A model generated the notes under the pieces. That model was given only the letters and a program-made list of their open reading frames with translations. It ran no database searches and was not told where the DNA came from. Position numbers and translations under genes: made by a program. Of a stretch of DNA of 64,000 nucleotides, positions 1 to 64,000 are shown one piece after another. The stretch is from positions 1 to 64,000 of the forward strand of contig PLCA01000008.1 in assembly GCA_003134685.1 (NCBI GenBank). Direction: 5' to 3'. Every line of letters starts with the position of its first letter. The stretch's first letter is position 1. The DNA is from Gemmatimonadota bacterium. GTDB taxonomy: Bacteria; Gemmatimonadota; Gemmatimonadetes; Gemmatimonadales; Gemmatimonadaceae.

Positions 1-161
1 TGCTGCTCGAGCTCGAGCAGCAGACAGTGTCGCAGGATCTCGAGCCCCGAGCGTTGGACGATGTCGGCATGCCGGACGAGGACGATTTCGATTACGAAAT
101 TGTAGCCGGCGCTGAACTCGGTCTCGACGACGTGGACCAGCAACTGGACCGAGAGCTGTAA
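1..161 (+). CDS. C-terminal fragment of an unidentified acidic protein
   Basis: An open frame enters from the left edge and ends at a TAA at 159-161. The 52 visible residues are rich in Asp, Glu and Leu, including a DEDDFDYE stretch, and end in LDREL. No catalytic motif is visible, so the protein cannot be identified. It lies 38 bases upstream of purE on the same strand and may belong to the same transcript. An acidic disordered tail is the only structural inference possible. Confidence 0.5.
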
Positions 162-199
162 GCGGCGCGAGCCGGATCACAACACCGAGAGGAATCGCC

Positions 200-697
200 G
201 TGGCCGAAGCGCTCGTTGGACTGATAATGGGCTCCAAGTCCGACTGGGACACCATGCAGCACGCGGCTCAGATTCTCGATGTCCTGGGGGTCCCGCACGA
301 GACGAAAATCGTCTCTGCACACCGTACTCCAGATCTGCTCTTCGAATACGCCGCGTCCGCCGAGCAGCGCGGAATCGAAGTGATCATCGCGGGAGCGGGC
401 GGCGCGGCGCATCTCCCCGGGATGGCTGCGGCCAAGACAGTGCTTCCAGTGCTGGGCGTTCCGGTCGAATCGAAGGCGCTGCAGGGCATAGACTCGCTGC
501 TCTCGATCGTGCAGATGCCAGCGGGCGTGCCAGTCGGTACTCTTGCCATCGGCAAGCCTGGCGCGATTAACGCCGCGCTGCTCGCCGCGTCCATCATTGC
601 CATAAATCGGCCCGATATCAGAGACAGGCTGCGCGCGTTTCGCGCCGAGCAGACCAAGGCGGTTCTCGCTCAACCCGACCCGGCCGCGAGCGAGTGA
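200..697 (+). CDS. purE: N5-carboxyaminoimidazole ribonucleotide mutase (PurE)
   Basis: Cytoplasmic class I PurE, which converts N5-CAIR to CAIR in de novo purine synthesis. The 165-residue product has the usual family length. It shows the GSKSDWDTM substrate-binding loop near residue 11, the SAHRTP segment near residue 40 and a Gly/Ala-rich [10 protein letters not shown] loop. The start is GTG at 200 behind a GAGAGGAA ribosome-binding sequence at 187-194. The stop overlaps the purK start by four bases (GTGA), so the pair is translationally coupled. Identification is secure from motifs and from the partner gene. Confidence 0.96.
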
Positions 698-1800
698 GAG
701 TCGGAGTCCTCGGCGGCGGGCAGCTCGGAAGAATGCTCGCGCTCGCCGGCTATCAGCTCGGCATCGAGTTCAGATTCTTCGATCCAAACGCCGGTGCTCC
801 AGTCGGGCAGATCGGTCAGCTGATCGCCGCGGACTATGGTGATCAGGCGGCGCTCGAGCGCTTTCTCGAGGGCGTGGACGTCGTCACCTACGAATTCGAG
901 AGCATACCTGTCTCGACGGTGAGGTTCGTCGCCGAGCGTATCAAGGTTTTTCCGCCTGTAAAGGCGTTGGCGATCGCGCAGGACAGGCTGCTGGAGAAGC
1001 AGCTCTTTACCGATCTGGATATTCCCACTCCTCCCTTCGCTCCAGTAGACCAGATCCAGGATCTGCAGCGCGCTGCCGCTCGTATCGGGCTCCCGGTCGT
1101 CCTCAAGACTCGCAGAATGGGTTACGACGGAAAGGGACAGGCCGTGATCCGCGACGCGGCGTCGCTCGAAGCGGCCTGGCAGCGACTCGAGGGATCGCAA
1201 CTTCTGGTCGAGAAGTACGTCGGATTCCAGCACGAGCTGTCCGTGATCGGCGTCCGTGACACCGCCGGACGGGAGGTATTCTATTCACCAATCGAAAACG
1301 TCCACCGGGAAGGAATCCTGCGACAGTCAACGGCGCCTGCGCCGAGCGTGACACCAGAGCTCGCCGCGGTTGCGACCGAATACTGCCGGCGGCTGATGAA
1401 TCATCTCGCGTACGTTGGCGTCCTCGCGCTGGAGCTTTTTTCGGTCGATGGGGAATTGTTCGCGAATGAGATGGCGCCCCGCGTCCATAACTCGGGTCAC
1501 TGGACCATCGAGGGCGCGGAAACGAGTCAGTTCGAAAATCACCTGCGGGCTTTGTTGTCGCTGCCACTCGGGGCCACGACTCCTCGCGGCACCTCCGTGA
1601 TGTTCAACATCATCGGACACATTCCGCCCCTCGAGCGCGTAGTGGCGGTTCAGGGAGCGCACCTGCACCTCTATGGGAAGGCACCCACTGAGAAGCGGAA
1701 GGTGGGTCACGTTACCCTCGTAGCTGAGTCCCCCGCGGGCCTGGAGCGGGGCTCGGGCGAGCTTCGGCTGGCTCTGGGCTTGGGGGTCGGTGACGGGTGA
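694..1800 (+). CDS. purK: 5-(carboxyamino)imidazole ribonucleotide synthase (PurK)
   Basis: ATP-grasp enzyme that carboxylates AIR to N5-CAIR, the substrate of PurE. The 368-residue protein opens with the nucleotide-binding [12 protein letters not shown] motif. It carries the ATP-grasp core ([14 protein letters not shown] near residue 137, then [14 protein letters not shown]) and the metal-binding [14 protein letters not shown] segment near residue 258. It starts at the GTG that overlaps the purE stop. The order purE-purK with a four-base overlap is the classical bacterial arrangement. Confidence 0.96.
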
Positions 1801-1973
1801 TCCCTCAGCGAGGCCTCAGCGAGGCCGCCGAGAGGCCCCCGAAGCCGTTTCAAACCAATAGACCGGGCCAGACTGTCATATCTGCAGCCACAGGGAAAGC
1901 CGATTGTCCCGAATTCAAACCTTTGAGCCCTTTGAGCTATCCAATCTCGCAACAAGACAGGGACAACGATCGA

Positions 1974-2531
1974 ATGGCGGCGGCATCCAACCTGGCACAC
2001 GTAGCAATGGGTGATTCCACGGACGTGGCGCTTGCCGCGGGCGGGGACCGTCAGGCCTTCGAGCGGCTGTACCAGACGCACGCGAACAGGGTGTTCTCCC
2101 TCTGCGCGCGAATGTCCGGAAGCAGGACGCAGGGTGAGGAGCTGACTCAGGATGTCTTCGTAAGGACATGGGAGAAGCTCCCGCAGTTCAGGGGAGAGAG
2201 CGCATTCTCGACCTGGCTGCACCGCCTCGCGGTGAACGTGGTGTTGAACGCGCGAAAGAGCGAGGGCAAACAAGCTTCGAGAATGGATGAAGGCGATGTC
2301 GACGACGAACGGTGGGATCAGGCAGCCCGTGCTCCGATGTACGTCGAGCGGATGGACCTGGCGCAAGCGATATCTGGGCTGCCAGCGGGAGCGCGAAAGG
2401 TTTTTGTGCTCCACGATGTCGAAGGTTACAAGCACGAGGAGATTGCGGAGATGATGGGAATAACCTCGGGCGGGAGTAAGGCGCAGCTCCATCGCGCGAG
2501 ACTTCTTTTGAGAGAGGCACTGGAACGATGA
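1974..2531 (+). CDS. ECF-type RNA polymerase sigma factor
   Basis: Sigma-70 family protein of the extracytoplasmic-function group, about 185 residues from the preferred ATG at 1974. An ATG at 2007 is also possible, and the frame is open upstream to 1797 without coding-like sequence. Region 2 is seen as FERLYQTHANRVFSLCARM through QDVFVRTWEKLPQF, then FSTWLHRLAVNVVLNARK. Region 4 is KVFVLHDVEGYKHEEIAEMM followed by a helix-turn-helix ending in LHRARLLLREAL. Its stop overlaps the next gene (ATGA), which encodes a zinc-finger anti-sigma factor, the standard partner. It probably directs transcription of its own operon. The inducing signal is unknown. Confidence 0.93.
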   Translation: MAAASNLAHVAMGDSTDVALAAGGDRQAFERLYQTHANRVFSLCARMSGSRTQGEELTQDVFVRTWEKLPQFRGESAFSTWLHRLAVNVVLNARKSEGKQASRMDEGDVDDERWDQAARAPMYVERMDLAQAISGLPAGARKVFVLHDVEGYKHEEIAEMMGITSGGSKAQLHRARLLLREALER

Positions 2532-3376
2532 CGAGCTCCAACATGACCTGCGAAGCGTTCGATACCGCGCTCCCCGACTATCTCGAGGGAACGCTGGACG
2601 ACTCGCGTCGCGCTTCGGCCGAACGGCATTTGAGCGAGTGCGTGCGTTGCGCCAGTCTGCTGAGAGACATCGAGAACATCAGCAAGGAAGCGGCGGCGAT
2701 GCCGGACCTCGCTCCGTCGCGAGACCTGTGGCAGGGGATCGAGGCGCGCATTGCGGCGCCGGTGATTCCATTTGCGGCTCGGCCAGAGCGTAAGAGGCGC
2801 TTCGCGCCGGCGTGGATGGGAGTCGCGGCAGCTGCGCTGATCGTGAGCACCGCGGGAATCACCTACATGCTCGCCGCTCACTCGCTGCGGCTGACGCCGG
2901 GCAGCGCTGTCGCCCAGGCAACGTCGATCAAGAATGAGCCGCGAACGAATACCGGCACGGACTCCGGAGTGACTCCGGGCTCGACCACGCCCGCGCCGGT
3001 GGATGTCGCTGTCCCGGGCACTCAGCCCGGCGCGACATCGCGCGTCGTCATAGGCGACGCCCCCACGCGTCAGCGCGGCATACCTGCCCGTCTCGCGAGC
3101 CAATCCACAGCTGACCGCGAGCATTCCGATCTCGTATACGGAAAGGAGATCCAAATGCTCCAGAACATCGTGAGCCAGCGGAGGGCCCAACTCGACTCCT
3201 CGACGGTGGCGATCATCGAGAGGAATCTTCAGATCATAGATGCTGCAATCGCACAGAGCAGGGCGGCCCTCGCCAGAGATCCGGCCAGCCACATGCTCGA
3301 CCAGCAGCTGACACACGCGCTCGACAAGAAAGTCGAGCTTCTACGTACGGCGGCCATGCTGCCGGCAAGCACATGA
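2528..3376 (+). CDS. Membrane anti-sigma factor with zf-HC2 zinc finger
   Basis: The 282-residue protein begins with a cytoplasmic zinc-binding anti-sigma domain, visible as HLSECVRC (HxxxCxxC) near residue 33. A single membrane segment follows near residues 98-116 (VAAAALIVSTAGITYMLAA). The extracytoplasmic part is Thr/Pro-rich and ends in a predicted helical region after residue 205. By family knowledge the N-terminal domain binds and inhibits the ECF factor encoded immediately upstream, with which it overlaps by four bases. The long external domain may be the sensor; this is inference. It also overlaps the following DUF4097 gene. Confidence 0.9.
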   Translation: MTSSNMTCEAFDTALPDYLEGTLDDSRRASAERHLSECVRCASLLRDIENISKEAAAMPDLAPSRDLWQGIEARIAAPVIPFAARPERKRRFAPAWMGVAAAALIVSTAGITYMLAAHSLRLTPGSAVAQATSIKNEPRTNTGTDSGVTPGSTTPAPVDVAVPGTQPGATSRVVIGDAPTRQRGIPARLASQSTADREHSDLVYGKEIQMLQNIVSQRRAQLDSSTVAIIERNLQIIDAAIAQSRAALARDPASHMLDQQLTHALDKKVELLRTAAMLPAST

Positions 3377-4353
3377 AAATGAAAAACGAATTGAAGCTGT
3401 CACGACTCATCCTGGCCGCGGTCGTAGCGACTGCCCTTCCAATTGCGGCAAAGGCGCAGGACGAGCAGGGGGTGCAGATACGCGGCCTCACTCAGATAGA
3501 CACAATAGTGAGACTGGACCGCGGCGGCGCCGTGGACCTCTCGCTCATTTCCGGGAAAATCCGCGTCACGGGCTGGGATCGCGCCGACGTCAAGATCTCG
3601 GCGTCCATCGAGAGCGGCCTGCTGCGCTTCAATGCGAACTCGTCGAGGGTCAGCCTGAGCGTGGACGACTCCGACGAAGGGGGCCGGAGGGGCCGCAGGC
3701 ACAACAACGTGGGTGACGCCCGCTACGATGTATCGGTTCCGCGTGGAACGCGGCTCATCCTCGAGGCGGTGTCGGGCGACGCAACGTCTAAGGGCTCGCA
3801 GGGCGAGATCGAGGCGACGAGCGTCAGCGGCGACGTCGACGTGACCGACGGCATACGTACGGTGAGCGCCGAGTCGGTTTCAGGATCGGTGCACGCCGCC
3901 CAGGTGAACGGAAATCTGCGAACAGAGACCGTCAGCGGCGAACTTCGCGCGGAGAACGTGACTGGAAACGTCGAGGCGAGCTCGGTGAGCGGCGACATCC
4001 GCCTCGTGGGAATTCAATCGAAAGATGTGCGCACGGAGACAGTGAGTGGCGACATAGTGTATTCGGGAACGATCGAGCCGTCGGGTAGGTACGGCTTCGA
4101 ATCCCACTCGGGAACCCTGCGCCTCAACATTCCGGCGGGCGCGGGCGCCCAGTTCAGCGTGGAGACCTTCAGCGGCGATCTGCAGTCGGATTTTCCCGTC
4201 ACACTTCAACCACCCAAAAGCAGCCTGAGAAGGGAGGGTCGAATCGAGTTCACGATCGGTGACGGGAGAGCAAAAGTTACCGCCCAGACATTCAGCGGAA
4301 GCATAGTGATCAACAGTGGTTCAGACTCAACCACCCGGAGACATGATGAATAG
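3373..4353 (+). CDS. Exported DUF4097-family beta-strand repeat protein (first of two)
   Basis: The 326-residue product has an N-terminal signal peptide ending near AKAQD at residue 29. From about residue 115 it contains many short repeats of the form SVSGDV, TVSGEL or NVTGNV spaced roughly 9-20 residues apart, expected to form a beta-solenoid. This is the DUF4097/putative adhesin pattern. The ATG overlaps the anti-sigma stop. The fourth operon gene encodes a similar protein with an NGG signature instead of SGD. It is probably a periplasmic or outer-membrane-associated target of the sigma factor. No enzyme motif is seen and the function is unknown. Confidence 0.8.
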   Translation: MKMKNELKLSRLILAAVVATALPIAAKAQDEQGVQIRGLTQIDTIVRLDRGGAVDLSLISGKIRVTGWDRADVKISASIESGLLRFNANSSRVSLSVDDSDEGGRRGRRHNNVGDARYDVSVPRGTRLILEAVSGDATSKGSQGEIEATSVSGDVDVTDGIRTVSAESVSGSVHAAQVNGNLRTETVSGELRAENVTGNVEASSVSGDIRLVGIQSKDVRTETVSGDIVYSGTIEPSGRYGFESHSGTLRLNIPAGAGAQFSVETFSGDLQSDFPVTLQPPKSSLRREGRIEFTIGDGRAKVTAQTFSGSIVINSGSDSTTRRHDE

Positions 4354-5194
4354 AACGAGACTTTTGGTCGCTCTCGCCGTCCTGCTGGTGGCGCCGGCGC
4401 TCGCCGCGCAGCAGCAGTATGGGCGCGACTCCGATACATGGAAGTGGGATGGCCGGGTGGACCCAGGCCACTGGATGAACGTGTTCAACATCAACGGCTC
4501 GGTGGATTTTGCGCCCAGCCCCGACAACATGGTTCATCTCGTTGCCGTGAAGAGGTCGAACGGGCGCGAGATGGACGACATCCATTATGAAGTCGTCCAG
4601 GCTGGCGGTAACGTCACGATCTGCGCCATCTGGAACAACAACTCGAGCTGCGAGGATGGCGGTATTGAGTCGTCTCACCGCAACGGCAACAACGAGACGC
4701 ACTCGAACGTCAAGATCACGGTCAGCGTGCCACGCTCCGTCAAGGTCGGCGCGCACTCCGTCAATGGTGGCGTATCGGTGCGCGACGTTGGCGCTGAAGT
4801 GCGGGCGAACACCGTGAACGGCGGCGTCGTTGTCCGCAACACCAGCGGGCCCGTACGGGCAACAACGGTGAACGGCGGTGTCGACGTGAATACCGCGGCG
4901 GGCCCCGTGACGGCCGAGACGGTCAACGGAAACGTCGATGCGCGGATGGCCTCGCTTCAGGGTGATGACGACATGAACTTCAAGACCGTCAACGGATCCG
5001 TGACGATTTATGTGCCCGCGCGCTTTGACGCTACTTTCCAATTCGACACCGTGCACGGTGGAATCGAGAGTGATTTCCCGATGACGCTCTCGGGCCGCTG
5101 GGGTCCGCGCCACGCGTCGGGGACAATCGGGAATGGCGGACGCGACGTGAGGGCGAGCAGCGTGAACGGCAGCATCGAGCTGCGGAAGCAGTAG
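4343..5194 (+). CDS. Exported DUF4097-family beta-strand repeat protein (second of two)
   Basis: The 283-residue protein starts at ATG 4343 (or 4346), inside the end of the previous gene, with CCCGGAG upstream as ribosome-binding site. The signal peptide is followed by AAQQQ. Residues of the middle part repeat a unit with VNGG at roughly 18-20 residue intervals (SVNGGVSV, TVNGGVVV, TVNGGVDV, TVNGNVDA), then a conserved tail with SDFPMTLSG. The preceding protein has the same tail logic (SDFPVTLQ), so the two look like diverged paralogues. A clear terminator follows at 5230. Role unknown, probably envelope. Confidence 0.8.
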   Translation: MMNRTRLLVALAVLLVAPALAAQQQYGRDSDTWKWDGRVDPGHWMNVFNINGSVDFAPSPDNMVHLVAVKRSNGREMDDIHYEVVQAGGNVTICAIWNNNSSCEDGGIESSHRNGNNETHSNVKITVSVPRSVKVGAHSVNGGVSVRDVGAEVRANTVNGGVVVRNTSGPVRATTVNGGVDVNTAAGPVTAETVNGNVDARMASLQGDDDMNFKTVNGSVTIYVPARFDATFQFDTVHGGIESDFPMTLSGRWGPRHASGTIGNGGRDVRASSVNGSIELRKQ

Positions 5195-5229
5195 TCCCGG
5201 GCCTTGTTCGACCCAGGGAGACACATTGA

Positions 5230-5261
5230 AAAGAGAGGGAGCCGCCTGGCTTCCTCTCTTT
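5230..5261. terminator. Bidirectional intrinsic terminator between convergent genes
   Basis: A 14-bp stem (AAAGAGAGGGAGCC with GGCTTCCTCTCTTT, one G-U pair) closes a four-base GCCT loop. A-rich and T-rich flanks mean it can work in both directions. It sits between the sigma operon on the plus strand and the TonB-dependent receptor on the minus strand. Confidence 0.85.
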
Positions 5262-5274
5262 CTCATTCAAACGA

Positions 5275-7386
5275 TCATCGCCGCGATGGTGCTGAGGCGA
5301 GCAGGCTCACGCCCAGGTAAATCGACCGCTGGGATCCCGGCTCGTAAAACTTCCCGCCGGCGGCGTTCACGCTGACGGACGAGATGTACCGCGTGTCGAA
5401 CAGATTCTGCGCTCCCAGCGTGAGCTCCGCGCCCGATTCATTCCACAACGCGCTCGACACGATTCTCGCGTTAAAGACTGCGTACCCCGGAGAGCTCTCC
5501 GAATTCGCGTCGTCGACGAACATTCTGTCGGCGAGGGTCGCTTCCATGACCAGCGTCGCGAGCGACCCGTGCAGCGCCGCGCTTGCCTGAAGCGTCTGGC
5601 GCGGAATGCCAGGGATCCTGTTTCCGGCGTAGTGCGCGGTGTCCACGGTGAAGTCGACGAAACGATAGTTCGCGTAGGTGTAAGCCCCGCCCAGCTCGAG
5701 CTGCCTGATCGCAATCCCTAGCCCCAGCTCGACCCCTCGGCGCGATGTGCGGCCGGCGTTCCGAAAATATCGCCTGCCCCCGCTGGCGGGGATGTCGAAC
5801 GGAATCAGCTCGTCGTGCACACCGGTTGCGAACAGTGCTGCGTTGTATTGCAGCCCTTTGTCGCCCACGCCCTTGACCCCGACTTCGTAGGTCGTCGAGC
5901 GCTGCGGCTTCAGGTCGCGATTTATCCCGCCCGCTCCGCTCGGCTGATTCCCGAGCTCGGTCGCGGTGGGAGTCTCGAATGCCGATGAGATGTTTGCGTA
6001 GGCGCTGTGTGATTCAGACAGCCGGGCGAGAATGCCCACCATTGGGCTCACGGCATCGAGAAGCCGCTGCCCCGAGTCGTCCGGATTCGTCGCGTTGATA
6101 AGTTTGTCCTTCACTCGAAAGCGCACGGCATCGGTCCGGGCCGACGCGGTGAAGATGTATCGCTTTCCCAGGTTCATCTCATCCCGGGCGTACGAGCCGA
6201 ACGAGGAGACGATCTCACGTTGATTCAGCGTCACAGACCCGCGTTCAACGCCGAGGAGCGGACACGTTGCCGTCGGCGTGGCGGGCGGGGGAACGTCGTT
6301 GCAGTTGGTGTAATTCAGGCGCAGGTCGTTCTGCAGCTGGACTTCCGTCCCCGCGGTGAGTCTGTGATCGGCGCCGAGCAGCGAGAAGGGAAGCGTCGCT
6401 CTCAGATTCCCGCCCGACATCGCGCGGCCAACATCCACGACACCGAAGGTCAGCGGATTGTCGAGTGTCCGTGTTCCAACGTATCCCGATGCCTCGATCT
6501 CACCGCGCGCAACGGTGTGACGCGCTGTGAGGCCGAACTGGGATTGAGTCACGGCCTTGCGGGCGCCCTTTCTTATTGACAGCGGATCCGCCATTCGAGG
6601 ATCAGTCTCGAACTGTGCGCGAGTAATCGCTCCCGGATTCTGCGCGACCGGCGTATTCACGCCGAGCCACTCGAGCGCGTAGGACTCTCCGCCGTCGTCG
6701 TACGATATGCGCGCGAACCCGTTCGTCATCCGCTGACGCGAGTAGTCGCGATAGCCGTCGCTTTCGGTTCGTGCGACGTTGGCCTGATATCCGAATCCAT
6801 CGGCCGCACCCCCGGTCTTCGCGACCAGACGACGCGTGTCAAAAGCTCCAGTCCACATTCGAACAGCACCCGAAACCGGAACTGGAGGCGGGTCACTGGT
6901 CCGGATGTCGACCACTCCGCCACCCGCATTTCCATAAAGCGAGGATGCGCTGCCGCGCATTACCTCCACGCGGCCCACCGACTCGAGGTCGAGGTAGTCA
7001 ACAGGCGTCTGGCCGTCGGGGAGCGTGAGCGGAATGCCATCCCGCAGCACTCGGATGCCTCGAACCCCGAATGCGGAGCGCGCGCCGAAGCCGCGAATGG
7101 AAATGCGCGGATCCTGCGACGGATTGTTTCGGTTCGAGACTGAGAGGCCCGGGATCAGCCACAGTGCTTCATCGAGCGAGAGATGCCGCTGACCCGGTCG
7201 CATTGAGTCCGGGGTCTGAACGGTGACGGCGAAAGGGAGGTCGAGGGGGGATGTGTGTGAACCGCGCCCGACCTCCACGACTACCGGTTCGAGCTTGGCT
7301 ACCGTCGTATCCTGGGCGCAAGCGTAATTCGCGAGCGGGGCGAGCGATATCACCGCCGCCGCCACGCCGATAGCGTTCGAGTTCAT
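5275..7386 (-). CDS. TonB-dependent outer-membrane receptor
   Basis: The 703-residue protein has a signal peptide ending near YACAQD. A plug domain covers about residues 45-165, with the segments DEALWLIPGLSVSNR, ISIRGFGARSAFGVRG and SASSLYGNAGGGVVDI. A 22-strand barrel follows and ends in a typical C-terminal aromatic strand. The plug resembles the FecA-like ferric-siderophore class, but the substrate cannot be read from sequence. The start is ATG at 7386. The gene lies 46 bases downstream of the hybrid kinase gene on the same strand, so co-transcription is possible. Confidence 0.92.
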   Translation of the reverse strand: MNSNAIGVAAAVISLAPLANYACAQDTTVAKLEPVVVEVGRGSHTSPLDLPFAVTVQTPDSMRPGQRHLSLDEALWLIPGLSVSNRNNPSQDPRISIRGFGARSAFGVRGIRVLRDGIPLTLPDGQTPVDYLDLESVGRVEVMRGSASSLYGNAGGGVVDIRTSDPPPVPVSGAVRMWTGAFDTRRLVAKTGGAADGFGYQANVARTESDGYRDYSRQRMTNGFARISYDDGGESYALEWLGVNTPVAQNPGAITRAQFETDPRMADPLSIRKGARKAVTQSQFGLTARHTVARGEIEASGYVGTRTLDNPLTFGVVDVGRAMSGGNLRATLPFSLLGADHRLTAGTEVQLQNDLRLNYTNCNDVPPPATPTATCPLLGVERGSVTLNQREIVSSFGSYARDEMNLGKRYIFTASARTDAVRFRVKDKLINATNPDDSGQRLLDAVSPMVGILARLSESHSAYANISSAFETPTATELGNQPSGAGGINRDLKPQRSTTYEVGVKGVGDKGLQYNAALFATGVHDELIPFDIPASGGRRYFRNAGRTSRRGVELGLGIAIRQLELGGAYTYANYRFVDFTVDTAHYAGNRIPGIPRQTLQASAALHGSLATLVMEATLADRMFVDDANSESSPGYAVFNARIVSSALWNESGAELTLGAQNLFDTRYISSVSVNAAGGKFYEPGSQRSIYLGVSLLASAPSRR

Positions 7387-7432
7387 GATCCTATATACAG
7401 GTCAGTACACGCGCGCTCAACTCGGCCGCGGC

Positions 7433-10285
7433 TCAGCCCTCGTCGAGAACCTTCCTCACGGTTTGCAGCAGGGCTTCAGAAGTGAAGGGCTTTTGAAGAA
7501 AACTCTTCGAGGGCTCGATGAATCCCCGTCTGATGATGTCGTCGTCGGTGTAACCCGACATATAGAGCGACTTCATTCTCGGGCGAATTCCCGCCAGGCG
7601 CTCCACCAGGCCCCGGCCATTCATGCCGGGCATCACGATGTCTGTGAGCACCAGATCGATTATGCCTACCTCCTTCGTCGCGATGTCCATTGCCTCGCGT
7701 CCGTGCTGCGCCGACAGGACTCGGTAACCCTGTTTCTCCAGAATCCGCGACGTTAATCCGCGCACTGCCTCTTCGTCTTCGACGACCAGAATCGTCTCGG
7801 ATCCCCGTGACGCTTCCTTCGTGGCGGGCTTGTATTCGCCTGGCTGGAAGGCCGTGGCGGCGCTGACCTCCGGAAAATAGAGCTTGAGCGAGGTTCCATG
7901 CCCCGGCTCGCTGTAGATCCAGACGTAGCCGCCCGATTGCTTGACGATTCCATACACAGTTGCCAGGCCAAGGCCCGTCCCCTTGCCGGCTTCCTTTGTC
8001 GTGAAGAATGGATCGAACGCGTGCTCCCGCGTGTCGACGCTCATTCCGACGCCCGTGTCTCCCACCGCGAGCATCACGTAGCGTCCAGGCATGACCGGCG
8101 CGTGCTCGCTGGTGTAAGTCTCGTCCAGCTCGACGTTCCGGGTCTCGATGCTTATCGTGCCGCCCTGCGGCATCGCGTCGCGCGCGTTCACGACCAGATT
8201 GACGAGGATCTGCTCGAGCTGGCCCGGGTCGGCGACGACGTAGCCACGCGCGGCGCAGGCCGAGGCGATCGTGATGTCCTCGCCGATGAGACGTCGCAGC
8301 ATGGGCTCGACGCTCGCGACCACGCTGTTCATGTCTAGCACTCGGGGCTGGAGAATCTGCTTGCGGCTGAACGCCAGCAGCTGCCTGGTGAGTGTGGATG
8401 CCCGCTCCGCCGCGCTTCTGATCTGTTTCACGTCCTCGGCGCGCGGATCCGTCGGGTCGAATCCCTCCATTATGATCTCGGTGTTGAGTCTGATCACCGT
8501 CAGGAGATTGTTGAAATCGTGAGCGATTCCTCCGGCCAGTCGACCGACGGCATCCATCTTCTGCGACTGGCGGAATTGCTCCTCGAGGTTGCGACGCTCG
8601 GTCAGATCGATCGAGACGCGCACGTACCCGAGCACGGTTCCGCGTTCGTCGCGGACAGGAGCGGTCGTGAGTAGAGCCGGGAACGCCTTGCCCGATTTTC
8701 CCTGCACCAGATACTCGCCTGTCCAGCTCTCTCCGGCTGCGCCGCGCTGACCGATCTCTCCGCCGTGATCGCGAAGAAAGGGCGATGGCGTCAACTCCTG
8801 AATCGGCTTTCCAACGGCCTCCTCGGCGGCCCACCCGTAGAGGTTCTCCGCGAAGGCGTTCCAGAAGATCACGATCCCCTCGGGATCCGTGGCCACGACT
8901 GCCTGCTGTACGGCGTTGAGCAGTTGCGCCTGGAACCTGATCGCCGCCTCGGAACGGGAGCGCTCGGTTACATCCGTCATCGCGCCGATGACGCGGATCG
9001 CCGTGCCGGTGCTGTCGCGCGCGACGTGGCCGCGATCCATCACGTTGGCGTAGGTCCCGTCGGCGCGGCGGTAGCGGTACGAATCGCTCCAGTTCGTTCC
9101 ACCGTGATCAAGTATTCCGTGAATTCCGGAGGTGACCCGATCGCGATCTTCCGGATGGATGTGATCGTACCACCACTTGATCTCCGGAAAGATCTTGTTC
9201 TGCTGGTGCCCGAACACGTGTTCGACGGAATCATTCCAGACGAGAGCGTTCGTCTTGATGTCCCAGTCCCAGATGACGTCGTTCGTAGCTCTTGCCACAA
9301 AGCGAAAGCGCTCGTCGGTCGTACGCACGGCGCGCTCGGCCTTTCGCTGGTCGGTCACGTCGACCACGATCGCGACGGCGGCTACGACATTGCCGTCAGC
9401 ATCGTGCACGGGAGCGGAGCTCATGCGGATGTAGCCATCTGAGCCATCGCCGCGGAGAATGCGGATTTCTTCGCCACGCACGCTCTCCCCTCTGAGTACA
9501 GTGCGCGCCAGCGGCCACTCGAGGGCGGCGAGCGGAGTGCCGCTGTCGCGAAACCCGACCCATTCGTTGTAGCTGTGCAGGTCGGGCGAGGGCGTGAACG
9601 ACGTCTGAAAGATCTCCGTCATCTGGGCGTTCACCGAAACGAGCCGCCCCGACGGCACTTCCGCCACGACGACGCCGACCGGCATTTGCTGCTGGACCGC
9701 GTGCGAGAGAGTTCGCTCGGCGATGAGGCGGAGCTGCGTGTCGTGCACCGCGCGCGCGGCAATGCGGCGCTGAATCTCGGACATGACCGCGGTGGAGAGT
9801 GCTGTCAACACACCGATGTCGCGCTCGCTCCAGTCGCGTGGTTTTTCATCGAATGCGCACAGAGCGCCGAGCACGTGACCGTCTTCGGTGATGAGCGGGA
9901 TACCCGCATAAGCCGTGACTTTGGCTCCGCTGTCAGCGAAGACGGGGTCGTTCCGCGCATCAGCCATCACGAGCGGCATCCCCGTCCCGACGACGTCCTG
10001 GCAGAACGATGCGTCGAGCGGATTCCAGCCAGCCGAAGGTGAACCGCCGTTACCGGCCACGCTCTTGAAGTACTGGCGTTTGGCGTCGACGAGCGAGATC
10101 AGAACGGTGGAAACGTCGAGGACTTGCGCCGCGAGGCGCGTGAAGACGTCCAGGCGGTCGTCAGCGGCCGTCTCGAGAAGTCCCGTATTGTGGAGAGCAG
10201 CGAGCCTGGCGGGGCTCGTCAATGCCTGATGGTTGGGCAAGTGGGACTGTAGAGATGAGAAATCGGACAACTGGAGCAGCAGCAC
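7433..10285 (-). CDS. GAF/PAS hybrid histidine kinase with receiver domain
   Basis: This 950-residue soluble hybrid sensor kinase has a GAF domain at about residues 25-175. Three PAS regions follow (about 195-315, 325-445, 450-575). The DHp domain has His589 in GGIAHDFNNLLTVI, and the HATPase has its N, G1 and G2 boxes (LVVNARDAMP, VGDTGVGMS, GTGLGLATV). A C-terminal receiver at 831-950 has Asp882 in LTDIVMPG. The start is GTG at 10285. No membrane segment is visible, so the signals are likely cytoplasmic. Its DHp and receiver closely resemble those of the ATPase-less proteins encoded at 28.5-30.5 kb. Confidence 0.94.
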   Translation of the reverse strand: MLLLQLSDFSSLQSHLPNHQALTSPARLAALHNTGLLETAADDRLDVFTRLAAQVLDVSTVLISLVDAKRQYFKSVAGNGGSPSAGWNPLDASFCQDVVGTGMPLVMADARNDPVFADSGAKVTAYAGIPLITEDGHVLGALCAFDEKPRDWSERDIGVLTALSTAVMSEIQRRIAARAVHDTQLRLIAERTLSHAVQQQMPVGVVVAEVPSGRLVSVNAQMTEIFQTSFTPSPDLHSYNEWVGFRDSGTPLAALEWPLARTVLRGESVRGEEIRILRGDGSDGYIRMSSAPVHDADGNVVAAVAIVVDVTDQRKAERAVRTTDERFRFVARATNDVIWDWDIKTNALVWNDSVEHVFGHQQNKIFPEIKWWYDHIHPEDRDRVTSGIHGILDHGGTNWSDSYRYRRADGTYANVMDRGHVARDSTGTAIRVIGAMTDVTERSRSEAAIRFQAQLLNAVQQAVVATDPEGIVIFWNAFAENLYGWAAEEAVGKPIQELTPSPFLRDHGGEIGQRGAAGESWTGEYLVQGKSGKAFPALLTTAPVRDERGTVLGYVRVSIDLTERRNLEEQFRQSQKMDAVGRLAGGIAHDFNNLLTVIRLNTEIIMEGFDPTDPRAEDVKQIRSAAERASTLTRQLLAFSRKQILQPRVLDMNSVVASVEPMLRRLIGEDITIASACAARGYVVADPGQLEQILVNLVVNARDAMPQGGTISIETRNVELDETYTSEHAPVMPGRYVMLAVGDTGVGMSVDTREHAFDPFFTTKEAGKGTGLGLATVYGIVKQSGGYVWIYSEPGHGTSLKLYFPEVSAATAFQPGEYKPATKEASRGSETILVVEDEEAVRGLTSRILEKQGYRVLSAQHGREAMDIATKEVGIIDLVLTDIVMPGMNGRGLVERLAGIRPRMKSLYMSGYTDDDIIRRGFIEPSKSFLQKPFTSEALLQTVRKVLDEG

Positions 10286-10416
10286 GCTGCTGTGGACAAC
10301 AGTTTCAACGGCTCAATACTGCAAGAATCACAGCATGATACGTCGCGATCCCTGAGGCGGAGAGCGCAATGGCGCAAAAGCGGCTCTCACAACACGCGCA
10401 ACGGGCGCGCGGTGGA

Positions 10417-12870
10417 TTACCAATCGATGCCGAACGGATCTCCCGGAGGCGCACGCAACGCTGGAGTCGGGGAGGGAAGCTCCTTGCGCTCGAGCCAGCG
10501 ATTCAGATCCGCGGCTATGCTGGCCCAGTGCGCGCGGCGCTCTTCGTCTCCCGATGAAGACAGCGCACGGCTGCGCGCACGCAGGGAATTCATCTTGAGC
10601 TCGATGAGCGAGCGCACCTCCGGTGCTGCCTCCTTGTCCGCGGCCAGAAGTAGCATGCGGTCGACAACCGCACGCTGCGCGACGCTTCTCAGCGCGTCAA
10701 GCTTTGGACTGGCGAGCCTGGGCGCACTCCAATCGGACGTCAGTGCGTCGACTACTTCGCCGAGCGTGAGCGGGTTCGGCATGCGCGTCTGAAATGCCAC
10801 GACGCGCGCGGCGCGTTCCCGCTGAAGAATTCCGTCAACGATCAACTGCGCCAGCGTGCGCGCCGCTCCCAGCTCGTCGAACGCCGGGCGCGTGCGGCTG
10901 CTGAACAGCTCAACGTACGGCTGGTAGGAAAATGGCCGCGGTCCGAGCAACGCGAGGACAGTGTCAGGAATTGCGAGCTCGCGCGGGCCGAGCGCGGAAA
11001 TCAGAATCGCGAGCGCCGCGCGCTGGGTGGCCGCCTCGATCGGGTGGGTCGCCTGCACCTGGTCGCCCCGTATCGCGTTCGCGTACTCCATGCCGCCGAT
11101 CGTCTTTGTCAGCGAGTTGAGCGCGAACCGGTGCATGAGATAGAGGGGGACGAACCGTTCCTGCAGGAGCGCGAGCGGCTCCCCGACGCGGATGTTGCGC
11201 TCTCCAAATCTGGACATCGCCAGCCGCCGGGCCGCCATCTCGCGCCGCAGAAACTCGGCGGGCGTCGACGCATCATCCCAGAGGTTCGCCCGTGGGTCAG
11301 ACGCGAAATCAGGACGCGCGTCCGCATCCGAGAGAAAGAGAAGTCCGCGCCGCAAGCCGTCCTCGACGATGGCACGGAGCGAGTCTGTTTCGGATCCGGG
11401 CGGAAAAATCCCGTATCCCCAGTGAATGGCGAACACGTCGTACGCGCCGGGGCCCGTGGCGTAGGCGCTCGAGATGTCGATGTCGCCAGCCGCGTTGACG
11501 GTAACGCGGGGCGGGGGATAGTCCATTACCGACCCGCGATCGTAGGTCGACGCGATGTAGTTGTGAGACAGGCCAAGCGTATGTCCCACTTCGTGCGCGC
11601 TCACCTGGCGCACGCGAGCGAGTACGAACGCGGTGTCAGCGGCAGCGGCGTCGGCGCCGAACAGACCGGCGTAGATGTTGTAATCGGTCCGGGCACGGTG
11701 CGAGTCCAGACGTGCCATGCCCTTGATTATCTCGCCCGTGCGCGGATCGCCTAGGGAGCCTCCGACGGACCAGCCACGCTCGTTTCGATTCTCCCATTGG
11801 ACGACGTTGTACCGCGCGTCCATCGGGTCAGCGCCCTCGGGCAGATCCTCGACCCTGAACCCGCCCTTGAGTCCGGCGCGATCGAACGCGTCGATCCACC
11901 AGCTGACGCCCTGCTTCGTCGCGGTTCGGATCGGCTCCGGAATGCCGCGGTCGATGTAGTAGACCAGCGGGTTCCTGATCGGACTGTTGGGATCCGCGGG
12001 ATTCACGCGCTCGAGTCGATGGCGCGCGATCCAGCGCTGCTCGAGCGGCTGTTGAATGGGCTGCGCATAGTCCTTGAAAACGACGTCGGAGAACCCGACC
12101 CGCGGGTCGAGCACGCGCGGTTTGTAGCCGGGATCGGGAAGCGGCAGCAGCGAGATGTGCTGCCTGAGCGTGAACGATTTTCCGTCGGGAACGATCGACG
12201 AGATGGTTTGTCCCGGTCTACCCTGAGTGGCGAATGTGAGCGCGACGTCGACCTCGGTGTTTTCGGGAAATGCCTTCGTGTATGGCCAGTAGATGCTCGA
12301 GCGGTCGCGAGCGACGGAGTACGCGCCCTCGTCGCTCGAGGCGATGGCTCCAGCCACGTCGTTCCAGTCGCGCATGAAAAACTCGGTCGCATCGACTACC
12401 AGCCGTAGACCATCCTGCCGGATGATCGGGAGCGAAGCGGGAGTGCTGGGCGGAAAAGCCTCGATGACGGATCGCGCGTGGGCCGGATTGTCCAGCGCCG
12501 ACGTGCGGTAGTTCCAGTTCTCAAATACGACGAGGACGCGGTCCCCGTTCCGATCGAAGCGCGCGATGTAGGAATCGCCGCTCGCTCCACGGTCGAGGCC
12601 GATCGGATTTGATCCAAGCCCAGTGGCGAGACTGACGAACATCAACGCCCGGGTCGAGTCGCGTGGGATCTCGAGGTAGATCTTCCCCTGTCTGGGATCG
12701 AGGTACAGCGGAATGAATCCGTCGCGCCTCTCCATTCCCGCTGTCTTCGCCTGAAGCTGCGATCCGCTGGCGGTTTCGGGGGTGGCCGTCTGACGCTGGG
12801 GCGGGGCCGATGCGCAGGCGATGGCACCGATCACGACCGCAAGGCGGGGAATTGTGGTTCTGCTTGGCAT
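10417..12870 (-). CDS. Zinc-dependent metalloprotease lipoprotein (DUF5117/DUF4953-like)
   Basis: This 817-residue exported protein has a probable lipobox ending at Cys19 (GAIAC). The zinc-binding motif HEVGHTLGLSH is at residues 426-436, and a metzincin-type Met-turn, SVMDYP, is at 447-452. The long N-terminal region, with RTSALDNPAHARSVIEAFPP, matches the organisation of the large DUF5117/DUF4953 metalloprotease family of Bacteroidetes-like and soil bacteria. Substrates are unknown; an envelope or extracellular role is inferred. It is a single gene between two kinase genes, all on the minus strand. Confidence 0.88.
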   Translation of the reverse strand: MPSRTTIPRLAVVIGAIACASAPPQRQTATPETASGSQLQAKTAGMERRDGFIPLYLDPRQGKIYLEIPRDSTRALMFVSLATGLGSNPIGLDRGASGDSYIARFDRNGDRVLVVFENWNYRTSALDNPAHARSVIEAFPPSTPASLPIIRQDGLRLVVDATEFFMRDWNDVAGAIASSDEGAYSVARDRSSIYWPYTKAFPENTEVDVALTFATQGRPGQTISSIVPDGKSFTLRQHISLLPLPDPGYKPRVLDPRVGFSDVVFKDYAQPIQQPLEQRWIARHRLERVNPADPNSPIRNPLVYYIDRGIPEPIRTATKQGVSWWIDAFDRAGLKGGFRVEDLPEGADPMDARYNVVQWENRNERGWSVGGSLGDPRTGEIIKGMARLDSHRARTDYNIYAGLFGADAAAADTAFVLARVRQVSAHEVGHTLGLSHNYIASTYDRGSVMDYPPPRVTVNAAGDIDISSAYATGPGAYDVFAIHWGYGIFPPGSETDSLRAIVEDGLRRGLLFLSDADARPDFASDPRANLWDDASTPAEFLRREMAARRLAMSRFGERNIRVGEPLALLQERFVPLYLMHRFALNSLTKTIGGMEYANAIRGDQVQATHPIEAATQRAALAILISALGPRELAIPDTVLALLGPRPFSYQPYVELFSSRTRPAFDELGAARTLAQLIVDGILQRERAARVVAFQTRMPNPLTLGEVVDALTSDWSAPRLASPKLDALRSVAQRAVVDRMLLLAADKEAAPEVRSLIELKMNSLRARSRALSSSGDEERRAHWASIAADLNRWLERKELPSPTPALRAPPGDPFGIDW

Positions 12871-12944
12871 TGAGCAGGAGGCTATGGGAGAGCGAAAATC
12901 CCACGACCGGCTTCGAGGCGCAAGACGGAGCTAGAACTCCTTTG

Positions 12945-13940
12945 TCAGCCGGCAGCTCGCTTCTCGCTCCGTTTCAGTTCCTTGCGGCTATGGCTAGGGG
13001 TTCGAGTCGCCAGCGGAACGTTTACAGTGAACACGGAGCCAACTCCCGGGTCGCTTCTCAGGACTATGTCTCCCCCCATCCCCCGCGCCAGGCCGCGGCT
13101 GATTGCCAGGCCGAGTCCGGTGCCTTCGGTTGTCCGGGTCAGACCGCGATCGAGCTGCACGAACGGCTCGAACACGGACTCGTGCTTGTCGTGCGGGATA
13201 CCGGGTCCATTGTCCTCGACGTGGATCGAAACCGATTTCTCCTTGACTGTGCACGAAACCCTGACGCGTCCGCCCGCGGGCGTGAACTTCACCGCGTTGG
13301 AAAGGAGGTTGATCATGACCTGCCGAAGCTTGTCGGGATCGGTGCGCGCGTACACGTTGCGCGAGGGCGAATCACACCGGTAGGCCACTGACTTGGCGCG
13401 CGCGAGCGAGCTCACAACAGCGTCGAGATCGGTGATCAGCGGGCGGAGCGGCACATCGATGATGTCGTATTTCACCTCGGTGGCTTCGAGTCGGGTGAAG
13501 TTCAAAATGTCATTGATGATGCCCAGCAGGTGCAGCTGGCTGCGCTTGATGCGAGTGAGGTCGGACTTCTGCGCGCCGGTGAGCGGTCCGCGCAGCTCCA
13601 TCTCCAGCAGATCCACGTAGCCGCCGATCGAGTTGAGCGGAGTCCGCAGCTCGTGACTCATCACCGTAAGGAACTCGGCTTTCGAGCGGTTTGCCGAGTC
13701 GGCGGCCTCCCACGCTTTCCTCGCCTCGCTGATGACGGCGCGCAATTCCTCGTTGGTGAGGGCGAGCTCGTGTGCCAGCTCGCGGGCTTCGCTGGTCTGG
13801 TGCTCGAGTTGGCGAGCCTGATCCTGAAGGAGGTGATTGCTCTCCTCTAGCGCAGTCATGCGGGCAGCCGCAACCTCGCGCTGGCGGGACATCCTCACAG
13901 CGCGAATGACTGCGTTGACCTTTGAGAAGGCAAATGCCAT
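12945..13940 (-). CDS. Soluble sensor histidine kinase with coiled-coil N-terminus
   Basis: The 331-residue kinase has no PAS, GAF or membrane segment. Residues 15-90 form a predicted coiled coil. The DHp follows with His96 in MSHELRTPLNSI, then a complete ATPase domain (INLLSNAVKFTPAGG, VEDNGPGIP, GTGLGLAISRGLA). Start is ATG at 13940. With no obvious sensor it probably receives its signal through the coiled coil or a partner. No response regulator is adjacent. Confidence 0.9.
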   Translation of the reverse strand: MAFAFSKVNAVIRAVRMSRQREVAAARMTALEESNHLLQDQARQLEHQTSEARELAHELALTNEELRAVISEARKAWEAADSANRSKAEFLTVMSHELRTPLNSIGGYVDLLEMELRGPLTGAQKSDLTRIKRSQLHLLGIINDILNFTRLEATEVKYDIIDVPLRPLITDLDAVVSSLARAKSVAYRCDSPSRNVYARTDPDKLRQVMINLLSNAVKFTPAGGRVRVSCTVKEKSVSIHVEDNGPGIPHDKHESVFEPFVQLDRGLTRTTEGTGLGLAISRGLARGMGGDIVLRSDPGVGSVFTVNVPLATRTPSHSRKELKRSEKRAAG

Positions 13941-14194
13941 TTTCGCGCCCCTGATGCGGGGTACTCTGCAGACGATCTTTTGCTGCTGATGGCCACCTCC
14001 CGCGTCCCACTGGATCAGCGCGGGTGCCTTCAGCCCGAACTAACGCAGATTTGTGATATTTTCCGGCTTCGCGCGATAGAAGCGGAGAACGCGCATCCCG
14101 ACAAGTCGTCCAGAGGCTTCCATGCGGGCCGCGTCGACCCGATTGGGCCTCGCGGCCTGAGCGCCACCGGCCTCGAACCGACTGGCGCAAGCCG

Positions 14195-14223
14195 CTGACT
14201 CGACGTGGCGCCCGTGGTATCTT
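14195..14223 (+). promoter_or_regulatory. Probable promoter of tRNA-Lys
   Basis: CTGACT and TATCTT are separated by 17 bases and end 12 bases before the tRNA 5' end. Both hexamers match the sigma-70 consensus in four of six positions. Position and spacing make this the likely tRNA promoter. Confidence 0.5.
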
Positions 14224-14235
14224 GAAGGCCGTCAA

Positions 14236-14308
<73 letters not shown>

Positions 14309-14328
14309 TTGTTGAAACACAACGAGAT

Positions 14329-14353
14329 AGCCGCCATCATGGGCGGCTTTTTC
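14329..14353 (+). terminator. Intrinsic terminator of tRNA-Lys
   Basis: AGCCGCC and GGCGGCT form a 7-bp stem with a six-base loop, followed by TTTTC. It starts 21 bases after the tRNA end, inside the element, so the element appears to bring its own terminator for the restored tRNA. Confidence 0.8.
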
Positions 14354-14914
14354 GTCGTTTTGACCCATGCATCTGAGCGTTCATCTGAGAGGAGCATCAA
14401 AAACCCGCAGCGGCCTTCACGGTCACAGCGGGTGTTGAAACCGAAGACGAACAAGTCGAAGCGCGATGTGCCGATTCCGTCTTCGGTGTGGGACGAGTTG
14501 AAGAAGTGGCGGAAGGTGCAGAAGCTCCAGCGCCTGCACGCCGGTGAGGTGTGGCAAGATCTCGACTTCATACTCACCAACTCCAAGGGTGGGCCGTTGC
14601 ATGGGGCGAGGCGGTCATTCGAGCGGGTGTGCTCGAAGGCTGGGCTGGGCGAGTGGGGTGAGGAGCCGAAGCGCGAGCATGCAACAGGACCGCTCCCAAC
14701 ACGCGAGTTCACTCCGGGGTTTCGGATTTGCGACTTACGCCACACCTATGTGACGCGGCTCTTGATGGCTGGCACTCCTGTCAACGTGGTCGCTGATCTG
14801 GTGGGTCACGAGAAGGCATCGTTCACGATTGCCCGCTACGGCCATGCACTGCCGAAGCAAACGAAGGAGGCTGTGGCGACGTTGGAGGCCGTGCTGTTCC
14901 GCAAGACTGGCTGA
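14339..14914 (+). pseudogene. Truncated tyrosine recombinase (phage-type integrase), C-terminal half
   Basis: Only the C-terminal catalytic half is present. Similarity to the family begins near 14429 with VLKPKTNKSKRDVPIP (the beta-hairpin Lys region). It continues through a DLRHTYVTRLL box, VADLVGHEKASFTIARYGHA with the expected nucleophilic Tyr, and a normal C-terminus. The core-binding domain and the first catalytic Arg are missing. The His usually three residues before the second Arg is Cys (ICDLRHT). The frame extends back to TTG 14309 over the tRNA terminator, which is not plausible coding sequence. The gene is probably inactive and could not excise the element by itself. Confidence 0.75.
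14370..14391 (+). repeat. Paired CATCTGAG direct repeats, left end of element
   Basis: Two CATCTGAG copies start at 14370 and 14382, 12 bases apart. The segment CGTTCATCTGAGAG (14378-14391) recurs exactly at 15614-15627 near the other end. Candidate integrase arm-type or excisionase sites; this is inference. Confidence 0.5.
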
Positions 14915-15015
14915 GTCGACAACTTTCAGCGTCACTAATCGGAGGCCAGTTGCCGTACAACGATTTGCGCACCGAGAGTATCGAAGGGCTGGTTAATAAC
15001 GTGTGTGAAAATGGC

Positions 15016-15510
15016 GTGAAACGACTTGCGTATGCGCTTGTCGCGATTGTTTTGGCAGCATGCGCGACCTCGGCGGATCAGGCACATTGGGACGCAAGTC
15101 TGCGAAGCGCACCGGTGACCGAGGGCGTCGCTCGTACCTTCTCCGCCGACCTCGCGACGACCTTGCGAGCTGCCCAGCAGGCTGTGCTGGCCACCGACCT
15201 TGAACCGGATCGAGACTGTCCCGACTCAATCAATCACGATTTGAAAGTTGGCGAACACACTCGCTGCCTCGGTCCGACATCCACCAGGATCGACGATCAC
15301 GCTGCGATGTTCAATGCGATGAAATTCCGCGGTTCCGGTGACCAACATTGGTGGAACGGTGACCAGGTTCGGATTGTCGTTCAGGAGGCAACTCCAGGAC
15401 AGACAACGGTGCGAGTCCTGTCAAGGTTCAGAACGCAGACGATCTTCGGTAGGCGCGGCGATTACTCGGCAGCGATTTTCGACCAGATATCCCGGCAATT
15501 GAAGCAGTGA
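15016..15510 (+). CDS. Putative lipoprotein carried by the tRNA-Lys element
   Basis: From GTG 15016 the product is 164 residues. It starts with KRLAYALVAIVLAAC, a good lipoprotein signal peptide with lipobox LAAC. Longer starts at GTG 15001 or TTG 14950 add sequence not typical of a signal peptide. The mature part has two conserved-looking Cys residues (DRDCPDS and HTRCLG) and a C-terminal region rich in beta-strand residues (VRIVVQEATPGQTTVRVLS). No family is recognised. It is the only apparently intact cargo gene between the repeats. Confidence 0.6.
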   Translation: MKRLAYALVAIVLAACATSADQAHWDASLRSAPVTEGVARTFSADLATTLRAAQQAVLATDLEPDRDCPDSINHDLKVGEHTRCLGPTSTRIDDHAAMFNAMKFRGSGDQHWWNGDQVRIVVQEATPGQTTVRVLSRFRTQTIFGRRGDYSAAIFDQISRQLKQ

Positions 15511-15613
15511 AGAGTCTGTTCTTCGCAGCTAAAGAATTCGGCCCTGAGTTACCTCGGCTCAAAAACGGCGACGTGGGAAGCCAGAGACGCGCGGCAAGTA
15601 GGTTTCGCATCGC

Positions 15614-15636
15614 CGTTCATCTGAGAGACCATCTGA
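15614..15636 (+). repeat. Paired CATCTGA direct repeats, right end of element
   Basis: CATCTGAG at 15618 and CATCTGA at 15630 are again 12 bases apart, mirroring the pair at 14370/14382. The 14 bases at 15614-15627 match the left copy exactly. They lie 122 bases inside the right 43-bp repeat. Confidence 0.5.
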
Positions 15637-15757
15637 CTTGAGGGGCCAGAAATGGCCCCAAAGGGCTCCACTAGACCAAACACCCCGGCCTTGCTAACTC
15701 TTTGCAGACCAAAGAGGAACGCAATAGATGGCACTAGACCACAGGCGCAATTCCTTA

Positions 15758-15800
15758 ACTTTTAATCCGTAGGTCGTGGGTTCGAAACCCACCCGGGTCA
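15758..15800 (+). repeat. attR-type 43-bp repeat (displaced tRNA-Lys 3' end)
   Basis: Exact copy of tRNA-Lys bases 14266-14308 without the 5' half, so it is not a functional tRNA. It is presumably the original 3' end of the gene, displaced by integration. Confidence 0.85.
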
Positions 15801-16178
15801 CTAACCTTAGGCTCGCAGTGGGGAACCCCCCTGTGCGGCTATCTATGCGGTTGGTGAGCGGAGCGGGCTCTCAAGAGAACCTCACCGACTGCGCCGCGAC
15901 TTCCCCTTGTCCTTCGTTTTCGTATAGCGGCGCGTCATTGACGCTGTTTTGTGGCGCAATGGCATTTGGACTTTGGATTTAAGGCCGGGCGGTTCTTCAC
16001 GGGCGCGTATTCACCAGTGGCCCCTTTGCGAATGCAACCAACTTTGCCTGGGCCGGGTGCCGCTGCCAATCAGGGGACTCACCACAATGGAGGGTCGATT
16101 TCCCCGATTCCGCCGCCCACGAACGGGGGTGTAACATTGAAAGTTTCGTTACTTCGACACAATGAGAAGGAGTCCGCC
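15801..16178. other. 378-bp gene-free region between attR and the cytochrome gene
   Basis: No convincing gene, RNA or strong terminator is seen. A frame open from 15951 runs into the cytochrome gene, but its first 76 codons do not look coding and precede a good signal peptide. The last bases hold GAGAAGGAG, the ribosome-binding site for the ATG at 16179. The region should be the ancestral downstream flank of tRNA-Lys. Confidence 0.5.
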
Positions 16179-17543
16179 ATGTCAGTTTGGTCTCGAATGG
16201 GATGGTTCCTGGCCGTGTTGCCCACCACGGCGGTTGTCTGCTTGGCGCAGGCACCTACGGTCGTCGCTGAAGACTTCCCCACCCTGGTAAAACGCCTTCA
16301 AGCGGAGAAACCAATGTTCGCGAAGCGCCAACAGGATTTGCTCGCGGCGCGCTACGACCTCGCCGACCGGCCGGCCAGGGGAACGGCCATGTCGCGCGGC
16401 AAGCCGGTGCAAGACGGCGTGCGCGTCAAGTTGCCCGCGGGCATGACCTGGGAGAAACTCGCGGCCTTGTCGCCAGAGGAAGTCAAGGAAAAGCAGCTCT
16501 GGCCCGCCGGTTTTCTTCCGTTGCCGCATCCCCACCACGAAGCAGGCGGCATGATCTTCCCCAAATTCCTCATCGAGGAAACGAAGAAGCAGACCGATCG
16601 GGATCTGACTCGCTTCGACCTTGACTTCGACTTGCCGGATCATTTCCTGCCCGAGTTCCCGGCGCCGATCTATCTGACAACAAGGCCGGATCTGGGCGAC
16701 GTCTCGCAAGGGAAACTAGTGACGCTCAGCAACTTCAACGAGTTGTTCAAGGACATCCTCAATCCCAAGCAACTCGAAGGATTGCGGTTGCTGGTCACGC
16801 CGTTTCCCCAGCAGCAGTTCAACGCCATCGAAGACCGCCGCAGCTTGAAGGCCTCTCAGGGCGTAGCCTGCTTCGACTGTCACGCCAACGGCCATACGAA
16901 CGCCGCCACCCACACGGTCGGCGATATTCGGCCCAATGAGCATCGGCATCGGATCGACACGCCATCGCTGCGGGGCGTGAACATTCAGCGCCTGTTCGGT
17001 TCGCAACGGGCGATGAAGACCGTGGAGGACTTCACCGAGTTCGAGCAGCGAGGCGCCTATTTCGACGGCATCCCGGCCGACGCGGCGCGTAAAGGCACCA
17101 ACGTCCTCGAACGCGGAAGCCAGGTGCATTTCATGGCGGAGTTCCAGGCGCTGCTCGACTTCCCGCCCGCGCCGAAGCTCAACGTCTTCGGCAAGCTCGA
17201 TCCTGCCAAAGCCAGTGAGAGCGAGATGCGTGGCCAGGGAATCTTCTCCGGGAAGGGACAGTGCGCGAGCTGCCACCCCCCGCCGTATTACACCGACAAC
17301 ACCATGCACAACCTGAAGGTGGAGCGCTTCTTCAAGGAGGTCACGATTAACGGTCTCACGGCGTCGGCCGACGGCCCGATCAAGACCTTCCCGCTGCGCG
17401 GCATTAAGGACTCGCCGCCGTATCTGCACGACGACCGCCTGCTGACGCTGGAGGACGCGGTGGAGTTTTTCAACCTCGTCCTGGAATTGAAGCTCAATGA
17501 ACAGGAGAAGAAGGACCTGGTGGCCTTCATGCGGGTGCTGTAG
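16179..17543 (+). CDS. Di-haem cytochrome c peroxidase-like exported protein
   Basis: The 454-residue protein starts at ATG 16179 behind GAGAAGGAG and has a signal peptide cleaved near VCLAQA. Two haem-binding motifs are present, CFDCH at 231-235 and CASCH at 362-366, the arrangement of bacterial di-haem peroxidases and related MauG-like proteins. The end (FPLRGIKDSPPYLHDDR, then LEDAVEFFNLVLELKL) matches the C-terminal lobe of that family. The N-terminal 200 residues are longer than in classical CcpA, so the exact subfamily is uncertain. A cupin gene follows 44 bases later. Base and word use seem to differ from the neighbouring core genes, consistent with transfer. Confidence 0.85.
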   Translation: MSVWSRMGWFLAVLPTTAVVCLAQAPTVVAEDFPTLVKRLQAEKPMFAKRQQDLLAARYDLADRPARGTAMSRGKPVQDGVRVKLPAGMTWEKLAALSPEEVKEKQLWPAGFLPLPHPHHEAGGMIFPKFLIEETKKQTDRDLTRFDLDFDLPDHFLPEFPAPIYLTTRPDLGDVSQGKLVTLSNFNELFKDILNPKQLEGLRLLVTPFPQQQFNAIEDRRSLKASQGVACFDCHANGHTNAATHTVGDIRPNEHRHRIDTPSLRGVNIQRLFGSQRAMKTVEDFTEFEQRGAYFDGIPADAARKGTNVLERGSQVHFMAEFQALLDFPPAPKLNVFGKLDPAKASESEMRGQGIFSGKGQCASCHPPPYYTDNTMHNLKVERFFKEVTINGLTASADGPIKTFPLRGIKDSPPYLHDDRLLTLEDAVEFFNLVLELKLNEQEKKDLVAFMRVL

Positions 17544-17587
17544 GCCGCCAGCTAAGGCGGAAGCCAATTGCTCGGGGAGAGGTCGTT

Positions 17588-17980
17588 ATGAAAGGCTTTG
17601 TGAAAGACATCGAGGGTCTCGCCGTCAAGAATGACGAGTTTCGCCGGGTGCTTTATACGGCAAAGAACTGCCAGCTCGTCGTCATGGCGTTGAAGCCCAA
17701 GGAAGAGATCGGGGCGGAAGTCCACAAGCTCGACCAGTTCTTTCGCGTGGAAGAAGGGACGGGGGAGGCCGTTCTCAATGGCGTTCGGACGGCGATCCGC
17801 GCGGGCTTCGCCGTGCTCGTCCCGGCTGGGACCAATCACAACATCATCAATACCGGCAGTGTTCCACTGAAGCTCTATACGCTCTATGCGCCGCCGAATC
17901 ATCGGGACGGCGTCGTCCACCACACCCGTCGCGACGCGGAGGCCGACAACGAACACTTCGACGGCAAAACGACGGAATAG
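17588..17980 (+). CDS. Small cupin-domain protein
   Basis: The 130-residue single-domain cupin has conserved barrel segments around EIGAEVHKLDQFFRVEEGTG and AVLVPAGTNHNIINTG, with His and Glu residues in positions able to bind a metal. The final 25 residues are charged and poorly structured. ATG 17588 follows CGGGGAGAGG. It probably forms an operon with the upstream cytochrome gene. Substrate unknown. Confidence 0.85.
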   Translation: MKGFVKDIEGLAVKNDEFRRVLYTAKNCQLVVMALKPKEEIGAEVHKLDQFFRVEEGTGEAVLNGVRTAIRAGFAVLVPAGTNHNIINTGSVPLKLYTLYAPPNHRDGVVHHTRRDAEADNEHFDGKTTE

Positions 17981-18070
17981 AGGGTCGACTGGGTGCCGGG
18001 CTGATCTCCGCAGGAGCGCCCAGATTGGAGTTCCTTCTACCCGAGCAGAAATGACTGAAGCGGGGTTCCG

Positions 18071-18088
18071 GGCGCCGCGCGCGGCGCC
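18071..18088. other. Perfect 18-bp GC palindrome between convergent genes
   Basis: GGCGCCGCGCGCGGCGCC is a perfect palindrome directly next to the stop codon of the minus-strand hydrolase. It lacks a T-tract, so it is at most a weak or factor-assisted terminator. Confidence 0.4.
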
Positions 18089-20041
18089 TCACCGCGCAAC
18101 GACCATCGGCAGCTCCACATAGCTCGCCTGCCCCGGAGCGTGATAGATCCGCTGCACTGCCTTGCGATAGTCTCCGGGCTTCGCCCAGAAGATGTTCGGC
18201 ACGAACGACTGCGGATTTCGGTCGTAGAGCGGGAACCACGACGATTGCACCTGGACCATGATGCGGTGACCAGGTAGGAACACGTGGTTCGCGGTCGGCA
18301 GCGCGAAGCGATACGCCAGCGCTCTGTTCGCCTCGATCGGCTTCGGCGTCCCAAAACTCTCCCGATAGCGGCCGCGGAAGATGTCGGCGGCAACCATGAG
18401 CTGATAGCCGCCCATAGCGGGCTGCGCGGCGACCTCGTCGGGGTAGACGTCGATCAGCTTCACGACCCAGTCGGCGTCGGTGCCGTCGGTCGACGCAACG
18501 AGGTTGGCGATGGCCTGGCCGCTGATCTTGACCGGCTCGGTGAGCGCATCCGACGTGAAGGCGAGGACGTCGGGGCGTCCCGACGCTTCACGCTGGTCGT
18601 CGACGAGCCACTCGGGCCACGTCAGGCCATTGTCGTAGCCGACGGGGCGCGTGGGGCGCGCGCGGAACGGTACGGGCTTCGCCGGATCGGAGACGTACTC
18701 GTCGTACGCGGGACCGCCAGCGTCAGGCGCCGCGAAGGCCAGCCCGAGGCGCGGCTGCAGATAAAGCGGTGTTGCGCGCACGGTGCACCCGCTTGCGCAC
18801 CCGGCTGGCCACGCCGTCAGCCGGCGCCACGTGTTGGTCCCGGTCTCGAAAGCAGTCACGGGCGCGACGTCGGACTTCGGCGCGTCGTCTTTCAGGTAGT
18901 GATCGAGGAACGGGCGCAGCACCTCGCGCTGGAAGGTGAGCGACGTGTTGCTCTCGAACCTGAGCGCGCCTAACGATGAGCCGTCCTCGATCTCCTGGCC
19001 GTGATGCCACGGGCCGAGGACGAGGAAGACCTTGTCGTTGTTCGTATCCTTCGGCTCGAGCGCCTTGTAGACAGCGATGTCGCCGTAGATGTCCTCCTGG
19101 TCCCAGAGGCTGTGGACGAGCATCAGTGGCACCTTGAGTGGCTGCGCCGCGAGCACCTTGTCCATCGCCTGGTCCTGCCAGAATGCGTCGTATGCGGGGT
19201 GCGCGAGCACTTTGCGCCAGAAGCCGACCTGCTCGAGCCCGCGCCGCCGCCCAAGCTCGCCTGCCGAGCCCGCCTGCAGAAACATGTCGTAGTCGTCATA
19301 GTGCGTGCTCCACCACTTTGCCGAATTGTCACGCGTCCCGGCTTGCTCGTAGATGTACGGCATGTTCTGCTGGCGGAATGCGCCGTTGTGAAACCAGTCG
19401 TCGCCCATCCAGCCGTCAACCATCGGATTCATCGCCACGCTCACCTTGAGCGCGGGGTGCGGGTTCACGAGTGCCATCAGCGGCAGAAACCCGTCGTAGG
19501 AGATGCCGAGGATGCCGACCTTGCCGTTCGACTCGGGGATGTTCTTCACGAGCCAGTCGATGGTGTCGTAGGTGTCGGTTGCGTGGTCGACGGACGTCGG
19601 GTTCTGTGGGCCGTGCAGCGGGCGATTCATCACATAGTCGCCCTCCGAGCCATACTTGCCGCGCACGTCCTGCACGACGCGGATGTAGCCGCCGCCGAGG
19701 ATGACGTCGAGCGCGTTGTCGTAGCCGTTGAGGTTTGGCCCGAGGTGCGCGCTGTGGGCGTAGCTCGTCAGCGCGGTCGCATCGTATGGCGTACGCGTGA
19801 GCAGTATGGGCGCTCGGCTCGCGCCCTTCGGCACGAGGATGACGGTGTGGAGCTTCACGCCGTCGCGCATGGGGATCATGACGTCGCGCCGCGTGTGGTC
19901 GAACCCATCGTTCGTCGGCACGATCTTCGCCGGCGTCTCGCTCGGCAGCGTCGTCACCTGCGCGGGCAAAGCGACTGGTGCGGCGGCCACCAGTAGGCCG
20001 ATGGCGAACGCGCGAAAACGATATGCGGCGAATGTGGGCAC
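18089..20041 (-). CDS. CocE/NonD family alpha/beta hydrolase (X-Pro peptidase-like)
   Basis: From the GTG at 20041 the protein has about 650 residues and begins with a signal peptide (FAIGLLVAAAPVALPAQ). The nucleophile is Ser181 in GILGISYDG. Upstream segments VMIPMRDGVKLHTVILVPKG and VVQDVRGKYGSEG are typical of the glutaryl-7-ACA acylase/CocE fold, and a C-terminal jelly-roll domain follows (FLPGHRIMVQVQSSWFPLYD). The frame is open back to 20350 without a better start. No strong ribosome-binding site is seen, so the start is uncertain. It is probably an exported esterase or peptidase. Confidence 0.85.
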   Translation of the reverse strand: MPTFAAYRFRAFAIGLLVAAAPVALPAQVTTLPSETPAKIVPTNDGFDHTRRDVMIPMRDGVKLHTVILVPKGASRAPILLTRTPYDATALTSYAHSAHLGPNLNGYDNALDVILGGGYIRVVQDVRGKYGSEGDYVMNRPLHGPQNPTSVDHATDTYDTIDWLVKNIPESNGKVGILGISYDGFLPLMALVNPHPALKVSVAMNPMVDGWMGDDWFHNGAFRQQNMPYIYEQAGTRDNSAKWWSTHYDDYDMFLQAGSAGELGRRRGLEQVGFWRKVLAHPAYDAFWQDQAMDKVLAAQPLKVPLMLVHSLWDQEDIYGDIAVYKALEPKDTNNDKVFLVLGPWHHGQEIEDGSSLGALRFESNTSLTFQREVLRPFLDHYLKDDAPKSDVAPVTAFETGTNTWRRLTAWPAGCASGCTVRATPLYLQPRLGLAFAAPDAGGPAYDEYVSDPAKPVPFRARPTRPVGYDNGLTWPEWLVDDQREASGRPDVLAFTSDALTEPVKISGQAIANLVASTDGTDADWVVKLIDVYPDEVAAQPAMGGYQLMVAADIFRGRYRESFGTPKPIEANRALAYRFALPTANHVFLPGHRIMVQVQSSWFPLYDRNPQSFVPNIFWAKPGDYRKAVQRIYHAPGQASYVELPMVVAR

Positions 20042-20247
20042 GGGCGGCTCGCAAGAAAGAGGGGAAGGGGCGGGAACGTCCGTTAGGCGTGATGCGCACG
20101 GCACGGATCGATTCGCGAAGTTGCGGCGCTGTGGCGAATTCCGCCAGACGCGTCGGGTAGCGTGTGACCGCTTATCGTTTGTGTCGCCGTGTCGCCTTAT
20201 GAAGCGTACACTGGTTACGAGCGACAGATTCACGTTACTTGCTAGGA

Positions 20248-22203
20248 ATGCCATCGAACACGCGCGCCCGGGTCGCCACGTTGGCCGCTGTCGTCCTGAT
20301 CGCGATCGCATTCGCGGCCTTCGTCCTCGGGCGGCATTGGCAACAGTCAACTAAGCCCGCTGGTTCGCCGCGCGCCGAGTTCGTCGGCGCCGCGGCGTGC
20401 GCCTCGTGCCACGCAGGCGAGGACGCGTCCTGGAAATCGTCGCAGCACGCCGTCGCCATGCAGGACGCCAAGCAGGGCGCCGTGCTCGGCCGGTTCGACG
20501 CCACGCGCTTCACGAGCGGCGCCGTCACGTCGACGTTCTTCCGCCGCGGCGATCACTACTTCGTGAACACCGACGGCGAAGACGGAGCGCTGCACGATTA
20601 CGAGATCCGCTGGACGTTCGGCGTCTATCCGCTCCAGCAGTATCTCGTGGAGCTCACCGGTGGCCGTGTGCAGGCGCTCACCGTCGCTTGGGACGCCCGC
20701 CCCGCAGTCCAGGGCGGGCAACGCTGGTTCTCGCTCACGCCTGGCCACGGCGCCGGACCACAGGACGAGCTCCACTGGACGGGGAGTCAGTACAACTGGA
20801 ATTCCAATTGCGGCGACTGTCATTCGACGGCCTTCCGAAAGGGCTACGACGAGCGCACCAATGAGTTCCGCACGTCGTTCGGCGAAATCAACGTGGCGTG
20901 CGAAGCGTGTCATGGCCCTGGCTCGCGGCACGCACGGTGGGGGCGCTATCCCGCTTGGTTGCGCCCCATCTTCTGGCACGACGATGGGCTGGAAGCGCGG
21001 CTCACCGAGCGTCGCGGCGTGCATTGGACCACCGATTCGACGTCGGGAATTCCCTATCGCAGCGCGCCGCGCCGCACCGATCACGAGATCGAGACGTGTG
21101 CCCAGTGCCACGCCCGCCGCGTGCACATCGCCGATGGCTACACGGCAGGCGCGCACTTGTTCGACTACTACATCCCGCTCATCATCTCCGACCTGTACCA
21201 TCCGGACGGTCAACAGAAGAACGAGGTCTACAACTACGGCTCGTTTCTGCAGAGCAAGATGTACGCGTTCGGAGTGACCTGCTCCGATTGTCACGATCCG
21301 CATTCGGCAAAATTGCGCCTCCCCGGCAATCGGGTCTGCACACAGTGCCACCTCGCGGCGAAGTATGACACGACCGCGCACCATCATCACCTCGCCGCCG
21401 GTCCCGGCGCGACGTGCGCATCCTGCCACATGCCGGCGACCACGTACATGCAGGTCGACCCGCGTCAGGATCACAGCATGCGCATCCCGCGGCCGGATCT
21501 CACAGCGGTCATCAGTGTCCCGAACGCCTGCAACGCGTGCCACACGAATCGCGACGCACGCTGGGCCGCTGCGCAGATCCGTGCCTGGTATCCCAGTCCG
21601 GCGCCGGGATTTCAGCGCTTCGCCGGCGCGTTCGCGGCCGACGACCGGCACGACCCCAGCGCGAACGACTCACTCGTCCGTGTGGCCAATGACTCCACCG
21701 AGCCATGGTTCGTGCGCGCTTCCGCACTCGGCCGACTCGCCGAACACCCGGGCTCGATCACGCTGCAGGCGGCACGCTCGTGGTCACACGATAGCCGGCC
21801 ACTCGTTCGCCTCGCGGCGCTGCAAATCGCGGAGAGCTTCGGCGCCTCGCAGCGACTCGCACTCGGCGTGCTGATGCTCGCCGATAGCACCCGCGCCGTG
21901 CGCCAGGGCGCGGCCTGGCTGCTGGCGCCGATTGCCGATTCACTGAAGAGCGCCGATCAGCGGCGCGCGTTCGATGCCGCGGCCGCGGAGTTCGTTTCGA
22001 GCCAGCGCTACAACGCCGAGCGGCCGGGCAATCACCTCGTGCTCGGCGTGTTCTTCGCGCAGCGGCGCCAGCTCGATTTGGCGGAAGCGGAGTTCCGTGC
22101 GGCGCTGCGGCTGGATCCACGAATGGCCGAGGCGGAGGGCGCGCTTGCGGCAATCCAGAGGGCCCGGGGCGGCCCGCCCTCGCCGCAGCGAAATCCGCAC
22201 TGA
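20248..22203 (+). CDS. Octahaem cytochrome c with C-terminal TPR
   Basis: The 651-residue protein has an N-terminal membrane anchor or uncleaved signal (VATLAAVVLIAIAFAAFVLG). It contains eight CxxCH motifs in order: CASCH (near residue 51), CGDCH, CEACH, CAQCH, CSDCH, CTQCH, CASCH and CNACH. Residues after about 440 have no haem sites and form helical repeats ending in a TPR unit (LAEAEFRAALRLDPRMAEAE). This architecture occurs in multihaem cytochromes used in periplasmic electron transfer. ATG 20248 is preferred, but AGGA lies very close to it and TTG 20239 is possible. It is divergent from the CocE-type gene. Confidence 0.88.
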   Translation: MPSNTRARVATLAAVVLIAIAFAAFVLGRHWQQSTKPAGSPRAEFVGAAACASCHAGEDASWKSSQHAVAMQDAKQGAVLGRFDATRFTSGAVTSTFFRRGDHYFVNTDGEDGALHDYEIRWTFGVYPLQQYLVELTGGRVQALTVAWDARPAVQGGQRWFSLTPGHGAGPQDELHWTGSQYNWNSNCGDCHSTAFRKGYDERTNEFRTSFGEINVACEACHGPGSRHARWGRYPAWLRPIFWHDDGLEARLTERRGVHWTTDSTSGIPYRSAPRRTDHEIETCAQCHARRVHIADGYTAGAHLFDYYIPLIISDLYHPDGQQKNEVYNYGSFLQSKMYAFGVTCSDCHDPHSAKLRLPGNRVCTQCHLAAKYDTTAHHHHLAAGPGATCASCHMPATTYMQVDPRQDHSMRIPRPDLTAVISVPNACNACHTNRDARWAAAQIRAWYPSPAPGFQRFAGAFAADDRHDPSANDSLVRVANDSTEPWFVRASALGRLAEHPGSITLQAARSWSHDSRPLVRLAALQIAESFGASQRLALGVLMLADSTRAVRQGAAWLLAPIADSLKSADQRRAFDAAAAEFVSSQRYNAERPGNHLVLGVFFAQRRQLDLAEAEFRAALRLDPRMAEAEGALAAIQRARGGPPSPQRNPH

Positions 22204-22554
22204 GAAACTCGGCATTCCCTGTTCAAACGCGGCGGCTGACCGGTGCGGGGTTAGCCAAAAGGTCCGCGCGGGAGCCACACTGCGCTAGAACCGAACTGTG
22301 ATGTGTGGTGCCGAAACCGAGCAACCGCGTGTGGCGATACCGTGTGCCGAATTTTGTGCCAACCGCGCCAGTCAAGAGCGACGGTCGTCAATTCTCGCCG
22401 ACCGTATCGCTCCAGGGGAGGAAGGGCGTTTTGTTTTGGGGGCGAGCGTCGTCTGGCTCTGCTGCGCAGGTCGGCACTAAATTAGTTCTGAAGTCCGGAC
22501 CCTTCTCGGACTCCAACTCGGATAGCCGAGATTCGAACCCGTCACGGGTCTCTC
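22204..22554. other. 351-bp non-coding region before marR
   Basis: No gene is supported. The last 60 bases contain two inverted repeats (22517-22530 and 22537-22549). They also contain a sequence resembling a tRNA T-arm on the minus strand (GGGTTCGAATC at 22530-22540 reversed), with no complete tRNA. The rest shows no clear signal. It could be the edge of an accessory block. Confidence 0.4.
22537..22549. promoter_or_regulatory. Candidate MarR operator
   Basis: ACCCGTcACGGGT is a perfect inverted repeat with a one-base centre, ending five bases before the marR start codon. MarR proteins often repress their own genes through such sites. Assignment is by position and symmetry only. Confidence 0.4.
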
Positions 22555-23091
22555 ATGCCGAAGCCGAAGAAAAAAAGACAGCCGGACCTCTCTCGCGCGC
22601 TCAATGCGGTGCGGCGCATGGTGCGCGGTCTTCGCTCCGCGGCCGAGGCTGTCGAGCGCGAATTGAGCATCAGCGCGGCACAGTTGTTCGTGCTGAGGGA
22701 GCTGGGCCAGGTCCCCGATCAGTCAGTCAAGGATCTCGCGGCGGTCACTATGACGACGCACAGCACTGTGTCGCAGGTCGTGGGTCAGCTGATCACGAAG
22801 GGGCTGGTGACGCGGACGCCCGACCCGACCGACGGCCGCCGCGCCGTGCTTCGCCTTACGCGGCCGGGCGCGAGCCTCGTGAAGAGATCGAAGCGCGTGA
22901 TCCAGACAGATCTGATCGAGGGATTCGATACCCTCGCCAAGTCGGATCAGCAGGCGCTGGCGAATGGCCTCGAGAAATGGCTCGATGCATCGGGGCTGGC
23001 CCGAACGCCCTCGCGGATGCTCTTCGACAAGCCGCTCCTGGAAAAGCGTGGATCACGGCCCGGGGCCAGGTCCCGGGCCCGTCCAAGCTAG
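22555..23091 (+). CDS. MarR-family transcriptional regulator
   Basis: The 178-residue protein has the MarR winged-helix fold. Dimerisation helices come first (ALNAVRRMVRGLRSAAEAVE), then a recognition region SVKDLAAVTMTTHSTVSQVV and the wing TRTPDPTDGRRAVLRLT with the diagnostic DxRR. The basic tail after residue 155 is unusual. It is a single-gene unit ended by a terminator at 23111 and preceded by inverted repeats that may be its operator. The ligand and targets are unknown. Confidence 0.9.
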   Translation: MPKPKKKRQPDLSRALNAVRRMVRGLRSAAEAVERELSISAAQLFVLRELGQVPDQSVKDLAAVTMTTHSTVSQVVGQLITKGLVTRTPDPTDGRRAVLRLTRPGASLVKRSKRVIQTDLIEGFDTLAKSDQQALANGLEKWLDASGLARTPSRMLFDKPLLEKRGSRPGARSRARPS

Positions 23092-23110
23092 AGAGAGACT
23101 GTTGAAAATG

Positions 23111-23140
23111 AAAAAGGGACGTCTCGGGACGCCCCTTTTT
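23111..23140 (+). terminator. Intrinsic terminator after marR
   Basis: A 13-bp stem with one mismatch (AAAAAGGGACGTC with GACGCCCCTTTTT) and a TCGG loop ends in a T-run. The A-run on the left makes it potentially bidirectional. It is 19 bases past the marR stop. Confidence 0.88.
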
Positions 23141-23295
23141 CACTCCAACCGCTTATCACCTGATTAGGTGCAGGTGATCACACCTTTGCGAATCTCTCTC
23201 TCGTTCCCCGTCTATCATTGACGAGCATTGGTGGCGGAGGCAACGCAGAATGCGTCGGTGCCGACGCATCATTACGTTGGGGTCCCGGGAAGGCC

Positions 23296-24555
23296 TTAAG
23301 GCGACCCTTCAGGGGGCCTGGGAGGCCCGCCCGGAGGCGCGGAATCGCCCTTGTTTTCGACTGGCGAAGTGGCAGGCTCGGCACCATTCGCCGGGGGCAT
23401 CGGCGACCGCTGAATTCCGCTATCCACCTTGCGCATCAAACTCACGAAGGCGGTTGCGGCCTCCGGCTCGAATTCCGTTCCGGCCCGCTCCTCGAGGTAG
23501 GTGAGCACACGCTCGCTCTCCCACGCGTCCCGGTAGGGGCGCCGCGTCCGCAGCGCATCGTAAACATCACAAACGTGAACCAGCTTGCTCGCCTTGTGGC
23601 AATCGCGGCGGAAGTGCTGCGTCGGATAACCCTGGCCATTGATCATGATGTGGTGCTCGTGCGCCACCGCCGCGGCAAGGTCGAGACGGCGCCCGCTTTC
23701 GATGATCATTTTCGCACCCGCGACCGGGTGCTGCTGCATCACCTGCCGCTCCTGGTCCGTGAGCTTGCCCGGCTTGTTGAGAATATCCTGCGGGATGTGC
23801 ACCTTGCCGAGGTCGTGCAGCAAGCCCGCGATTCCGAACGTGCGAACGTCCTGCTGCGCCAGTCCCAGGGACTCCGCCAGTCCCATTACCAGTACCGAGA
23901 CGTTGAGTGAATGCGTGGTCGTGTATTCGTCGAACTCCCTGAGCTGGAGCAGGGGCAGTATCATCTCCTGATCGCCGTGCATCGCCATCGAGAGTGAGCG
24001 CACGACGGCTTCCGCCTCGGCCAGAGGCAGCTTCCCGCGCTCCTGAACCTCCCGGTGCATCGACTGAATCGATGCGGCTTCCTCGCCGAGCGAGTACGAG
24101 ATCGTGGCGATGGGCGCGGGAGCATCGAGCGTTTCCTGCAGCTCCCTTGTCTCGCCCCGTATGCCGAGCGCGCCAACCTTGATCCCGGTGGGGCGGCTGG
24201 TCCTGGCTTCCGACGTGTCGATGACGGAGAGAGTGATGCGGGCCATCATCTCCTCCAGAAACTCTTCGTACTGCTCACGGGTGACGTTGGTGTCGAGCTC
24301 AATTCGCTGCACGCCGGCGTGTGCCAGACGCATTCCCCATTCCCAGTCGCCGAGCTCACGAAGTGCAGTTTCCTGGTAGATGGTCTCCTCTCCAAGGAAC
24401 GAGAACCGCGGATGGGGATCGTGCTGCTGGAGGTCCTGGAGGCAGCGGAACGATCTGTCCACGGCGCGCTCGCGCGCTGGATGTCCTTCGTTGTACAGAG
24501 CCATCGTCGAGACGGCTTGCCCGAATGACACGAGAAACCGGATCGGATCACTCAT
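23296..24555 (-). CDS. HD-GYP-type phosphohydrolase with altered HHE motif
   Basis: The 419-residue protein has an N-terminal domain with LYNEGHPARERAVD near residue 20. Its HD-GYP domain covers about residues 205-380: HSLNVSVLVM, then HDLGKVHIP with His247-Asp248, then HHIMINGQGYP at 301-311. The GYP is kept, but in the usual HHExxDGxGYP motif the Glu is Ile303 and the Asp is Asn306, so c-di-GMP hydrolysis is uncertain. The tail is Pro-rich. The ATG overlaps the end of the upstream HEAT-type gene by eight bases, indicating coupled expression. Confidence 0.88.
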   Translation of the reverse strand: MSDPIRFLVSFGQAVSTMALYNEGHPARERAVDRSFRCLQDLQQHDPHPRFSFLGEETIYQETALRELGDWEWGMRLAHAGVQRIELDTNVTREQYEEFLEEMMARITLSVIDTSEARTSRPTGIKVGALGIRGETRELQETLDAPAPIATISYSLGEEAASIQSMHREVQERGKLPLAEAEAVVRSLSMAMHGDQEMILPLLQLREFDEYTTTHSLNVSVLVMGLAESLGLAQQDVRTFGIAGLLHDLGKVHIPQDILNKPGKLTDQERQVMQQHPVAGAKMIIESGRRLDLAAAVAHEHHIMINGQGYPTQHFRRDCHKASKLVHVCDVYDALRTRRPYRDAWESERVLTYLEERAGTEFEPEAATAFVSLMRKVDSGIQRSPMPPANGAEPATSPVENKGDSAPPGGPPRPPEGSP

Positions 24556-26719
24556 TCTTGGAATCCTTCCCCGGAGTGGCCGTTTCTCGGCCGCGCGCCA
24601 CCTTTGCGCGTACCTCGGGATCCCTACTCAGTCCGGCGAGTCTGACAGCCGTTTCCGCCGCGGGGTCGGCCAGCCAGTACGTCGCAACCATGCTGAGCGC
24701 AGCCAGCATTTCCGGTGTCGACGCGCGGAGCTTCGGCTTTCTCGGCCAGTGAGCCTCGGTAACTAGAAGGGTCAGAAGCCAGGCGAGTGTCGAGGGTGTG
24801 CGCTGCTGGGCGACTATCCGGATTCCCAGCGTGCGGAGCTGCGAGTCGAGCTCGCCGCGATCGACTCGCTGCCTGATCAGCTCGATTCCGGCGGGCGGAC
24901 ATTTATCCTGCGCAATCGTAAGGCCGGCAAAAACGACTCTGTCGTCGGGATCCGAAAGCGCGCTCATGATGGTCTCGTCACGCTCAGCGGCGTTGCGAAG
25001 CAGGAGTCTCACGGCCTCGCGGCGGACCAATGCCTCTTCGCTCTCGAGGTAGCTCCGCGCGGAAAACCCGGCGGGCAGGGCGCCAAGCCGTCCGAGCTGG
25101 GCCAGCAGCTCACGCTGGATCATGGGTGGGGATTCCGGAATCCGCTCCGCCATTGTCGCGCCCACGTCGTCGCCCAGGGACTGAAGGATGTCGTAGAACT
25201 GGGCGCGGGTTTTTGCGTCGTCAAAGACGGCGGAAGCGGAGAGCAGGGTGGGCACGGTGCCGATTCCCATGCGCCTCACGAACCGCGCGACCAGTGGCAT
25301 GTCGACGCGCTGCTGCTGGAGAAGAGTTTCGAGAATGCGTTCGCCTTGGAGGAATTCCCAAACCGGTGCGCCTGCCTCTTCGCTGGGCGCGCGCTCGACC
25401 AGGTCGAGCAAAATCTCGGCGCGACCGGCTTTGCACAGGTCAAGCATCGCCTCGCGGACCTGCGGCCCCATGCCGCCCACTTCGATCGCGATTTGAACCA
25501 TCCGCTCGGGCTCGATTTCCGTGGGGACCGCGGTGCTCGACGGCTTTGGTGCGGAACTTCTGGAGCTGGACATGCTCTCGAGCACCTGGCGATACGCCTC
25601 GGGGTTGGGGTCGTCGAGGGTCCAGTCGTCGACGAGGCGGCGCATCACGTCCCGAATCGACGGGTCGGTCTTGGCGCGCGGTCCGCCCGACGACGGGTGA
25701 TGCGCGAGCTTCGACAGCATTCTCAGCATCGAGTGAGAAACTGTCTGTCCCTCGGCAGCGGATGCCGCCTTCACCAAGTCGATTACAGCTTCGACGGTGA
25801 TCCCCTGCGAAGCGTCGAGGAGGAATCTCCGCCTCTGTCCCTTGTCTCCTCCCATCTCGAGAAGCCGCTCGAGCGTCGATTCCTTGAGCGATCCGACCAG
25901 ACGCGACACGCGCTTCTGCAATCCCGCCGCTTCGGGCCCCTCGGCGGTCTTGAGCTCTTCCCCAATCTGGAGCAAGTAGCCAACGATGACCTGGTCGTAC
26001 GCCTCCTCGCGCTGGTGCTCGTCGATTGCGCGGGCGACGGTCGCCGGCTCGAGCGCGGTGCTATCGTCGGCCTCATCGCGCGATGCGGCTGGATTGGACG
26101 TGTCAGATACGAGCGCGGCACGGGCGAGTCCGATCCAGAGCTGGGTCGCTCGTCCCGAGGCCATCTGATCGGCGCTGGGGGGTTCGCCGCCCGGTTCGTC
26201 TTCGATGAGCTGCAGGCGGTCGTAGGTGAGCGGGAAGAATCGCACGTGCTGCCATAGCTCGCCGACGCGCTCGATGTCGAGCCCAATCGGTTTCTCGGAC
26301 CGAACCGGATCGATGGCGAGGGCTGCCAGCGCGTTCCCCAATTCATCGCGCCCGATTCCGCGCACGAACTTCACAGCGCCTACGTGGTGGTTGTGCAGCC
26401 GCTGCGCAAGCTCCTTGAGCACGGCGTTGAGCGGATCGGTGGCGACGCCTTCGATGATCAGCTGGCGCCGCGCGACCCCGATCGACAGCGACTCCCGTTC
26501 TCCGACGAACAGCGTCCCCAGTCGATTCGCGACCCCGTCTACCGCCCCATGAAGGAGTGGATGGCTTTCCGGGTAGATGGCGTGCTTGTTCAGCGTGATC
26601 GACAGCTCGACGAGAAAATCGGCGAGCTCGCGCGACAGTGTGGCGACCGCCGGCCGTGGAGCGGGGGCTGAAGGTGCGGCTGGAGTGGACGGCGGAGCTG
26701 CCTGGGACGGGTTCGTCAT
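24548..26719 (-). CDS. HEAT-repeat-like protein paired with the HD-GYP gene
   Basis: About 723 residues from ATG 26719 (a TTG at 26782 is also possible). After a Pro/Ala-rich leader, the domain LNKHAIYPESHPLLHGAVD resembles the N-terminal domain of the downstream HD-GYP protein (LYNEGHPARERAVD). The rest is helical with HEAT-like units (QRELLAQLGRLGALPAGFS, SEEALVRREAVRLLL, DPDDRVVFAGLTIA). No catalytic motif is visible. The two genes overlap and probably act together, perhaps as a scaffold and effector pair. It has no named family that I can recognise. Confidence 0.75.
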   Translation of the reverse strand: MTNPSQAAPPSTPAAPSAPAPRPAVATLSRELADFLVELSITLNKHAIYPESHPLLHGAVDGVANRLGTLFVGERESLSIGVARRQLIIEGVATDPLNAVLKELAQRLHNHHVGAVKFVRGIGRDELGNALAALAIDPVRSEKPIGLDIERVGELWQHVRFFPLTYDRLQLIEDEPGGEPPSADQMASGRATQLWIGLARAALVSDTSNPAASRDEADDSTALEPATVARAIDEHQREEAYDQVIVGYLLQIGEELKTAEGPEAAGLQKRVSRLVGSLKESTLERLLEMGGDKGQRRRFLLDASQGITVEAVIDLVKAASAAEGQTVSHSMLRMLSKLAHHPSSGGPRAKTDPSIRDVMRRLVDDWTLDDPNPEAYRQVLESMSSSRSSAPKPSSTAVPTEIEPERMVQIAIEVGGMGPQVREAMLDLCKAGRAEILLDLVERAPSEEAGAPVWEFLQGERILETLLQQQRVDMPLVARFVRRMGIGTVPTLLSASAVFDDAKTRAQFYDILQSLGDDVGATMAERIPESPPMIQRELLAQLGRLGALPAGFSARSYLESEEALVRREAVRLLLRNAAERDETIMSALSDPDDRVVFAGLTIAQDKCPPAGIELIRQRVDRGELDSQLRTLGIRIVAQQRTPSTLAWLLTLLVTEAHWPRKPKLRASTPEMLAALSMVATYWLADPAAETAVRLAGLSRDPEVRAKVARGRETATPGKDSKNE

Positions 26720-26846
26720 GGGTGAGGCGTACGCGCTCGCCTCAAGGGAGACCGGAAGTTGGAGTGTCGCAGCAGGATTCAATACTCAACATGGCCCCGG
26801 ACGCCGCAATGTCGAAGTTGCGTCTCGCCGAGGGTAATTTTTCAGG

Positions 26847-28079
26847 ATGTCAGCAGACACATACTCGACGCGCTGGCGGGTGCTTGCGTTACTCGGTTTT
26901 GCCGAGCTGCTTGGAATGTCGCTCTGGTTCTCGGCCAGTGCGGTCACACCGCAGCTGCAACGGATCTGGGGACTGACGACATCGGAGGGGGCATGGCTGA
27001 CCACCATCGTCCAGCTCGGGTTCGTTTGCGGAACGGCAATGGCCGCTGTGCTCAACCTCGCCGATCTCATTCCGGCAGAAAGACTTTTCAGCGCCTGCGC
27101 CCTGCTCGGAGCGGTCGCCAATGCCGCGATTCTGGCGGTTCCCGGCTATCGGGACGCACTCGTGCTGAGGTTCCTGACGGGGTTCTTTCTCGCCGGGGTC
27201 TACCCGCCGGCAATGAAGATGACCGCGACCTGGTTCCGCTCGCAGCGGGGGCTGGCGATCGGTGTGATCGTAGGCGCGCTCACGGTCGGAAAAGCCATTC
27301 CCTATTTGGTGCGCGCGATTCCGCACGTTGGCCTTCGACCGGTGGTGCTCACCGCAAGTGTGGGAGCCGTGATCGCCGCGCTACTCGTTGCCCTGGGGTA
27401 CCGCGAAGGGCCGTTCCCGTTCACGTCGCGCCCGTTCTCGTGGAGGCACGTCGGCGATGTGGTGCGCGTGCGGGAGTGGAGGCTCGCCACGGCAAGTTAT
27501 CTCGGTCACATGTTCGAGCTGTATGCGTTCTGGACCTGGATTCCGGCGTTTCTAGCTGCGAGCGTTGCCGCAGCCTCCGGCGGAAGATTCCGCGCACCGA
27601 GGCTGATATCGCTCCTGGCGTTCACGACCATCGCCATCGGCGGCTTCGGCTCGGTCTGGGGCGGGCTGGTCGCGGACAAGCGGGGCAGGGAGCGGCTCGT
27701 CTCCATCTCCCTGTTTATGAGTGGAAGCTGCTGTCTGCTTAGCGGACTGCTCTTTGGCGGACCGATCTGGATACTCGGTGCCCTCGCGATGACGTGGGGA
27801 TTTTTCGTGATCGCGGACAGCGCCCAATTCAGCACGCTCGTGACCGAGTCGGTTCCGACGCACGCGGTTGGAACAGCGCTCACCGTTCAAACTTCGCTCG
27901 GATTTCTGTTGACGATGCTGCCGATGCAGGTTGTCCCGCTCATCGCGCAGCGGGCAGGCTGGCGCTGGGGATTTGTAGTCCTCGCCCTCGGGCCGGTCGC
28001 CGGAATCACCGCGATTCGCAGACTGGCCGCGCTTCGCGCGGACGCGTCCGGGCGCGATAACTTGTCGCTCTCAGCCTGA
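26847..28079 (+). CDS. Major facilitator superfamily transporter
   Basis: The 410-residue integral membrane protein has about 12 hydrophobic segments. The first, RWRVLALLGFAELLGMSLWFSA, is typical of cyanate/nitrate-like and sugar-phosphate-like MFS proteins. The loop 2-3 motif A is weak, and the loop 8-9 region reads GGLVADKRGRERLV, which is the better copy of the motif. Substrate cannot be inferred. It is divergent from the HEAT/HD-GYP pair and 16 bases upstream of mscL. Confidence 0.85.
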   Translation: MSADTYSTRWRVLALLGFAELLGMSLWFSASAVTPQLQRIWGLTTSEGAWLTTIVQLGFVCGTAMAAVLNLADLIPAERLFSACALLGAVANAAILAVPGYRDALVLRFLTGFFLAGVYPPAMKMTATWFRSQRGLAIGVIVGALTVGKAIPYLVRAIPHVGLRPVVLTASVGAVIAALLVALGYREGPFPFTSRPFSWRHVGDVVRVREWRLATASYLGHMFELYAFWTWIPAFLAASVAAASGGRFRAPRLISLLAFTTIAIGGFGSVWGGLVADKRGRERLVSISLFMSGSCCLLSGLLFGGPIWILGALAMTWGFFVIADSAQFSTLVTESVPTHAVGTALTVQTSLGFLLTMLPMQVVPLIAQRAGWRWGFVVLALGPVAGITAIRRLAALRADASGRDNLSLSA

Positions 28080-28095
28080 ACCCTCTAACCCGTTC

Positions 28096-28482
28096 ATGCC
28101 AATGATGAAAGACTTCAAGGATTTCCTGCTGAAGCAGAACGTCGTGGCGCTGGCGATAGCCGTGGTGGTGGGTACGGCGCTCAACACCCTGGTGAAAGCG
28201 ATCGTCGATGACTTCATCATGCCGATCGTCGTCGCAATCGGCCCCGGTGGCGATTGGCAGAAGGCGACATGGAGCGTCGGCCCGGTGAAGTTCGGCGTCG
28301 GAGACTTCGCCGCCGCCGTGATCAATTTCCTGATAATCGGCCTCGTCGCCTGGCGAATCTCGAAGATCTTCATCAAGCCGGCGGCGGAAGCAGCGAAGCG
28401 GAATTGCCCGTTCTGCCGAATGTCGATCGACGCGGCCGCCACACGCTGTCCGAATTGTACCAGCCAATTGGCGCAGGCCTGA
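28096..28482 (+). CDS. mscL: Large-conductance mechanosensitive channel with C-terminal zinc ribbon
   Basis: The 128-residue protein opens with KDFLLKQNVVALAIAVVVG, the amphipathic N-terminus and first membrane helix of MscL. A second membrane helix follows (VINFLIIGLVAWRISKIF). The ordinary cytoplasmic helical bundle is replaced by a short segment with CPFC at 104-107 and CPNC at 118-121, a four-Cys zinc ribbon. A channel that releases solutes under membrane tension is expected. The ribbon is an uncommon addition. ATG 28105 is an alternative start. Confidence 0.9.
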   Translation: MPMMKDFKDFLLKQNVVALAIAVVVGTALNTLVKAIVDDFIMPIVVAIGPGGDWQKATWSVGPVKFGVGDFAAAVINFLIIGLVAWRISKIFIKPAAEAAKRNCPFCRMSIDAAATRCPNCTSQLAQA

Positions 28483-28525
28483 TCGGCGAGGGACACCGCC
28501 CGTCGGCAGCTGGCAACCAGGGTAG

Positions 28526-29368
28526 CTACTTCACGTAGCCGAGCGCCGCGCGGACCTCGGAAAAAAGCGTCTCACCCGTGAAGGGCTTCTGGAGGTAGGG
28601 GGTGCGATTAGCGCTTCCCTTGTCCGGGAAGATCTCTTCCTTCGGATAACCCGACATGAACAGGACGCGGATTCCGGGACTCAGCTCCAGGAGCTCCTCG
28701 ACCATGCCGCGTCCGCCCAGGTTCGGCATCGCCACATCGGTGAGGACGAGATCGATCTCGCCCACGTGAGCCGCGGCGACACGCAGGGCGATAGCGCCGT
28801 CCGAGGCCTCGAAGACACGATAACCTTTCTGGGACAGGATTCTTTTCGTGAGTGTCCTTACGGCGGCTTCGTCTTCGACCAGGAGAATCGTCTCGGCCGT
28901 GCGGGTCGACTTATCGGGGCTGGGTGCTGACGATTTTCCCGGCGTGGAGGCCGATTTTTTCTTCAGGACCGATTCGGCCAGATTCGCATCGAACGGCTCG
29001 AGCCGCGATGACGCCAGCAACTGCCGCGCCAGAATCGATGCGCGCCTCGATGCCCTTTGGATCTCGGCGAGCTCCTGTGCGCTGGCTGGGTTATCGCCGG
29101 CGGTATCGAGGAGGAACTCAGTGTTGATTTGAATTACGGTGAGGAGGTTATTGAGCTCGTGTGCGACAAAGCTGGCCGTCTTGTTCGCCTCTTCGAGGTC
29201 GTGGGTTCGTACGGCAAGATCGATCGCCGCCTCCTGTTGTTTTTGCTTTCCTGAGCCGCTCGCGCTTTTTTTCAGACAGTGGTCCTCATGCCGGTTGGGG
29301 CCGCAACTAGCCGCCGAGGGTTGGAAAACTAATGCATCGAGGCGAATTACAGTCGAGGTCCGGGCCAC
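28526..29368 (-). CDS. DHp-receiver signalling protein lacking an ATPase domain
   Basis: The frame encodes 280 residues from GTG 29368. The first 32 residues look non-coding. A CTG at 29275, eight bases after GAGGA, is a plausible rare start. The DHp helix has His70 in FVAHELNNLLTVI and continues to about residue 125. A Lys/Ser-rich linker (about 130-155) stands where a HATPase domain would be. A complete receiver follows with Asp211 in LTDVAMP and the KPFTGETL end. It resembles a hybrid kinase with the catalytic domain removed, so it cannot autophosphorylate alone. It is divergent from a gene with the same defect. Confidence 0.8.
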   Translation of the reverse strand: MARTSTVIRLDALVFQPSAASCGPNRHEDHCLKKSASGSGKQKQQEAAIDLAVRTHDLEEANKTASFVAHELNNLLTVIQINTEFLLDTAGDNPASAQELAEIQRASRRASILARQLLASSRLEPFDANLAESVLKKKSASTPGKSSAPSPDKSTRTAETILLVEDEAAVRTLTKRILSQKGYRVFEASDGAIALRVAAAHVGEIDLVLTDVAMPNLGGRGMVEELLELSPGIRVLFMSGYPKEEIFPDKGSANRTPYLQKPFTGETLFSEVRAALGYVK

Positions 29369-29418
29369 GGATTCGTTGCAGACGCTTGTTTAGTGCGGCA
29401 GTATTACACAGATGACAA

Positions 29419-30474
29419 ATGTCGAGCGGGCCAACGACGCCTGACTATCGGACGATCATCGAATCGGCCCCTGAGGCGATCGTCGTCTACACGCCGGAGA
29501 AGTTTCTCTTCCTCAACAGCTTCGCAGCCGACCAGCTCGGCTCTGATCCGGCGTCACTTGTCGGGCGTTCGATCATGGAGTTTGTGCATCCCGATTCAGC
29601 TCCCGTAGTCATCGAACGGATCCGCAATGTCCTCAAGAGCGGTGTGGGCGGAGGACCGCTGGAAGTGCGCTTCGTCTCTCTGGCCGGTACCGTGATCCCC
29701 GCCGAGATCGTTTCGGTCCCAATCACTTTCGAAGGGCAGCAGGCGTTTCTCGGACTGATACGCGATATCAGCAATCGCGCGGAAATGGAGCGCGCTCTGC
29801 GGGAGAGCGAGGAGAAGTTCGGAAATGCGTTCCGTCATTCTCCCCACGGAATGGGGTTCGTCGGTCGGGACGGAAGCTGGCTCAAGGCAAACCGCGCGCT
29901 CTGTGAGATGCTCGGCTATTCGGAGGAAGAATTGCTTCAGCGTCGCGTTTCCGACATCACGCATCCGGATGATGTCAGCGCGGATGTGGAGCAGCTGAAC
30001 CTGCTCATGTCCGGCGAGATCGCCAGCTACCACCTGACCAAGCGCTATTATCGAAAGGATGGGCGCGTGATCTGGGCTTCGCTCGCAGTAGCCCCGGTGC
30101 ACAACGCAGAAGGCGTTCCGATCTACTTCATCGGCCAGGTTCAGGACATAACGCTCGAGCGTGAGAGGGAGGAGCAAAGGGCGCACGGCGAGCGCCTGGC
30201 TGGCATAACGGAGACGACAATCGCGGTTGCCCACGAAATGAACAATGAGCTGACCGTGCTGATGATGAATGCCGAACTTCTGGCGGACAAGCCGTCGCCG
30301 GAGGAGATACCCGAAATCGCCGCCGAGATTCTCTCCGCGGCGCGCAGCATCGCCGAGACGGTGCAGCGTCTCCGCAAACTGGGGGTTCCCGAGTCAGTTG
30401 AATATCTGGGCGAGGACAAAATGCTCGATTTGTCGCCTAAGCCGGCCAGGAAGCCCTTGAAGAGGGGCAAATGA
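29419..30474 (+). CDS. PAS-PAS-DHp signalling protein lacking an ATPase domain
   Basis: The 351-residue protein has two PAS domains (about residues 8-120 and 128-250). A DHp-like segment follows with His272 in IAVAHEMNNELTVLMMN, and the protein ends after about 75 further residues in a basic tail (KPARKPLKRGK). There are no N, G1 or G2 ATP-binding boxes. The PAS sensors and phosphoacceptor are kept without a catalytic domain. The product may dimerise with, or accept phosphate from, another kinase; this is inference. It is divergent from the DHp-receiver gene, with only 50 bases between the annotated starts. Confidence 0.8.
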   Translation: MSSGPTTPDYRTIIESAPEAIVVYTPEKFLFLNSFAADQLGSDPASLVGRSIMEFVHPDSAPVVIERIRNVLKSGVGGGPLEVRFVSLAGTVIPAEIVSVPITFEGQQAFLGLIRDISNRAEMERALRESEEKFGNAFRHSPHGMGFVGRDGSWLKANRALCEMLGYSEEELLQRRVSDITHPDDVSADVEQLNLLMSGEIASYHLTKRYYRKDGRVIWASLAVAPVHNAEGVPIYFIGQVQDITLEREREEQRAHGERLAGITETTIAVAHEMNNELTVLMMNAELLADKPSPEEIPEIAAEILSAARSIAETVQRLRKLGVPESVEYLGEDKMLDLSPKPARKPLKRGK

Positions 30475-30540
30475 CCTTCGAGCCATCGGCCTAGCTCGAG
30501 AAAAACAAGACTTGCTCCGGTAGCAGCAAGCATCCAGGCA

Positions 30541-33500
30541 ATGAGGTTTGTACATTTGGCTCCGATGCCAAGGCCTGATGAAGCGCCATTGGTCGGCAGG
30601 ACCGCCGAGCTCGCTTTCCTGTCAAAGACGCTCGATGAAGCCGGAAGGGGCGCTGGTCGCTCCGTTTTCGTCGTTGGCGAGGGCGGAATCGGGAAGACGC
30701 GCCTGGCAGCCGCCGCTGCCGACAAGGCCGCAAAGCGGGGCTGGAGCGTGGCGGTGGGACGTTCGTATCCGGTGGAAACCGGAGTTCCGTATGCGCTCTT
30801 CTCCGATGCACTTCTGCCGCTCGTCCGGGCGCTGGAGCCCACCACGCTTTCCGTCCTCACTCGAGGCGGGGCAGCCGAGCTAGGGTATCTGTTTCCAAAC
30901 CTGGCGGGACCCTCGGACCGCGAACGGGCGTCGGCCGGCGCCGATCCGTCCGAGATCAAGGCACGCCTCCTTTGGAACTTCACTCAGTTCCTCGGCCGGC
31001 TCTCGGCCAAGCAGCCTCTCTTCATTGTGCTCGAGAATCTTCAGTGGGCTGATGCATCGTCGCTCGAGTTGCTGCACTTCGTAGCACGGCACATCGAGAA
31101 CCAGAAAATAATTCTGCTCGGTACATACAACGAGACCGAGCGAGACTCCAACGCGATCTTGCGCAGCACGGAACAGTCGCTGCTGGGCCTCGGATCGCTC
31201 ACTGTGCACAAGCTCCGTCCCCTCGAGCAACTGGACGTTGAGGAAATAGTCGAGCGGATGTTCGGTGTTGAGAAGGCCGCGACCCGGCATTTCTCACCGA
31301 TGCTGTACGACTGGACCCGGGGCAATCCGTTTTTCGTCGAAGAGACGCTCAAGTCGCTGGTGGATTCGGGTGCGCTGAGCCAGAAGGACGGCCGTTGGAC
31401 GGGGTGGGAAATGCAGACTCTTCACCTGCCGTCCACAATCCGCGATGTCGTTCAGGCGAGAGTCGACCGGTTGTCACCAAACGCACGAACCCTGGCGAAC
31501 CTCGCGGCCGTCATCGGGACCCGTGCCGAGCACAATACGCTGGCCAGCGTTTCCGGCTTGCCAGAGACGGAGATGATCGCTGCCGTCGAAGAGCTGCTTG
31601 CTCAGCGAGTGCTGGCGGAAACCGGAAGCATTGATGCGATCAATGTCGATGCGATCCACTATGATTTTACCCATCCGCTGCTCCAGCAGGTGATTTACTC
31701 GGAGCTGGGGCAGGCACGCGCGCGCCTACTGCACGCGACGATCGCCGAAGCCCTCGAGAGCCTCTACGGCGACGCCGCGCTCGACCATGCCGACGAGCTG
31801 GCCCTCCACTACGCCCGTGCCCATTCGCAGTCGCTGGCGCGAAAGGCCGTGAGATACCTCTACGCCGCTGGACGCGGCGCTATCGAGAAGTACGCCAATC
31901 GAGAGGCGGCGAACTATCTGGCGGCGGCCCTGGAGCATTTGGACAAGGATCCCACGATCATCGATGCGCCGCGCGAGAAGATTCTCACGACTCTCGCGCG
32001 CACGCGGCAGCGATTGGGCGAGTATGATGCGGCGATGCAGCTATGGGCTAGGGCGCGCGAGGGTGCCGCGGCACGGGGGGAGAGAGGGGCGCTCGCCGAC
32101 ATCGACCACCGTATGGGACTCGCGTGCTACTGGAGCGGGAGATACGCCGACGCCCTGGCGCACTACGAAGCCGGACTTCAAGCGGCGTCTGCGTTCAGCG
32201 ACCGCTCGACTACGGTGAGGCTGCGTCTTGCCAAAGGAATCGCTCTCCAGGACCTGGGGCGAGTGCTGGAAGCCCAGGCCGAAGTCGAGGCTGCGCTCGC
32301 TTCGGCGGCGGAAGGTGGCATCCGGAACGACGCTCTTCTTTCACGTGCGCACAGAGCGCTTCTTCTTCTCTACGTGTGGGCAGGCCCGCTTGATCTCGCG
32401 CGGGAGCACGGGATGAAGGCGATCGCACACGCTGAAGCCGCTGGTCAGCGCATGCTGGAGTGGACGGCGCATTGGGGGATGGCGCTGCTCGAAGGAGTTT
32501 GCGGAGATGCCCAGGCTTTTCTGAAGCATCTCGCCGCCAGCGATCGACTGGCGGAGCAAATGCATTCGCTGCTTCTGCCGCTCTGGTCCGCCGAGCTTTT
32601 TGTGCAATACGCTTCGAGCGTCGGCGACTGGGATGCGGCGCTCGAAACCGCGGAGCGCACCATCAGTCTCGCCAAGAGTCTCAACCAGCGCATGCTTCTG
32701 CCGCGCCTCTACGTGTGGTCTGGTCTCATTTATCTCTGGCGGGGCTCCGACCACAAGGCGAAAGAGTACTTCGATGAAGCGTGGAAGCTCGCGGGTGCCG
32801 AGAAAGCCGGATCATTGGCGGGCGCGGGTGATCGCGCGCTCGACGTGCCTTCGATCGTTCCGGCGCATCTCGGCATGGCGTCGTACTATCTGGCGAAAGG
32901 TCACCCAAAGGAGGCAGTTCGCATCGGTGAGGCGGGACTCGCGATCGCAGATCGAACCGGATACATCGTGTGGGCCCTTCAATGGCTCCTGCCGACGGTG
33001 GGGGAAGCGGCGCTCTTCGCTCGCGACTTCGATAGAGCCGCCAAGCATTCGGCGCGCATGAGACGCGATGCCGGCCGTTTTCATCACCGCCTGGGACTTG
33101 CTTACGCGGATGGGTGCGATGGCCTGCTCGCAAGGTTCCGAGATGGCGACCCGGCACGCGCGATCGAGCTATTGCAATCGTCCGTCGAGCAGCTCGAAGC
33201 GATTCCATTTCCTCCGCAAGCAGCCAAAATCAGGCGGCGGCTCGCCGGCGCTTTGGTCGAGGTGGGAGACCGGGAGGGTGGAATGCGCGAGCTCCGCAAG
33301 GCGCACGATGTGTTCGTACGCATCGGCGCGACGGTCGAGCTCGATGGAACGCGCGAGGAAATGCGAGAGCTCGGAGTCAGGCCGCCGCCCAAGTCGGCGA
33401 CGAGCGGCGCGGCCGGATTGACCGGCCGGGAGATGGAGATCGCCCGGATGGTCGCAACCCGTAAGTCCAACAAGGAAATTGGCGGCGCGCTTCAGATTTC

Positions 33501-33609
33501 GGCGCGCACGGTGAGCACCCACCTCTCGAACATTTTTCTCAAGCTCAGCGTCGGATCGAGAGGCGAGCTGGCTGACTTCGTCCGTCAGAACGGACTGCTC
33601 GAGGGATAG
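30541..33609 (+). CDS. Large ATP-binding LuxR-family (LAL) transcriptional regulator
   Basis: The 1022-residue protein has an STAND/AAA ATPase with Walker A GEGGIGKTR at about residues 46-54 and a Walker B-like segment LFIVLENLQWAD. A long TPR-like helical middle follows (AAGRGAIEKYANREAANYL and on). The C-terminal LuxR HTH covers about 955-1022 (LTGREMEIARMVATRKSNKE, then ISARTVSTHLSNIF). These MalT-like regulators switch on ligand and ATP binding. ATG 30565 is an alternative start. A decarboxylase gene begins 19 bases downstream and may be a target or co-transcribed. Confidence 0.92.
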   Translation: MRFVHLAPMPRPDEAPLVGRTAELAFLSKTLDEAGRGAGRSVFVVGEGGIGKTRLAAAAADKAAKRGWSVAVGRSYPVETGVPYALFSDALLPLVRALEPTTLSVLTRGGAAELGYLFPNLAGPSDRERASAGADPSEIKARLLWNFTQFLGRLSAKQPLFIVLENLQWADASSLELLHFVARHIENQKIILLGTYNETERDSNAILRSTEQSLLGLGSLTVHKLRPLEQLDVEEIVERMFGVEKAATRHFSPMLYDWTRGNPFFVEETLKSLVDSGALSQKDGRWTGWEMQTLHLPSTIRDVVQARVDRLSPNARTLANLAAVIGTRAEHNTLASVSGLPETEMIAAVEELLAQRVLAETGSIDAINVDAIHYDFTHPLLQQVIYSELGQARARLLHATIAEALESLYGDAALDHADELALHYARAHSQSLARKAVRYLYAAGRGAIEKYANREAANYLAAALEHLDKDPTIIDAPREKILTTLARTRQRLGEYDAAMQLWARAREGAAARGERGALADIDHRMGLACYWSGRYADALAHYEAGLQAASAFSDRSTTVRLRLAKGIALQDLGRVLEAQAEVEAALASAAEGGIRNDALLSRAHRALLLLYVWAGPLDLAREHGMKAIAHAEAAGQRMLEWTAHWGMALLEGVCGDAQAFLKHLAASDRLAEQMHSLLLPLWSAELFVQYASSVGDWDAALETAERTISLAKSLNQRMLLPRLYVWSGLIYLWRGSDHKAKEYFDEAWKLAGAEKAGSLAGAGDRALDVPSIVPAHLGMASYYLAKGHPKEAVRIGEAGLAIADRTGYIVWALQWLLPTVGEAALFARDFDRAAKHSARMRRDAGRFHHRLGLAYADGCDGLLARFRDGDPARAIELLQSSVEQLEAIPFPPQAAKIRRRLAGALVEVGDREGGMRELRKAHDVFVRIGATVELDGTREEMRELGVRPPPKSATSGAAGLTGREMEIARMVATRKSNKEIGGALQISARTVSTHLSNIFLKLSVGSRGELADFVRQNGLLEG

Positions 33610-33628
33610 TCGCGGTAGATTTGCGGGC

Positions 33629-35107
33629 ATGATCGATGACATTCTCGCCGAGCTGGAGGCGGACACCTCGCTCGAAGTCGGAGAACAATTTGCCGCGGTG
33701 ACCGCTCGCTACTTCGCATCGACGCGCGCCGGGAAGGGTCAGGTCTCGACGCCGCGCTCAGCGGAGGAGCTGGCGCGGCGGTTCGAGGAAGAGTTTCCGC
33801 GCGAAGGACATCCGGTCGCGGAGATCATAGCCCGCCTCGAGCAGGAAGTGCTGGCCGACGCCAACAAGTATTACCACCCGATGTACATGGGCCATCAGAC
33901 ATCGGCGCCGCTTCCCGTCGGAGTCTGGATGGAAAGCGTGATCGGCGCGCTCAACCAGTCACTGGCGGTGTGGGAGATGTCGCCGACAGCGACGATGATC
34001 GAGCACCGGATCGTCGGCTGGCTGGCAAAGCTTGCGGGCTACGGCGCGCGGGCTGGCGGCGCTCTCACCTCCGGCGGCACCGAAGCCAACTTCACGGCAA
34101 TGCTCGCGGCGAGAAACGCAGCCGTCCCGACTGCCTGGGAAGACGGGCTTGGCGCGGATCCTCCGGTCGTCGTGTACGGAGAGCACGCGCACTATGCGGT
34201 GACGCGAGCGATTGGTCAGCTCGGGATGGGCCGGCGCCGGGGAATACCGATCGCGTCGCGGAATCACCGGATCGACGTCGATCTTCTCATTGCCGCTCTC
34301 GACCGTCTGCGTGAAGATGACAAACGCGTGATGGCGGTCGTCGCGACCGCGGGCACGACGGCGACGGGCTCGTTCGACGACCTCGAGGCGGTCGGTGCGC
34401 TGTGCGAGGAGCGGGGCATCTGGCTGCACGTCGATGCCGCGCACGGCGCCAGCGCTCTGCTGTCGGCGCGCCCGCCGCGCGCCCTCAACGGGCTGCGCCA
34501 CTCGCGGTCGCTGGCGTGGGACCCGCACAAGATGATGCTGCTGCCGCTCGCTACCGGCATGGTGCTGACGCGCGATGAAGGCGATCTGGAGCGCGCGTTC
34601 GCGCAACAGGCGCCGTACCTGTTTCATGCCGCTAAGTCAGCGCGCGTCATCGATCAGGGGATTCGGAGTTTTCAGTGCTCACGTCGCGCCGATGTTCTCA
34701 AGCTGTGGTTCGTGATGCAGCGCTTCGGGTCCGATGGCCTGGGGCGAATCTACGACCACCTCTGCAACACCGCACGGCTCCTCTACGAGGCAATCGAGGA
34801 ACGCGAGGATTTCGAGAATATCCACGAGCCGGAAGCCAACATTCTCTGCTTCCGCTATCTTGGCGGGGACGAAAGGGTGCGCCGCGGAAAAAGTTCACCC
34901 GCGTCCGAGACCCAGCGCATCGACGCGCTCAATCGCGAGCTTCGACCACGCTACAACAGGGAAGGGACGGGCTGGATCACGGCGACCGTTCTCGACGGTC
35001 GCCCGGTGCTGCGCGTGACGATGATGAATCCACGCACCGGGCCTGAGCACGTGCGCGCGCTCCTGGACGGGCTCGTCGCAAAAGCGAAAGAAATCGAATC
35101 GACCTGA
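33629..35107 (+). CDS. Group II pyridoxal-phosphate-dependent decarboxylase
   Basis: The 492-residue fold-type I PLP enzyme resembles aromatic-amino-acid, glutamate and diaminobutyrate decarboxylases. Lys301 in AWDPHKMMLLP should bind PLP, Asp269 in HVDAAHG should bind the pyridine nitrogen, and His186 in GEHAHYA should stack on the ring. SGGTEANFTAMLAAR is the phosphate-binding segment. The substrate cannot be fixed from sequence. It follows the LAL regulator on the same strand. Confidence 0.9.
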   Translation: MIDDILAELEADTSLEVGEQFAAVTARYFASTRAGKGQVSTPRSAEELARRFEEEFPREGHPVAEIIARLEQEVLADANKYYHPMYMGHQTSAPLPVGVWMESVIGALNQSLAVWEMSPTATMIEHRIVGWLAKLAGYGARAGGALTSGGTEANFTAMLAARNAAVPTAWEDGLGADPPVVVYGEHAHYAVTRAIGQLGMGRRRGIPIASRNHRIDVDLLIAALDRLREDDKRVMAVVATAGTTATGSFDDLEAVGALCEERGIWLHVDAAHGASALLSARPPRALNGLRHSRSLAWDPHKMMLLPLATGMVLTRDEGDLERAFAQQAPYLFHAAKSARVIDQGIRSFQCSRRADVLKLWFVMQRFGSDGLGRIYDHLCNTARLLYEAIEEREDFENIHEPEANILCFRYLGGDERVRRGKSSPASETQRIDALNRELRPRYNREGTGWITATVLDGRPVLRVTMMNPRTGPEHVRALLDGLVAKAKEIEST

Positions 35108-35141
35108 GCCAGGATTTGCCAGCCCGGTCGCGGATTCGGCG

Positions 35142-36365
35142 CTAGCCGAACTCCACCGCGTGTTTTTCTCGACCCGCCCACGCGATAATGGCGGCCACAG
35201 AGAAGACCGTCACCGCCACGATTGCCATCGATTGCGCGTAGCTGGTGCGCGCTGCGAAGAGCGCTTCGAGGTAGGCGACCGAGCTGGCGATCAGTACGCC
35301 GCACTGATAGGCGAACCCCGGAAGGAAACCGCGCACCGAATCCGGCGACAGCTCCGTTATGTGCGCGGGAATCACTCCCCACGCCCCCTGAACCATGAAC
35401 TGCATTGCGAATGCGCCGATGACGAGACCGGTGAGTGATGGCGAGAACGCCCATAAAGGAATTATGAGGATCGCGAGCACCAGTGCGATCACGATCGAGC
35501 GACGTCGCCCGATCCTGTCGGAGAGATAGCCGAAGGTGACGCCACCGATGATCGCGCCGATCATCGAAAAAGCCGTGAGCGCGGCGCGTTTCTGTGGGGA
35601 GAATCCCCAGTCGCGCTGCAGAAATGTCGGATACATGTCCTGCGTTCCGTGCGAGACGAAGTTCATGCCGGCCATGAGCAGCGTCAGATAGAGAAAGAGC
35701 CTCCAGTGCGAGGCTATGCCGCGGCCGAGGCTGCTCCAATCCTTGTGCTTGGTGCGCTGCCAGACCTCAGACTCCTCCACACGAAAGCGGACGAAGACGG
35801 CCAGGAGCGCCGGCACTCCGCCGATGAAGAACATCGGCCGCCAGCCCCAGCGCGGGAACACGAAGAAATAGCAGACGGCGGCGAGGAGATATCCAGTCGC
35901 GTACCCTTCCTGCAGCAAGCCGGAGAGAACGCCGCGCCGACCCTTCGGCGCCTTTTCCATGGCCAGAGATGCTCCGACGCCCCACTCCCCGCCCATGCCG
36001 ATTCCGAACAGGGCGCGCAGAATGAAGAACGTCGCATAGTTGGGCGCGAACCCCGTAAGAACCTCGACGATCGAGAAGAACACGAGATCGATCATCAGCG
36101 GCAGCTTCCGGCCGTACCGGTCCGCCATCAATCCGAATATGAACGCGCCGATCGGCCTGAACGCGAGCGTCACGGTGATCGTGAGCGCGAGCTCCGCATC
36201 CGTCTTGTGGAACTCCTTCGCGATCGCGGTGAGCGAGAACACGACCAGGAAGAAGTCGAACGCATCTAGCGTCCAGCCGAGAAAGCTGGCAATGACGGCG
36301 GCGCGGTGGCCGCGCGGGGTGGCGTGTGTGAGCGAAGCTGGGCTTGTCGCGTCGGAGCTTGCCAT
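35142..36365 (-). CDS. MFS transporter of the sialate/carboxylate:H+ symporter type
   Basis: This 407-residue protein has 12 predicted membrane helices. The first helix motif FLGWTLDAFDFFLVVFSL and the motif A loop GLMADRYGRKLPLM, with GLLQEGYATGYLLAA later, are typical of the NanT/Jen-like metabolite:H+ symporter group. Substrate is probably an organic acid. It is convergent with the decarboxylase gene and divergent from the dipeptidase gene. Confidence 0.87.
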   Translation of the reverse strand: MASSDATSPASLTHATPRGHRAAVIASFLGWTLDAFDFFLVVFSLTAIAKEFHKTDAELALTITVTLAFRPIGAFIFGLMADRYGRKLPLMIDLVFFSIVEVLTGFAPNYATFFILRALFGIGMGGEWGVGASLAMEKAPKGRRGVLSGLLQEGYATGYLLAAVCYFFVFPRWGWRPMFFIGGVPALLAVFVRFRVEESEVWQRTKHKDWSSLGRGIASHWRLFLYLTLLMAGMNFVSHGTQDMYPTFLQRDWGFSPQKRAALTAFSMIGAIIGGVTFGYLSDRIGRRRSIVIALVLAILIIPLWAFSPSLTGLVIGAFAMQFMVQGAWGVIPAHITELSPDSVRGFLPGFAYQCGVLIASSVAYLEALFAARTSYAQSMAIVAVTVFSVAAIIAWAGREKHAVEFG

Positions 36366-36437
36366 GCAAAAATATGCGCCAATCGGGATGTCGCAGGAAT
36401 GACTCGTGAACGCCCGTGGCGCGGAGTATTCTTCCGA

Positions 36438-37127
36438 ATGCGAAAATTCTCCGCTCCCCTGCTCGGCGCATTATTGCTTGCGTGCGTCTCCCGGCCGGTT
36501 GCCCGTCCGCCGGCGCCGGTCGCTCCGCCGGTCAATACTGCCGAGACGGAGATCGCGCCCGACGCTGCCGCCGACAGTCTTCTCACCGACGTGCGGACGC
36601 TGGACCCGAGGATCGTCGTCGATCTTCGCTACGCGACGTCCAACAACTTCACCGGCGCTCCGCTCCCGGGGTATCTCGCCAATCGCGCATTTCTGCGACG
36701 GGAGGCCGCGGACGCACTATCGCGTGTCGAGCGCGATCTCTTGCCGCAAGGACTCGGCATCAAAGTCTTCGACGCATATCGTCCGGTTCGGGCGACGCTG
36801 GCGATGGTCGACTGGACCGAGCGCGTCAACCGGCCCGAACTGCTCAAGGACGGCTACATCGCCAGCCGCTCGCGACACAACCTTGGCCTCGCCATCGATC
36901 TCACTCTGATCGACCTCGCGACTGGCCGGGAGCTCGAGATGGGCACGCCATTCGACACGTTCTCAGCGGCGGCTCACACGGCGAACGCGTCGGGCGAAGC
37001 GGCGGCGAACAGGCAAAGGCTCAAAGCCGCGATGGAGCGCGAAGGATTCGTGAACTACGACCAGGAGTGGTGGCACTTCAGCTTCAACGTGCCGAATCCT
37101 CTGCGGTTCGATCGCCCAATCCGGTAG
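36438..37127 (+). CDS. D-alanyl-D-alanine dipeptidase (VanX/DdpX-like) lipoprotein
   Basis: About 229 residues from ATG 36438 (the frame is open from 36306). It begins with a lipoprotein signal, LLGALLLAC with Cys16. The zinc site is complete: His147 and Asp154 in SRHNLGLAIDL, and His213 in EWWHF, with Glu210 as catalytic base. Spacings of seven and three match VanX. DLRYAT and DAYRP supply the conserved Arg residues. It probably cleaves D-Ala-D-Ala in the periplasm for cell-wall recycling rather than giving vancomycin resistance, since no vanH/A genes are present. The 3' end overlaps the convergent kinase gene by 44 bases. Confidence 0.92.
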   Translation: MRKFSAPLLGALLLACVSRPVARPPAPVAPPVNTAETEIAPDAAADSLLTDVRTLDPRIVVDLRYATSNNFTGAPLPGYLANRAFLRREAADALSRVERDLLPQGLGIKVFDAYRPVRATLAMVDWTERVNRPELLKDGYIASRSRHNLGLAIDLTLIDLATGRELEMGTPFDTFSAAAHTANASGEAAANRQRLKAAMEREGFVNYDQEWWHFSFNVPNPLRFDRPIR

Positions 37128-38391
37128 CCTTGACCGCGGGAACGTTAGCCAATGCAGGCGCGGCGTCGTCTTCTGACCGGCGGTTCGGCATCGTGAAGAA
37201 GAAGGTGGTTCCATCTTCGCGAAAATCTGCCCAAGCCTTTCCTCCAAGGGACGTGACAGTCTCGTGCACAATGCTCAGGCCGAGCCCCGTTCCGTCGATC
37301 TCTCTGTTGGATTCCTCGTGCGCACGGAAAAAGCGCTTGAAGAGGCTCGCGCGTTTGGCTTCGGGAACACCCAGCCCGTTGTCGTGCACCTCCACTACGG
37401 TCTCGGCCTGTGCGCCATCGTCCGGCGCGGTGACGTAGGCGCGTACCTCGACCCACCGCTTGTCCTTGGAAGGGTCGGAGTACTTGATCGCGTTCGCCAG
37501 CAGGTTGGAGAGACATAACTCGAACGCCGCGGCGCTCACGTTGATCGTGGGCAAGTCTGCCGGGAGCCTGATCTCGACACCGTGAGCGCGCGCCGACTCC
37601 CGGAGCTGCCGTGCCACTTCCGCCGCCGCGTTGGGGAGGGCGATATGACGCGACTGGCGTACGTCCTCGTCCAGCCGCGAGAGCTCAACGAGGTTTTCAA
37701 GCGTGGCTTTCATGTTGGTGCTGTTGCGAATGATCATGGACGTCATCGCGCGCTGCTGTTCGGGCGAGAATGTCCCCAGCTCGAGAATCTCAGCCGCCCC
37801 CGCGATCGTACCGATCAGATTTCTCAGCTCATGGCTGAGAGCGCGGTTGAAGCCGCGAAGCCGCTGTTCGCGCTCGTTGAGCCGTTCCTTGACCAGGCTC
37901 AGATAATGAGTCAACGTCGCCTGCTGGATGAGGGCTACCGCCAGATAGAGGCGGTGCGCGCACGCGAGCAGCTCGCCCCGGCTGCACGGCTCTTCGATAC
38001 TGTCCACGACGCGCGAGAGAAAGGAGAAGAGGATTCCGCCAAAGATCTCGTACTCCTTCAACAGCTCGTATTCGTCGAACCCCTGCGAGAACCTGAGCTC
38101 TCCCAGCTCCATGGCCTTGGCCACGATCGGCACCTCCGACAGAATCACCTTCTCGGGGTTCTCGATGTAGTCGGCGATGCCGAGTATGAGCAGCGGGACG
38201 TGGTCGAGGAGCGTATCCGTGGGGAAGATGCGGTTGGGGTCGAGCTTGACCCTGGCGCTGATTCGATCGAGCCAGCGCCGCGTCAGATCTTCGCTGCTGG
38301 AGCGCATTCTCTCCGCCAACGCCTTGGCGAGGGTGCAATTCTCGAACGGAACATCCGAGTGTGCTGTGAGCGATTCCCGCGTTGCAGCCAT
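37084..38391 (-). CDS. Sensor histidine kinase with RsbRD-type N-terminal domain
   Basis: About 435 residues from ATG 38391, which follows AGGAAGG; GTG 38412 is an alternative. Residues 15-150 form an all-helical globin-like domain similar to the RsbR-type N-terminal domain (EDLTRRWLDRISARVKLDP, HYLSLVKERLNEREQR). The DHp has His in ALSHELRNLIGTIAG, followed by an ATPase domain (LSNLLANAIKYSD, VEVHDNGLGVP, GTGLGLSIVHETV). Cytoplasmic. It is the only complete kinase in this part of the window and lacks a cognate regulator nearby. Confidence 0.88.
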   Translation of the reverse strand: MAATRESLTAHSDVPFENCTLAKALAERMRSSSEDLTRRWLDRISARVKLDPNRIFPTDTLLDHVPLLILGIADYIENPEKVILSEVPIVAKAMELGELRFSQGFDEYELLKEYEIFGGILFSFLSRVVDSIEEPCSRGELLACAHRLYLAVALIQQATLTHYLSLVKERLNEREQRLRGFNRALSHELRNLIGTIAGAAEILELGTFSPEQQRAMTSMIIRNSTNMKATLENLVELSRLDEDVRQSRHIALPNAAAEVARQLRESARAHGVEIRLPADLPTINVSAAAFELCLSNLLANAIKYSDPSKDKRWVEVRAYVTAPDDGAQAETVVEVHDNGLGVPEAKRASLFKRFFRAHEESNREIDGTGLGLSIVHETVTSLGGKAWADFREDGTTFFFTMPNRRSEDDAAPALANVPAVKATGLGDRTAEDSAR

Positions 38392-38509
38392 TGAGCCTTC
38401 CTGAAGAAGCACGACAACCTCCAGAGCCCGTACAACGCAAGATGTGCTCCCACCTTGCCCGGTCCGGGATGGGCGGGCTACGCGAAAGAGGCGTGCATCC
38501 CAATGTCCA

Positions 38510-38538
38510 TTGACATAGGGGAGGGGGGTATATTGATT
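38510..38538 (+). promoter_or_regulatory. Promoter and possible CsoR operator of copA
   Basis: A perfect TTGACA (38510-38515) is followed after 17 bases by a weak TTGATT. Between them lies TAGGGGAGGGGGGTAT, whose right half, GGGGGGTAT, resembles a CsoR operator half-site. The left half is not the expected complement, so the operator is tentative. The position between -35 and -10 suits repression. Confidence 0.5.
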
Positions 38539-38560
38539 TAGTCATCATGGGGGTGCTGAC

Positions 38561-40810
38561 GTGACGGCTACGCTTGCGGCGGACAAGGAGGACTCGATCA
38601 CTTTTCCAGTGACGGGAATGACGTGCGCCGCGTGCCAGGCGCGCGTGCAGCGCGCGCTCTCGGCCGAGCCCGGGGTCATCGACGCGTCGGTCAATCTCCT
38701 CACCAGCAGCGCCGCCGTTCGTTACGACCCGGCCAGCGTGAGCCCGCAGCATCTGATTGAGGCGGTTCGCGCAACAGGGTACGATGCAGAGCTGCCTGCC
38801 GCGGATGAAATCTCGCTCGGCGCGGATTCAGCCCAGGTAGAGGCGGGGACGCGCGAGGCTCGCTTGCTCGCGACCAAGGCGACCGTCAGCGTCCTCGCCG
38901 GGGCGCTCGCCATGCTGCTCTCAATGCTTCGCATGGGGAATGCGCTCGTCAACTACGAGCTCCTCGGCCTCACGAGCGTGATCCTCGCGTGGGCCGGCCG
39001 CGACATCTACCTCCGCGCCTGGAAGTCACTTCGCCATGGCTCGGCCGACATGAACACGCTGGTCACGCTGGGGACGGGCTCGGCATTCGTCTATTCGCTG
39101 GTCGCGACCCTGGCGCCGAGCCTGTTCGCCAGAAATGGGATCGCGCCGGATGTGTACTACGAGGCGGTAATATTCATCATCGGACTTGTCCTCGCTGGCC
39201 GGGCGATCGAAGCCCGGGCACGGCGAATGACTTCCGAGGCCCTGAGAAAACTCGTCACGCTCCTGCCTTCAACCGCCAGAGTGGAGCGGGGAAGCGACTG
39301 GATCGACAAGCCGCTGTCCCAGGTGGTGTCAGGCGATACGATCGTCGTCCGGCCGGGCGAGCGCGTCCCGGTGGATGGAACGATCATCGACGGCGCGAGC
39401 GAGGTCGACGAGTCGATGCTTACAGGTGAGCCGCTCCCGGTCGCAAAGGCGGTGGGCGGAAAGGTCGTCGGCGGGACTCTCAACACAACCGGCGCTTTCA
39501 GGTATCGGGCGACGAGCGTCGGCGCGGAGAGTGTCCTCGCGCGCATCGTCAAGCTGATGCGGGACGCGCAGAGCTCCCGCGCTCCGATTCAGCGACTGGC
39601 CGACAGAGTCAGCGCTGTGTTCGTCCCCGCCGTCGTCTCGATCGCGATCGTCACGTTTCTCGCCTGGTATTTTCTCGCCGACACCGCGGCATTGCCCCGC
39701 GCAATCGCGGCTGCCGTCTCCGTACTCATCATAGCGTGTCCGTGCGCGATGGGACTGGCGGTTCCGACCGCGGTGATGGTTGCGACTGGCCGCGGAGCGG
39801 AGCTGGGACTGCTGATCAAGGGTGGCGAGATTCTCCAGCGTGCTGGTGAGGTCAACACGGTAGTGCTCGACAAGACAGGAACTGTCACGGAAGGAATTCC
39901 CTCCGTCGGACGCGTGATCGCGATCGGCGCGGTCGAGGAAGACCAGATCCTCACCGCGGCCGCGTCGCTCGAGAGGCATTCCGAGCATCCGGTCGGGACC
40001 GCGATCGTACGGGCCGCGGGCGAGCGGGGCGTTCGTCTCGAACCGGTCGTCGACTTTCAATCGCACACCGGGAGCGGAGTAACCGGAATGGTTAGCGGCC
40101 GCAAAGTGGCGGTGGGCAATGCGCAATTGATGCGCGATCTCGGGCTCGACGCTGGCGCCGCGGAAAAAACGGTCGCCGCGCGATCGGTCGCTGGTGCGAG
40201 CGAGCTCTTCGTTGCGATTGACGACCGGGTTGCCGGGATCATTATCGTCACGGATGCAATCAGGCCCTCATCCCGCGAGGCGGTGGAAAGGCTCGAGCAA
40301 ATGGGAATCGATGTGTTGCTCCTTACAGGCGACAGGAGATCGACCGCCGAGTCGGTGGCGAAGGCGGCTGGAATCGAGCGCGTTGTCGCGGAAGTGCTGC
40401 CGCGCGACAAAGTGATGGAGATTCGGGCGCTCCAGGAGAAGGGCAGAGTCGTGGCCATGGTCGGCGACGGAATCAACGACGCGCCGGCGCTGGCGCAGGC
40501 GGACGTCGGCGTCTCGATGCCCAAGGGAACGGACATCGCCATCGAAGCCAGCGACATCGCTCTGATGCGGAGCGATCTGCGCGGTGTCCCGACCGCGATC
40601 TCTCTTTCGCGCCAGACGATGGTAACGATGAAGCAGAATCTGTTCTGGGCTTTTGTCTACAACGTCATCGGGATTCCGATCGCCGCGGGCGTGCTCTACC
40701 CTGTCACCGGACTGATGCTGAGCCCGATCATCGCCAGCGCCGCGATGGCGCTGAGCTCGGTGAGCGTCGTCACGAATAGCCTGCGGCTTCGCAGCGTCCG
40801 CTTGCCTTGA
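38561..40810 (+). CDS. copA: Cu(I)-translocating P-type ATPase (CopA)
   Basis: The 749-residue P1B-type ATPase has one N-terminal heavy-metal domain with MTCAAC near residue 20. The membrane CPC motif is [13 protein letters not shown], the phosphorylation site DKTGTVTEG, the nucleotide-domain HP motif HSEHPVG, and the hinge [16 protein letters not shown] in VYNVIGIP and the MALSS segment in the last helices fit the copper subgroup. It exports Cu(I) from the cytoplasm. The start is GTG 38561 after GGGGGTG. csoR follows 17 bases later, which supports the copper assignment. Confidence 0.95.
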
Positions 40811-40827
40811 GACAACGAGGAGATCAG

Positions 40828-41205
40828 ATGAGCACGAAGCTGAAACGCGGTGACAAGCACACCGGGACGAACGGTGCTGAGTGCGGCTGCGCGGTTCGCG
40901 AGGCGTCCGCCGGCTCGCGAAAGGCAGTCGGCGTCGATCCCGAAGTGAAGTCACGAAACCTGATGCGACTTCGCCGCATCGAGGGGCAGGTTCGCGGGCT
41001 GCAAAAGATGGTTGATGAGGACCGCTACTGCGCGGACATCCTTACCCAGGTGTCATCGGTCCAGGAAGCGCTTCGTGGGGTCGGTCGCGAGTTGATGCGA
41101 AACCATCTCAAGCACTGCGCGACGGGCGCGATTCGAACCGGCGGACGCGAAGCGGACAGCATGTACGATGAGATCGTTGATCTGATGTTCACTCACAGCC
41201 GATGA
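40828..41205 (+). CDS. csoR: CsoR-family copper-sensing repressor
   Basis: The 125-residue all-helical repressor starts at ATG 40828 after ACGAGGAGA. The Cu(I) ligand triad is complete: Cys68 (RYCADI), His93 (RNHLKHC) and Cys97. The spacings of 25 and 29 match those of the characterised CsoR. An N-terminal extension of about 30 residues contains CGC (19-21), which may be an extra metal site. It is expected to repress the copA-csoR operon and release DNA when copper binds. Confidence 0.93.
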   Translation: MSTKLKRGDKHTGTNGAECGCAVREASAGSRKAVGVDPEVKSRNLMRLRRIEGQVRGLQKMVDEDRYCADILTQVSSVQEALRGVGRELMRNHLKHCATGAIRTGGREADSMYDEIVDLMFTHSR

Positions 41206-41217
41206 CTCGAAACTTCA

Positions 41218-41420
41218 GGCTGGTGACTGCAACTGAACTGGCGGGAGGCGTCAGAGGCATAGATGCCAGTTTGCCAGTTCACTACGCCCTGACTTTACTA
41301 CTGGCGTGCGGGGCACGAGCAGTCGCCTGAATGCCACAGAGGCAAGTCCCGGCGTCGTGAACTAAACACTGACAACTACGCTACTGACGCCTCCCGCCCG
41401 TTCAGTTGCAGTTGCCAGCC
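41218..41420. repeat. 200-bp imperfect palindrome with 37-bp terminal inverted repeats
   Basis: The left arm 41218-41254 and right arm 41384-41420 are inverted copies matching at 34 of 37 positions. Pairing continues inward with gaps (for example AGTTCAC and ACGCC in the left half against their complements in the right half). It closes at a central hairpin CGTGCgggGCACG. It starts 13 bases after the csoR stop. No gene is inside. It could be a MITE-like element or a transcribed long hairpin. Confidence 0.75.
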
Positions 41421-41442
41421 TCCCGCCCATTCCGTTGCAGTT
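41389..41442 (+). repeat. Two 25-bp direct repeats, third copy inverted at 41227-41251
   Basis: The units at 41389-41413 and 41418-41442 (GCCTCCCGCCC, then TTC/TTGCAGTT) differ at two positions and have a 29-base period. The left arm of the palindrome holds an inverted third copy. The iterated unit suggests a protein-binding or transposase-recognition repeat. Confidence 0.65.
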
Positions 41443-41475
41443 AAGCGCTCGAACCCGCCTGAAACCGGCTCCCCC

Positions 41476-41504
41476 TTGCCACCGTAGTGTCCTAATGTGA
41501 TAGT
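41476..41504 (+). promoter_or_regulatory. Promoter of gntR, probably leaderless
   Basis: TTGCCA and GATAGT are 17 bases apart. Only 11 bases separate the -10 hexamer from the ATG at 41516, with no ribosome-binding sequence, so transcripts would start within about five bases of the start codon. An imperfect dyad (GTAGTGTCC, then GATAGTAC) overlaps the promoter and could be the autoregulatory GntR site. Confidence 0.6.
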
Positions 41505-41515
41505 ACAAGCAGACA

Positions 41516-41893
41516 ATGCCTACTTTCAATGTCGATTCAACCAGCCCCACGCCGATCTACGCTCAGCTGGACCGGTCCATCAGAGCGGCGATCGCAACAG
41601 GGGAGCTAGCGTCGGGAGCACAGCTTCCGACCGTGCGGCAGCTCGCCGTGGACCTCGCCGTGAACGCCAACACGGTCGCCAGGGTCTACGCCCAGCTCGA
41701 GCGCGATGGAATGCTGGAGACGAGGCGCGGAGTGGGCACTTTCGTTCGGGAATCTCCGTCGCCCCAGGCGACGCGAGCGCACCGTGAGCGGGAGCTGCGC
41801 GAGCTGATCCGACGCTTCATTGGCGATGCCGCGCTGTTGGGATTCACTTTACCCGAGCTACTTACTCAGCTCAGAAACGAGGAGAAAAAATAG
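41516..41893 (+). CDS. GntR-family regulator, YtrA subfamily
   Basis: The 125-residue protein has an N-terminal winged helix (PIYAQLDRSIRAAIATGELA, then LPTVRQLAVDLAVNANTVAR and YAQLERDGMLETRRGVGTFV). A short helical C-terminus follows, as in YtrA-type regulators that lack a large ligand domain. The slipin gene begins immediately after the stop (41894). The promoter appears to place transcription at the start codon. Such regulators usually control the membrane-protein genes in their own operon. Confidence 0.92.
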   Translation: MPTFNVDSTSPTPIYAQLDRSIRAAIATGELASGAQLPTVRQLAVDLAVNANTVARVYAQLERDGMLETRRGVGTFVRESPSPQATRAHRERELRELIRRFIGDAALLGFTLPELLTQLRNEEKK

Positions 41894-42841
41894 ATGCCAG
41901 GCATGGACGAAGTTCTCGCAGCACGCCGCGCGGCGCGGGCTTCACGGTCGCAGAGTCGTGCCAATGTGGTTTCAGTTTTCATTCTGGTCGTCTCATTCCT
42001 CTCCGGGATTCTGCTGACGGGCGCCACTCAGAATCCGGCTTGGCTGGCGATCTTCGTGTTAGGCGGGATTTTCTTCTCACAATCGCCCAAGATCGCGAAG
42101 CAGTGGGAGCGGGCCGTCGTGCTCCGCCTCGGTAAATACACTGGGCTGCGTGGCCCTGGCCTCTTCTGGATCACGCCATTCGTCGAGACGATCTCCATCT
42201 ACATCGACCAGCGCGTCATAACGACGAGCTTTGCCGCCGAAGAGACGCTCACCTCGGACACCGTGCCGGTGAACGTCGACGCCGTTCTCTTCTGGATGGT
42301 CCACGATTCCGAGAAGGCAGCGCTCGAAGTGCAGGACTACACCCAGGCAGTCAGCTGGGCGGCCCAGACCGGACTGCGTGACATCATCGGCCGCACTTCG
42401 CTGAGCGAGTTGCTTCGCGGACGCGAGCGAATCGAGGCGGAGCTCCAGGCGCTCATCGATCAGAGGTCGAACCCATGGGGAGTGACCGTGCAGTCGGTCG
42501 AGATGCGCGACATTGTGATTCCGACTTCGCTACAGGACGCAATGTCCCGCGAGGCGCAGGCGTCGCGCGAGAAATCGGCGCGCATCATCCTCGGCCAGGC
42601 AGAAGTGGAAATTGCGCACCTGTTCTTCGAGGCGGCGAAGTCGTACGAGAACAATCCGACGGCGCTTCACCTCCGCGCGATGAACATTCTGTACGAGGGA
42701 CTCAAGGAGAAGGGCGCGCTGATGGTCGTTCCGAGCAACGTGGTCGAGTCGATGGGACTGGGCGGCATGATGGGCGCCGCGGCGCTGAGACAGCAGACGT
42801 TGATCGACGCCAACCCGAAGATCGCCTCCCCGGCGGTCTAG
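41894..42841 (+). CDS. SPFH/band-7 slipin-like membrane protein
   Basis: The 315-residue protein has two hydrophobic N-terminal segments (about residues 25-45 and 48-62). The SPFH domain follows from about 70 to 230 (RAVVLRLGKYTGLRGPGLFW, FAAEETLTSDTVPVNVDAVL), then a helical region with SREAQASREKSARIILGQAE and a C-terminal LGGMMGAAALRQQ. Slipins organise membrane microdomains and quality control. The usual NfeD partner is absent. The gene is directly coupled to a GntR regulator. Its TAG overlaps the stop of the convergent next gene. Confidence 0.9.
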   Translation: MPGMDEVLAARRAARASRSQSRANVVSVFILVVSFLSGILLTGATQNPAWLAIFVLGGIFFSQSPKIAKQWERAVVLRLGKYTGLRGPGLFWITPFVETISIYIDQRVITTSFAAEETLTSDTVPVNVDAVLFWMVHDSEKAALEVQDYTQAVSWAAQTGLRDIIGRTSLSELLRGRERIEAELQALIDQRSNPWGVTVQSVEMRDIVIPTSLQDAMSREAQASREKSARIILGQAEVEIAHLFFEAAKSYENNPTALHLRAMNILYEGLKEKGALMVVPSNVVESMGLGGMMGAAALRQQTLIDANPKIASPAV

Positions 42842-43557
42842 CTTCCTCGGACGGTCTCCGGAGTGCGCTGGCCGGCGCCAAGCATGGGCGCCGGCTGGCT
42901 TTCGGAGAGGAGCTTGGTAACGAAGCGCTGCCCCTCCGATATCCGTTCGATCTCGATCGCTATCGCATCGACTGATGCTTCCAACCGCTCCAGCCTCTGG
43001 GCGGTCTCCGTAAATGCGGCCGCCGGCGGTCCGGGACGGTTGGCTCTCTTCAAGGCCGCGCGGGCTGCGCCGAATGCCAGCGGAGCGAAAACCAAGACAA
43101 TCGAAAGCACCGAGAGCGTCATTACATCCTTCGATCTAAGGCCGGCGAAAACCGGAGGCGCCGCAGTGCTGGCGATCACACCGGCGGACGGGCTCGTCAG
43201 CTGTTGGCCGGTCAGCTGAATATCCGATTCCAGCTGCAGCTGTCGCGCGTCGAGCAGCGCGAGCCGCGCTTCCAGTCCCTGGGTTGCAGTCGCGTCCGCG
43301 GTTTGTTTCAGCTGATTGATCAATTTCGAGCGCCGGCTGTCAACCGATTGAAGTTGGTTCGAGAGCTCGTCGCGGCGCGCCTTCAGAGCGTCTATGTCGG
43401 CGGCGGTGCGCGGCATGGGAATCGTGATCGTCTGGGAGCCCGGAGGCCCGCTCACCGTGATTTGCGGCACGCCAACGATTATCGATGGCTCTTGAGCTCC
43501 GGGACCGACCCCGGTCGGATGGCTGGGACGCACGGGTGTCTGAACGGATGTCTGCAT
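42838..43557 (-). CDS. Unidentified coiled-coil membrane protein
   Basis: The 239-residue protein has a Pro-rich N-terminus and a coiled coil at about residues 50-120 (DIDALKARRDELSNQLQSVD onward). One membrane helix lies near 145-165 (VMTLSVLSIVLVFAPLAFGA), and a second coiled coil follows (AQRLERLEASVDAIAIEIER). No enzymatic motif is visible. It ends tail-to-tail with the slipin gene, the two stop codons sharing two bases. A membrane-tethered structural role is the most that can be inferred. Confidence 0.75.
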   Translation of the reverse strand: MQTSVQTPVRPSHPTGVGPGAQEPSIIVGVPQITVSGPPGSQTITIPMPRTAADIDALKARRDELSNQLQSVDSRRSKLINQLKQTADATATQGLEARLALLDARQLQLESDIQLTGQQLTSPSAGVIASTAAPPVFAGLRSKDVMTLSVLSIVLVFAPLAFGAARAALKRANRPGPPAAAFTETAQRLERLEASVDAIAIEIERISEGQRFVTKLLSESQPAPMLGAGQRTPETVRGS

Positions 43558-43672
43558 ATTGGAATCTCTACGAACTCAGGAAGCGACAGGTTACACGAGC
43601 GATCGGAAATTTAAGATGCAGCAGAGGGCTCTCGCATTCCATATTTGGCGCGGACCGTGTGCCCCGGCCCAT

Positions 43673-44179
43673 CTACTCGGCCGTCGTCGGCACCGGCGGG
43701 CTGTCGAACTCGAACTTATTCGTCGGCTGCTCAGCGCCAACCCGGCCGGACGCAATATCCGCCCTGGCATAGACCTCGGACCGCACCGGCGAATCGTTCT
43801 GCCGCCGCAATATTGCGATCTGACCGATGTGCGTAAGCGCATCTGAAATCGGGCCCTGAAACAATTCCTCGGCGGTCGTGCCCAGTGGAGCATCCGACGC
43901 GAGGTACCTGTCGAGCTCGAGAAGGGACGCGTGAAACCTGGCTACTTCCGTTCTCCACGCCTGCGGCTTGGATTGGACCCAGTCGGGTTTTCCCTGCGCC
44001 ATGCGGAGGCCCCAATCGAACAGATCGGCCATGTGCGCAACGATCTCTACCGGAGTGCGAGCAGCCTTTCCGAGCTGGAAATTTCCAAAGCCGGGCGGAG
44101 CAAGACGCTCGACTTTGGCCGCTCGATAGGCGATGGTGGCGAGCGTGTGGCGGAGGAAAGCGCGGGTGGGATCTTTCAA
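43673..44179 (-). CDS. DinB-like four-helix protein
   Basis: The 168-residue protein has the DinB/YfiT fold signature. Helices with His in EIVAHMADLFDWGLRM and in DALTHIGQIAILRRQ place the metal-binding residues, and the first metal His may be in the first helix (RAFLRHTLATIAYR). The enzymatic role is unknown; relatives are often thiol-dependent transferases. The start overlaps the stop of the upstream lipoprotein gene (ATGA). Confidence 0.8.
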   Translation of the reverse strand: MKDPTRAFLRHTLATIAYRAAKVERLAPPGFGNFQLGKAARTPVEIVAHMADLFDWGLRMAQGKPDWVQSKPQAWRTEVARFHASLLELDRYLASDAPLGTTAEELFQGPISDALTHIGQIAILRRQNDSPVRSEVYARADIASGRVGAEQPTNKFEFDSPPVPTTAE

Positions 44180-44850
44180 TGCCAGTCCGGTTCATCGGTC
44201 AGGGTGTCCACATGAATCCGGCTCGCCGATGCCTTGCCGGACAGTCGCTGCCACCCCCCGCCGCTGTTGCTGTGCACGACGGCGATCTCGAAGCTGTCGG
44301 GAGCGAACCAACGCGCATGATTGAAGTCCTCGTCGCAATCGCATCCGCCACCTCCCGGACCCCTCACCACGATCGCGCCGCTCTTGAGATCGCGCACGAT
44401 TCCATAGGTGCCGGGATTCGCGGGCGTAGTATCCTCGCCGACGTAAGCCAGGAAGCGTCCATCCGGGGAGACGAGGAGATCCTGGTACGAGGACCAGACG
44501 TCGTCGGGTATAGGGCTCGTTTCGATCCGGTGTTTTCCCAGACGCAGGCGGAAGATCTGGCGTTGTGGCGTCGACGAATCCTCTGAGAACTGAAGGAGCC
44601 CGATGACGAGACTATCGCCCACCAGAATCGGCGCTGGTGGAATGACGTTTCTGATCGTGTCCGCGCCAAGCGGAGAGACAACTTCAATCCGGTAAACAGT
44701 TCCGGTGTCCTCCATCGGTTGCCACGACTCAGTGTAAGTGGAATCAATCACGCGAATGCGCGTGGCCGACCGGTCGGCGTCACCGTTGCACGCGCCGGTC
44801 AGCGCCGCCGCGCCGGCTCCAAGCAGAATCAACAGAATGCGCGCGCGCAT
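44176..44850 (-). CDS. Putative lipoprotein of unknown function
   Basis: The 224-residue protein has a lipoprotein signal (LLILLGAGAAALTGAC, Cys21). The mature part contains beta-propeller-like segments such as LLVSPDGRFLAYVGED and a short acidic CDCDED motif. It may be a small TolB-like domain, but the family is not recognised. It lies five bases after the large Asp-box gene and overlaps the DinB-like gene, so all three are probably one operon. Confidence 0.7.
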   Translation of the reverse strand: MRARILLILLGAGAAALTGACNGDADRSATRIRVIDSTYTESWQPMEDTGTVYRIEVVSPLGADTIRNVIPPAPILVGDSLVIGLLQFSEDSSTPQRQIFRLRLGKHRIETSPIPDDVWSSYQDLLVSPDGRFLAYVGEDTTPANPGTYGIVRDLKSGAIVVRGPGGGGCDCDEDFNHARWFAPDSFEIAVVHSNSGGGWQRLSGKASASRIHVDTLTDEPDWH

Positions 44851-44855
44851 CGAGA

Positions 44856-47800
44856 TTATTTCTCTCCCTCGTTTTCGCCCGCGTCAGCGGCCGACGGCAT
44901 ATTGGCAGGAGAAGGTTTGATTTCCTCGGTGCTCGGCACGATCGGCGGCAAGCCGACCGCGCTCAGCGTCGTGTTGATCGACGGCAGGACGATGAGCGCG
45001 CCGCGCATAGCCGACAGTTGTCGGTCCAGTTGCGCCGAGAGATCGTTGAACACCGTGTACGACTGGCTCGTCGGTTTGGCATCGGTTCCCCCAACGACAC
45101 CCGATAGTGCCGCGATCTTGTTGTTCAGCCTGATGGGGTAGTTGAGCGGGTCCTGGCCCGACTGATTTCTGACCTGATATATCTCGCCCTCGATCGCCGA
45201 GAGCCTGTTCGACAGGTCCGCGGCGATGCGAGAAAACGCGACGCTCTTGTCCGCCGGCATTTTCTTCGCGCGATCTGCGAGCTGTGCTTTCACGTTGCGA
45301 ATGGTCTTGACGGCATCGTTTGCCTGGCTGGTCCTATCGCGAATACGCATGAGGAAGTCGAACTGCTCCTTCAGGCCGGCGTCGGTCGCGGTGCTCCGCG
45401 GATCTTTCACTATCGTGAGAAGCTGCATGTAGCTCTGACCGTTCACGTTGAGGCGGACGGCGTAGGTTCCCGGCAGGATCACCGGACCTGAAATGCTGCC
45501 TGCCCAAAGAATCATGTTTTCGAATACGGAGGGATCAGGATAGCGCAAATTCCAGGCGAACATGTTGAGGCCGGCTTTGTTCGCCACCCGCGGGGGAGGC
45601 GGCCGCCGCACCGGGCCGTCTTCGCCCGGTGGCGTTTCTTCGCTCCCCGCCTCGGCGCGGGCCGCGGTGTCGGGCGTCACGCCCGCGCGCCGCAAGCTGT
45701 CATTGCGCGCCGAGCGAACACTGTCGGCGCGAACGGAATCAGCCGCGACTTTCGGGTCCTGCTGGCTGGTGAAGCTGCGAATGATTTTTCCCTGCGGGTC
45801 GAGGAAATCGATCGTCACCAGCTGGCGCGGTTGCGCGAGCGAGTAATAGACGACGCCGCCTGAGGGAGGATTCGCACCGGTGGGATGTCCGCCCGCCGCG
45901 CCGTTTCCGCCTCCACCGCCAAAGCCGGCGCGATAGACCTTACGCGGCTTGAACAGGTGCGCGGGAGCATGAGCGATCTCCGGACTCATCTGACGAAGCG
46001 CGGAGAGGTCATCGAGAATCCAGAACGAGCGTCCGTGCGTCGCCGCGATCAGGTCGCCTTCCTTGATGGCGAGATCGTGAATTGGAACGATCGGCAGGTT
46101 GCGACGCAGTGATTGCCAGTTGGCGCCGTCGTCGAACGATATCCAGACACCTCGCTCCGTTCCCGCGTACAGGAGGCCCGCGCGCTCTGGGTCCTCGCGC
46201 AAGACGCGAGTGAACTCCGTTGCGGGAATTCCGTTCGTGATCGGCGTCCACGTCGCGCCGTAGTCGTTGGTCTTGTACAGGTACGGCTTCATGTCGTCGA
46301 GCTGGTACCGATTGGCCGCGACATAAGCCGTGCCCGGCGCGAAATTCGACGCGTCGATCATCGAGATTCGCGCCCACTCCGGCAGGCCGGCCGGCGTCAC
46401 GTTCTTCCAGGTCTTTCCACCATCGCGCGTGACGTTGACCAGCCCGTCATCCGAGCCTGCCCAGATCACGCCGGCCGTACGCGGCGATTCGGCAATCGTG
46501 AAGACAGTCGCATAGTACTCGACGGATGTCTGGTCCTTGGTGATCGGGCCGCCGGACGCGCCGAGCGTGCGCGGGTCGTGCCGGGTGAGGTCGGGACTGA
46601 TCGGCTTGAACGTCTGGCCTTCGTTGTCCGTCTGAAAGATCACGCTGCTCCCGACGTACATCCGTCCCGGGTTGTGCGGCGAGATCACGATCGGGTAGGT
46701 CCACTGAAAGCGATACTTCGCGTCGGCCGCATCGTGCCCCATTGGATTGTTGGGCCACGGATTCACGTCCCGCTCGAAGCCGGTTTTGATATCCTTTCTG
46801 GTAAGGAGACCGCCATACGATCCGGCGAAAACGATGTCCGGCGTGTCGGCCCGCACCGCGATGTAACCGCTCTCGCCGCCGCCGACGTCGTACCAGTCGC
46901 TGATGTCGATGCCGCCGCTCTTCCGGCTCGGACCGCACATCGTCGAATTGTCCTGCTGCGCGCCGCACACGCGATACGGGAAATGATTGGTGGTGACCAC
47001 ATGGTAGAATTGCGCCGTCGCCTGATCCTGCTCCGACCAGGATTTCCCGCCATTGAACGACACGTTCGCGCCCCCGTCGTTCGACTCGATCATCCTCTCC
47101 GCGTCGTTGGGGGCGATCCACAGGTCGTGATTGTCGCCATGGGGAACCTGGATCGGCCGGAATGTCTTGCCGTCGTCGGATGATCGGTACATGCCGGTGT
47201 TGAGCACGTACACTGATTTGTCGTTCTTCGGATCCGGGAAAATGCGAGTGTAGTACCACGCGCGCTGGCGCAGCCTCCGATCGCTGTTGGTTCGCGCCCA
47301 CGTCGCCCCTCCGTCGGTAGAGCGAAACACTCCACCGGAATCGGCTTCCACAATCGCCCAGACTTTATTCGAGTTGCTCGGTGAAACCGCCAGGCCGATG
47401 TTGCCTATCACTCCCTGGGGCAGGCCGGGATTCCGCGTCAACTCGGTCCAGTGCTCGCCGCCATCTGTGGATTTGAAGATGCCGCTTCCCGCTCCGCCCG
47501 AGACCAGCTGCCACGGCGTCCGCCACGCCTGCCAGAATGCCGCGTAGATGATTTCGGGATTGTTCGGGTCGAGCACGAGATCGGTGATGCCGGTGGAGTC
47601 GTTGCGGTAGAGAATCTTTCTCCACGTCTTCCCCCCATCGGTCGTCTTGTAAACGCCGCGCTCGGCGTTCGGGCCGAAGACGTGTCCCTGGGCCCCGACG
47701 TAGACGATGTCCGGGTTCGTGGGATTGACCCGCACCCTCGAGATCTGCCGTGTGTCGGCGAGGCCGATCGACGTCCAGGTTTTTCCCGCGTCACTCGTCC

Positions 47801-48227
47801 GCCAAACTCCATCGCCGTGTGACACGTTTCCGCGAATCGGGTACTCGCCGGCGCCGACGTACACGATGTCGGGATTCGATTCGCTGATGCCGATCGCGCC
47901 GATCGTGCCGCCGAAGTATTTATCGGTGACCGGCGCCCATGTGATTCCGCCGTCGGTCGTCTTGAAGACTCCGCCCCCGGTCGTTCCGAAGTAGTACTCA
48001 TTGGGGCGCTTGCTCGAGCCTGCTACCGCGACCGAGCGTCCTCCTCGAAACGGGCCGATCTCGCGCCACCTAAGGGCGGCGAACGCACTGCTGTCGTACG
48101 CGGCCGATGACGTCGGTGAGCCCGGAACGGGCCGGCCGGGAAGCGGCCGACGCTGTGAAATGGCGGACGACGGAGGCAGGGACGTAAGAGCGGCGCCAAC
48201 CAACAGGCAAAGGGCGCGAGAATTCAC
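44856..48227 (-). CDS. Large exported Asp-box (VPS10/sortilin-like) beta-propeller protein
   Basis: About 1123 residues from GTG 48227, which follows GGAG and begins a signal peptide (VNSRALCLLVGAALTSLPP). The frame is open back to 48707, but that part overlaps another gene. Residues 60-750 form a propeller with at least eight Asp-boxes: KTTDGGITW, RTSDAGKTW, KTTDGGKTW, KSTDGGEHW, RSTDGGATW, VTRDGGKTW, KTNDYGATW and SFDDGANW. A C-terminal region follows with a FlgD-like beta domain (GTYAVRLNVNGQSY) and a helical end. Such proteins are annotated as glycosyl hydrolase-like or photosystem-assembly-like. The ligand is unknown. Confidence 0.88.
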   Translation of the reverse strand: MNSRALCLLVGAALTSLPPSSAISQRRPLPGRPVPGSPTSSAAYDSSAFAALRWREIGPFRGGRSVAVAGSSKRPNEYYFGTTGGGVFKTTDGGITWAPVTDKYFGGTIGAIGISESNPDIVYVGAGEYPIRGNVSHGDGVWRTSDAGKTWTSIGLADTRQISRVRVNPTNPDIVYVGAQGHVFGPNAERGVYKTTDGGKTWRKILYRNDSTGITDLVLDPNNPEIIYAAFWQAWRTPWQLVSGGAGSGIFKSTDGGEHWTELTRNPGLPQGVIGNIGLAVSPSNSNKVWAIVEADSGGVFRSTDGGATWARTNSDRRLRQRAWYYTRIFPDPKNDKSVYVLNTGMYRSSDDGKTFRPIQVPHGDNHDLWIAPNDAERMIESNDGGANVSFNGGKSWSEQDQATAQFYHVVTTNHFPYRVCGAQQDNSTMCGPSRKSGGIDISDWYDVGGGESGYIAVRADTPDIVFAGSYGGLLTRKDIKTGFERDVNPWPNNPMGHDAADAKYRFQWTYPIVISPHNPGRMYVGSSVIFQTDNEGQTFKPISPDLTRHDPRTLGASGGPITKDQTSVEYYATVFTIAESPRTAGVIWAGSDDGLVNVTRDGGKTWKNVTPAGLPEWARISMIDASNFAPGTAYVAANRYQLDDMKPYLYKTNDYGATWTPITNGIPATEFTRVLREDPERAGLLYAGTERGVWISFDDGANWQSLRRNLPIVPIHDLAIKEGDLIAATHGRSFWILDDLSALRQMSPEIAHAPAHLFKPRKVYRAGFGGGGGNGAAGGHPTGANPPSGGVVYYSLAQPRQLVTIDFLDPQGKIIRSFTSQQDPKVAADSVRADSVRSARNDSLRRAGVTPDTAARAEAGSEETPPGEDGPVRRPPPPRVANKAGLNMFAWNLRYPDPSVFENMILWAGSISGPVILPGTYAVRLNVNGQSYMQLLTIVKDPRSTATDAGLKEQFDFLMRIRDRTSQANDAVKTIRNVKAQLADRAKKMPADKSVAFSRIAADLSNRLSAIEGEIYQVRNQSGQDPLNYPIRLNNKIAALSGVVGGTDAKPTSQSYTVFNDLSAQLDRQLSAMRGALIVLPSINTTLSAVGLPPIVPSTEEIKPSPANMPSAADAGENEGEK

Positions 48228-48378
48228 TATCAGTTCTCCGGGCGGGCGAGGGTGAGTGGGCGCTTGTATGTAGCGAACACTCCAACCGGTCGGCAAGTGG
48301 TCGCGGTGCCTGAGCGGCGGCGCGGGAGATTTCGCGCCGCCATTCAGTCCTGGAGGTGCCCGCGGTTTCTGGCGGCGG

Positions 48379-48651
48379 CTAGCGGAGAAACCTCTCCGCA
48401 AGCTGCGTGAGCCGTTCGTCTCCCTCGCTCTCCGCGCGCGCGCGAATCGCCTCCACGAAGGGGCGCAGCTTTTTTTCGCCCCAGTAGTATCCAGTCGCGC
48501 TCTCGGCGCTTCCCGTGTCGCCCGATCGCGCGCCCTCGAGCAACGCCTCGGCCGCCGCCTGATCGTAGCCGGGGTCGCTACGAGCAGGAAGGGAATAGCG
48601 TTTCCCCGGATCGCCCCACCCAGCATCTTCTTTGACGAATGCTCGCGACAT
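48379..48651 (-). CDS. Small conserved-looking protein of unknown function
   Basis: The 90-residue product begins MSRAFVKED, a start also seen in GreA/GreB-associated proteins of other bacteria. It continues with an Ala-rich helical region and GYYWGEKKLRPFV. ATG 48651 follows GAGGGC at good spacing. It is transcribed toward the Asp-box gene and probably shares the upstream promoter region with the divergent gene at 48753. No function can be assigned. Confidence 0.7.
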   Translation of the reverse strand: MSRAFVKEDAGWGDPGKRYSLPARSDPGYDQAAAEALLEGARSGDTGSAESATGYYWGEKKLRPFVEAIRARAESEGDERLTQLAERFLR

Positions 48652-48752
48652 TGTGTCTGCCCTCGACGGAACTCATCTAATGTCGCAGCTTTCACGACGG
48701 GTATCACGGGACTTGCAGGTTATATTCGCAATCCCGAAACCACGGAGGGTGG

Positions 48753-49097
48753 ATGACAGAGGAATCCTTTGAGGAACAGCAGGAGGCACTCGACCCGCAT
48801 CGCCGCGAGGAGCGAGATGGAGCTGCGCTCGAGCTGGCCGGGCGACTGCGGCAGAAGGGAGTGCTCCTCACTGGACGCGAGAGCAGCGGTCAACTGGACG
48901 ACCTCATGACCGCCATCGATCGCTTCGAGGCGGCGGTGATCGCCCGCGGCGGAGACCTCTTCGTGAACACCCCCTTCTCCAATCCGCCGGAGAATCCCGA
49001 TTTCGTGATTCCCCTTCGCGTCCCCGGAGAGGATCCGGAGGCTTATGCGTCGCGCATCAATGCGGGCGCCGAGCGGTTGGAGACAGCCGACCTTTAG
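48753..49097 (+). CDS. Small soluble hypothetical protein
   Basis: The 114-residue protein starts at ATG 48753 after CGGAGG. The N-terminal 45 residues are acidic and helical, the rest a mix with NPPENPDFVIPLRVPGEDPE. No motif or family is recognised. It lies 11 bases upstream of the cation transporter gene and is probably co-transcribed with it. Confidence 0.7.
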   Translation: MTEESFEEQQEALDPHRREERDGAALELAGRLRQKGVLLTGRESSGQLDDLMTAIDRFEAAVIARGGDLFVNTPFSNPPENPDFVIPLRVPGEDPEAYASRINAGAERLETADL

Positions 49098-49108
49098 AGC
49101 CAGCTGCG

Positions 49109-50029
49109 GTGGATAGCGCCACCCGCCGGAGTATCCGCTGGGCGCAGGCCGGCTTGCTGATAAATGCGGTCCTGGTGCTCGTAAAGCTGTTTGCGGGCAT
49201 CGTCGGTCACGCCAATGCGCTGGTGGCCGACGCCGTTGAGTCGTCGGCAGACATTTTCTCTTCGCTGATAGTGTGGATGGGCCTGAGCATCGCCGCCCGT
49301 CCCGCCGACGAAGACCACCCATACGGCCACGGCAAGGCCGAGCCGCTCGCCGCCGCGGTTGTCTCGCTGATGCTGCTTGGCGCTGCGGTTGGCATCTCGA
49401 TCCTGTCAATTCATGAGATTCTCGCCCCCCAACACCTTCCGGCGCCGTTCACGCTTTTCGTCGCGGCGGGCGTAATCTTCGTCAAGGAAATCCTCTACAG
49501 AAGGGTGTCGCTGGTCGGCAAGGATGTGGGGAGCACCGTCGTCACCGCGGATGCATGGCATCACCGGGCGGATGCGATCAGCTCACTCGCCGCGTTCATC
49601 GGAATCAGCATCGCGCTAATAGGCGGGCCCGGCTGGGAAGCTGCCGACGACTGGGCGGCGCTCGTCGCTGCGCTGCTTGTTGCCGTGAACGGGGTGCGAA
49701 CTCTCCGCCCCGCGATCTCGGGGCTGATGGATGAAGCGCCCGACCGTTCGGTCAAGGAGCGAGTGCTGGAAGCGGCGTGCTCGGTGGAGGGCGTCCGAAA
49801 CGTGGAGAATCTGAAGGTGCGACGGTACGGGCTCGGGTTTTACGCCGACGTTCACGTGCAGGCCGACCCCTCGATCTCGCTCGAGGACGCGCACGAGATC
49901 GGGGCGAAGGTCAAATATGCGATTCTGGGGGCGATTCCAAGCGTCGTCGGCGTACTGGTTCACATGGAGCCGCATCGGCAGAGTGGAAAACGGTCGGAAG
50001 ACCCGGTGCTAAGCCTCCCGCCGGTTTAG
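49109..50029 (+). CDS. Cation diffusion facilitator transporter
   Basis: The 306-residue CDF protein has six predicted membrane helices. Metal-site residues are in ADAVESSADIFSS (helix 2) and HHRADAISS (helix 5), and the conserved HPYGHGKAE loop lies between helices 2 and 3. A C-terminal cytoplasmic metal-sensing domain follows (SVEGVRNVENLKVRRYGLGF). It exports divalent metals, probably Zn(II) or Mn(II), by proton antiport. The start is GTG 49109. Confidence 0.93.
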   Translation: MDSATRRSIRWAQAGLLINAVLVLVKLFAGIVGHANALVADAVESSADIFSSLIVWMGLSIAARPADEDHPYGHGKAEPLAAAVVSLMLLGAAVGISILSIHEILAPQHLPAPFTLFVAAGVIFVKEILYRRVSLVGKDVGSTVVTADAWHHRADAISSLAAFIGISIALIGGPGWEAADDWAALVAALLVAVNGVRTLRPAISGLMDEAPDRSVKERVLEAACSVEGVRNVENLKVRRYGLGFYADVHVQADPSISLEDAHEIGAKVKYAILGAIPSVVGVLVHMEPHRQSGKRSEDPVLSLPPV

Positions 50030-50054
50030 TCCGCCGGCGACTTGAATCCGGCCG

Positions 50055-50531
50055 CTAGATTCGCTTCCAGTCGCCACTCTTTCCGCCGCGCTTCTCGGTG
50101 AGGCGCACCTCCGAGATCTCCATTCCGCGGTCGAGCGCTTTCGCCATGTCGTAAATCGTGAGCAAGGCGACGGTGACGGCAGTGAGCGCTTCCATCTCGA
50201 CTCCGGTCCTTCCGTGCGTCGATGCCCACGCTGTCACGCGAATCCCGGGTAGCGATCGATCCACCTCCAGATCCACTCCGGTGTCCGTCAAAGCGACTGG
50301 GTGACAGAGAGGAATGAGCTCGGCTGTCCGCTTCGCTGCCATTATTCCGGCGATACGCGCGGCGGCAATGGCGTCTCCCTTGGCGAGAGCGTGTCGCTCG
50401 ATTGCATCCAGTGCATCGAGGCTCATCGTTATCGAGCCTTCCGCGCGCGCCGTGCGCGCGGTCTCCGCTTTCCCGCCGACATCGACCATGCGGGCTCGTC
50501 CCTCATCGTCCAGATGCGTAAGCTCGTTCAT
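50055..50531 (-). CDS. moaC: Cyclic pyranopterin monophosphate synthase (MoaC)
   Basis: The 158-residue protein has the MoaC signature [12 protein letters not shown] near residue 68 and [19 protein letters not shown] near residue 109. The end is [13 protein letters not shown], with the conserved Lys residues. It makes cPMP in molybdenum-cofactor synthesis. The start overlaps the holB stop (ATGA). No other moa gene is in the window, so the pairing with a replication gene is incidental to function. Confidence 0.96.
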
Positions 50532-51598
50532 GTCAGCGTCTCGGACAGCTCTCGAATCAGCTTCGCGGTGATGAGCTGCGGGCTGACGTTTCCACTCGCA
50601 TAGGTCTGCGCCTTGAGAACCGCATCGACCGCGCGAGCCGCGGCGGCGGCGGCGGAGACATCGTCTTGGTGAAGCGCGTTCCGCGCCCGCTCACCCAATA
50701 ACTCGACCAGCGCCTCCAGCGTGTCGGCGAAGGCGCCGCGCGCGCCCGCGGATCCCTGCAAGAGAGCCGTGGAGTAAACCGCGGACCGACGCGCGCTGAC
50801 TGCGGCATCGACGATTTTGCGCGCGTTGATCGTCGCCCTGGCGTCGGTTTCACCAGTGAGGAGTCTTCCCGGCGCGCCCGCGGCCGCGCGCACGCGCTCG
50901 GACGTGGTCATCTTCGCTTTGGCGTCGAGCGCCTTCTTGACGACCGGGTTCTCCACGAAAGCGCGGACCGCGCTGTCCTGGACGAGTGGCACCCGGACCG
51001 CCACGACGCGCGAGCGGATGGTTGGCAGGAGCGCTCCCGGCTCGCTCGATGTCAGGATGATCGTCGTATCAGCGGGCGGCTCCTCGAGCAGCTTGAGAAA
51101 TGCGTTCGCCGCCATGTCCGCGCCTTCCTGCGGCACCATCCGCTCGGCATCGCCGATGATGAAGATCTTTCGCTTTCCCATCGCCGGTGAGATCACCGCT
51201 CTCTGAACGAGCGAGCGAACGGTCGCGACGTATATCCCCTCCGTGCCGGATGGAGCCGCGTAGAGTCCGTTTGCCGCGGCGCGCTCGACCGTGGCTTCGG
51301 CGTAGTCGTCACGCACTTGCTCGAGATCCGGATCGGAATCCTTGAGCCGCGGCCGGGGGAAGATCCAGTGAAGATCCGGATGTGTCAGCTCGGCGACGTA
51401 GCGGCAGGTTTTGCATGCGCCACAGGGTGAGTCCGCCTCAGTGCAAAGCAGACGCTGCGCCAGCCACAGAGCGAGACGCTGTTTGCCGACTCCGCGCGGC
51501 CCCTGGAAGAGCAGGCTCGCCGGCAATGTTCCGGCGCTAATGCTCTCGGCGAGCCGCTCGCGCAGCTGTTCATGTCCGTAGAGTTCGACGATCGGCAC
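50528..51598 (-). CDS. holB: DNA polymerase III delta' subunit
   Basis: The 356-residue clamp-loader AAA+ protein has a P-loop GPRGVGKQ at 33-40, a four-Cys zinc module (Cys52, Cys59, Cys62, Cys65) and the sensor regions LKLLEEPP and [17 protein letters not shown]. It loads the sliding clamp at the replication fork together with DnaX and HolA. It is translationally coupled to moaC and divergent from the PfpI-type gene. Confidence 0.93.
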
Positions 51599-51717
51599 GT
51601 CGAAATATGGTCACGGCGACGTCCGGGGTCAGGTGCCTTGCGATGGTCCGGCGCTGGCACATTTTCTGACCTGAATGAGAGCATCGGTCTGGACGCCAAC
51701 CGCAACAGGAGATCGCA

Positions 51718-52341
51718 ATGCCCAACCAGCTCAGGGGGCGCAAAGTCGCATTCCTCGCCACGGACGGGGTGGAGCAGGTGGAGATCACAGCCCCATGGAA
51801 TGCGCTAAAGCAGGCGGGAGCTGAGGTGATGCTCGTCTCCGACAAACCGGGCGAGATCCAGGCGATGAACCACGACGCAAAGGGAGAGAAGCTCCGCGTG
51901 GATGTCGAGGTATCCGCGGTGACGGCCCAGGATTTCGACGCTCTGGTGTTGCCGGGTGGGGTCGCCAACCCGGACAGGCTACGCACGAACAAAGAGGCGG
52001 TGAGCTTCGTCCGCGAGTTCATGGAGCTGGACAAGCCTGTGGCGGCGATCTGCCACGGCCCCTGGCTGCTGGTCGAAGCCGACGCTATCAGTGGAAGGAC
52101 GATCACATCGTGGCCGAGCCTGGAGACCGACGTCAGAAACGCGGGCGGGGCGTGGGTGGACAAGCAGGTGCACGTCGATCAGAAGCTCCTCACGAGCCGA
52201 AAGCCCGACGATCTGCCCGCTTTCTGCGCCAAGCTGGTAGAGCTGCTGGCCGACGCCATCGATGAGCGGCGTCTGGACAAGATGGTAGAGCAGAGCTTCC
52301 CGGCCAGCGACCCATTGCCCGGACCGATTGCTCTGGGGTAG
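51718..52341 (+). CDS. DJ-1/PfpI family protein
   Basis: The 207-residue protein starts at ATG 51718 after AGGAGAT. It has the nucleophile elbow AAICHGPWLLVEA with Cys112-His113 and the acidic partner region in DGVEQVEITAPW. LVLPGGVANPD is the usual loop. Relatives act as proteases, glyoxalase-like deglycases or chaperones under stress. The activity is not decidable from sequence. It is monocistronic. Confidence 0.92.
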   Translation: MPNQLRGRKVAFLATDGVEQVEITAPWNALKQAGAEVMLVSDKPGEIQAMNHDAKGEKLRVDVEVSAVTAQDFDALVLPGGVANPDRLRTNKEAVSFVREFMELDKPVAAICHGPWLLVEADAISGRTITSWPSLETDVRNAGGAWVDKQVHVDQKLLTSRKPDDLPAFCAKLVELLADAIDERRLDKMVEQSFPASDPLPGPIALG

Positions 52342-52391
52342 GAGGGCAAGGAATACGCAAGAAAGCAGCCGAGCTTTGTACCGCAAAGTAC

Positions 52392-52420
52392 TTGACAGCC
52401 GTTAACCCAACCCCTAGTTT
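52392..52420 (+). promoter_or_regulatory. Promoter giving a leaderless transcript
   Basis: A perfect TTGACA (52392-52397) and TAGTTT (52415-52420) are 17 bases apart. The ATG at 52428 is seven bases after the -10 hexamer, exactly where transcription should begin. No ribosome-binding site precedes it. Confidence 0.65.
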
Positions 52421-52427
52421 CGCTCCC

Positions 52428-53045
52428 ATGGCTTCGGTCACACCCCTACATCGCGCTCCGGCGCCGGAACCACCAGCGCTGCACGTGCGCGCGATGGACA
52501 ATCTCGCTTTCATCCGCGACACGATGGAGGCGGCCGGCGCATTCACGGCCGTATCGGGTTGGGGAATGGTGGCGGTCGGAGTCATCGCCACAATCGCGGC
52601 CACGATCGCCAGCGCGCAGCACTCGGCGCTGGAGTCGATTTACGTCTGGATGGCGGCTGCTGTTCTCGCTCCCGCCGTGATGCTGTGGGCAATCGTGCAA
52701 AAGGCGCGCAGAGCGCATGTGCCGCTGCTCTCCGGGCCCGGCCGGAAATTCATTCTGAGCTTTTCGCCGCCGATGTTTGTCGGCGCGCTGCTGACAATTG
52801 TCCTTTACCGCGCGGGCCTCGTTGCCGCGATTCCGGGAATGTGGCTGCTCCTCTATGGAACGGGAGTCGTTGCCGGCGGCGCGTTCTCGGTGAGAGTGGT
52901 GCCGGTCATGGGGATCTGCTTCATGCTGGCGGGGACTCTTGCCCTTTTCACTCCGGCGACGTGGAACGACTGGATCATGGCTTCCGCTTTTGGCGGCCTT
53001 CACATCGCGTTTGGAATTCCGATCGCATGGAGGCACGGTGGCTAA
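52428..53045 (+). CDS. Unidentified integral membrane protein
   Basis: The 205-residue protein starts at ATG 52428; the TTG at 52392 lies inside the -35 box and is rejected. After about 45 polar residues there are six hydrophobic segments ([39 protein letters not shown] and others). No transport motif is present. The stop lies inside the start of a winged-helix regulator gene, and uppS follows. The pairing of small membrane protein and winged-helix regulator suggests local control, but the function is unknown. Confidence 0.8.
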
Positions 53046-53430
53046 GCACGGAACCGCGCGTGACGACCGTCGCCCAACGGTGGGAGACTTGCGAACCGTT
53101 CGCGGGAAATCGGAAGGTAGCGCGGCTGTATCGCGAGCTGACTCCCTCGACCGGCTCATTCACGAGCGCCTGCGGCTCGGGATCGTGAGCGCTCTTGCCG
53201 TCAACGATTCACTCAGCTTCAGCGACCTCAAGAAGCTGATGAAGACGACGGATGGCAATCTGAGCGTGCACGCCCGTAAGCTCGAGGAAGCGGAGTACAT
53301 CGCGTGCACCAAGTCCTTCGAGGGGCGGATGCCGAAGACCGAGTACCGGCTGACCGCCGCGGGACGGCGCGCGCTCGAGCGCTACCTCGATCACATGGAG
53401 GCGCTCATTCGCGCCACGCGGGAGCGCTGA
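53038..53430 (+). CDS. Winged-helix transcriptional regulator (ArsR/PadR-like)
   Basis: About 130 residues from GTG 53038, which overlaps the upstream stop. After a basic N-terminus, the winged helix is [60 protein letters not shown] and [19 protein letters not shown]. The best match is the MarR/ArsR-like single-domain group, with recognition segment [16 protein letters not shown]. It probably regulates the membrane protein gene upstream. The uppS gene starts five bases later. Confidence 0.88.
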
Positions 53431-53434
53431 CAGA

Positions 53435-54196
53435 GTGCCCCATACACACCACGCAATGAAGCACACGCACGCCCGTCCGGCTTCTTCGGCGGAATCAGGA
53501 ATTCATGTCGCCATCATTATGGATGGCAATGGACGATGGGCGAACGCGCGGGGGCGTCCGCGCACCGCTGGTCACATTGCCGGCGCGCGCGTCGTGCGAA
53601 AGATCGTCGAAGCGGCTCCCGACAGCGGGATCGGAATGCTGACGCTGTACGCGTTTTCCGCGGACAACTGGGCGCGCCCCTCGCGCGAGGTCGCGCTGCT
53701 GATGCGACTGTTCCGCCGCTACCTGGTTGCCGAGACGGACCGATGCGTCACGAACGACGTGCGCATGCGCATCATCGGACGTCGCGATCGCATTCCGGCC
53801 GAGCTGCTTCGCGCAATCAGAGCCGCCGAGGACGCAACCAGGCATTGCACCCGGCTCGATTTGCGTATTGCAGTTGATTACTCCGCCCGCGACGCGCTGA
53901 TGAGAGCTGCCCAGCGCCTGAGTGGCGCCGAGAGCATCACCCGAGAAGATCTCTCGCGAGCGATGTCCGACGTCTATCACTGGGACGGCGAGTCCCGCGA
54001 TGTCGACCTCTTGATCCGCACTGGCGGCGAGCAGCGTCTGAGCGATTTCCTTCTCTGGGAATGCGCCTACGCCGAGCTGTACTTCACTGATCGCCGCTGG
54101 CCCGATTTTACCGCCGCCGACCTGCAGAGCGCGGTGAACGAGTTCCACTCCAGAGAGAGAAGGTTCGGCACCCTGCCGGCTGCCGCGGCGGGTTGA
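53435..54196 (+). CDS. uppS: Isoprenyl (undecaprenyl) diphosphate synthase
   Basis: The 253-residue cis-prenyltransferase has the catalytic Asp30 in [10 protein letters not shown], the [11 protein letters not shown] segment and the C-terminal [18 protein letters not shown] and AYAELYF motifs. It makes the lipid carrier for peptidoglycan. The start is GTG 53435, with ATG 53456 as an alternative. The His-rich N-terminal extension of about 20 residues is unusual. It is the last gene of the leaderless-promoter operon. Confidence 0.95.
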
Positions 54197-54445
54197 TTCC
54201 GGACTGAGTCCCGCTGGCGGCTGGCATCCACAGAACCGAAGCAGGGAGCCGTAGGCTGACCCATGCTGAATCGTTGGGAGCTCTTCCGGTGGAGTTCCGG
54301 GGCTGCCAGTTAGGGTCCTCCACACCTATCTAACGCTGGGGCCCCGCGATCTGGACGGAACCCTTAACGACGAGCCTGGGTGCCCGTCTAACTCAACAGC
54401 CGCAGCATTTCCGCGAGCGGCGCTCAACAGTTGTGGAGGATTGAA

Positions 54446-54949
54446 ATGTCGTCAGTTCGTACCTTGGCGCTTGGCGCCTTGATGATCGTTGGTGTGGCGG
54501 GTGTCTCAGCGGCCCAGTCTGCCACGACTCCGCCTTCGCGCGGATCTCGCTCCAGCCAGATGCAGGGTCGCAGAGCCCCAGGTGGTGGCGAGTTCGGCCG
54601 TGATCTAAACCTGACCGACGCGCAGAAGGCGCAGATCAAGACGATCCGCGCGAAGTACCAGCCGCAGAACGAAGCGCTTCGGACACAGGCGAAGCCGTTC
54701 ATGGATGCCGCCCGCGCAGCTCGTCAGAAGGGTGATACCGCCGCGGCCCGCAGCAGCATGGAGAAGGCCCGCCAGGTGATGCAGGGTGGCCAGTCCTACC
54801 GCACTCAGGAAAACGCTGAGATTCGCGCCATCCTGACGCCTGCTCAGCAGGCGAAGTTCGATGCTCGCCAGAAAGCGATGGCCGAGCGTGGAAAGGGCGG
54901 ACACAAAGGCTGGGGCAAGAAGGGCAAGACTGCCCCGGCAGTAAAGTAG
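54446..54949 (+). CDS. Spy/CpxP-like periplasmic protein
   Basis: About 167 residues from ATG 54446, preceded by TGGAGGA. The signal peptide ends near VSAAQS. The mature part is helical and basic, with an LTXXQ-like start (LNLTDAQKAQIKTIRAK) and a second unit LTPAQQAKFDARQKAMAE, as in Spy/CpxP chaperones. The Gly/Lys tail (GKGGHKGWGKKGK) is unusual. It is probably an envelope-stress chaperone or metal-responsive protein. A strong terminator follows at 54974. Confidence 0.82.
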   Translation: MSSVRTLALGALMIVGVAGVSAAQSATTPPSRGSRSSQMQGRRAPGGGEFGRDLNLTDAQKAQIKTIRAKYQPQNEALRTQAKPFMDAARAARQKGDTAAARSSMEKARQVMQGGQSYRTQENAEIRAILTPAQQAKFDARQKAMAERGKGGHKGWGKKGKTAPAVK

Positions 54950-54973
54950 TAAACAGTAGCGACTCTCAAGAAT

Positions 54974-55013
54974 CAAAGAGCCTCCGGCGCTGAAAAGTGC
55001 CGGAGGCTCTTTG
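54974..55013 (+). terminator. Strong intrinsic terminator after the Spy-like gene
   Basis: A perfect 15-bp stem (CAAAGAGCCTCCGGC with GCCGGAGGCTCTTTG) closes a ten-base loop, with A- and T-rich ends. It separates the Spy-like gene from the sdh operon. Confidence 0.92.
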
Positions 55014-55121
55014 CATCTGCTCTCAGACTATCCCCGCATCGCCGCAAAAACTAATTTTGCGAGGAAGGAACTCGTTCAGCCCGATTGCTCACGCGCCGCC
55101 CCGGCGCGAGGTATCTGATCA

Positions 55122-55928
55122 ATGGCATCTGAAGTCGTCCAGCTCACGCGCCGCGGTTTCGGCCAGACGACGCGCCGCGACGCGTGGTGGGTTCAACCAC
55201 TCGTAGTCTTCATAGTGCTCGCCAGCTTTCTCGTGTACGCGACGTGGGCGGCGTTCCAAAACAAGTTCTACGCGTTCGGGAACTACCTCTCGCCGTTCTA
55301 CTCGCCCCTGCTGTTCTCCGATTCTCCTCACGCGTGGATCCACGGCGGCCGGCCGTCCTGGATCCCAGCGTTTCTTCCATTTTCTCCGGCTCTACTAATC
55401 CTCCCTTTTCCCGCCGGCTTCCGGCTCACCTGCTACTACTATAGGGGAGCGTACTACAAGAGCTTCTGGGCCGACCCGCCGAACTGCGCTGTGGGCGAGC
55501 CCCGCGCGAGCTATCGGGGCGAGAGATTTTTTCCACTCGTGATTCAGAACGTTCACCGCTACTTCCTCTACGTGGCGCTGGTCTTCCTCGTCATCCTGTC
55601 CAGCGACGCCTACAAGGCGATGTGGTTCTTCAACAGGGACACGGGCCGCCAGAATTTCGGAATCGGCCTTGGGACGATCGTCCTCGTCGTGAACGTCATC
55701 CTGCTGGGCGGCTACACGCTTGGATGCCATTCGCTCCGGCACCTGGTGGGCGGCTATCTCGACCAGCTTTCGCGCGCTCCCGTCCGAAAAAAGACCTACG
55801 ACTGCGTCAGCTGCCTAAATCGAGGCCACATGCGCTGGGCCTGGCTCAGCCTGGTCTGGGTCGCGTTCTCCGACGTGTTCATCCGACTCTGCGCGATGGG
55901 CATCTGGCACGATGTGAGGCTTTTCTAG
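55122..55928 (+). CDS. Succinate dehydrogenase membrane-anchor-like protein
   Basis: The 268-residue protein has about five hydrophobic segments (PLVVFIVLASFLVYATWAAF, YFLYVALVFLVILSSDAY, IGLGTIVLVVNVILLGGYTL and others). His residues in VIQNVHRYFLY and GCHSLRHLVGG could bind haem or quinone. It differs from standard SdhC/SdhD in having one long subunit, and a CVSCLNRGH segment near the end could bind metal. It is identified by position: its TAG directly precedes the sdhA GTG. Confidence 0.8.
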   Translation: MASEVVQLTRRGFGQTTRRDAWWVQPLVVFIVLASFLVYATWAAFQNKFYAFGNYLSPFYSPLLFSDSPHAWIHGGRPSWIPAFLPFSPALLILPFPAGFRLTCYYYRGAYYKSFWADPPNCAVGEPRASYRGERFFPLVIQNVHRYFLYVALVFLVILSSDAYKAMWFFNRDTGRQNFGIGLGTIVLVVNVILLGGYTLGCHSLRHLVGGYLDQLSRAPVRKKTYDCVSCLNRGHMRWAWLSLVWVAFSDVFIRLCAMGIWHDVRLF

Positions 55929-57743
55929 GTGGCGGAATACCAGAGGCACGAGCACGACGTGCTCGTGATCGGCGCCGGAGGCGCGGGCCTGCGCGCGGCA
56001 ATCGAGTCGGCGCACAGCGGAGCCTCGGTGGGCCTCATCTGCAAGTCGCTGCTCGGCAAGGCGCACACGGTGATGGCCGAGGGAGGAATCGCTGCCGCAC
56101 TCGCGAACGTCGACGACCGCGACAACTGGGAAGTCCATTTTGCCGACACGATGCGAGGCGGCCAGTATCTCAACAACTGGCGGATGGCGGAGATTCACGC
56201 GAAGGAAGCGCCTGACCGCGTGAAGGAGCTCGAGGCGCTCGGCGCAGTCTTCGACAGAACAGCCGATGGCCGAATCCTCCAGCGCAACTTCGGCGGGCAC
56301 AAATATCCGCGGCTCGCTCACGTCGGCGATCGCACCGGGCTCGAGATCATCCGTACTCTGCAGGACCATGCCGTTCACCAGCCGATCGATGTGCATATGG
56401 AGTGCACCATCGTCTCACTCCTCAAGGACGGCAATCGTATCTCCGGCGCTCTGGGCTACGATCGTGAGCGAGGCCGGTTCAAACTGTTCGAGGCGAAGGC
56501 GGTAGTACTCGCCACCGGCGGCATTGGGAGAGCGTTCAGCGTCACCAGCAACAGCTGGGAGTACACCGGTGACGGACAGGCGCTCGCGTACAACGCGGGG
56601 GCCTCGCTTCAGGACATGGAATTCGTCCAGTTCCATCCGACCGGAATGGTGTGGCCGCCGAGCGTACGCGGAATTCTCGTGACCGAGGGTGTGCGGGGCG
56701 AAGGGGGAATTCTGGTGAACAAGGAAGGGCGTCGCTTCATGTTCGACGACATTCCCGAGAACTACCGCGGCCAGACCGCCGACAACGAAGAGGAAGGTTG
56801 GCGCTATACGCAGGGCGACAAGAACGCGCGCCGGCCGCCTGAGCTGCTCACGCGGGATCACGTCGCGCGCGCCATCATGAAAGAGGTGCGCGAGGGAAGG
56901 GGAAGCCCGCACGGCGGAGTCTTTCTCGACATTTCGTGGATCAGCTCGAAGCTCTCCAACGCCGAAGAGCACATCAAGAAAAAACTTCCGAGCATGTACC
57001 ACCAGTTCAAGCAGCTTGCCGACATCGACATCACGAAGGAGCCGATGGAAGTAGGACCGACGACGCACTACGTGATGGGCGGAATCCGCGTCGATGGCGA
57101 CACGCAGATGTCTTCCGTACCCGGTCTCTTCGCCGCGGGCGAAGTGGGTGCCGGATTGCACGGCGCGAACAGGCTGGGCGGGAACTCCCTCTCCGACCTC
57201 CTGGTGTTCGGAATGCGGGCCGGCAAGTACGCGGCCGAATTCGCGGCGAGGCAGTCGTCAGCCAAGGTCGATACGCAACAGGCGGACGCGATCGTCCGCG
57301 TGGCGCTCGAGCCCTTCGACCGGGCTGGTGGCGGCGAAGGCCCCTACCAGGTGGAGCATGATCTTCAAACGATGATGCAGGAGCTGGTAGGCATCGTGCG
57401 CCGCGAAGGCGAGATACGGCGCGCGCTCGACGCCCTGAAGACGCTGAAGGAAAGGGCGCGAAAGGTTTCCGTTACAGGAAATAGGGAGTACAATCCGGGG
57501 TGGCATACGGCGCTCGACCTACAGAATCTGTTGACCGTTTCGGAGATCGTCGCTCGAGCGGCCCTGGAAAGAAAGGAGAGCCGCGGCGGACACTTCCGAG
57601 ACGACTTCCCCGAGAAGGATCCGAGCTACGGCAAGTTCAACATCGTCATCCGGCGCGGGGCGAATGGTGAGATGCAGGTGACGCGCGAGCCGATTCCCGA
57701 GATGCGGGAAGATCTCAAGAAGATCGTCGAGGAAAACAAGTAA
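55929..57743 (+). CDS. sdhA: Succinate dehydrogenase/fumarate reductase flavoprotein subunit
   Basis: The 604-residue flavoprotein has the FAD-binding VIGAGGAGLRAAIE near residue 16, the covalent-FAD region with AEGGIAAAL, the substrate-binding MEFVQFHPTG and the active-site region around PELLTRDHVARAI. It oxidises succinate or reduces fumarate at the membrane. The start is GTG 55929 and the stop overlaps sdhB by one base. Confidence 0.95.
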   Translation: MAEYQRHEHDVLVIGAGGAGLRAAIESAHSGASVGLICKSLLGKAHTVMAEGGIAAALANVDDRDNWEVHFADTMRGGQYLNNWRMAEIHAKEAPDRVKELEALGAVFDRTADGRILQRNFGGHKYPRLAHVGDRTGLEIIRTLQDHAVHQPIDVHMECTIVSLLKDGNRISGALGYDRERGRFKLFEAKAVVLATGGIGRAFSVTSNSWEYTGDGQALAYNAGASLQDMEFVQFHPTGMVWPPSVRGILVTEGVRGEGGILVNKEGRRFMFDDIPENYRGQTADNEEEGWRYTQGDKNARRPPELLTRDHVARAIMKEVREGRGSPHGGVFLDISWISSKLSNAEEHIKKKLPSMYHQFKQLADIDITKEPMEVGPTTHYVMGGIRVDGDTQMSSVPGLFAAGEVGAGLHGANRLGGNSLSDLLVFGMRAGKYAAEFAARQSSAKVDTQQADAIVRVALEPFDRAGGGEGPYQVEHDLQTMMQELVGIVRREGEIRRALDALKTLKERARKVSVTGNREYNPGWHTALDLQNLLTVSEIVARAALERKESRGGHFRDDFPEKDPSYGKFNIVIRRGANGEMQVTREPIPEMREDLKKIVEENK

Positions 57744-58606
57744 TGGCCTCCAACCAGTCGTTCGCGCAAAACATCGTCGAAAGCGGCCAGCGAGCCGCCG
57801 CCAGGAGCAATACGAGCGCCGGGACCGAAACGCGCGCCGGGACCTTTCGCATCTGGCGCGGCATGGGCGCGAGCGGACAGCTCGAGGATTACTCGACGAG
57901 CGTCTCGGAAGGCATGGTCGTCCTCGATGCGATTCACCAGATCCAGGCGGAGGGTGCCACCGACCTTGCAGTGCGCTGGAACTGCAAGGCAGGGAAGTGT
58001 GGTTCGTGCTCGGCGGAGATCAACGGGATGCCGCGACTCCTGTGCATGACGAGATTGAGCGAGCTCGATCTCGAGAAGCCGGTTACCGTCGAGCCCATGC
58101 GCGCTTTCCCTCCCGTGAAAGATCTGGTGACGGATGTCTCTTCCAACTTCCGGGCGAAAAAGCGAATCCGGAAGTTCACACCGAGGCCTCCCGATGCGCC
58201 CGATGGCACCTGGCGGATGGCGCAGTCCGACGCCGACCGCGTTCAGGAGTTCCGGAAATGCATCGAATGCTTCCTGTGCCAGGACGTCTGCCATGTTCTT
58301 CGCGACCACCAGCTGCACGAACAGTTCGTGGGTCCGCGGCTTCTGGTGCACGCGGCGCAGCTCGAGATGCATCCGCTCGACATCCTCGATCGAACGGACG
58401 AGCTGAAGGAGAGTCATGGCATCGGTTATTGCAACATCACTAAATGCTGCACGAAGGTCTGTCCGGAGCACATTACGATTACCGACAACGCCATCATTCC
58501 TCTCAAGGAGCGTGTAGTCGACAATCACTACGACCCGATAGCGAAACTCGTCCGGCTTATGCGGGGTAGCAAATCAACGGACACGGGTCAGGGAGAAGCT
58601 CGGTGA
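57743..58606 (+). CDS. sdhB: Succinate dehydrogenase/fumarate reductase iron-sulfur subunit
   Basis: The 287-residue protein has a 2Fe-2S site in CKAGKCGSC (Cys81, 86, 89) with Cys101. The C-terminal ferredoxin domain has CIECFLCQDVC (Cys173, 176, 179, 183) and a second set in YCNITKCCTKVCPEH (Cys230, 235, 236, 240). It transfers electrons from the flavoprotein to the quinone site. The N-terminal 30 residues are an unusual Ser/Ala-rich extension. The stop overlaps the following TPR gene. Confidence 0.95.
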   Translation: MASNQSFAQNIVESGQRAAARSNTSAGTETRAGTFRIWRGMGASGQLEDYSTSVSEGMVVLDAIHQIQAEGATDLAVRWNCKAGKCGSCSAEINGMPRLLCMTRLSELDLEKPVTVEPMRAFPPVKDLVTDVSSNFRAKKRIRKFTPRPPDAPDGTWRMAQSDADRVQEFRKCIECFLCQDVCHVLRDHQLHEQFVGPRLLVHAAQLEMHPLDILDRTDELKESHGIGYCNITKCCTKVCPEHITITDNAIIPLKERVVDNHYDPIAKLVRLMRGSKSTDTGQGEAR

Positions 58607-59127
58607 AAGAGGAATTCAAGGACTTCAAGCTGAAACCGATTTCGAAGGAAGCGATTCCGCGCGCGGTCCAGAAGGCCGAGCGCTATCGTCTGATCAATCA
58701 GTCGTGGGCGGCCGAGAGCATTTGCCGCGACATCCTGGAGATCGATCCCGCCAACCAACAGGTGCTGGTGATGCTGACGCTCGCTCTCACCGATCAGCTG
58801 GCGGAGGGGGTTCACGCGACGGTCATGAGGGGTGTGCACGAAACGCTGCCGCGCATCACCGATCCGTACCAGCGTGCCTACTACACCGGCATCGCCTCCG
58901 AGCGCAGCGGGCAGGCGCAACTGCACCGGGGCGGGATGGGAAGCGGTCCAATGGCGTATGATTCATTGCGGGCTGCGATGAGTTGGTACGAGAAGGCCGA
59001 AGCAATCCGTCCCGCGGGCAACGACGACGCGATTCTGCGATGGAACACGTGCGCGCGTCTCATCAGCTCGCACCCTCAAGTGGCACCGCATACCGAGACT
59101 GCTTACGAACCCGCGCTGGAAGATTGA
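58603..59127 (+). CDS. TPR-like protein coupled to the sdh genes
   Basis: The 174-residue protein starts at GTG 58603 inside the end of sdhB. It is helical with TPR-type units (ESICRDILEIDPANQQVLVM, YDSLRAAMSWYEKAEAIRPA). A Gly/Met-rich loop (LHRGGMGSGPMAYD) and Cys-containing WNTCARLI are notable. No family is recognised. Tight coupling on both sides suggests a role with the SDH complex, for example assembly; this is inference. Confidence 0.75.
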   Translation: MKEEFKDFKLKPISKEAIPRAVQKAERYRLINQSWAAESICRDILEIDPANQQVLVMLTLALTDQLAEGVHATVMRGVHETLPRITDPYQRAYYTGIASERSGQAQLHRGGMGSGPMAYDSLRAAMSWYEKAEAIRPAGNDDAILRWNTCARLISSHPQVAPHTETAYEPALED

Positions 59128-60560
59128 TGCAACTTGCGACACGACTCACGATCATCGCCTCCCTTGCCGTCTACACTGCCGGCGCGCCGCTCTTCGCCCA
59201 GACGAAGACACCGGCTCCAACCGCAGCCGCAAGTTCGGGGGTTGGGGCGATCGCGGGCGTGGTCATCGACAGCATTAACGGGAGATATCTGCGCGGCGCG
59301 GATGTGATCATACAGGGCGCTAAGGCGACGCTCGTGACGGATTCTCTCGGGAAGTTCAGGATCGACAGCCTGCCGCCCGGCACCTATCAGGTCGGTGTCT
59401 TCCATCCGCTGCTCGACACGCTCGGCATCTCACTGGCGAGCCAGCCGTTTCACATCGGCCCGGACAGCACGAGTTTTGTGCTCCTCTCGGTGCCGTCGGC
59501 TGCGACGATCATTCGGAGGACTTGTCCGCCGGGCGGCTTCCGCCCGCAGGGCACCTCGGCCGTGATCGGACACGTTACCGATCCGGAATCGCTCCAGCCC
59601 GTTGCTGGCGCCGAGGTGTCGATCGCGTGGACGCAGCTCGAAGTGTCCAAGGCGGCCGGCATCAAGCGGACGCCGCGGGTAATCCGAGACAGCACCGATG
59701 CGCAGGGCGCGTTCAAGCTCTGCGGACTGCCGAACTCGCTGAATGCGACCCTCCAGGCCCGAAAAGCCGGAGCCGTCACATCGGAGATCCCGATCTCGCT
59801 CGGCGACGAGGAGTCGGAGCTCTTCGCGCGCACGATGCTGCTGTCGCGGGTGGATTCAGGAGCGAAATCCGGCAGTGCAACCGTCTCCGGTCGGGTCGTG
59901 CTCGAGGCCGCCCCGTCCAACGCCGGTAGCCGCGTCGAGGTCGTGGGAACCAACGTCATTGCTCTGACCAACGAGCAGGGCGAGTTCACGATGAAGAATC
60001 TGCCCTCCGGCACGCACGTCCTGTTGGCGCGACACCTCGGCTTTGGCGCTGAGACCGTCCCCGTCGATCTCTCGTCGCACGAGCCGAAGCAGGTGACGAT
60101 CAAGCTGCCGAAGTTCGTGGCAATGATGAATCCGGTTGTCGTGACCGCCCGCCGCCAGGCCAGCCTCGACAAGGTGGGATTCAACCAGAGGAAGCGGTCA
60201 GGGATGGGCTACTACCTCGGACCGGATCAGATTCAGAGCATGCATCCGAACACTCTCACCGACATCTTGCGTCTCGTTCCCTCGCTGCACATCAGCTACG
60301 GACAGAACGGCGAGGATGTAACCAGCTCGAGGGGGACAACCAGCCTCACCGGTGGCGGAAGCTGCGTGCAGTATATCGTGGACGACATGCCATGGCAGTC
60401 GGCTTCGCCCGGAGATGTCAACAACTTCGTCAGCGGCCAGGAAGTCGTGGGCGTCGAGGTTTATTCCGGGGCTAACGCGCCGGCCCAGTACATGCGCGTG
60501 GGGCAGGATTGCACGACAATCGTCATCTGGACGAAGTTCAAAATTCGCGATGTGCAATAG
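59127..60560 (+). CDS. Carboxypeptidase-regulatory repeats with orphan TonB plug domain
   Basis: About 477 residues from ATG 59127, which overlaps the upstream stop by one base; the frame is open from 58983. After a signal peptide (ASLAVYTAGAPLFAQ), three CarboxypepD_reg-like beta domains are seen: GAIAGVVIDSINGRYLRGAD, IGHVTDPESLQPVAGAE and SGRVVLEAAPSNAGSRVEVV. A TonB plug-like region ends the protein (MNPVVVTARRQ, TDILRLVPSLHISYG, VQYIVDDMPWQSASPGDV). No beta-barrel follows, so it cannot be a conventional receptor. Function unknown. Confidence 0.82.
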   Translation: MQLATRLTIIASLAVYTAGAPLFAQTKTPAPTAAASSGVGAIAGVVIDSINGRYLRGADVIIQGAKATLVTDSLGKFRIDSLPPGTYQVGVFHPLLDTLGISLASQPFHIGPDSTSFVLLSVPSAATIIRRTCPPGGFRPQGTSAVIGHVTDPESLQPVAGAEVSIAWTQLEVSKAAGIKRTPRVIRDSTDAQGAFKLCGLPNSLNATLQARKAGAVTSEIPISLGDEESELFARTMLLSRVDSGAKSGSATVSGRVVLEAAPSNAGSRVEVVGTNVIALTNEQGEFTMKNLPSGTHVLLARHLGFGAETVPVDLSSHEPKQVTIKLPKFVAMMNPVVVTARRQASLDKVGFNQRKRSGMGYYLGPDQIQSMHPNTLTDILRLVPSLHISYGQNGEDVTSSRGTTSLTGGGSCVQYIVDDMPWQSASPGDVNNFVSGQEVVGVEVYSGANAPAQYMRVGQDCTTIVIWTKFKIRDVQ

Positions 60561-60585
60561 ACATTACCATAAACCGGAGTCGAAG

Positions 60586-61140
60586 ATGAAAGTGCCGAAC
60601 AGATCCCTGCTGTTCACCATCGCCGCCATCGTCGCGCTCTGCGGCGCCTGTTCATCGGTGCAGCGAATGCAGAATTCCGTTTCCGCCGCGAACGCCCTCA
60701 TGTACAACGCCAGCGGCGTACCGATCGGCACCGCCCAGATCTGGCAGGACAAGGACGGACTCGTCCACGTGGAAATCGCAAACCTCTCGCTGGCGGCGGG
60801 CACGCACGGAATTCATTTCCATGATGTCGGGAGGTGCGAGTCGAGCGGCGCTTTCGCAACCGCGGGCGGTCACTACAACCCGATGGGGATGGAGCACGGG
60901 CTGGAGAACCCGAAGGGACCACACGCCGGCGACAATCCGAACATCGTGATCCCGGCCGGCGGAATCGGAAACGTCGCGTTCACCTCTGATCGTGTTTCGC
61001 TGACGCCGGGACCACGCTCGCTATTTGATGCCGATGGCACCTCGCTCGTTATTCACGCGAGCGTCGATGACCAGCTCACGAATCCGTCCGGCAACAGCGG
61101 TGCGCGCATCGCATGCGGCGTAGTGCGGGCGCTTCCTTGA
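60586..61140 (+). CDS. Cu/Zn superoxide dismutase, probable lipoprotein
   Basis: About 184 residues from ATG 60586, preceded by GGAG. The signal ends near Cys22 (LCGAC), a tolerable lipobox. All metal ligands of the SOD1 type are visible: His77 and His79 (GIHFHD), His96, His104, His113 and Asp116 (GPHAGDNPN), and His157. The conserved disulfide pair would be Cys84 and Cys177. It detoxifies periplasmic superoxide. It lies 25 bases after the plug-protein gene and is probably co-transcribed with the sdh genes. Confidence 0.93.
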   Translation: MKVPNRSLLFTIAAIVALCGACSSVQRMQNSVSAANALMYNASGVPIGTAQIWQDKDGLVHVEIANLSLAAGTHGIHFHDVGRCESSGAFATAGGHYNPMGMEHGLENPKGPHAGDNPNIVIPAGGIGNVAFTSDRVSLTPGPRSLFDADGTSLVIHASVDDQLTNPSGNSGARIACGVVRALP

Positions 61141-61188
61141 TCGCTCAAAACTCTTGACACGCTCGGCGGCCCGTCGCACGTTCCAAGC

Positions 61189-61545
61189 ATGACGGGTCGC
61201 CAGGGACACAAAGAGGAAAGCGGTGAACGCGCGCGGGGCGGAGCCAAGCGCAGCGAACAGAGAGTCGCGCGCAACGCGAGAAGCACGGCTTACATGAATC
61301 TCGCGAAGGCGCTGGCGACGGTTTTTTCCGCCGGAGTCTACACCAAGGAAGAGCTGCAGAACGCAGTGTGCACCTTCGTCACCGAGATGAAGGACGGTGG
61401 AGAGACCGGTGAAGGCGTGGTCATCGCAGCGCAGAATCTCGTCAAAGAAGTCGGCGCACGCTTTCCGTCATCGGAGCGCACGAAGATTCTGCTCGGCGAC
61501 ATGGTTACCTGGTGCCTCGCGGAGTACTATCGCGAGAGTGCGTGA
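61189..61545 (+). CDS. Small hypothetical protein
   Basis: The 118-residue protein begins with a basic, probably disordered region. A helical domain follows with ALATVFSAGVYTKEELQNAV, two Cys residues and a C-terminal WCLAEYYRESA. TTGACA lies 35 bases before the ATG. A start at the ATG of AYMNLAKALATV is also possible. It overlaps the convergent GGDEF gene by 19 bases. No family recognised. Confidence 0.65.
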   Translation: MTGRQGHKEESGERARGGAKRSEQRVARNARSTAYMNLAKALATVFSAGVYTKEELQNAVCTFVTEMKDGGETGEGVVIAAQNLVKEVGARFPSSERTKILLGDMVTWCLAEYYRESA

Positions 61546-62882
61546 GGGCGCCCGCGTCCTCTTTTCTGCTCGTAGAGAGCCGTATCCGCCTGAGCGAGCA
61601 GATCCGCCAGCATCGTCCCTTCGGCCTTTGACCGCTTGGCGCCCAGGCTGAGCGAGAGCTCGTATCCGCGATCGATCTCCCGATTGTGCCTTATCACGCG
61701 CGACTTTATCCGGTCGCAAACGAGCTCGGCGGTCTGATCGGAATCGACCGCCATCAGCGCGACGAATTCGTCGCCTCCAAGACGCGCGATGAGGTCGGCT
61801 TCGCGGCAGCTCTCGTGGAGCACGCGCGCGGTATCCATGAGCGCGCGATCGCCCACCAGGTGTCCGTGAGTGTCGTTGATTTGCTTGAGGTGATCAACGT
61901 CGATGAAGATCATGAGGACGTCGCGCTCCTGCCGAGTCGCCAGCTTGAGCGCCTGCTCCGACAGCGTGATGAACGCGCGCCGGTTGGGAAGTCCGGTCAG
62001 CTGGTCGACGAGGAGTAGCGCCTTCATCTCGTCCTCCGCGTGCTTCCGGGCGGAGATGTCGTGGTACATGGCGTAGACTCTTCCCGGCTGATCCGCCACG
62101 CCAAACGGCGTCGCGGCGATGGCGACCCAGAGAGTGTGGCCGTCCTTGTGACGCCGAAGCGCTTCCGCTCTGAGATTCTCTCCAGCCACCGCTCGCGCGG
62201 TGAGCCTTTCGCCTTCTTCGACCATCTCCTTGGGGACGATCAGATCGTTTATGCTCCGACCGATCGCGTCGAATTCCGTGTAGCCGAACATTGTCGTGAA
62301 CTGGCCATTGATGCGGATGATGTGGTCGCGCTCGTCGAGGATCGCAATTGCCTCGGGTGCGCTCTCGAAGAGCGTGGCGAAGTAGACGTTCTGCGTCTGT
62401 AGCGCCTCGTACAGACTCTTTCGGTCGGTTACATCGATCGCGATTCCGACGGTTCCAGTGATTTTTCCGTCGGCGGCGCGGACTGGCTCGACTCGCGTCT
62501 CGAACGATCTTCCCCGCCAGTCGGTCTCGTAGCGAACGAGCTCGCCCTGTAGAGCTCTCAGATGCGCCGCCAGCGGAGTAAAGCCGGGATCGCGCGACTT
62601 TAGCACCTCATAGAGCGTCATCCCAACCTGCTCGTTTGCGCTCGTGCCAATGAGATGGAGACCAGCACCCTGCGAAAAAGTGATGTTGAGGTGCGCGTCG
62701 GTGGACCAGAGGTTGACCGGCACCGATTCGAGCATGAAGCTGAGGCGCCGTTCCGTGTCGAGCCCGCTGGGGCGAACCGGTGGAGCTTTTTCGGCGGGGC
62801 GCGACCTGAACGTCCCAAGGAGGCGCCTCAGGAAGGTACCGATAGGTTTCTGGGGCGGGGTCACCAGGGAAGGAGAGGTCAC
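61527..62882 (-). CDS. PAS-PAS-GGDEF diguanylate cyclase
   Basis: The 451-residue protein has two PAS-type regions (about residues 45-155 and 165-285). The GGDEF domain follows with LLLVDQLTGLPNRRAF and an intact active-site loop ARLGGDEFVALM. It is expected to make c-di-GMP. An RxxD inhibitory site is not obvious. The start is GTG 62882. It may work against the HD-GYP-type protein encoded at 23.3 kb, although that enzyme has altered motif residues. Confidence 0.92.
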   Translation of the reverse strand: MTSPSLVTPPQKPIGTFLRRLLGTFRSRPAEKAPPVRPSGLDTERRLSFMLESVPVNLWSTDAHLNITFSQGAGLHLIGTSANEQVGMTLYEVLKSRDPGFTPLAAHLRALQGELVRYETDWRGRSFETRVEPVRAADGKITGTVGIAIDVTDRKSLYEALQTQNVYFATLFESAPEAIAILDERDHIIRINGQFTTMFGYTEFDAIGRSINDLIVPKEMVEEGERLTARAVAGENLRAEALRRHKDGHTLWVAIAATPFGVADQPGRVYAMYHDISARKHAEDEMKALLLVDQLTGLPNRRAFITLSEQALKLATRQERDVLMIFIDVDHLKQINDTHGHLVGDRALMDTARVLHESCREADLIARLGGDEFVALMAVDSDQTAELVCDRIKSRVIRHNREIDRGYELSLSLGAKRSKAEGTMLADLLAQADTALYEQKRGRGRPHALSR

Positions 62883-62935
62883 TTGCTTTTTATTCTCTCA
62901 CCAAGATGGCGCGGACGCAATGATTTTCGTGCTGG

Positions 62936-64000
62936 TCAGGGCGTCCGTGGGCGGGCCGTCGTCGTCCCCTTGGTGCGGTACGAGACCCTCCAGATGGTGC
63001 CTCCGGTGTCGTCGGTGATGAAGATCGAGCCGTCCGGGGCCTGAGCCAAGCCGACTGGCCGGCGGCTCTGCCGCGCCCCTCCGGAAGCGGGATTGGGATT
63101 GAATCCGTCCGCAAATGTGGTAAAGGAACCCGTCGGCCGGTTGGATCGGAACGGCGCGAACACGACACGGAATCCGGCTTGCGGCAGCGGGGCACGGTTC
63201 CATGAGCCGTGAAATGCGACGAAAGCCCCGCCGCGGTACTGGCTGGGGAACTGGCCCCCGGTGTAGAAAAGCATTCCGTCGGGAGCCCAATGGCCGGGAA
63301 ACGCCATCAGCGCCTGGGCCTTGCCTGAGCACTGACCGGCCTGCTGACCGTCACCCCCGTACTCCGGTGCGAGCACCAACGCGCGGCGATCGACGTCGTA
63401 GTAGCAGTACGGCCATCCATAGTCGGCACCCCGATCCACCCTCACCAGGATCTCGCCGGGGTTTTCGGCGCTTTTTTCGACGGTGAAGAGCTTCGGCCAG
63501 CTGTCGTGCAGCTGGTCGCGGCCGTGCACAGTGGCGTACAGGGAGCCATCCAACGGATTGTGCGCGAGCGCCACGGAGTTTCTCAGGCCCGTCGCGTATC
63601 TCCGTCCATCGCTCGGCCGCTGGCGCAGGCGGTTCACGTCGAATTCCCAGACTCCGGCGCGCGTGTCGAGCTCACTGCACGGGTTGAATCCGGGAGATTC
63701 GGGCTGGCGATCGTGCTGCTGGCATGAGTTGGTTGCGGAGCCGATGTTGACATAGAGCGTCTGGCCCTGGAGCACGAAATTGTGGGAGTGATGCGACCCG
63801 GTCATTGGGAGACCGGTTACGATCGTGTCGGGATTTCCGCTTGGCGTGAGCGAGCCGGACGCTAGGTGGTACCGGACGATCGAATTTCCCGCGGTTGCGT
63901 AGAGCTGATTCCCGGCGAGCGCGATGCCGGTTCCACCGCCCACTCCAAAGCGCTCCTGTATGTCTGCCTTTCCGTCGCCGTTGGTGTCGCGAAGCGCCAG
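62936..64000 (-). CDS. PQQ-dependent sugar (sorbosone) dehydrogenase-like protein, 5' end outside the window
   Basis: The frame is open to the right edge, so only the C-terminal 354 residues are seen. Near the edge DTNGDGKADIQERFGVGGGTG resembles a calcium-binding loop and the entry to the beta-propeller. Later segments NSVALAHNPLDGSLYATVHG, GEILVRVDRGADYGWPYCYY and SIFITDDTGGTIWRVSY are typical of the soluble PQQ glucose/sorbosone dehydrogenase fold. It is probably exported. The GTG at 63943 is an internal codon, not the start. Confidence 0.88.
   Translation of the reverse strand: MALRDTNGDGKADIQERFGVGGGTGIALAGNQLYATAGNSIVRYHLASGSLTPSGNPDTIVTGLPMTGSHHSHNFVLQGQTLYVNIGSATNSCQQHDRQPESPGFNPCSELDTRAGVWEFDVNRLRQRPSDGRRYATGLRNSVALAHNPLDGSLYATVHGRDQLHDSWPKLFTVEKSAENPGEILVRVDRGADYGWPYCYYDVDRRALVLAPEYGGDGQQAGQCSGKAQALMAFPGHWAPDGMLFYTGGQFPSQYRGGAFVAFHGSWNRAPLPQAGFRVVFAPFRSNRPTGSFTTFADGFNPNPASGGARQSRRPVGLAQAPDGSIFITDDTGGTIWRVSYRTKGTTTARPRTP

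Follow-up and report, generated by a model that had tools for sequence, protein, structure and literature searches.

Divergent HisKA genes without an ATPase domain in Gemmatimonadaceae and a related DHp-tail family in the Gemmatimonadota

The window analysed, the first 64,000 nucleotides of contig PLCA01000008.1 from a Gemmatimonadaceae genome (GCA_003134685.1), contains two divergent genes, P1 and P2, coding for HisKA proteins that keep the phospho-acceptor histidine of the DHp hairpin and have no ATPase (CA) domain (Table 1). Both are conserved at the same locus in related genomes and are under purifying selection, and P2 belongs to a family of similar proteins found across the phylum. By analogy with Spo0B and ChpT, P1 and P2 may be DHp phosphotransfer and phosphatase modules supplied by kinases encoded elsewhere, a reading to which we give a probability of roughly 0.6.

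Table 1 Features of the P1/P2 locus and of the hybrid kinase P3, in window positions (dN/dS values are approximate, dS being often >1)
Feature	Position	Strand	Remarks
P3, GAF-PAS-PAS-PAS-DHp-CA-REC hybrid kinase (CckA-like), candidate phosphodonor	7433..10285	-	950 aa
MscL-like channel, P1-side neighbour	28096..28482	+	named by eye; missing here in G005 and G008
P1, DHp-linker-receiver without ATPase domain	28526..29275	-	249 aa from conserved CTG (probable start)
P1 receiver domain (CckA-like)	28541..28894	-	phospho-acceptor Asp180 at 28736-28738
P1 Lys/Ser/Ala-rich linker, in place of CA domain	28901..29002	-	variable, mostly predicted disordered
P1 DHp helical hairpin (HisKA)	29003..29197	-	His39 at 29159-29161, motif AHELNN
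Intergenic region between divergent P1 (CTG) and P2 starts	29276..29418	.	143 bp
P2, PAS-PAS-DHp-tail without ATPase domain	29419..30474	+	351 aa
P2 PAS domain 1 (approximate bounds)	29443..29769	+	dN/dS 0.13
P2 PAS domain 2 (approximate bounds)	29806..30162	+	dN/dS 0.16
P2 DHp helical hairpin (HisKA)	30181..30378	+	His272 at 30232-30234, AHEMNN; dN/dS 0.10
P2 C-terminal signature YLGEDKMLDLS	30403..30435	+	Y, G, M and DL invariant among P2 orthologues
AAA_16-TPR-LuxR (GerE) regulator, neighbour	30541..33609	+	no receiver domain

The original prediction, made from the sequence, had described two open reading frames here that retain the DHp phospho-acceptor and have lost the ATPase domain. Both frames exist, and profile search, genome-wide search and structure prediction agree on the loss. 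Pfam recognised HisKA (36.9 bits, cut-off 26.9) and Response_reg (PF00072, 67.4 bits) in P1, and two PAS domains followed by HisKA (PF00512, 31.5 bits, above the same cut-off) in P2. The HMM search for HATPase_c that had been suggested as a check found none in either protein by Pfam, even with hits admitted at E<=1; hybrid kinase P3 of the same window, taken as control, gave 75.8 bits. Across the genome (3.63 Mb in 16 contigs) 56 copies of HATPase_c were detected, none of them between C16:13,343 and C16:37,180 on the contig that holds the window, so that the surroundings of P1 and P2 hold no displaced ATPase domain or fragment of one. Together with the conservation of the CA-less state in relatives, which removes the sequencing-error reading, this rules out an assembly error or frameshift concealing the domain. 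Set against the HisKA class of histidine kinases, P1 and P2 have the DHp with its phospho-acceptor histidine and lack the CA domain with its N, G1 and G2 boxes. Both show the combination of HisKA without HATPase that defines the non-enzymatic histidine kinase-like proteins, and P2 also fits the phosphotransfer proteins of P2CS (HisKA, no HATPase, no receiver), P1 carrying an additional receiver. The histidine, the glutamate next to it and an asparagine at +4 are invariant in P1, its paralogue P1b, P2 and the phylum family.

The same picture came from AlphaFold models, whose confidence was moderate. In P1 (mean pLDDT 68) a helical hairpin is joined to a CheY fold by a linker that is mostly disordered, and P2 (mean pLDDT 79) shows two PAS folds, the hairpin and a disordered tail; neither model has any alpha/beta domain beyond these CheY and PAS folds. 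In P2 a degenerate CA-like domain is absent as well, only the C-terminal tail lying beyond the DHp, with a basic stretch after the signature. The P1 receiver has the Response_reg fold, the acidic pocket, the phospho-acceptor Asp, the Thr/Ser and the Lys that characterise these domains (P2 has no receiver); it matches solved receivers, the one of CckA being among the nearest structures. D135/E136, D180 and S208 are invariant among orthologues, and K230 is found in seven of eight, with Arg in G017. Median pairwise dN/dS in P1 was 0.064 for the DHp, 0.062 for the receiver and 0.34 for the linker, approximate values given that dS is often >1.

The start of P1 was reconsidered. The frame reported before (28526-29368) begins further upstream, at a non-conserved GTG, which we rejected in favour of a CTG codon (window 29273-29275, minus strand). 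P1 probably extends over 28526-29275, with 249 residues, His39 and Asp180, since sequence conservation begins at this same CTG in all eight genomes with P1 and three of them (G014, G008 and G017) have no usable ATG, GTG or TTG ahead of the H-box. A Shine-Dalgarno-like sequence is found a few bases upstream of the CTG in most orthologues. The CTG start is likely rather than proven because CTG is a common leucine codon in a GC-rich genome such as this one. The residues given as phospho-acceptors, His70 and Asp211 in the former numbering of P1 and His272 in P2, were correctly assigned and are invariant among orthologues. An element resembling ATGCATTA(G/A) is located about 50 nt before the CTG, within the intergenic region, and recurs upstream of P1 in most relatives, among them L006, L007, L008 and L010, with diverged DNA around it.

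The relatives compared are metagenome-assembled Gemmatimonadaceae, largely from soil and permafrost by their record titles. Conservation of the divergent pair, which had been proposed as a check, was found in seven genomes, with both genes intact, CA-less and at the same locus. The gene order MFS, MscL, P1, P2 is kept in five of the seven; G005 and G008 have no MscL between MFS and P1. A LuxR/AAA gene follows P2 where contigs extend so far. G016 and G010 have P2 at a contig end and do not bear on P1; in G017, P1 is next to LuxR and P2 is absent. The more distant G001 and G004, of the same genus, have another gene upstream of LuxR. Judged from this distribution, the pair was most simply gained once in a sub-clade. 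The site seems prone to gene gain, since different genes stand upstream of LuxR/AAA: an erythromycin-esterase-like gene between P2 and LuxR in G009, and a cellulose-synthase-like glycosyltransferase gene in G005 and G010 (all named by eye). Genes of these two kinds lie upstream of LuxR/AAA in L038 (7885-9294), L061 (464-1774), L040 (8924-11269) and L044 (695-3034). In the pair-less G001 (L066 7510-8130) a short ORF with no relation to either P1 or P2 occupies the position of the pair, between MscL and LuxR.

P1 and P2 had been considered a sensor and phosphotransfer pair. Their joint conservation stands, and an obligate pairing is weakened by G017, with its P1 and no P2. Relatives of each protein are also found without the other, P1b beside a REC-HD-GYP gene and P2-type DHp proteins throughout the phylum. 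The LuxR-type neighbour was rejected as the output: its AAA_16-TPR-GerE product has no receiver, and in G009, G005 and G010 other genes intervene. The partner kinase proposed originally was P3. The P1 receiver is close to that of P3, as had been noticed (46% identity; 39% for the DHp), and the P3 receiver is the best own-genome match to it apart from P1b. Each of the ten genomes that have P1 or P2 carries a P3 orthologue, yet so does G004, in which the pair was not detected; the co-occurrence may simply reflect descent, and we do not accept P3 as donor on this ground. P3 is a reasonable candidate phosphodonor.

P1b (C12:70,207-71,322 in the same genome) has the architecture PAS-DHp-linker-REC and shares 53% identity with P1 in the part common to both. 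No HATPase_c was detected in it by domain scan, and its HisKA match (23.7 bits) is slightly under the Pfam cut-off of 26.9. It is present in nine genomes of the genus. In five of these its stop codon adjoins the start of a REC-HD-type gene or shares one base with it; such a gene follows P1b in two further genomes, with an uncertain start, and was not found in the other two. The own-genome copy abuts a gene that is REC-HD-GYP by domain scan (G000:C12:70207-72396; L001 5208-7397), which makes cyclic-di-GMP turnover a plausible output of P1b. The best-scoring models for P1 and P1b are of CckA type, consistent with descent from a CckA-like hybrid kinase that lost its CA domain; compared with the CckA hybrid kinases, a linker of about 34-54 residues replaces CA in both proteins. 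P1 belongs to this DHp-linker-REC group, separate from the DHp-tail family of P2.

That family, defined here by an HExxN DHp, then (V)EYxxGxxRM[LI]DL and a stop soon after, without CA, includes P2 and P2b; P1, having no tail, is not a member. The conserved tail had gone unmentioned in the original prediction. With a profile built on the DHp and tail motif (A4), matches at E <= 1e-9 were obtained in 156 of 395 Gemmatimonadota genomes. Counting those of the strongest 95 matches listed that reach profile position >=81, full-length members occur in at least 89 of the 395 sampled genomes, 82 of them outside the genus; in 67 of the 89, among the matches listed, the open frame has <=350 residues. P2 orthologues aside, the fetched members are mostly REC-DHp-tail, the commonest form. 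L154 shows the PAS-PAS architecture of P2 in another family of Gemmatimonadota, while L145, L147 and L151 carry predicted membrane segments and L146 a probable GAF-like region (these by eye). The stop comes 0-24 residues past the profile match in 29 of 30 distinct fetched members (from 33 rows, three being the same genes fetched twice), the exception (L112) having a second receiver. Scanned members have HisKA and lack HATPase_c. Among 21 divergent members no variation was seen in the H, the E that follows it, the N at +4 or the tail M, and very little in the tail Y, D and L. A further architecture within the genus, REC-DHp-tail-REC without ATPase domain, was found in G001 (L080 1063-2169). The own genome also has a P2-type DHp-tail gene (G000:C2:27203-27649; L002 7204-7650) that has lost its PAS part, with PAS-like sequence persisting upstream in another frame; relative to its relative in G002 this copy appears probably truncated, or else frameshifted.

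In P2, YLGEDKMLDLS is likely a remnant of the first strand after the DHp. GGDEALDLS and GGDEVIDLS stand at the position of the tail in two Gemmatimonadota hybrid kinases that come from a single genus and have a complete CA domain. The tail therefore resembles the junction of DHp and CA together with the first CA strand, as if retained when the remainder of the domain disappeared. That kinases in general carry the tail was rejected; profile matches in complete kinases mostly end short of it. With a profile of the family (A5), the 398 genomes of the Roseovarius phylum gave long frames only (all but one >500 residues, one of 375), the matches nearly always ending before the tail. In the phylum that includes a genome labelled Kiritimatiellota, 289 genomes gave one fairly short full-length candidate (G1015, 361 residues). 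The family thus appears almost unseen in these two other phyla, as judged from the best first-look candidates per genome at E <= 1e-10, where absence is no proof. The nearest solved structures match the DHp of the family and leave the tail uncovered, the closest PDB sequence being of LvrB type. A plasmid search with one family member gave no match, and no constant neighbour was seen in the four loci where simple gene calling recovered the gene.

How these proteins might work can be proposed from known systems. P1 and P2 would descend from PAS/hybrid histidine kinases that lost the CA domain wholly; they cannot use ATP or autophosphorylate. We infer that both would act as dimeric DHp phosphotransfer/phosphatase modules, Spo0B-, ChpT- or PhyT-like in function, complete kinases elsewhere making the phosphoryl groups and receiver domains bringing them to P1 and P2. 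In P1 phosphate may move between His39, the Asp180 of its own receiver and partner receivers, and in P2 between His272 and partner receivers, with the two PAS sensors in control; in either protein it would be passed on or hydrolysed. Of the split phosphorelay first imagined, this model retains the need for a kinase in trans, the proteins having the histidine and no kinase domain so that phosphate has to come from elsewhere; the obligate pair, the LuxR output and P3 as the partner were not sustained. Kinase-derived phosphotransferases have precedents in PhyT, Spo0B and ChpT (PMC5898713, PMC3433190), dimeric DHp relays between receivers whose function is the one suggested here. They keep a degenerate CA-like domain, however, and P1 and P2 have none, a difference that counts against the relay reading.

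In HisKA proteins the glutamate after the histidine is needed for kinase and not for phosphatase activity, phosphatase activity depends on the asparagine at +4, and NtrB or EnvZ reduced to the DHp is a phosphatase (PMC3510030). With all three residues invariant, it can be argued that the histidine is still phosphorylated and that dephosphorylation also matters, although by themselves these residues fail to separate a relay from trans-phosphorylation. It is unlikely, in our view, that the DHp of P1 or P2 forms heterodimers with a complete kinase such as P3, or binds its CA, and has its histidine phosphorylated in trans from ATP. The kinase-specific glutamate (PMC3510030) would suit such a split kinase, as would the likeness of P1 to P3 in both domains, the P3 orthologue in every genome with P1 or P2, and the precedents of CheA3, phosphorylated by CheA4, and of EnvZ, whose domains work when separated (PMC3591291). 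The presence of P3 in G004 weighs on the other side, and no stand-alone CA partner was recognised in the two short HATPase_c hits inspected among the 56 copies. One of them looks like an anti-sigma-type ATPase, beside anti-sigma-antagonist-like and SpoIIE-type-phosphatase-like genes (by eye), and the other resembles a kinase broken up by undetermined bases. Nor does the glutamate discriminate, because Spo0B and ChpT retain an acidic residue after the histidine without using ATP.

We find it quite improbable that the DHp only dephosphorylates receivers, the proteins being pure transmitter phosphatases or phosphate sinks, P2 under PAS control. The invariant asparagine and the sufficiency of the DHp alone in NtrB and EnvZ (PMC3510030) agree with this, RetS, though devoid of kinase activity, removes phosphate from the GacS receiver (PMC5992135), and a phosphatase role was proposed for such proteins by Galperin and colleagues (PMC5847659). 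But the glutamate is dispensable for phosphatase activity and the histidine is not strictly required (PMC3510030), and both are invariant in the 21 divergent members. Finally, the apparent damage to the C2 copy of the P2-type gene could suggest decaying, non-functional kinase remnants. Strong purifying selection in the functional domains (dN/dS near 0.06-0.1), conserved synteny, invariant active residues and the persistence of the P2 family across the phylum make this extremely improbable.

CA-less HisKA proteins are a class already described and hardly studied experimentally. Galperin and colleagues reported archaeal proteins with HisKA and no HATPase, for which phosphoacceptor, phosphotransfer or phosphatase roles were suggested, and stated that REC-PAS/GAF-HisKA proteins without HATPase were experimentally unstudied (PMC5847659). 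In P2CS, HisKA proteins that have neither HATPase nor receiver are classed as phosphotransfer proteins or "possible incomplete histidine kinase" (PMC2716373), and in a SMART survey 1556 of 42,417 HisKA proteins (3.66%) had no HATPase, 1.7% having HE/DxxN/T (PMC3591291). P2 shares PAS/GAF plus HisKA, the kept histidine and the missing HATPase with these non-enzymatic proteins (PMC5847659, PMC2716373), and the REC-PAS/GAF-HisKA ones resemble the Gemmatimonadota family; however, those were described from archaea and as isolated cases, whereas the family found here is bacterial, has a fixed signature at its C-terminus and persists phylum-wide. The split or bifunctional kinase candidates (PMC3591291) likewise have HisKA without HATPase and the HExxN motif, with a CA-only partner that was not recognised here. 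RetS, a kinase-dead DHp protein that carries receivers, is alike in drawing phosphate from another kinase and removing it (PMC5992135), but retains a degenerate HATPase domain, and the LvrB-type REC-DHp-CA kinases join a receiver to a HisKA DHp like the REC-DHp-tail proteins, but have the CA domain. A literature search in open papers for a named bacterial family of this kind gave the general class only, and we found no description there of the signature-bearing Gemmatimonadota family or of the P1/P2 and P1b/REC-HD-GYP arrangements.

It is possible, as a tentative extension, that the DHp-tail family, with its interchangeable REC, PAS-PAS, membrane and GAF-like inputs, provides dedicated phosphotransfer hubs of Gemmatimonadota in place of HPt, Spo0B or ChpT, the VEYxxGxxRM[LI]DLS motif, left over from the first strand of the ATPase domain, now serving as a docking element for partners. 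CA-less HisKA genes may be misannotated as histidine kinases, and the signature-bearing family, present in near-complete genomes across the phylum, offers concrete proteins with which phosphotransfer, trans-phosphorylation and phosphatase activity could be told apart.
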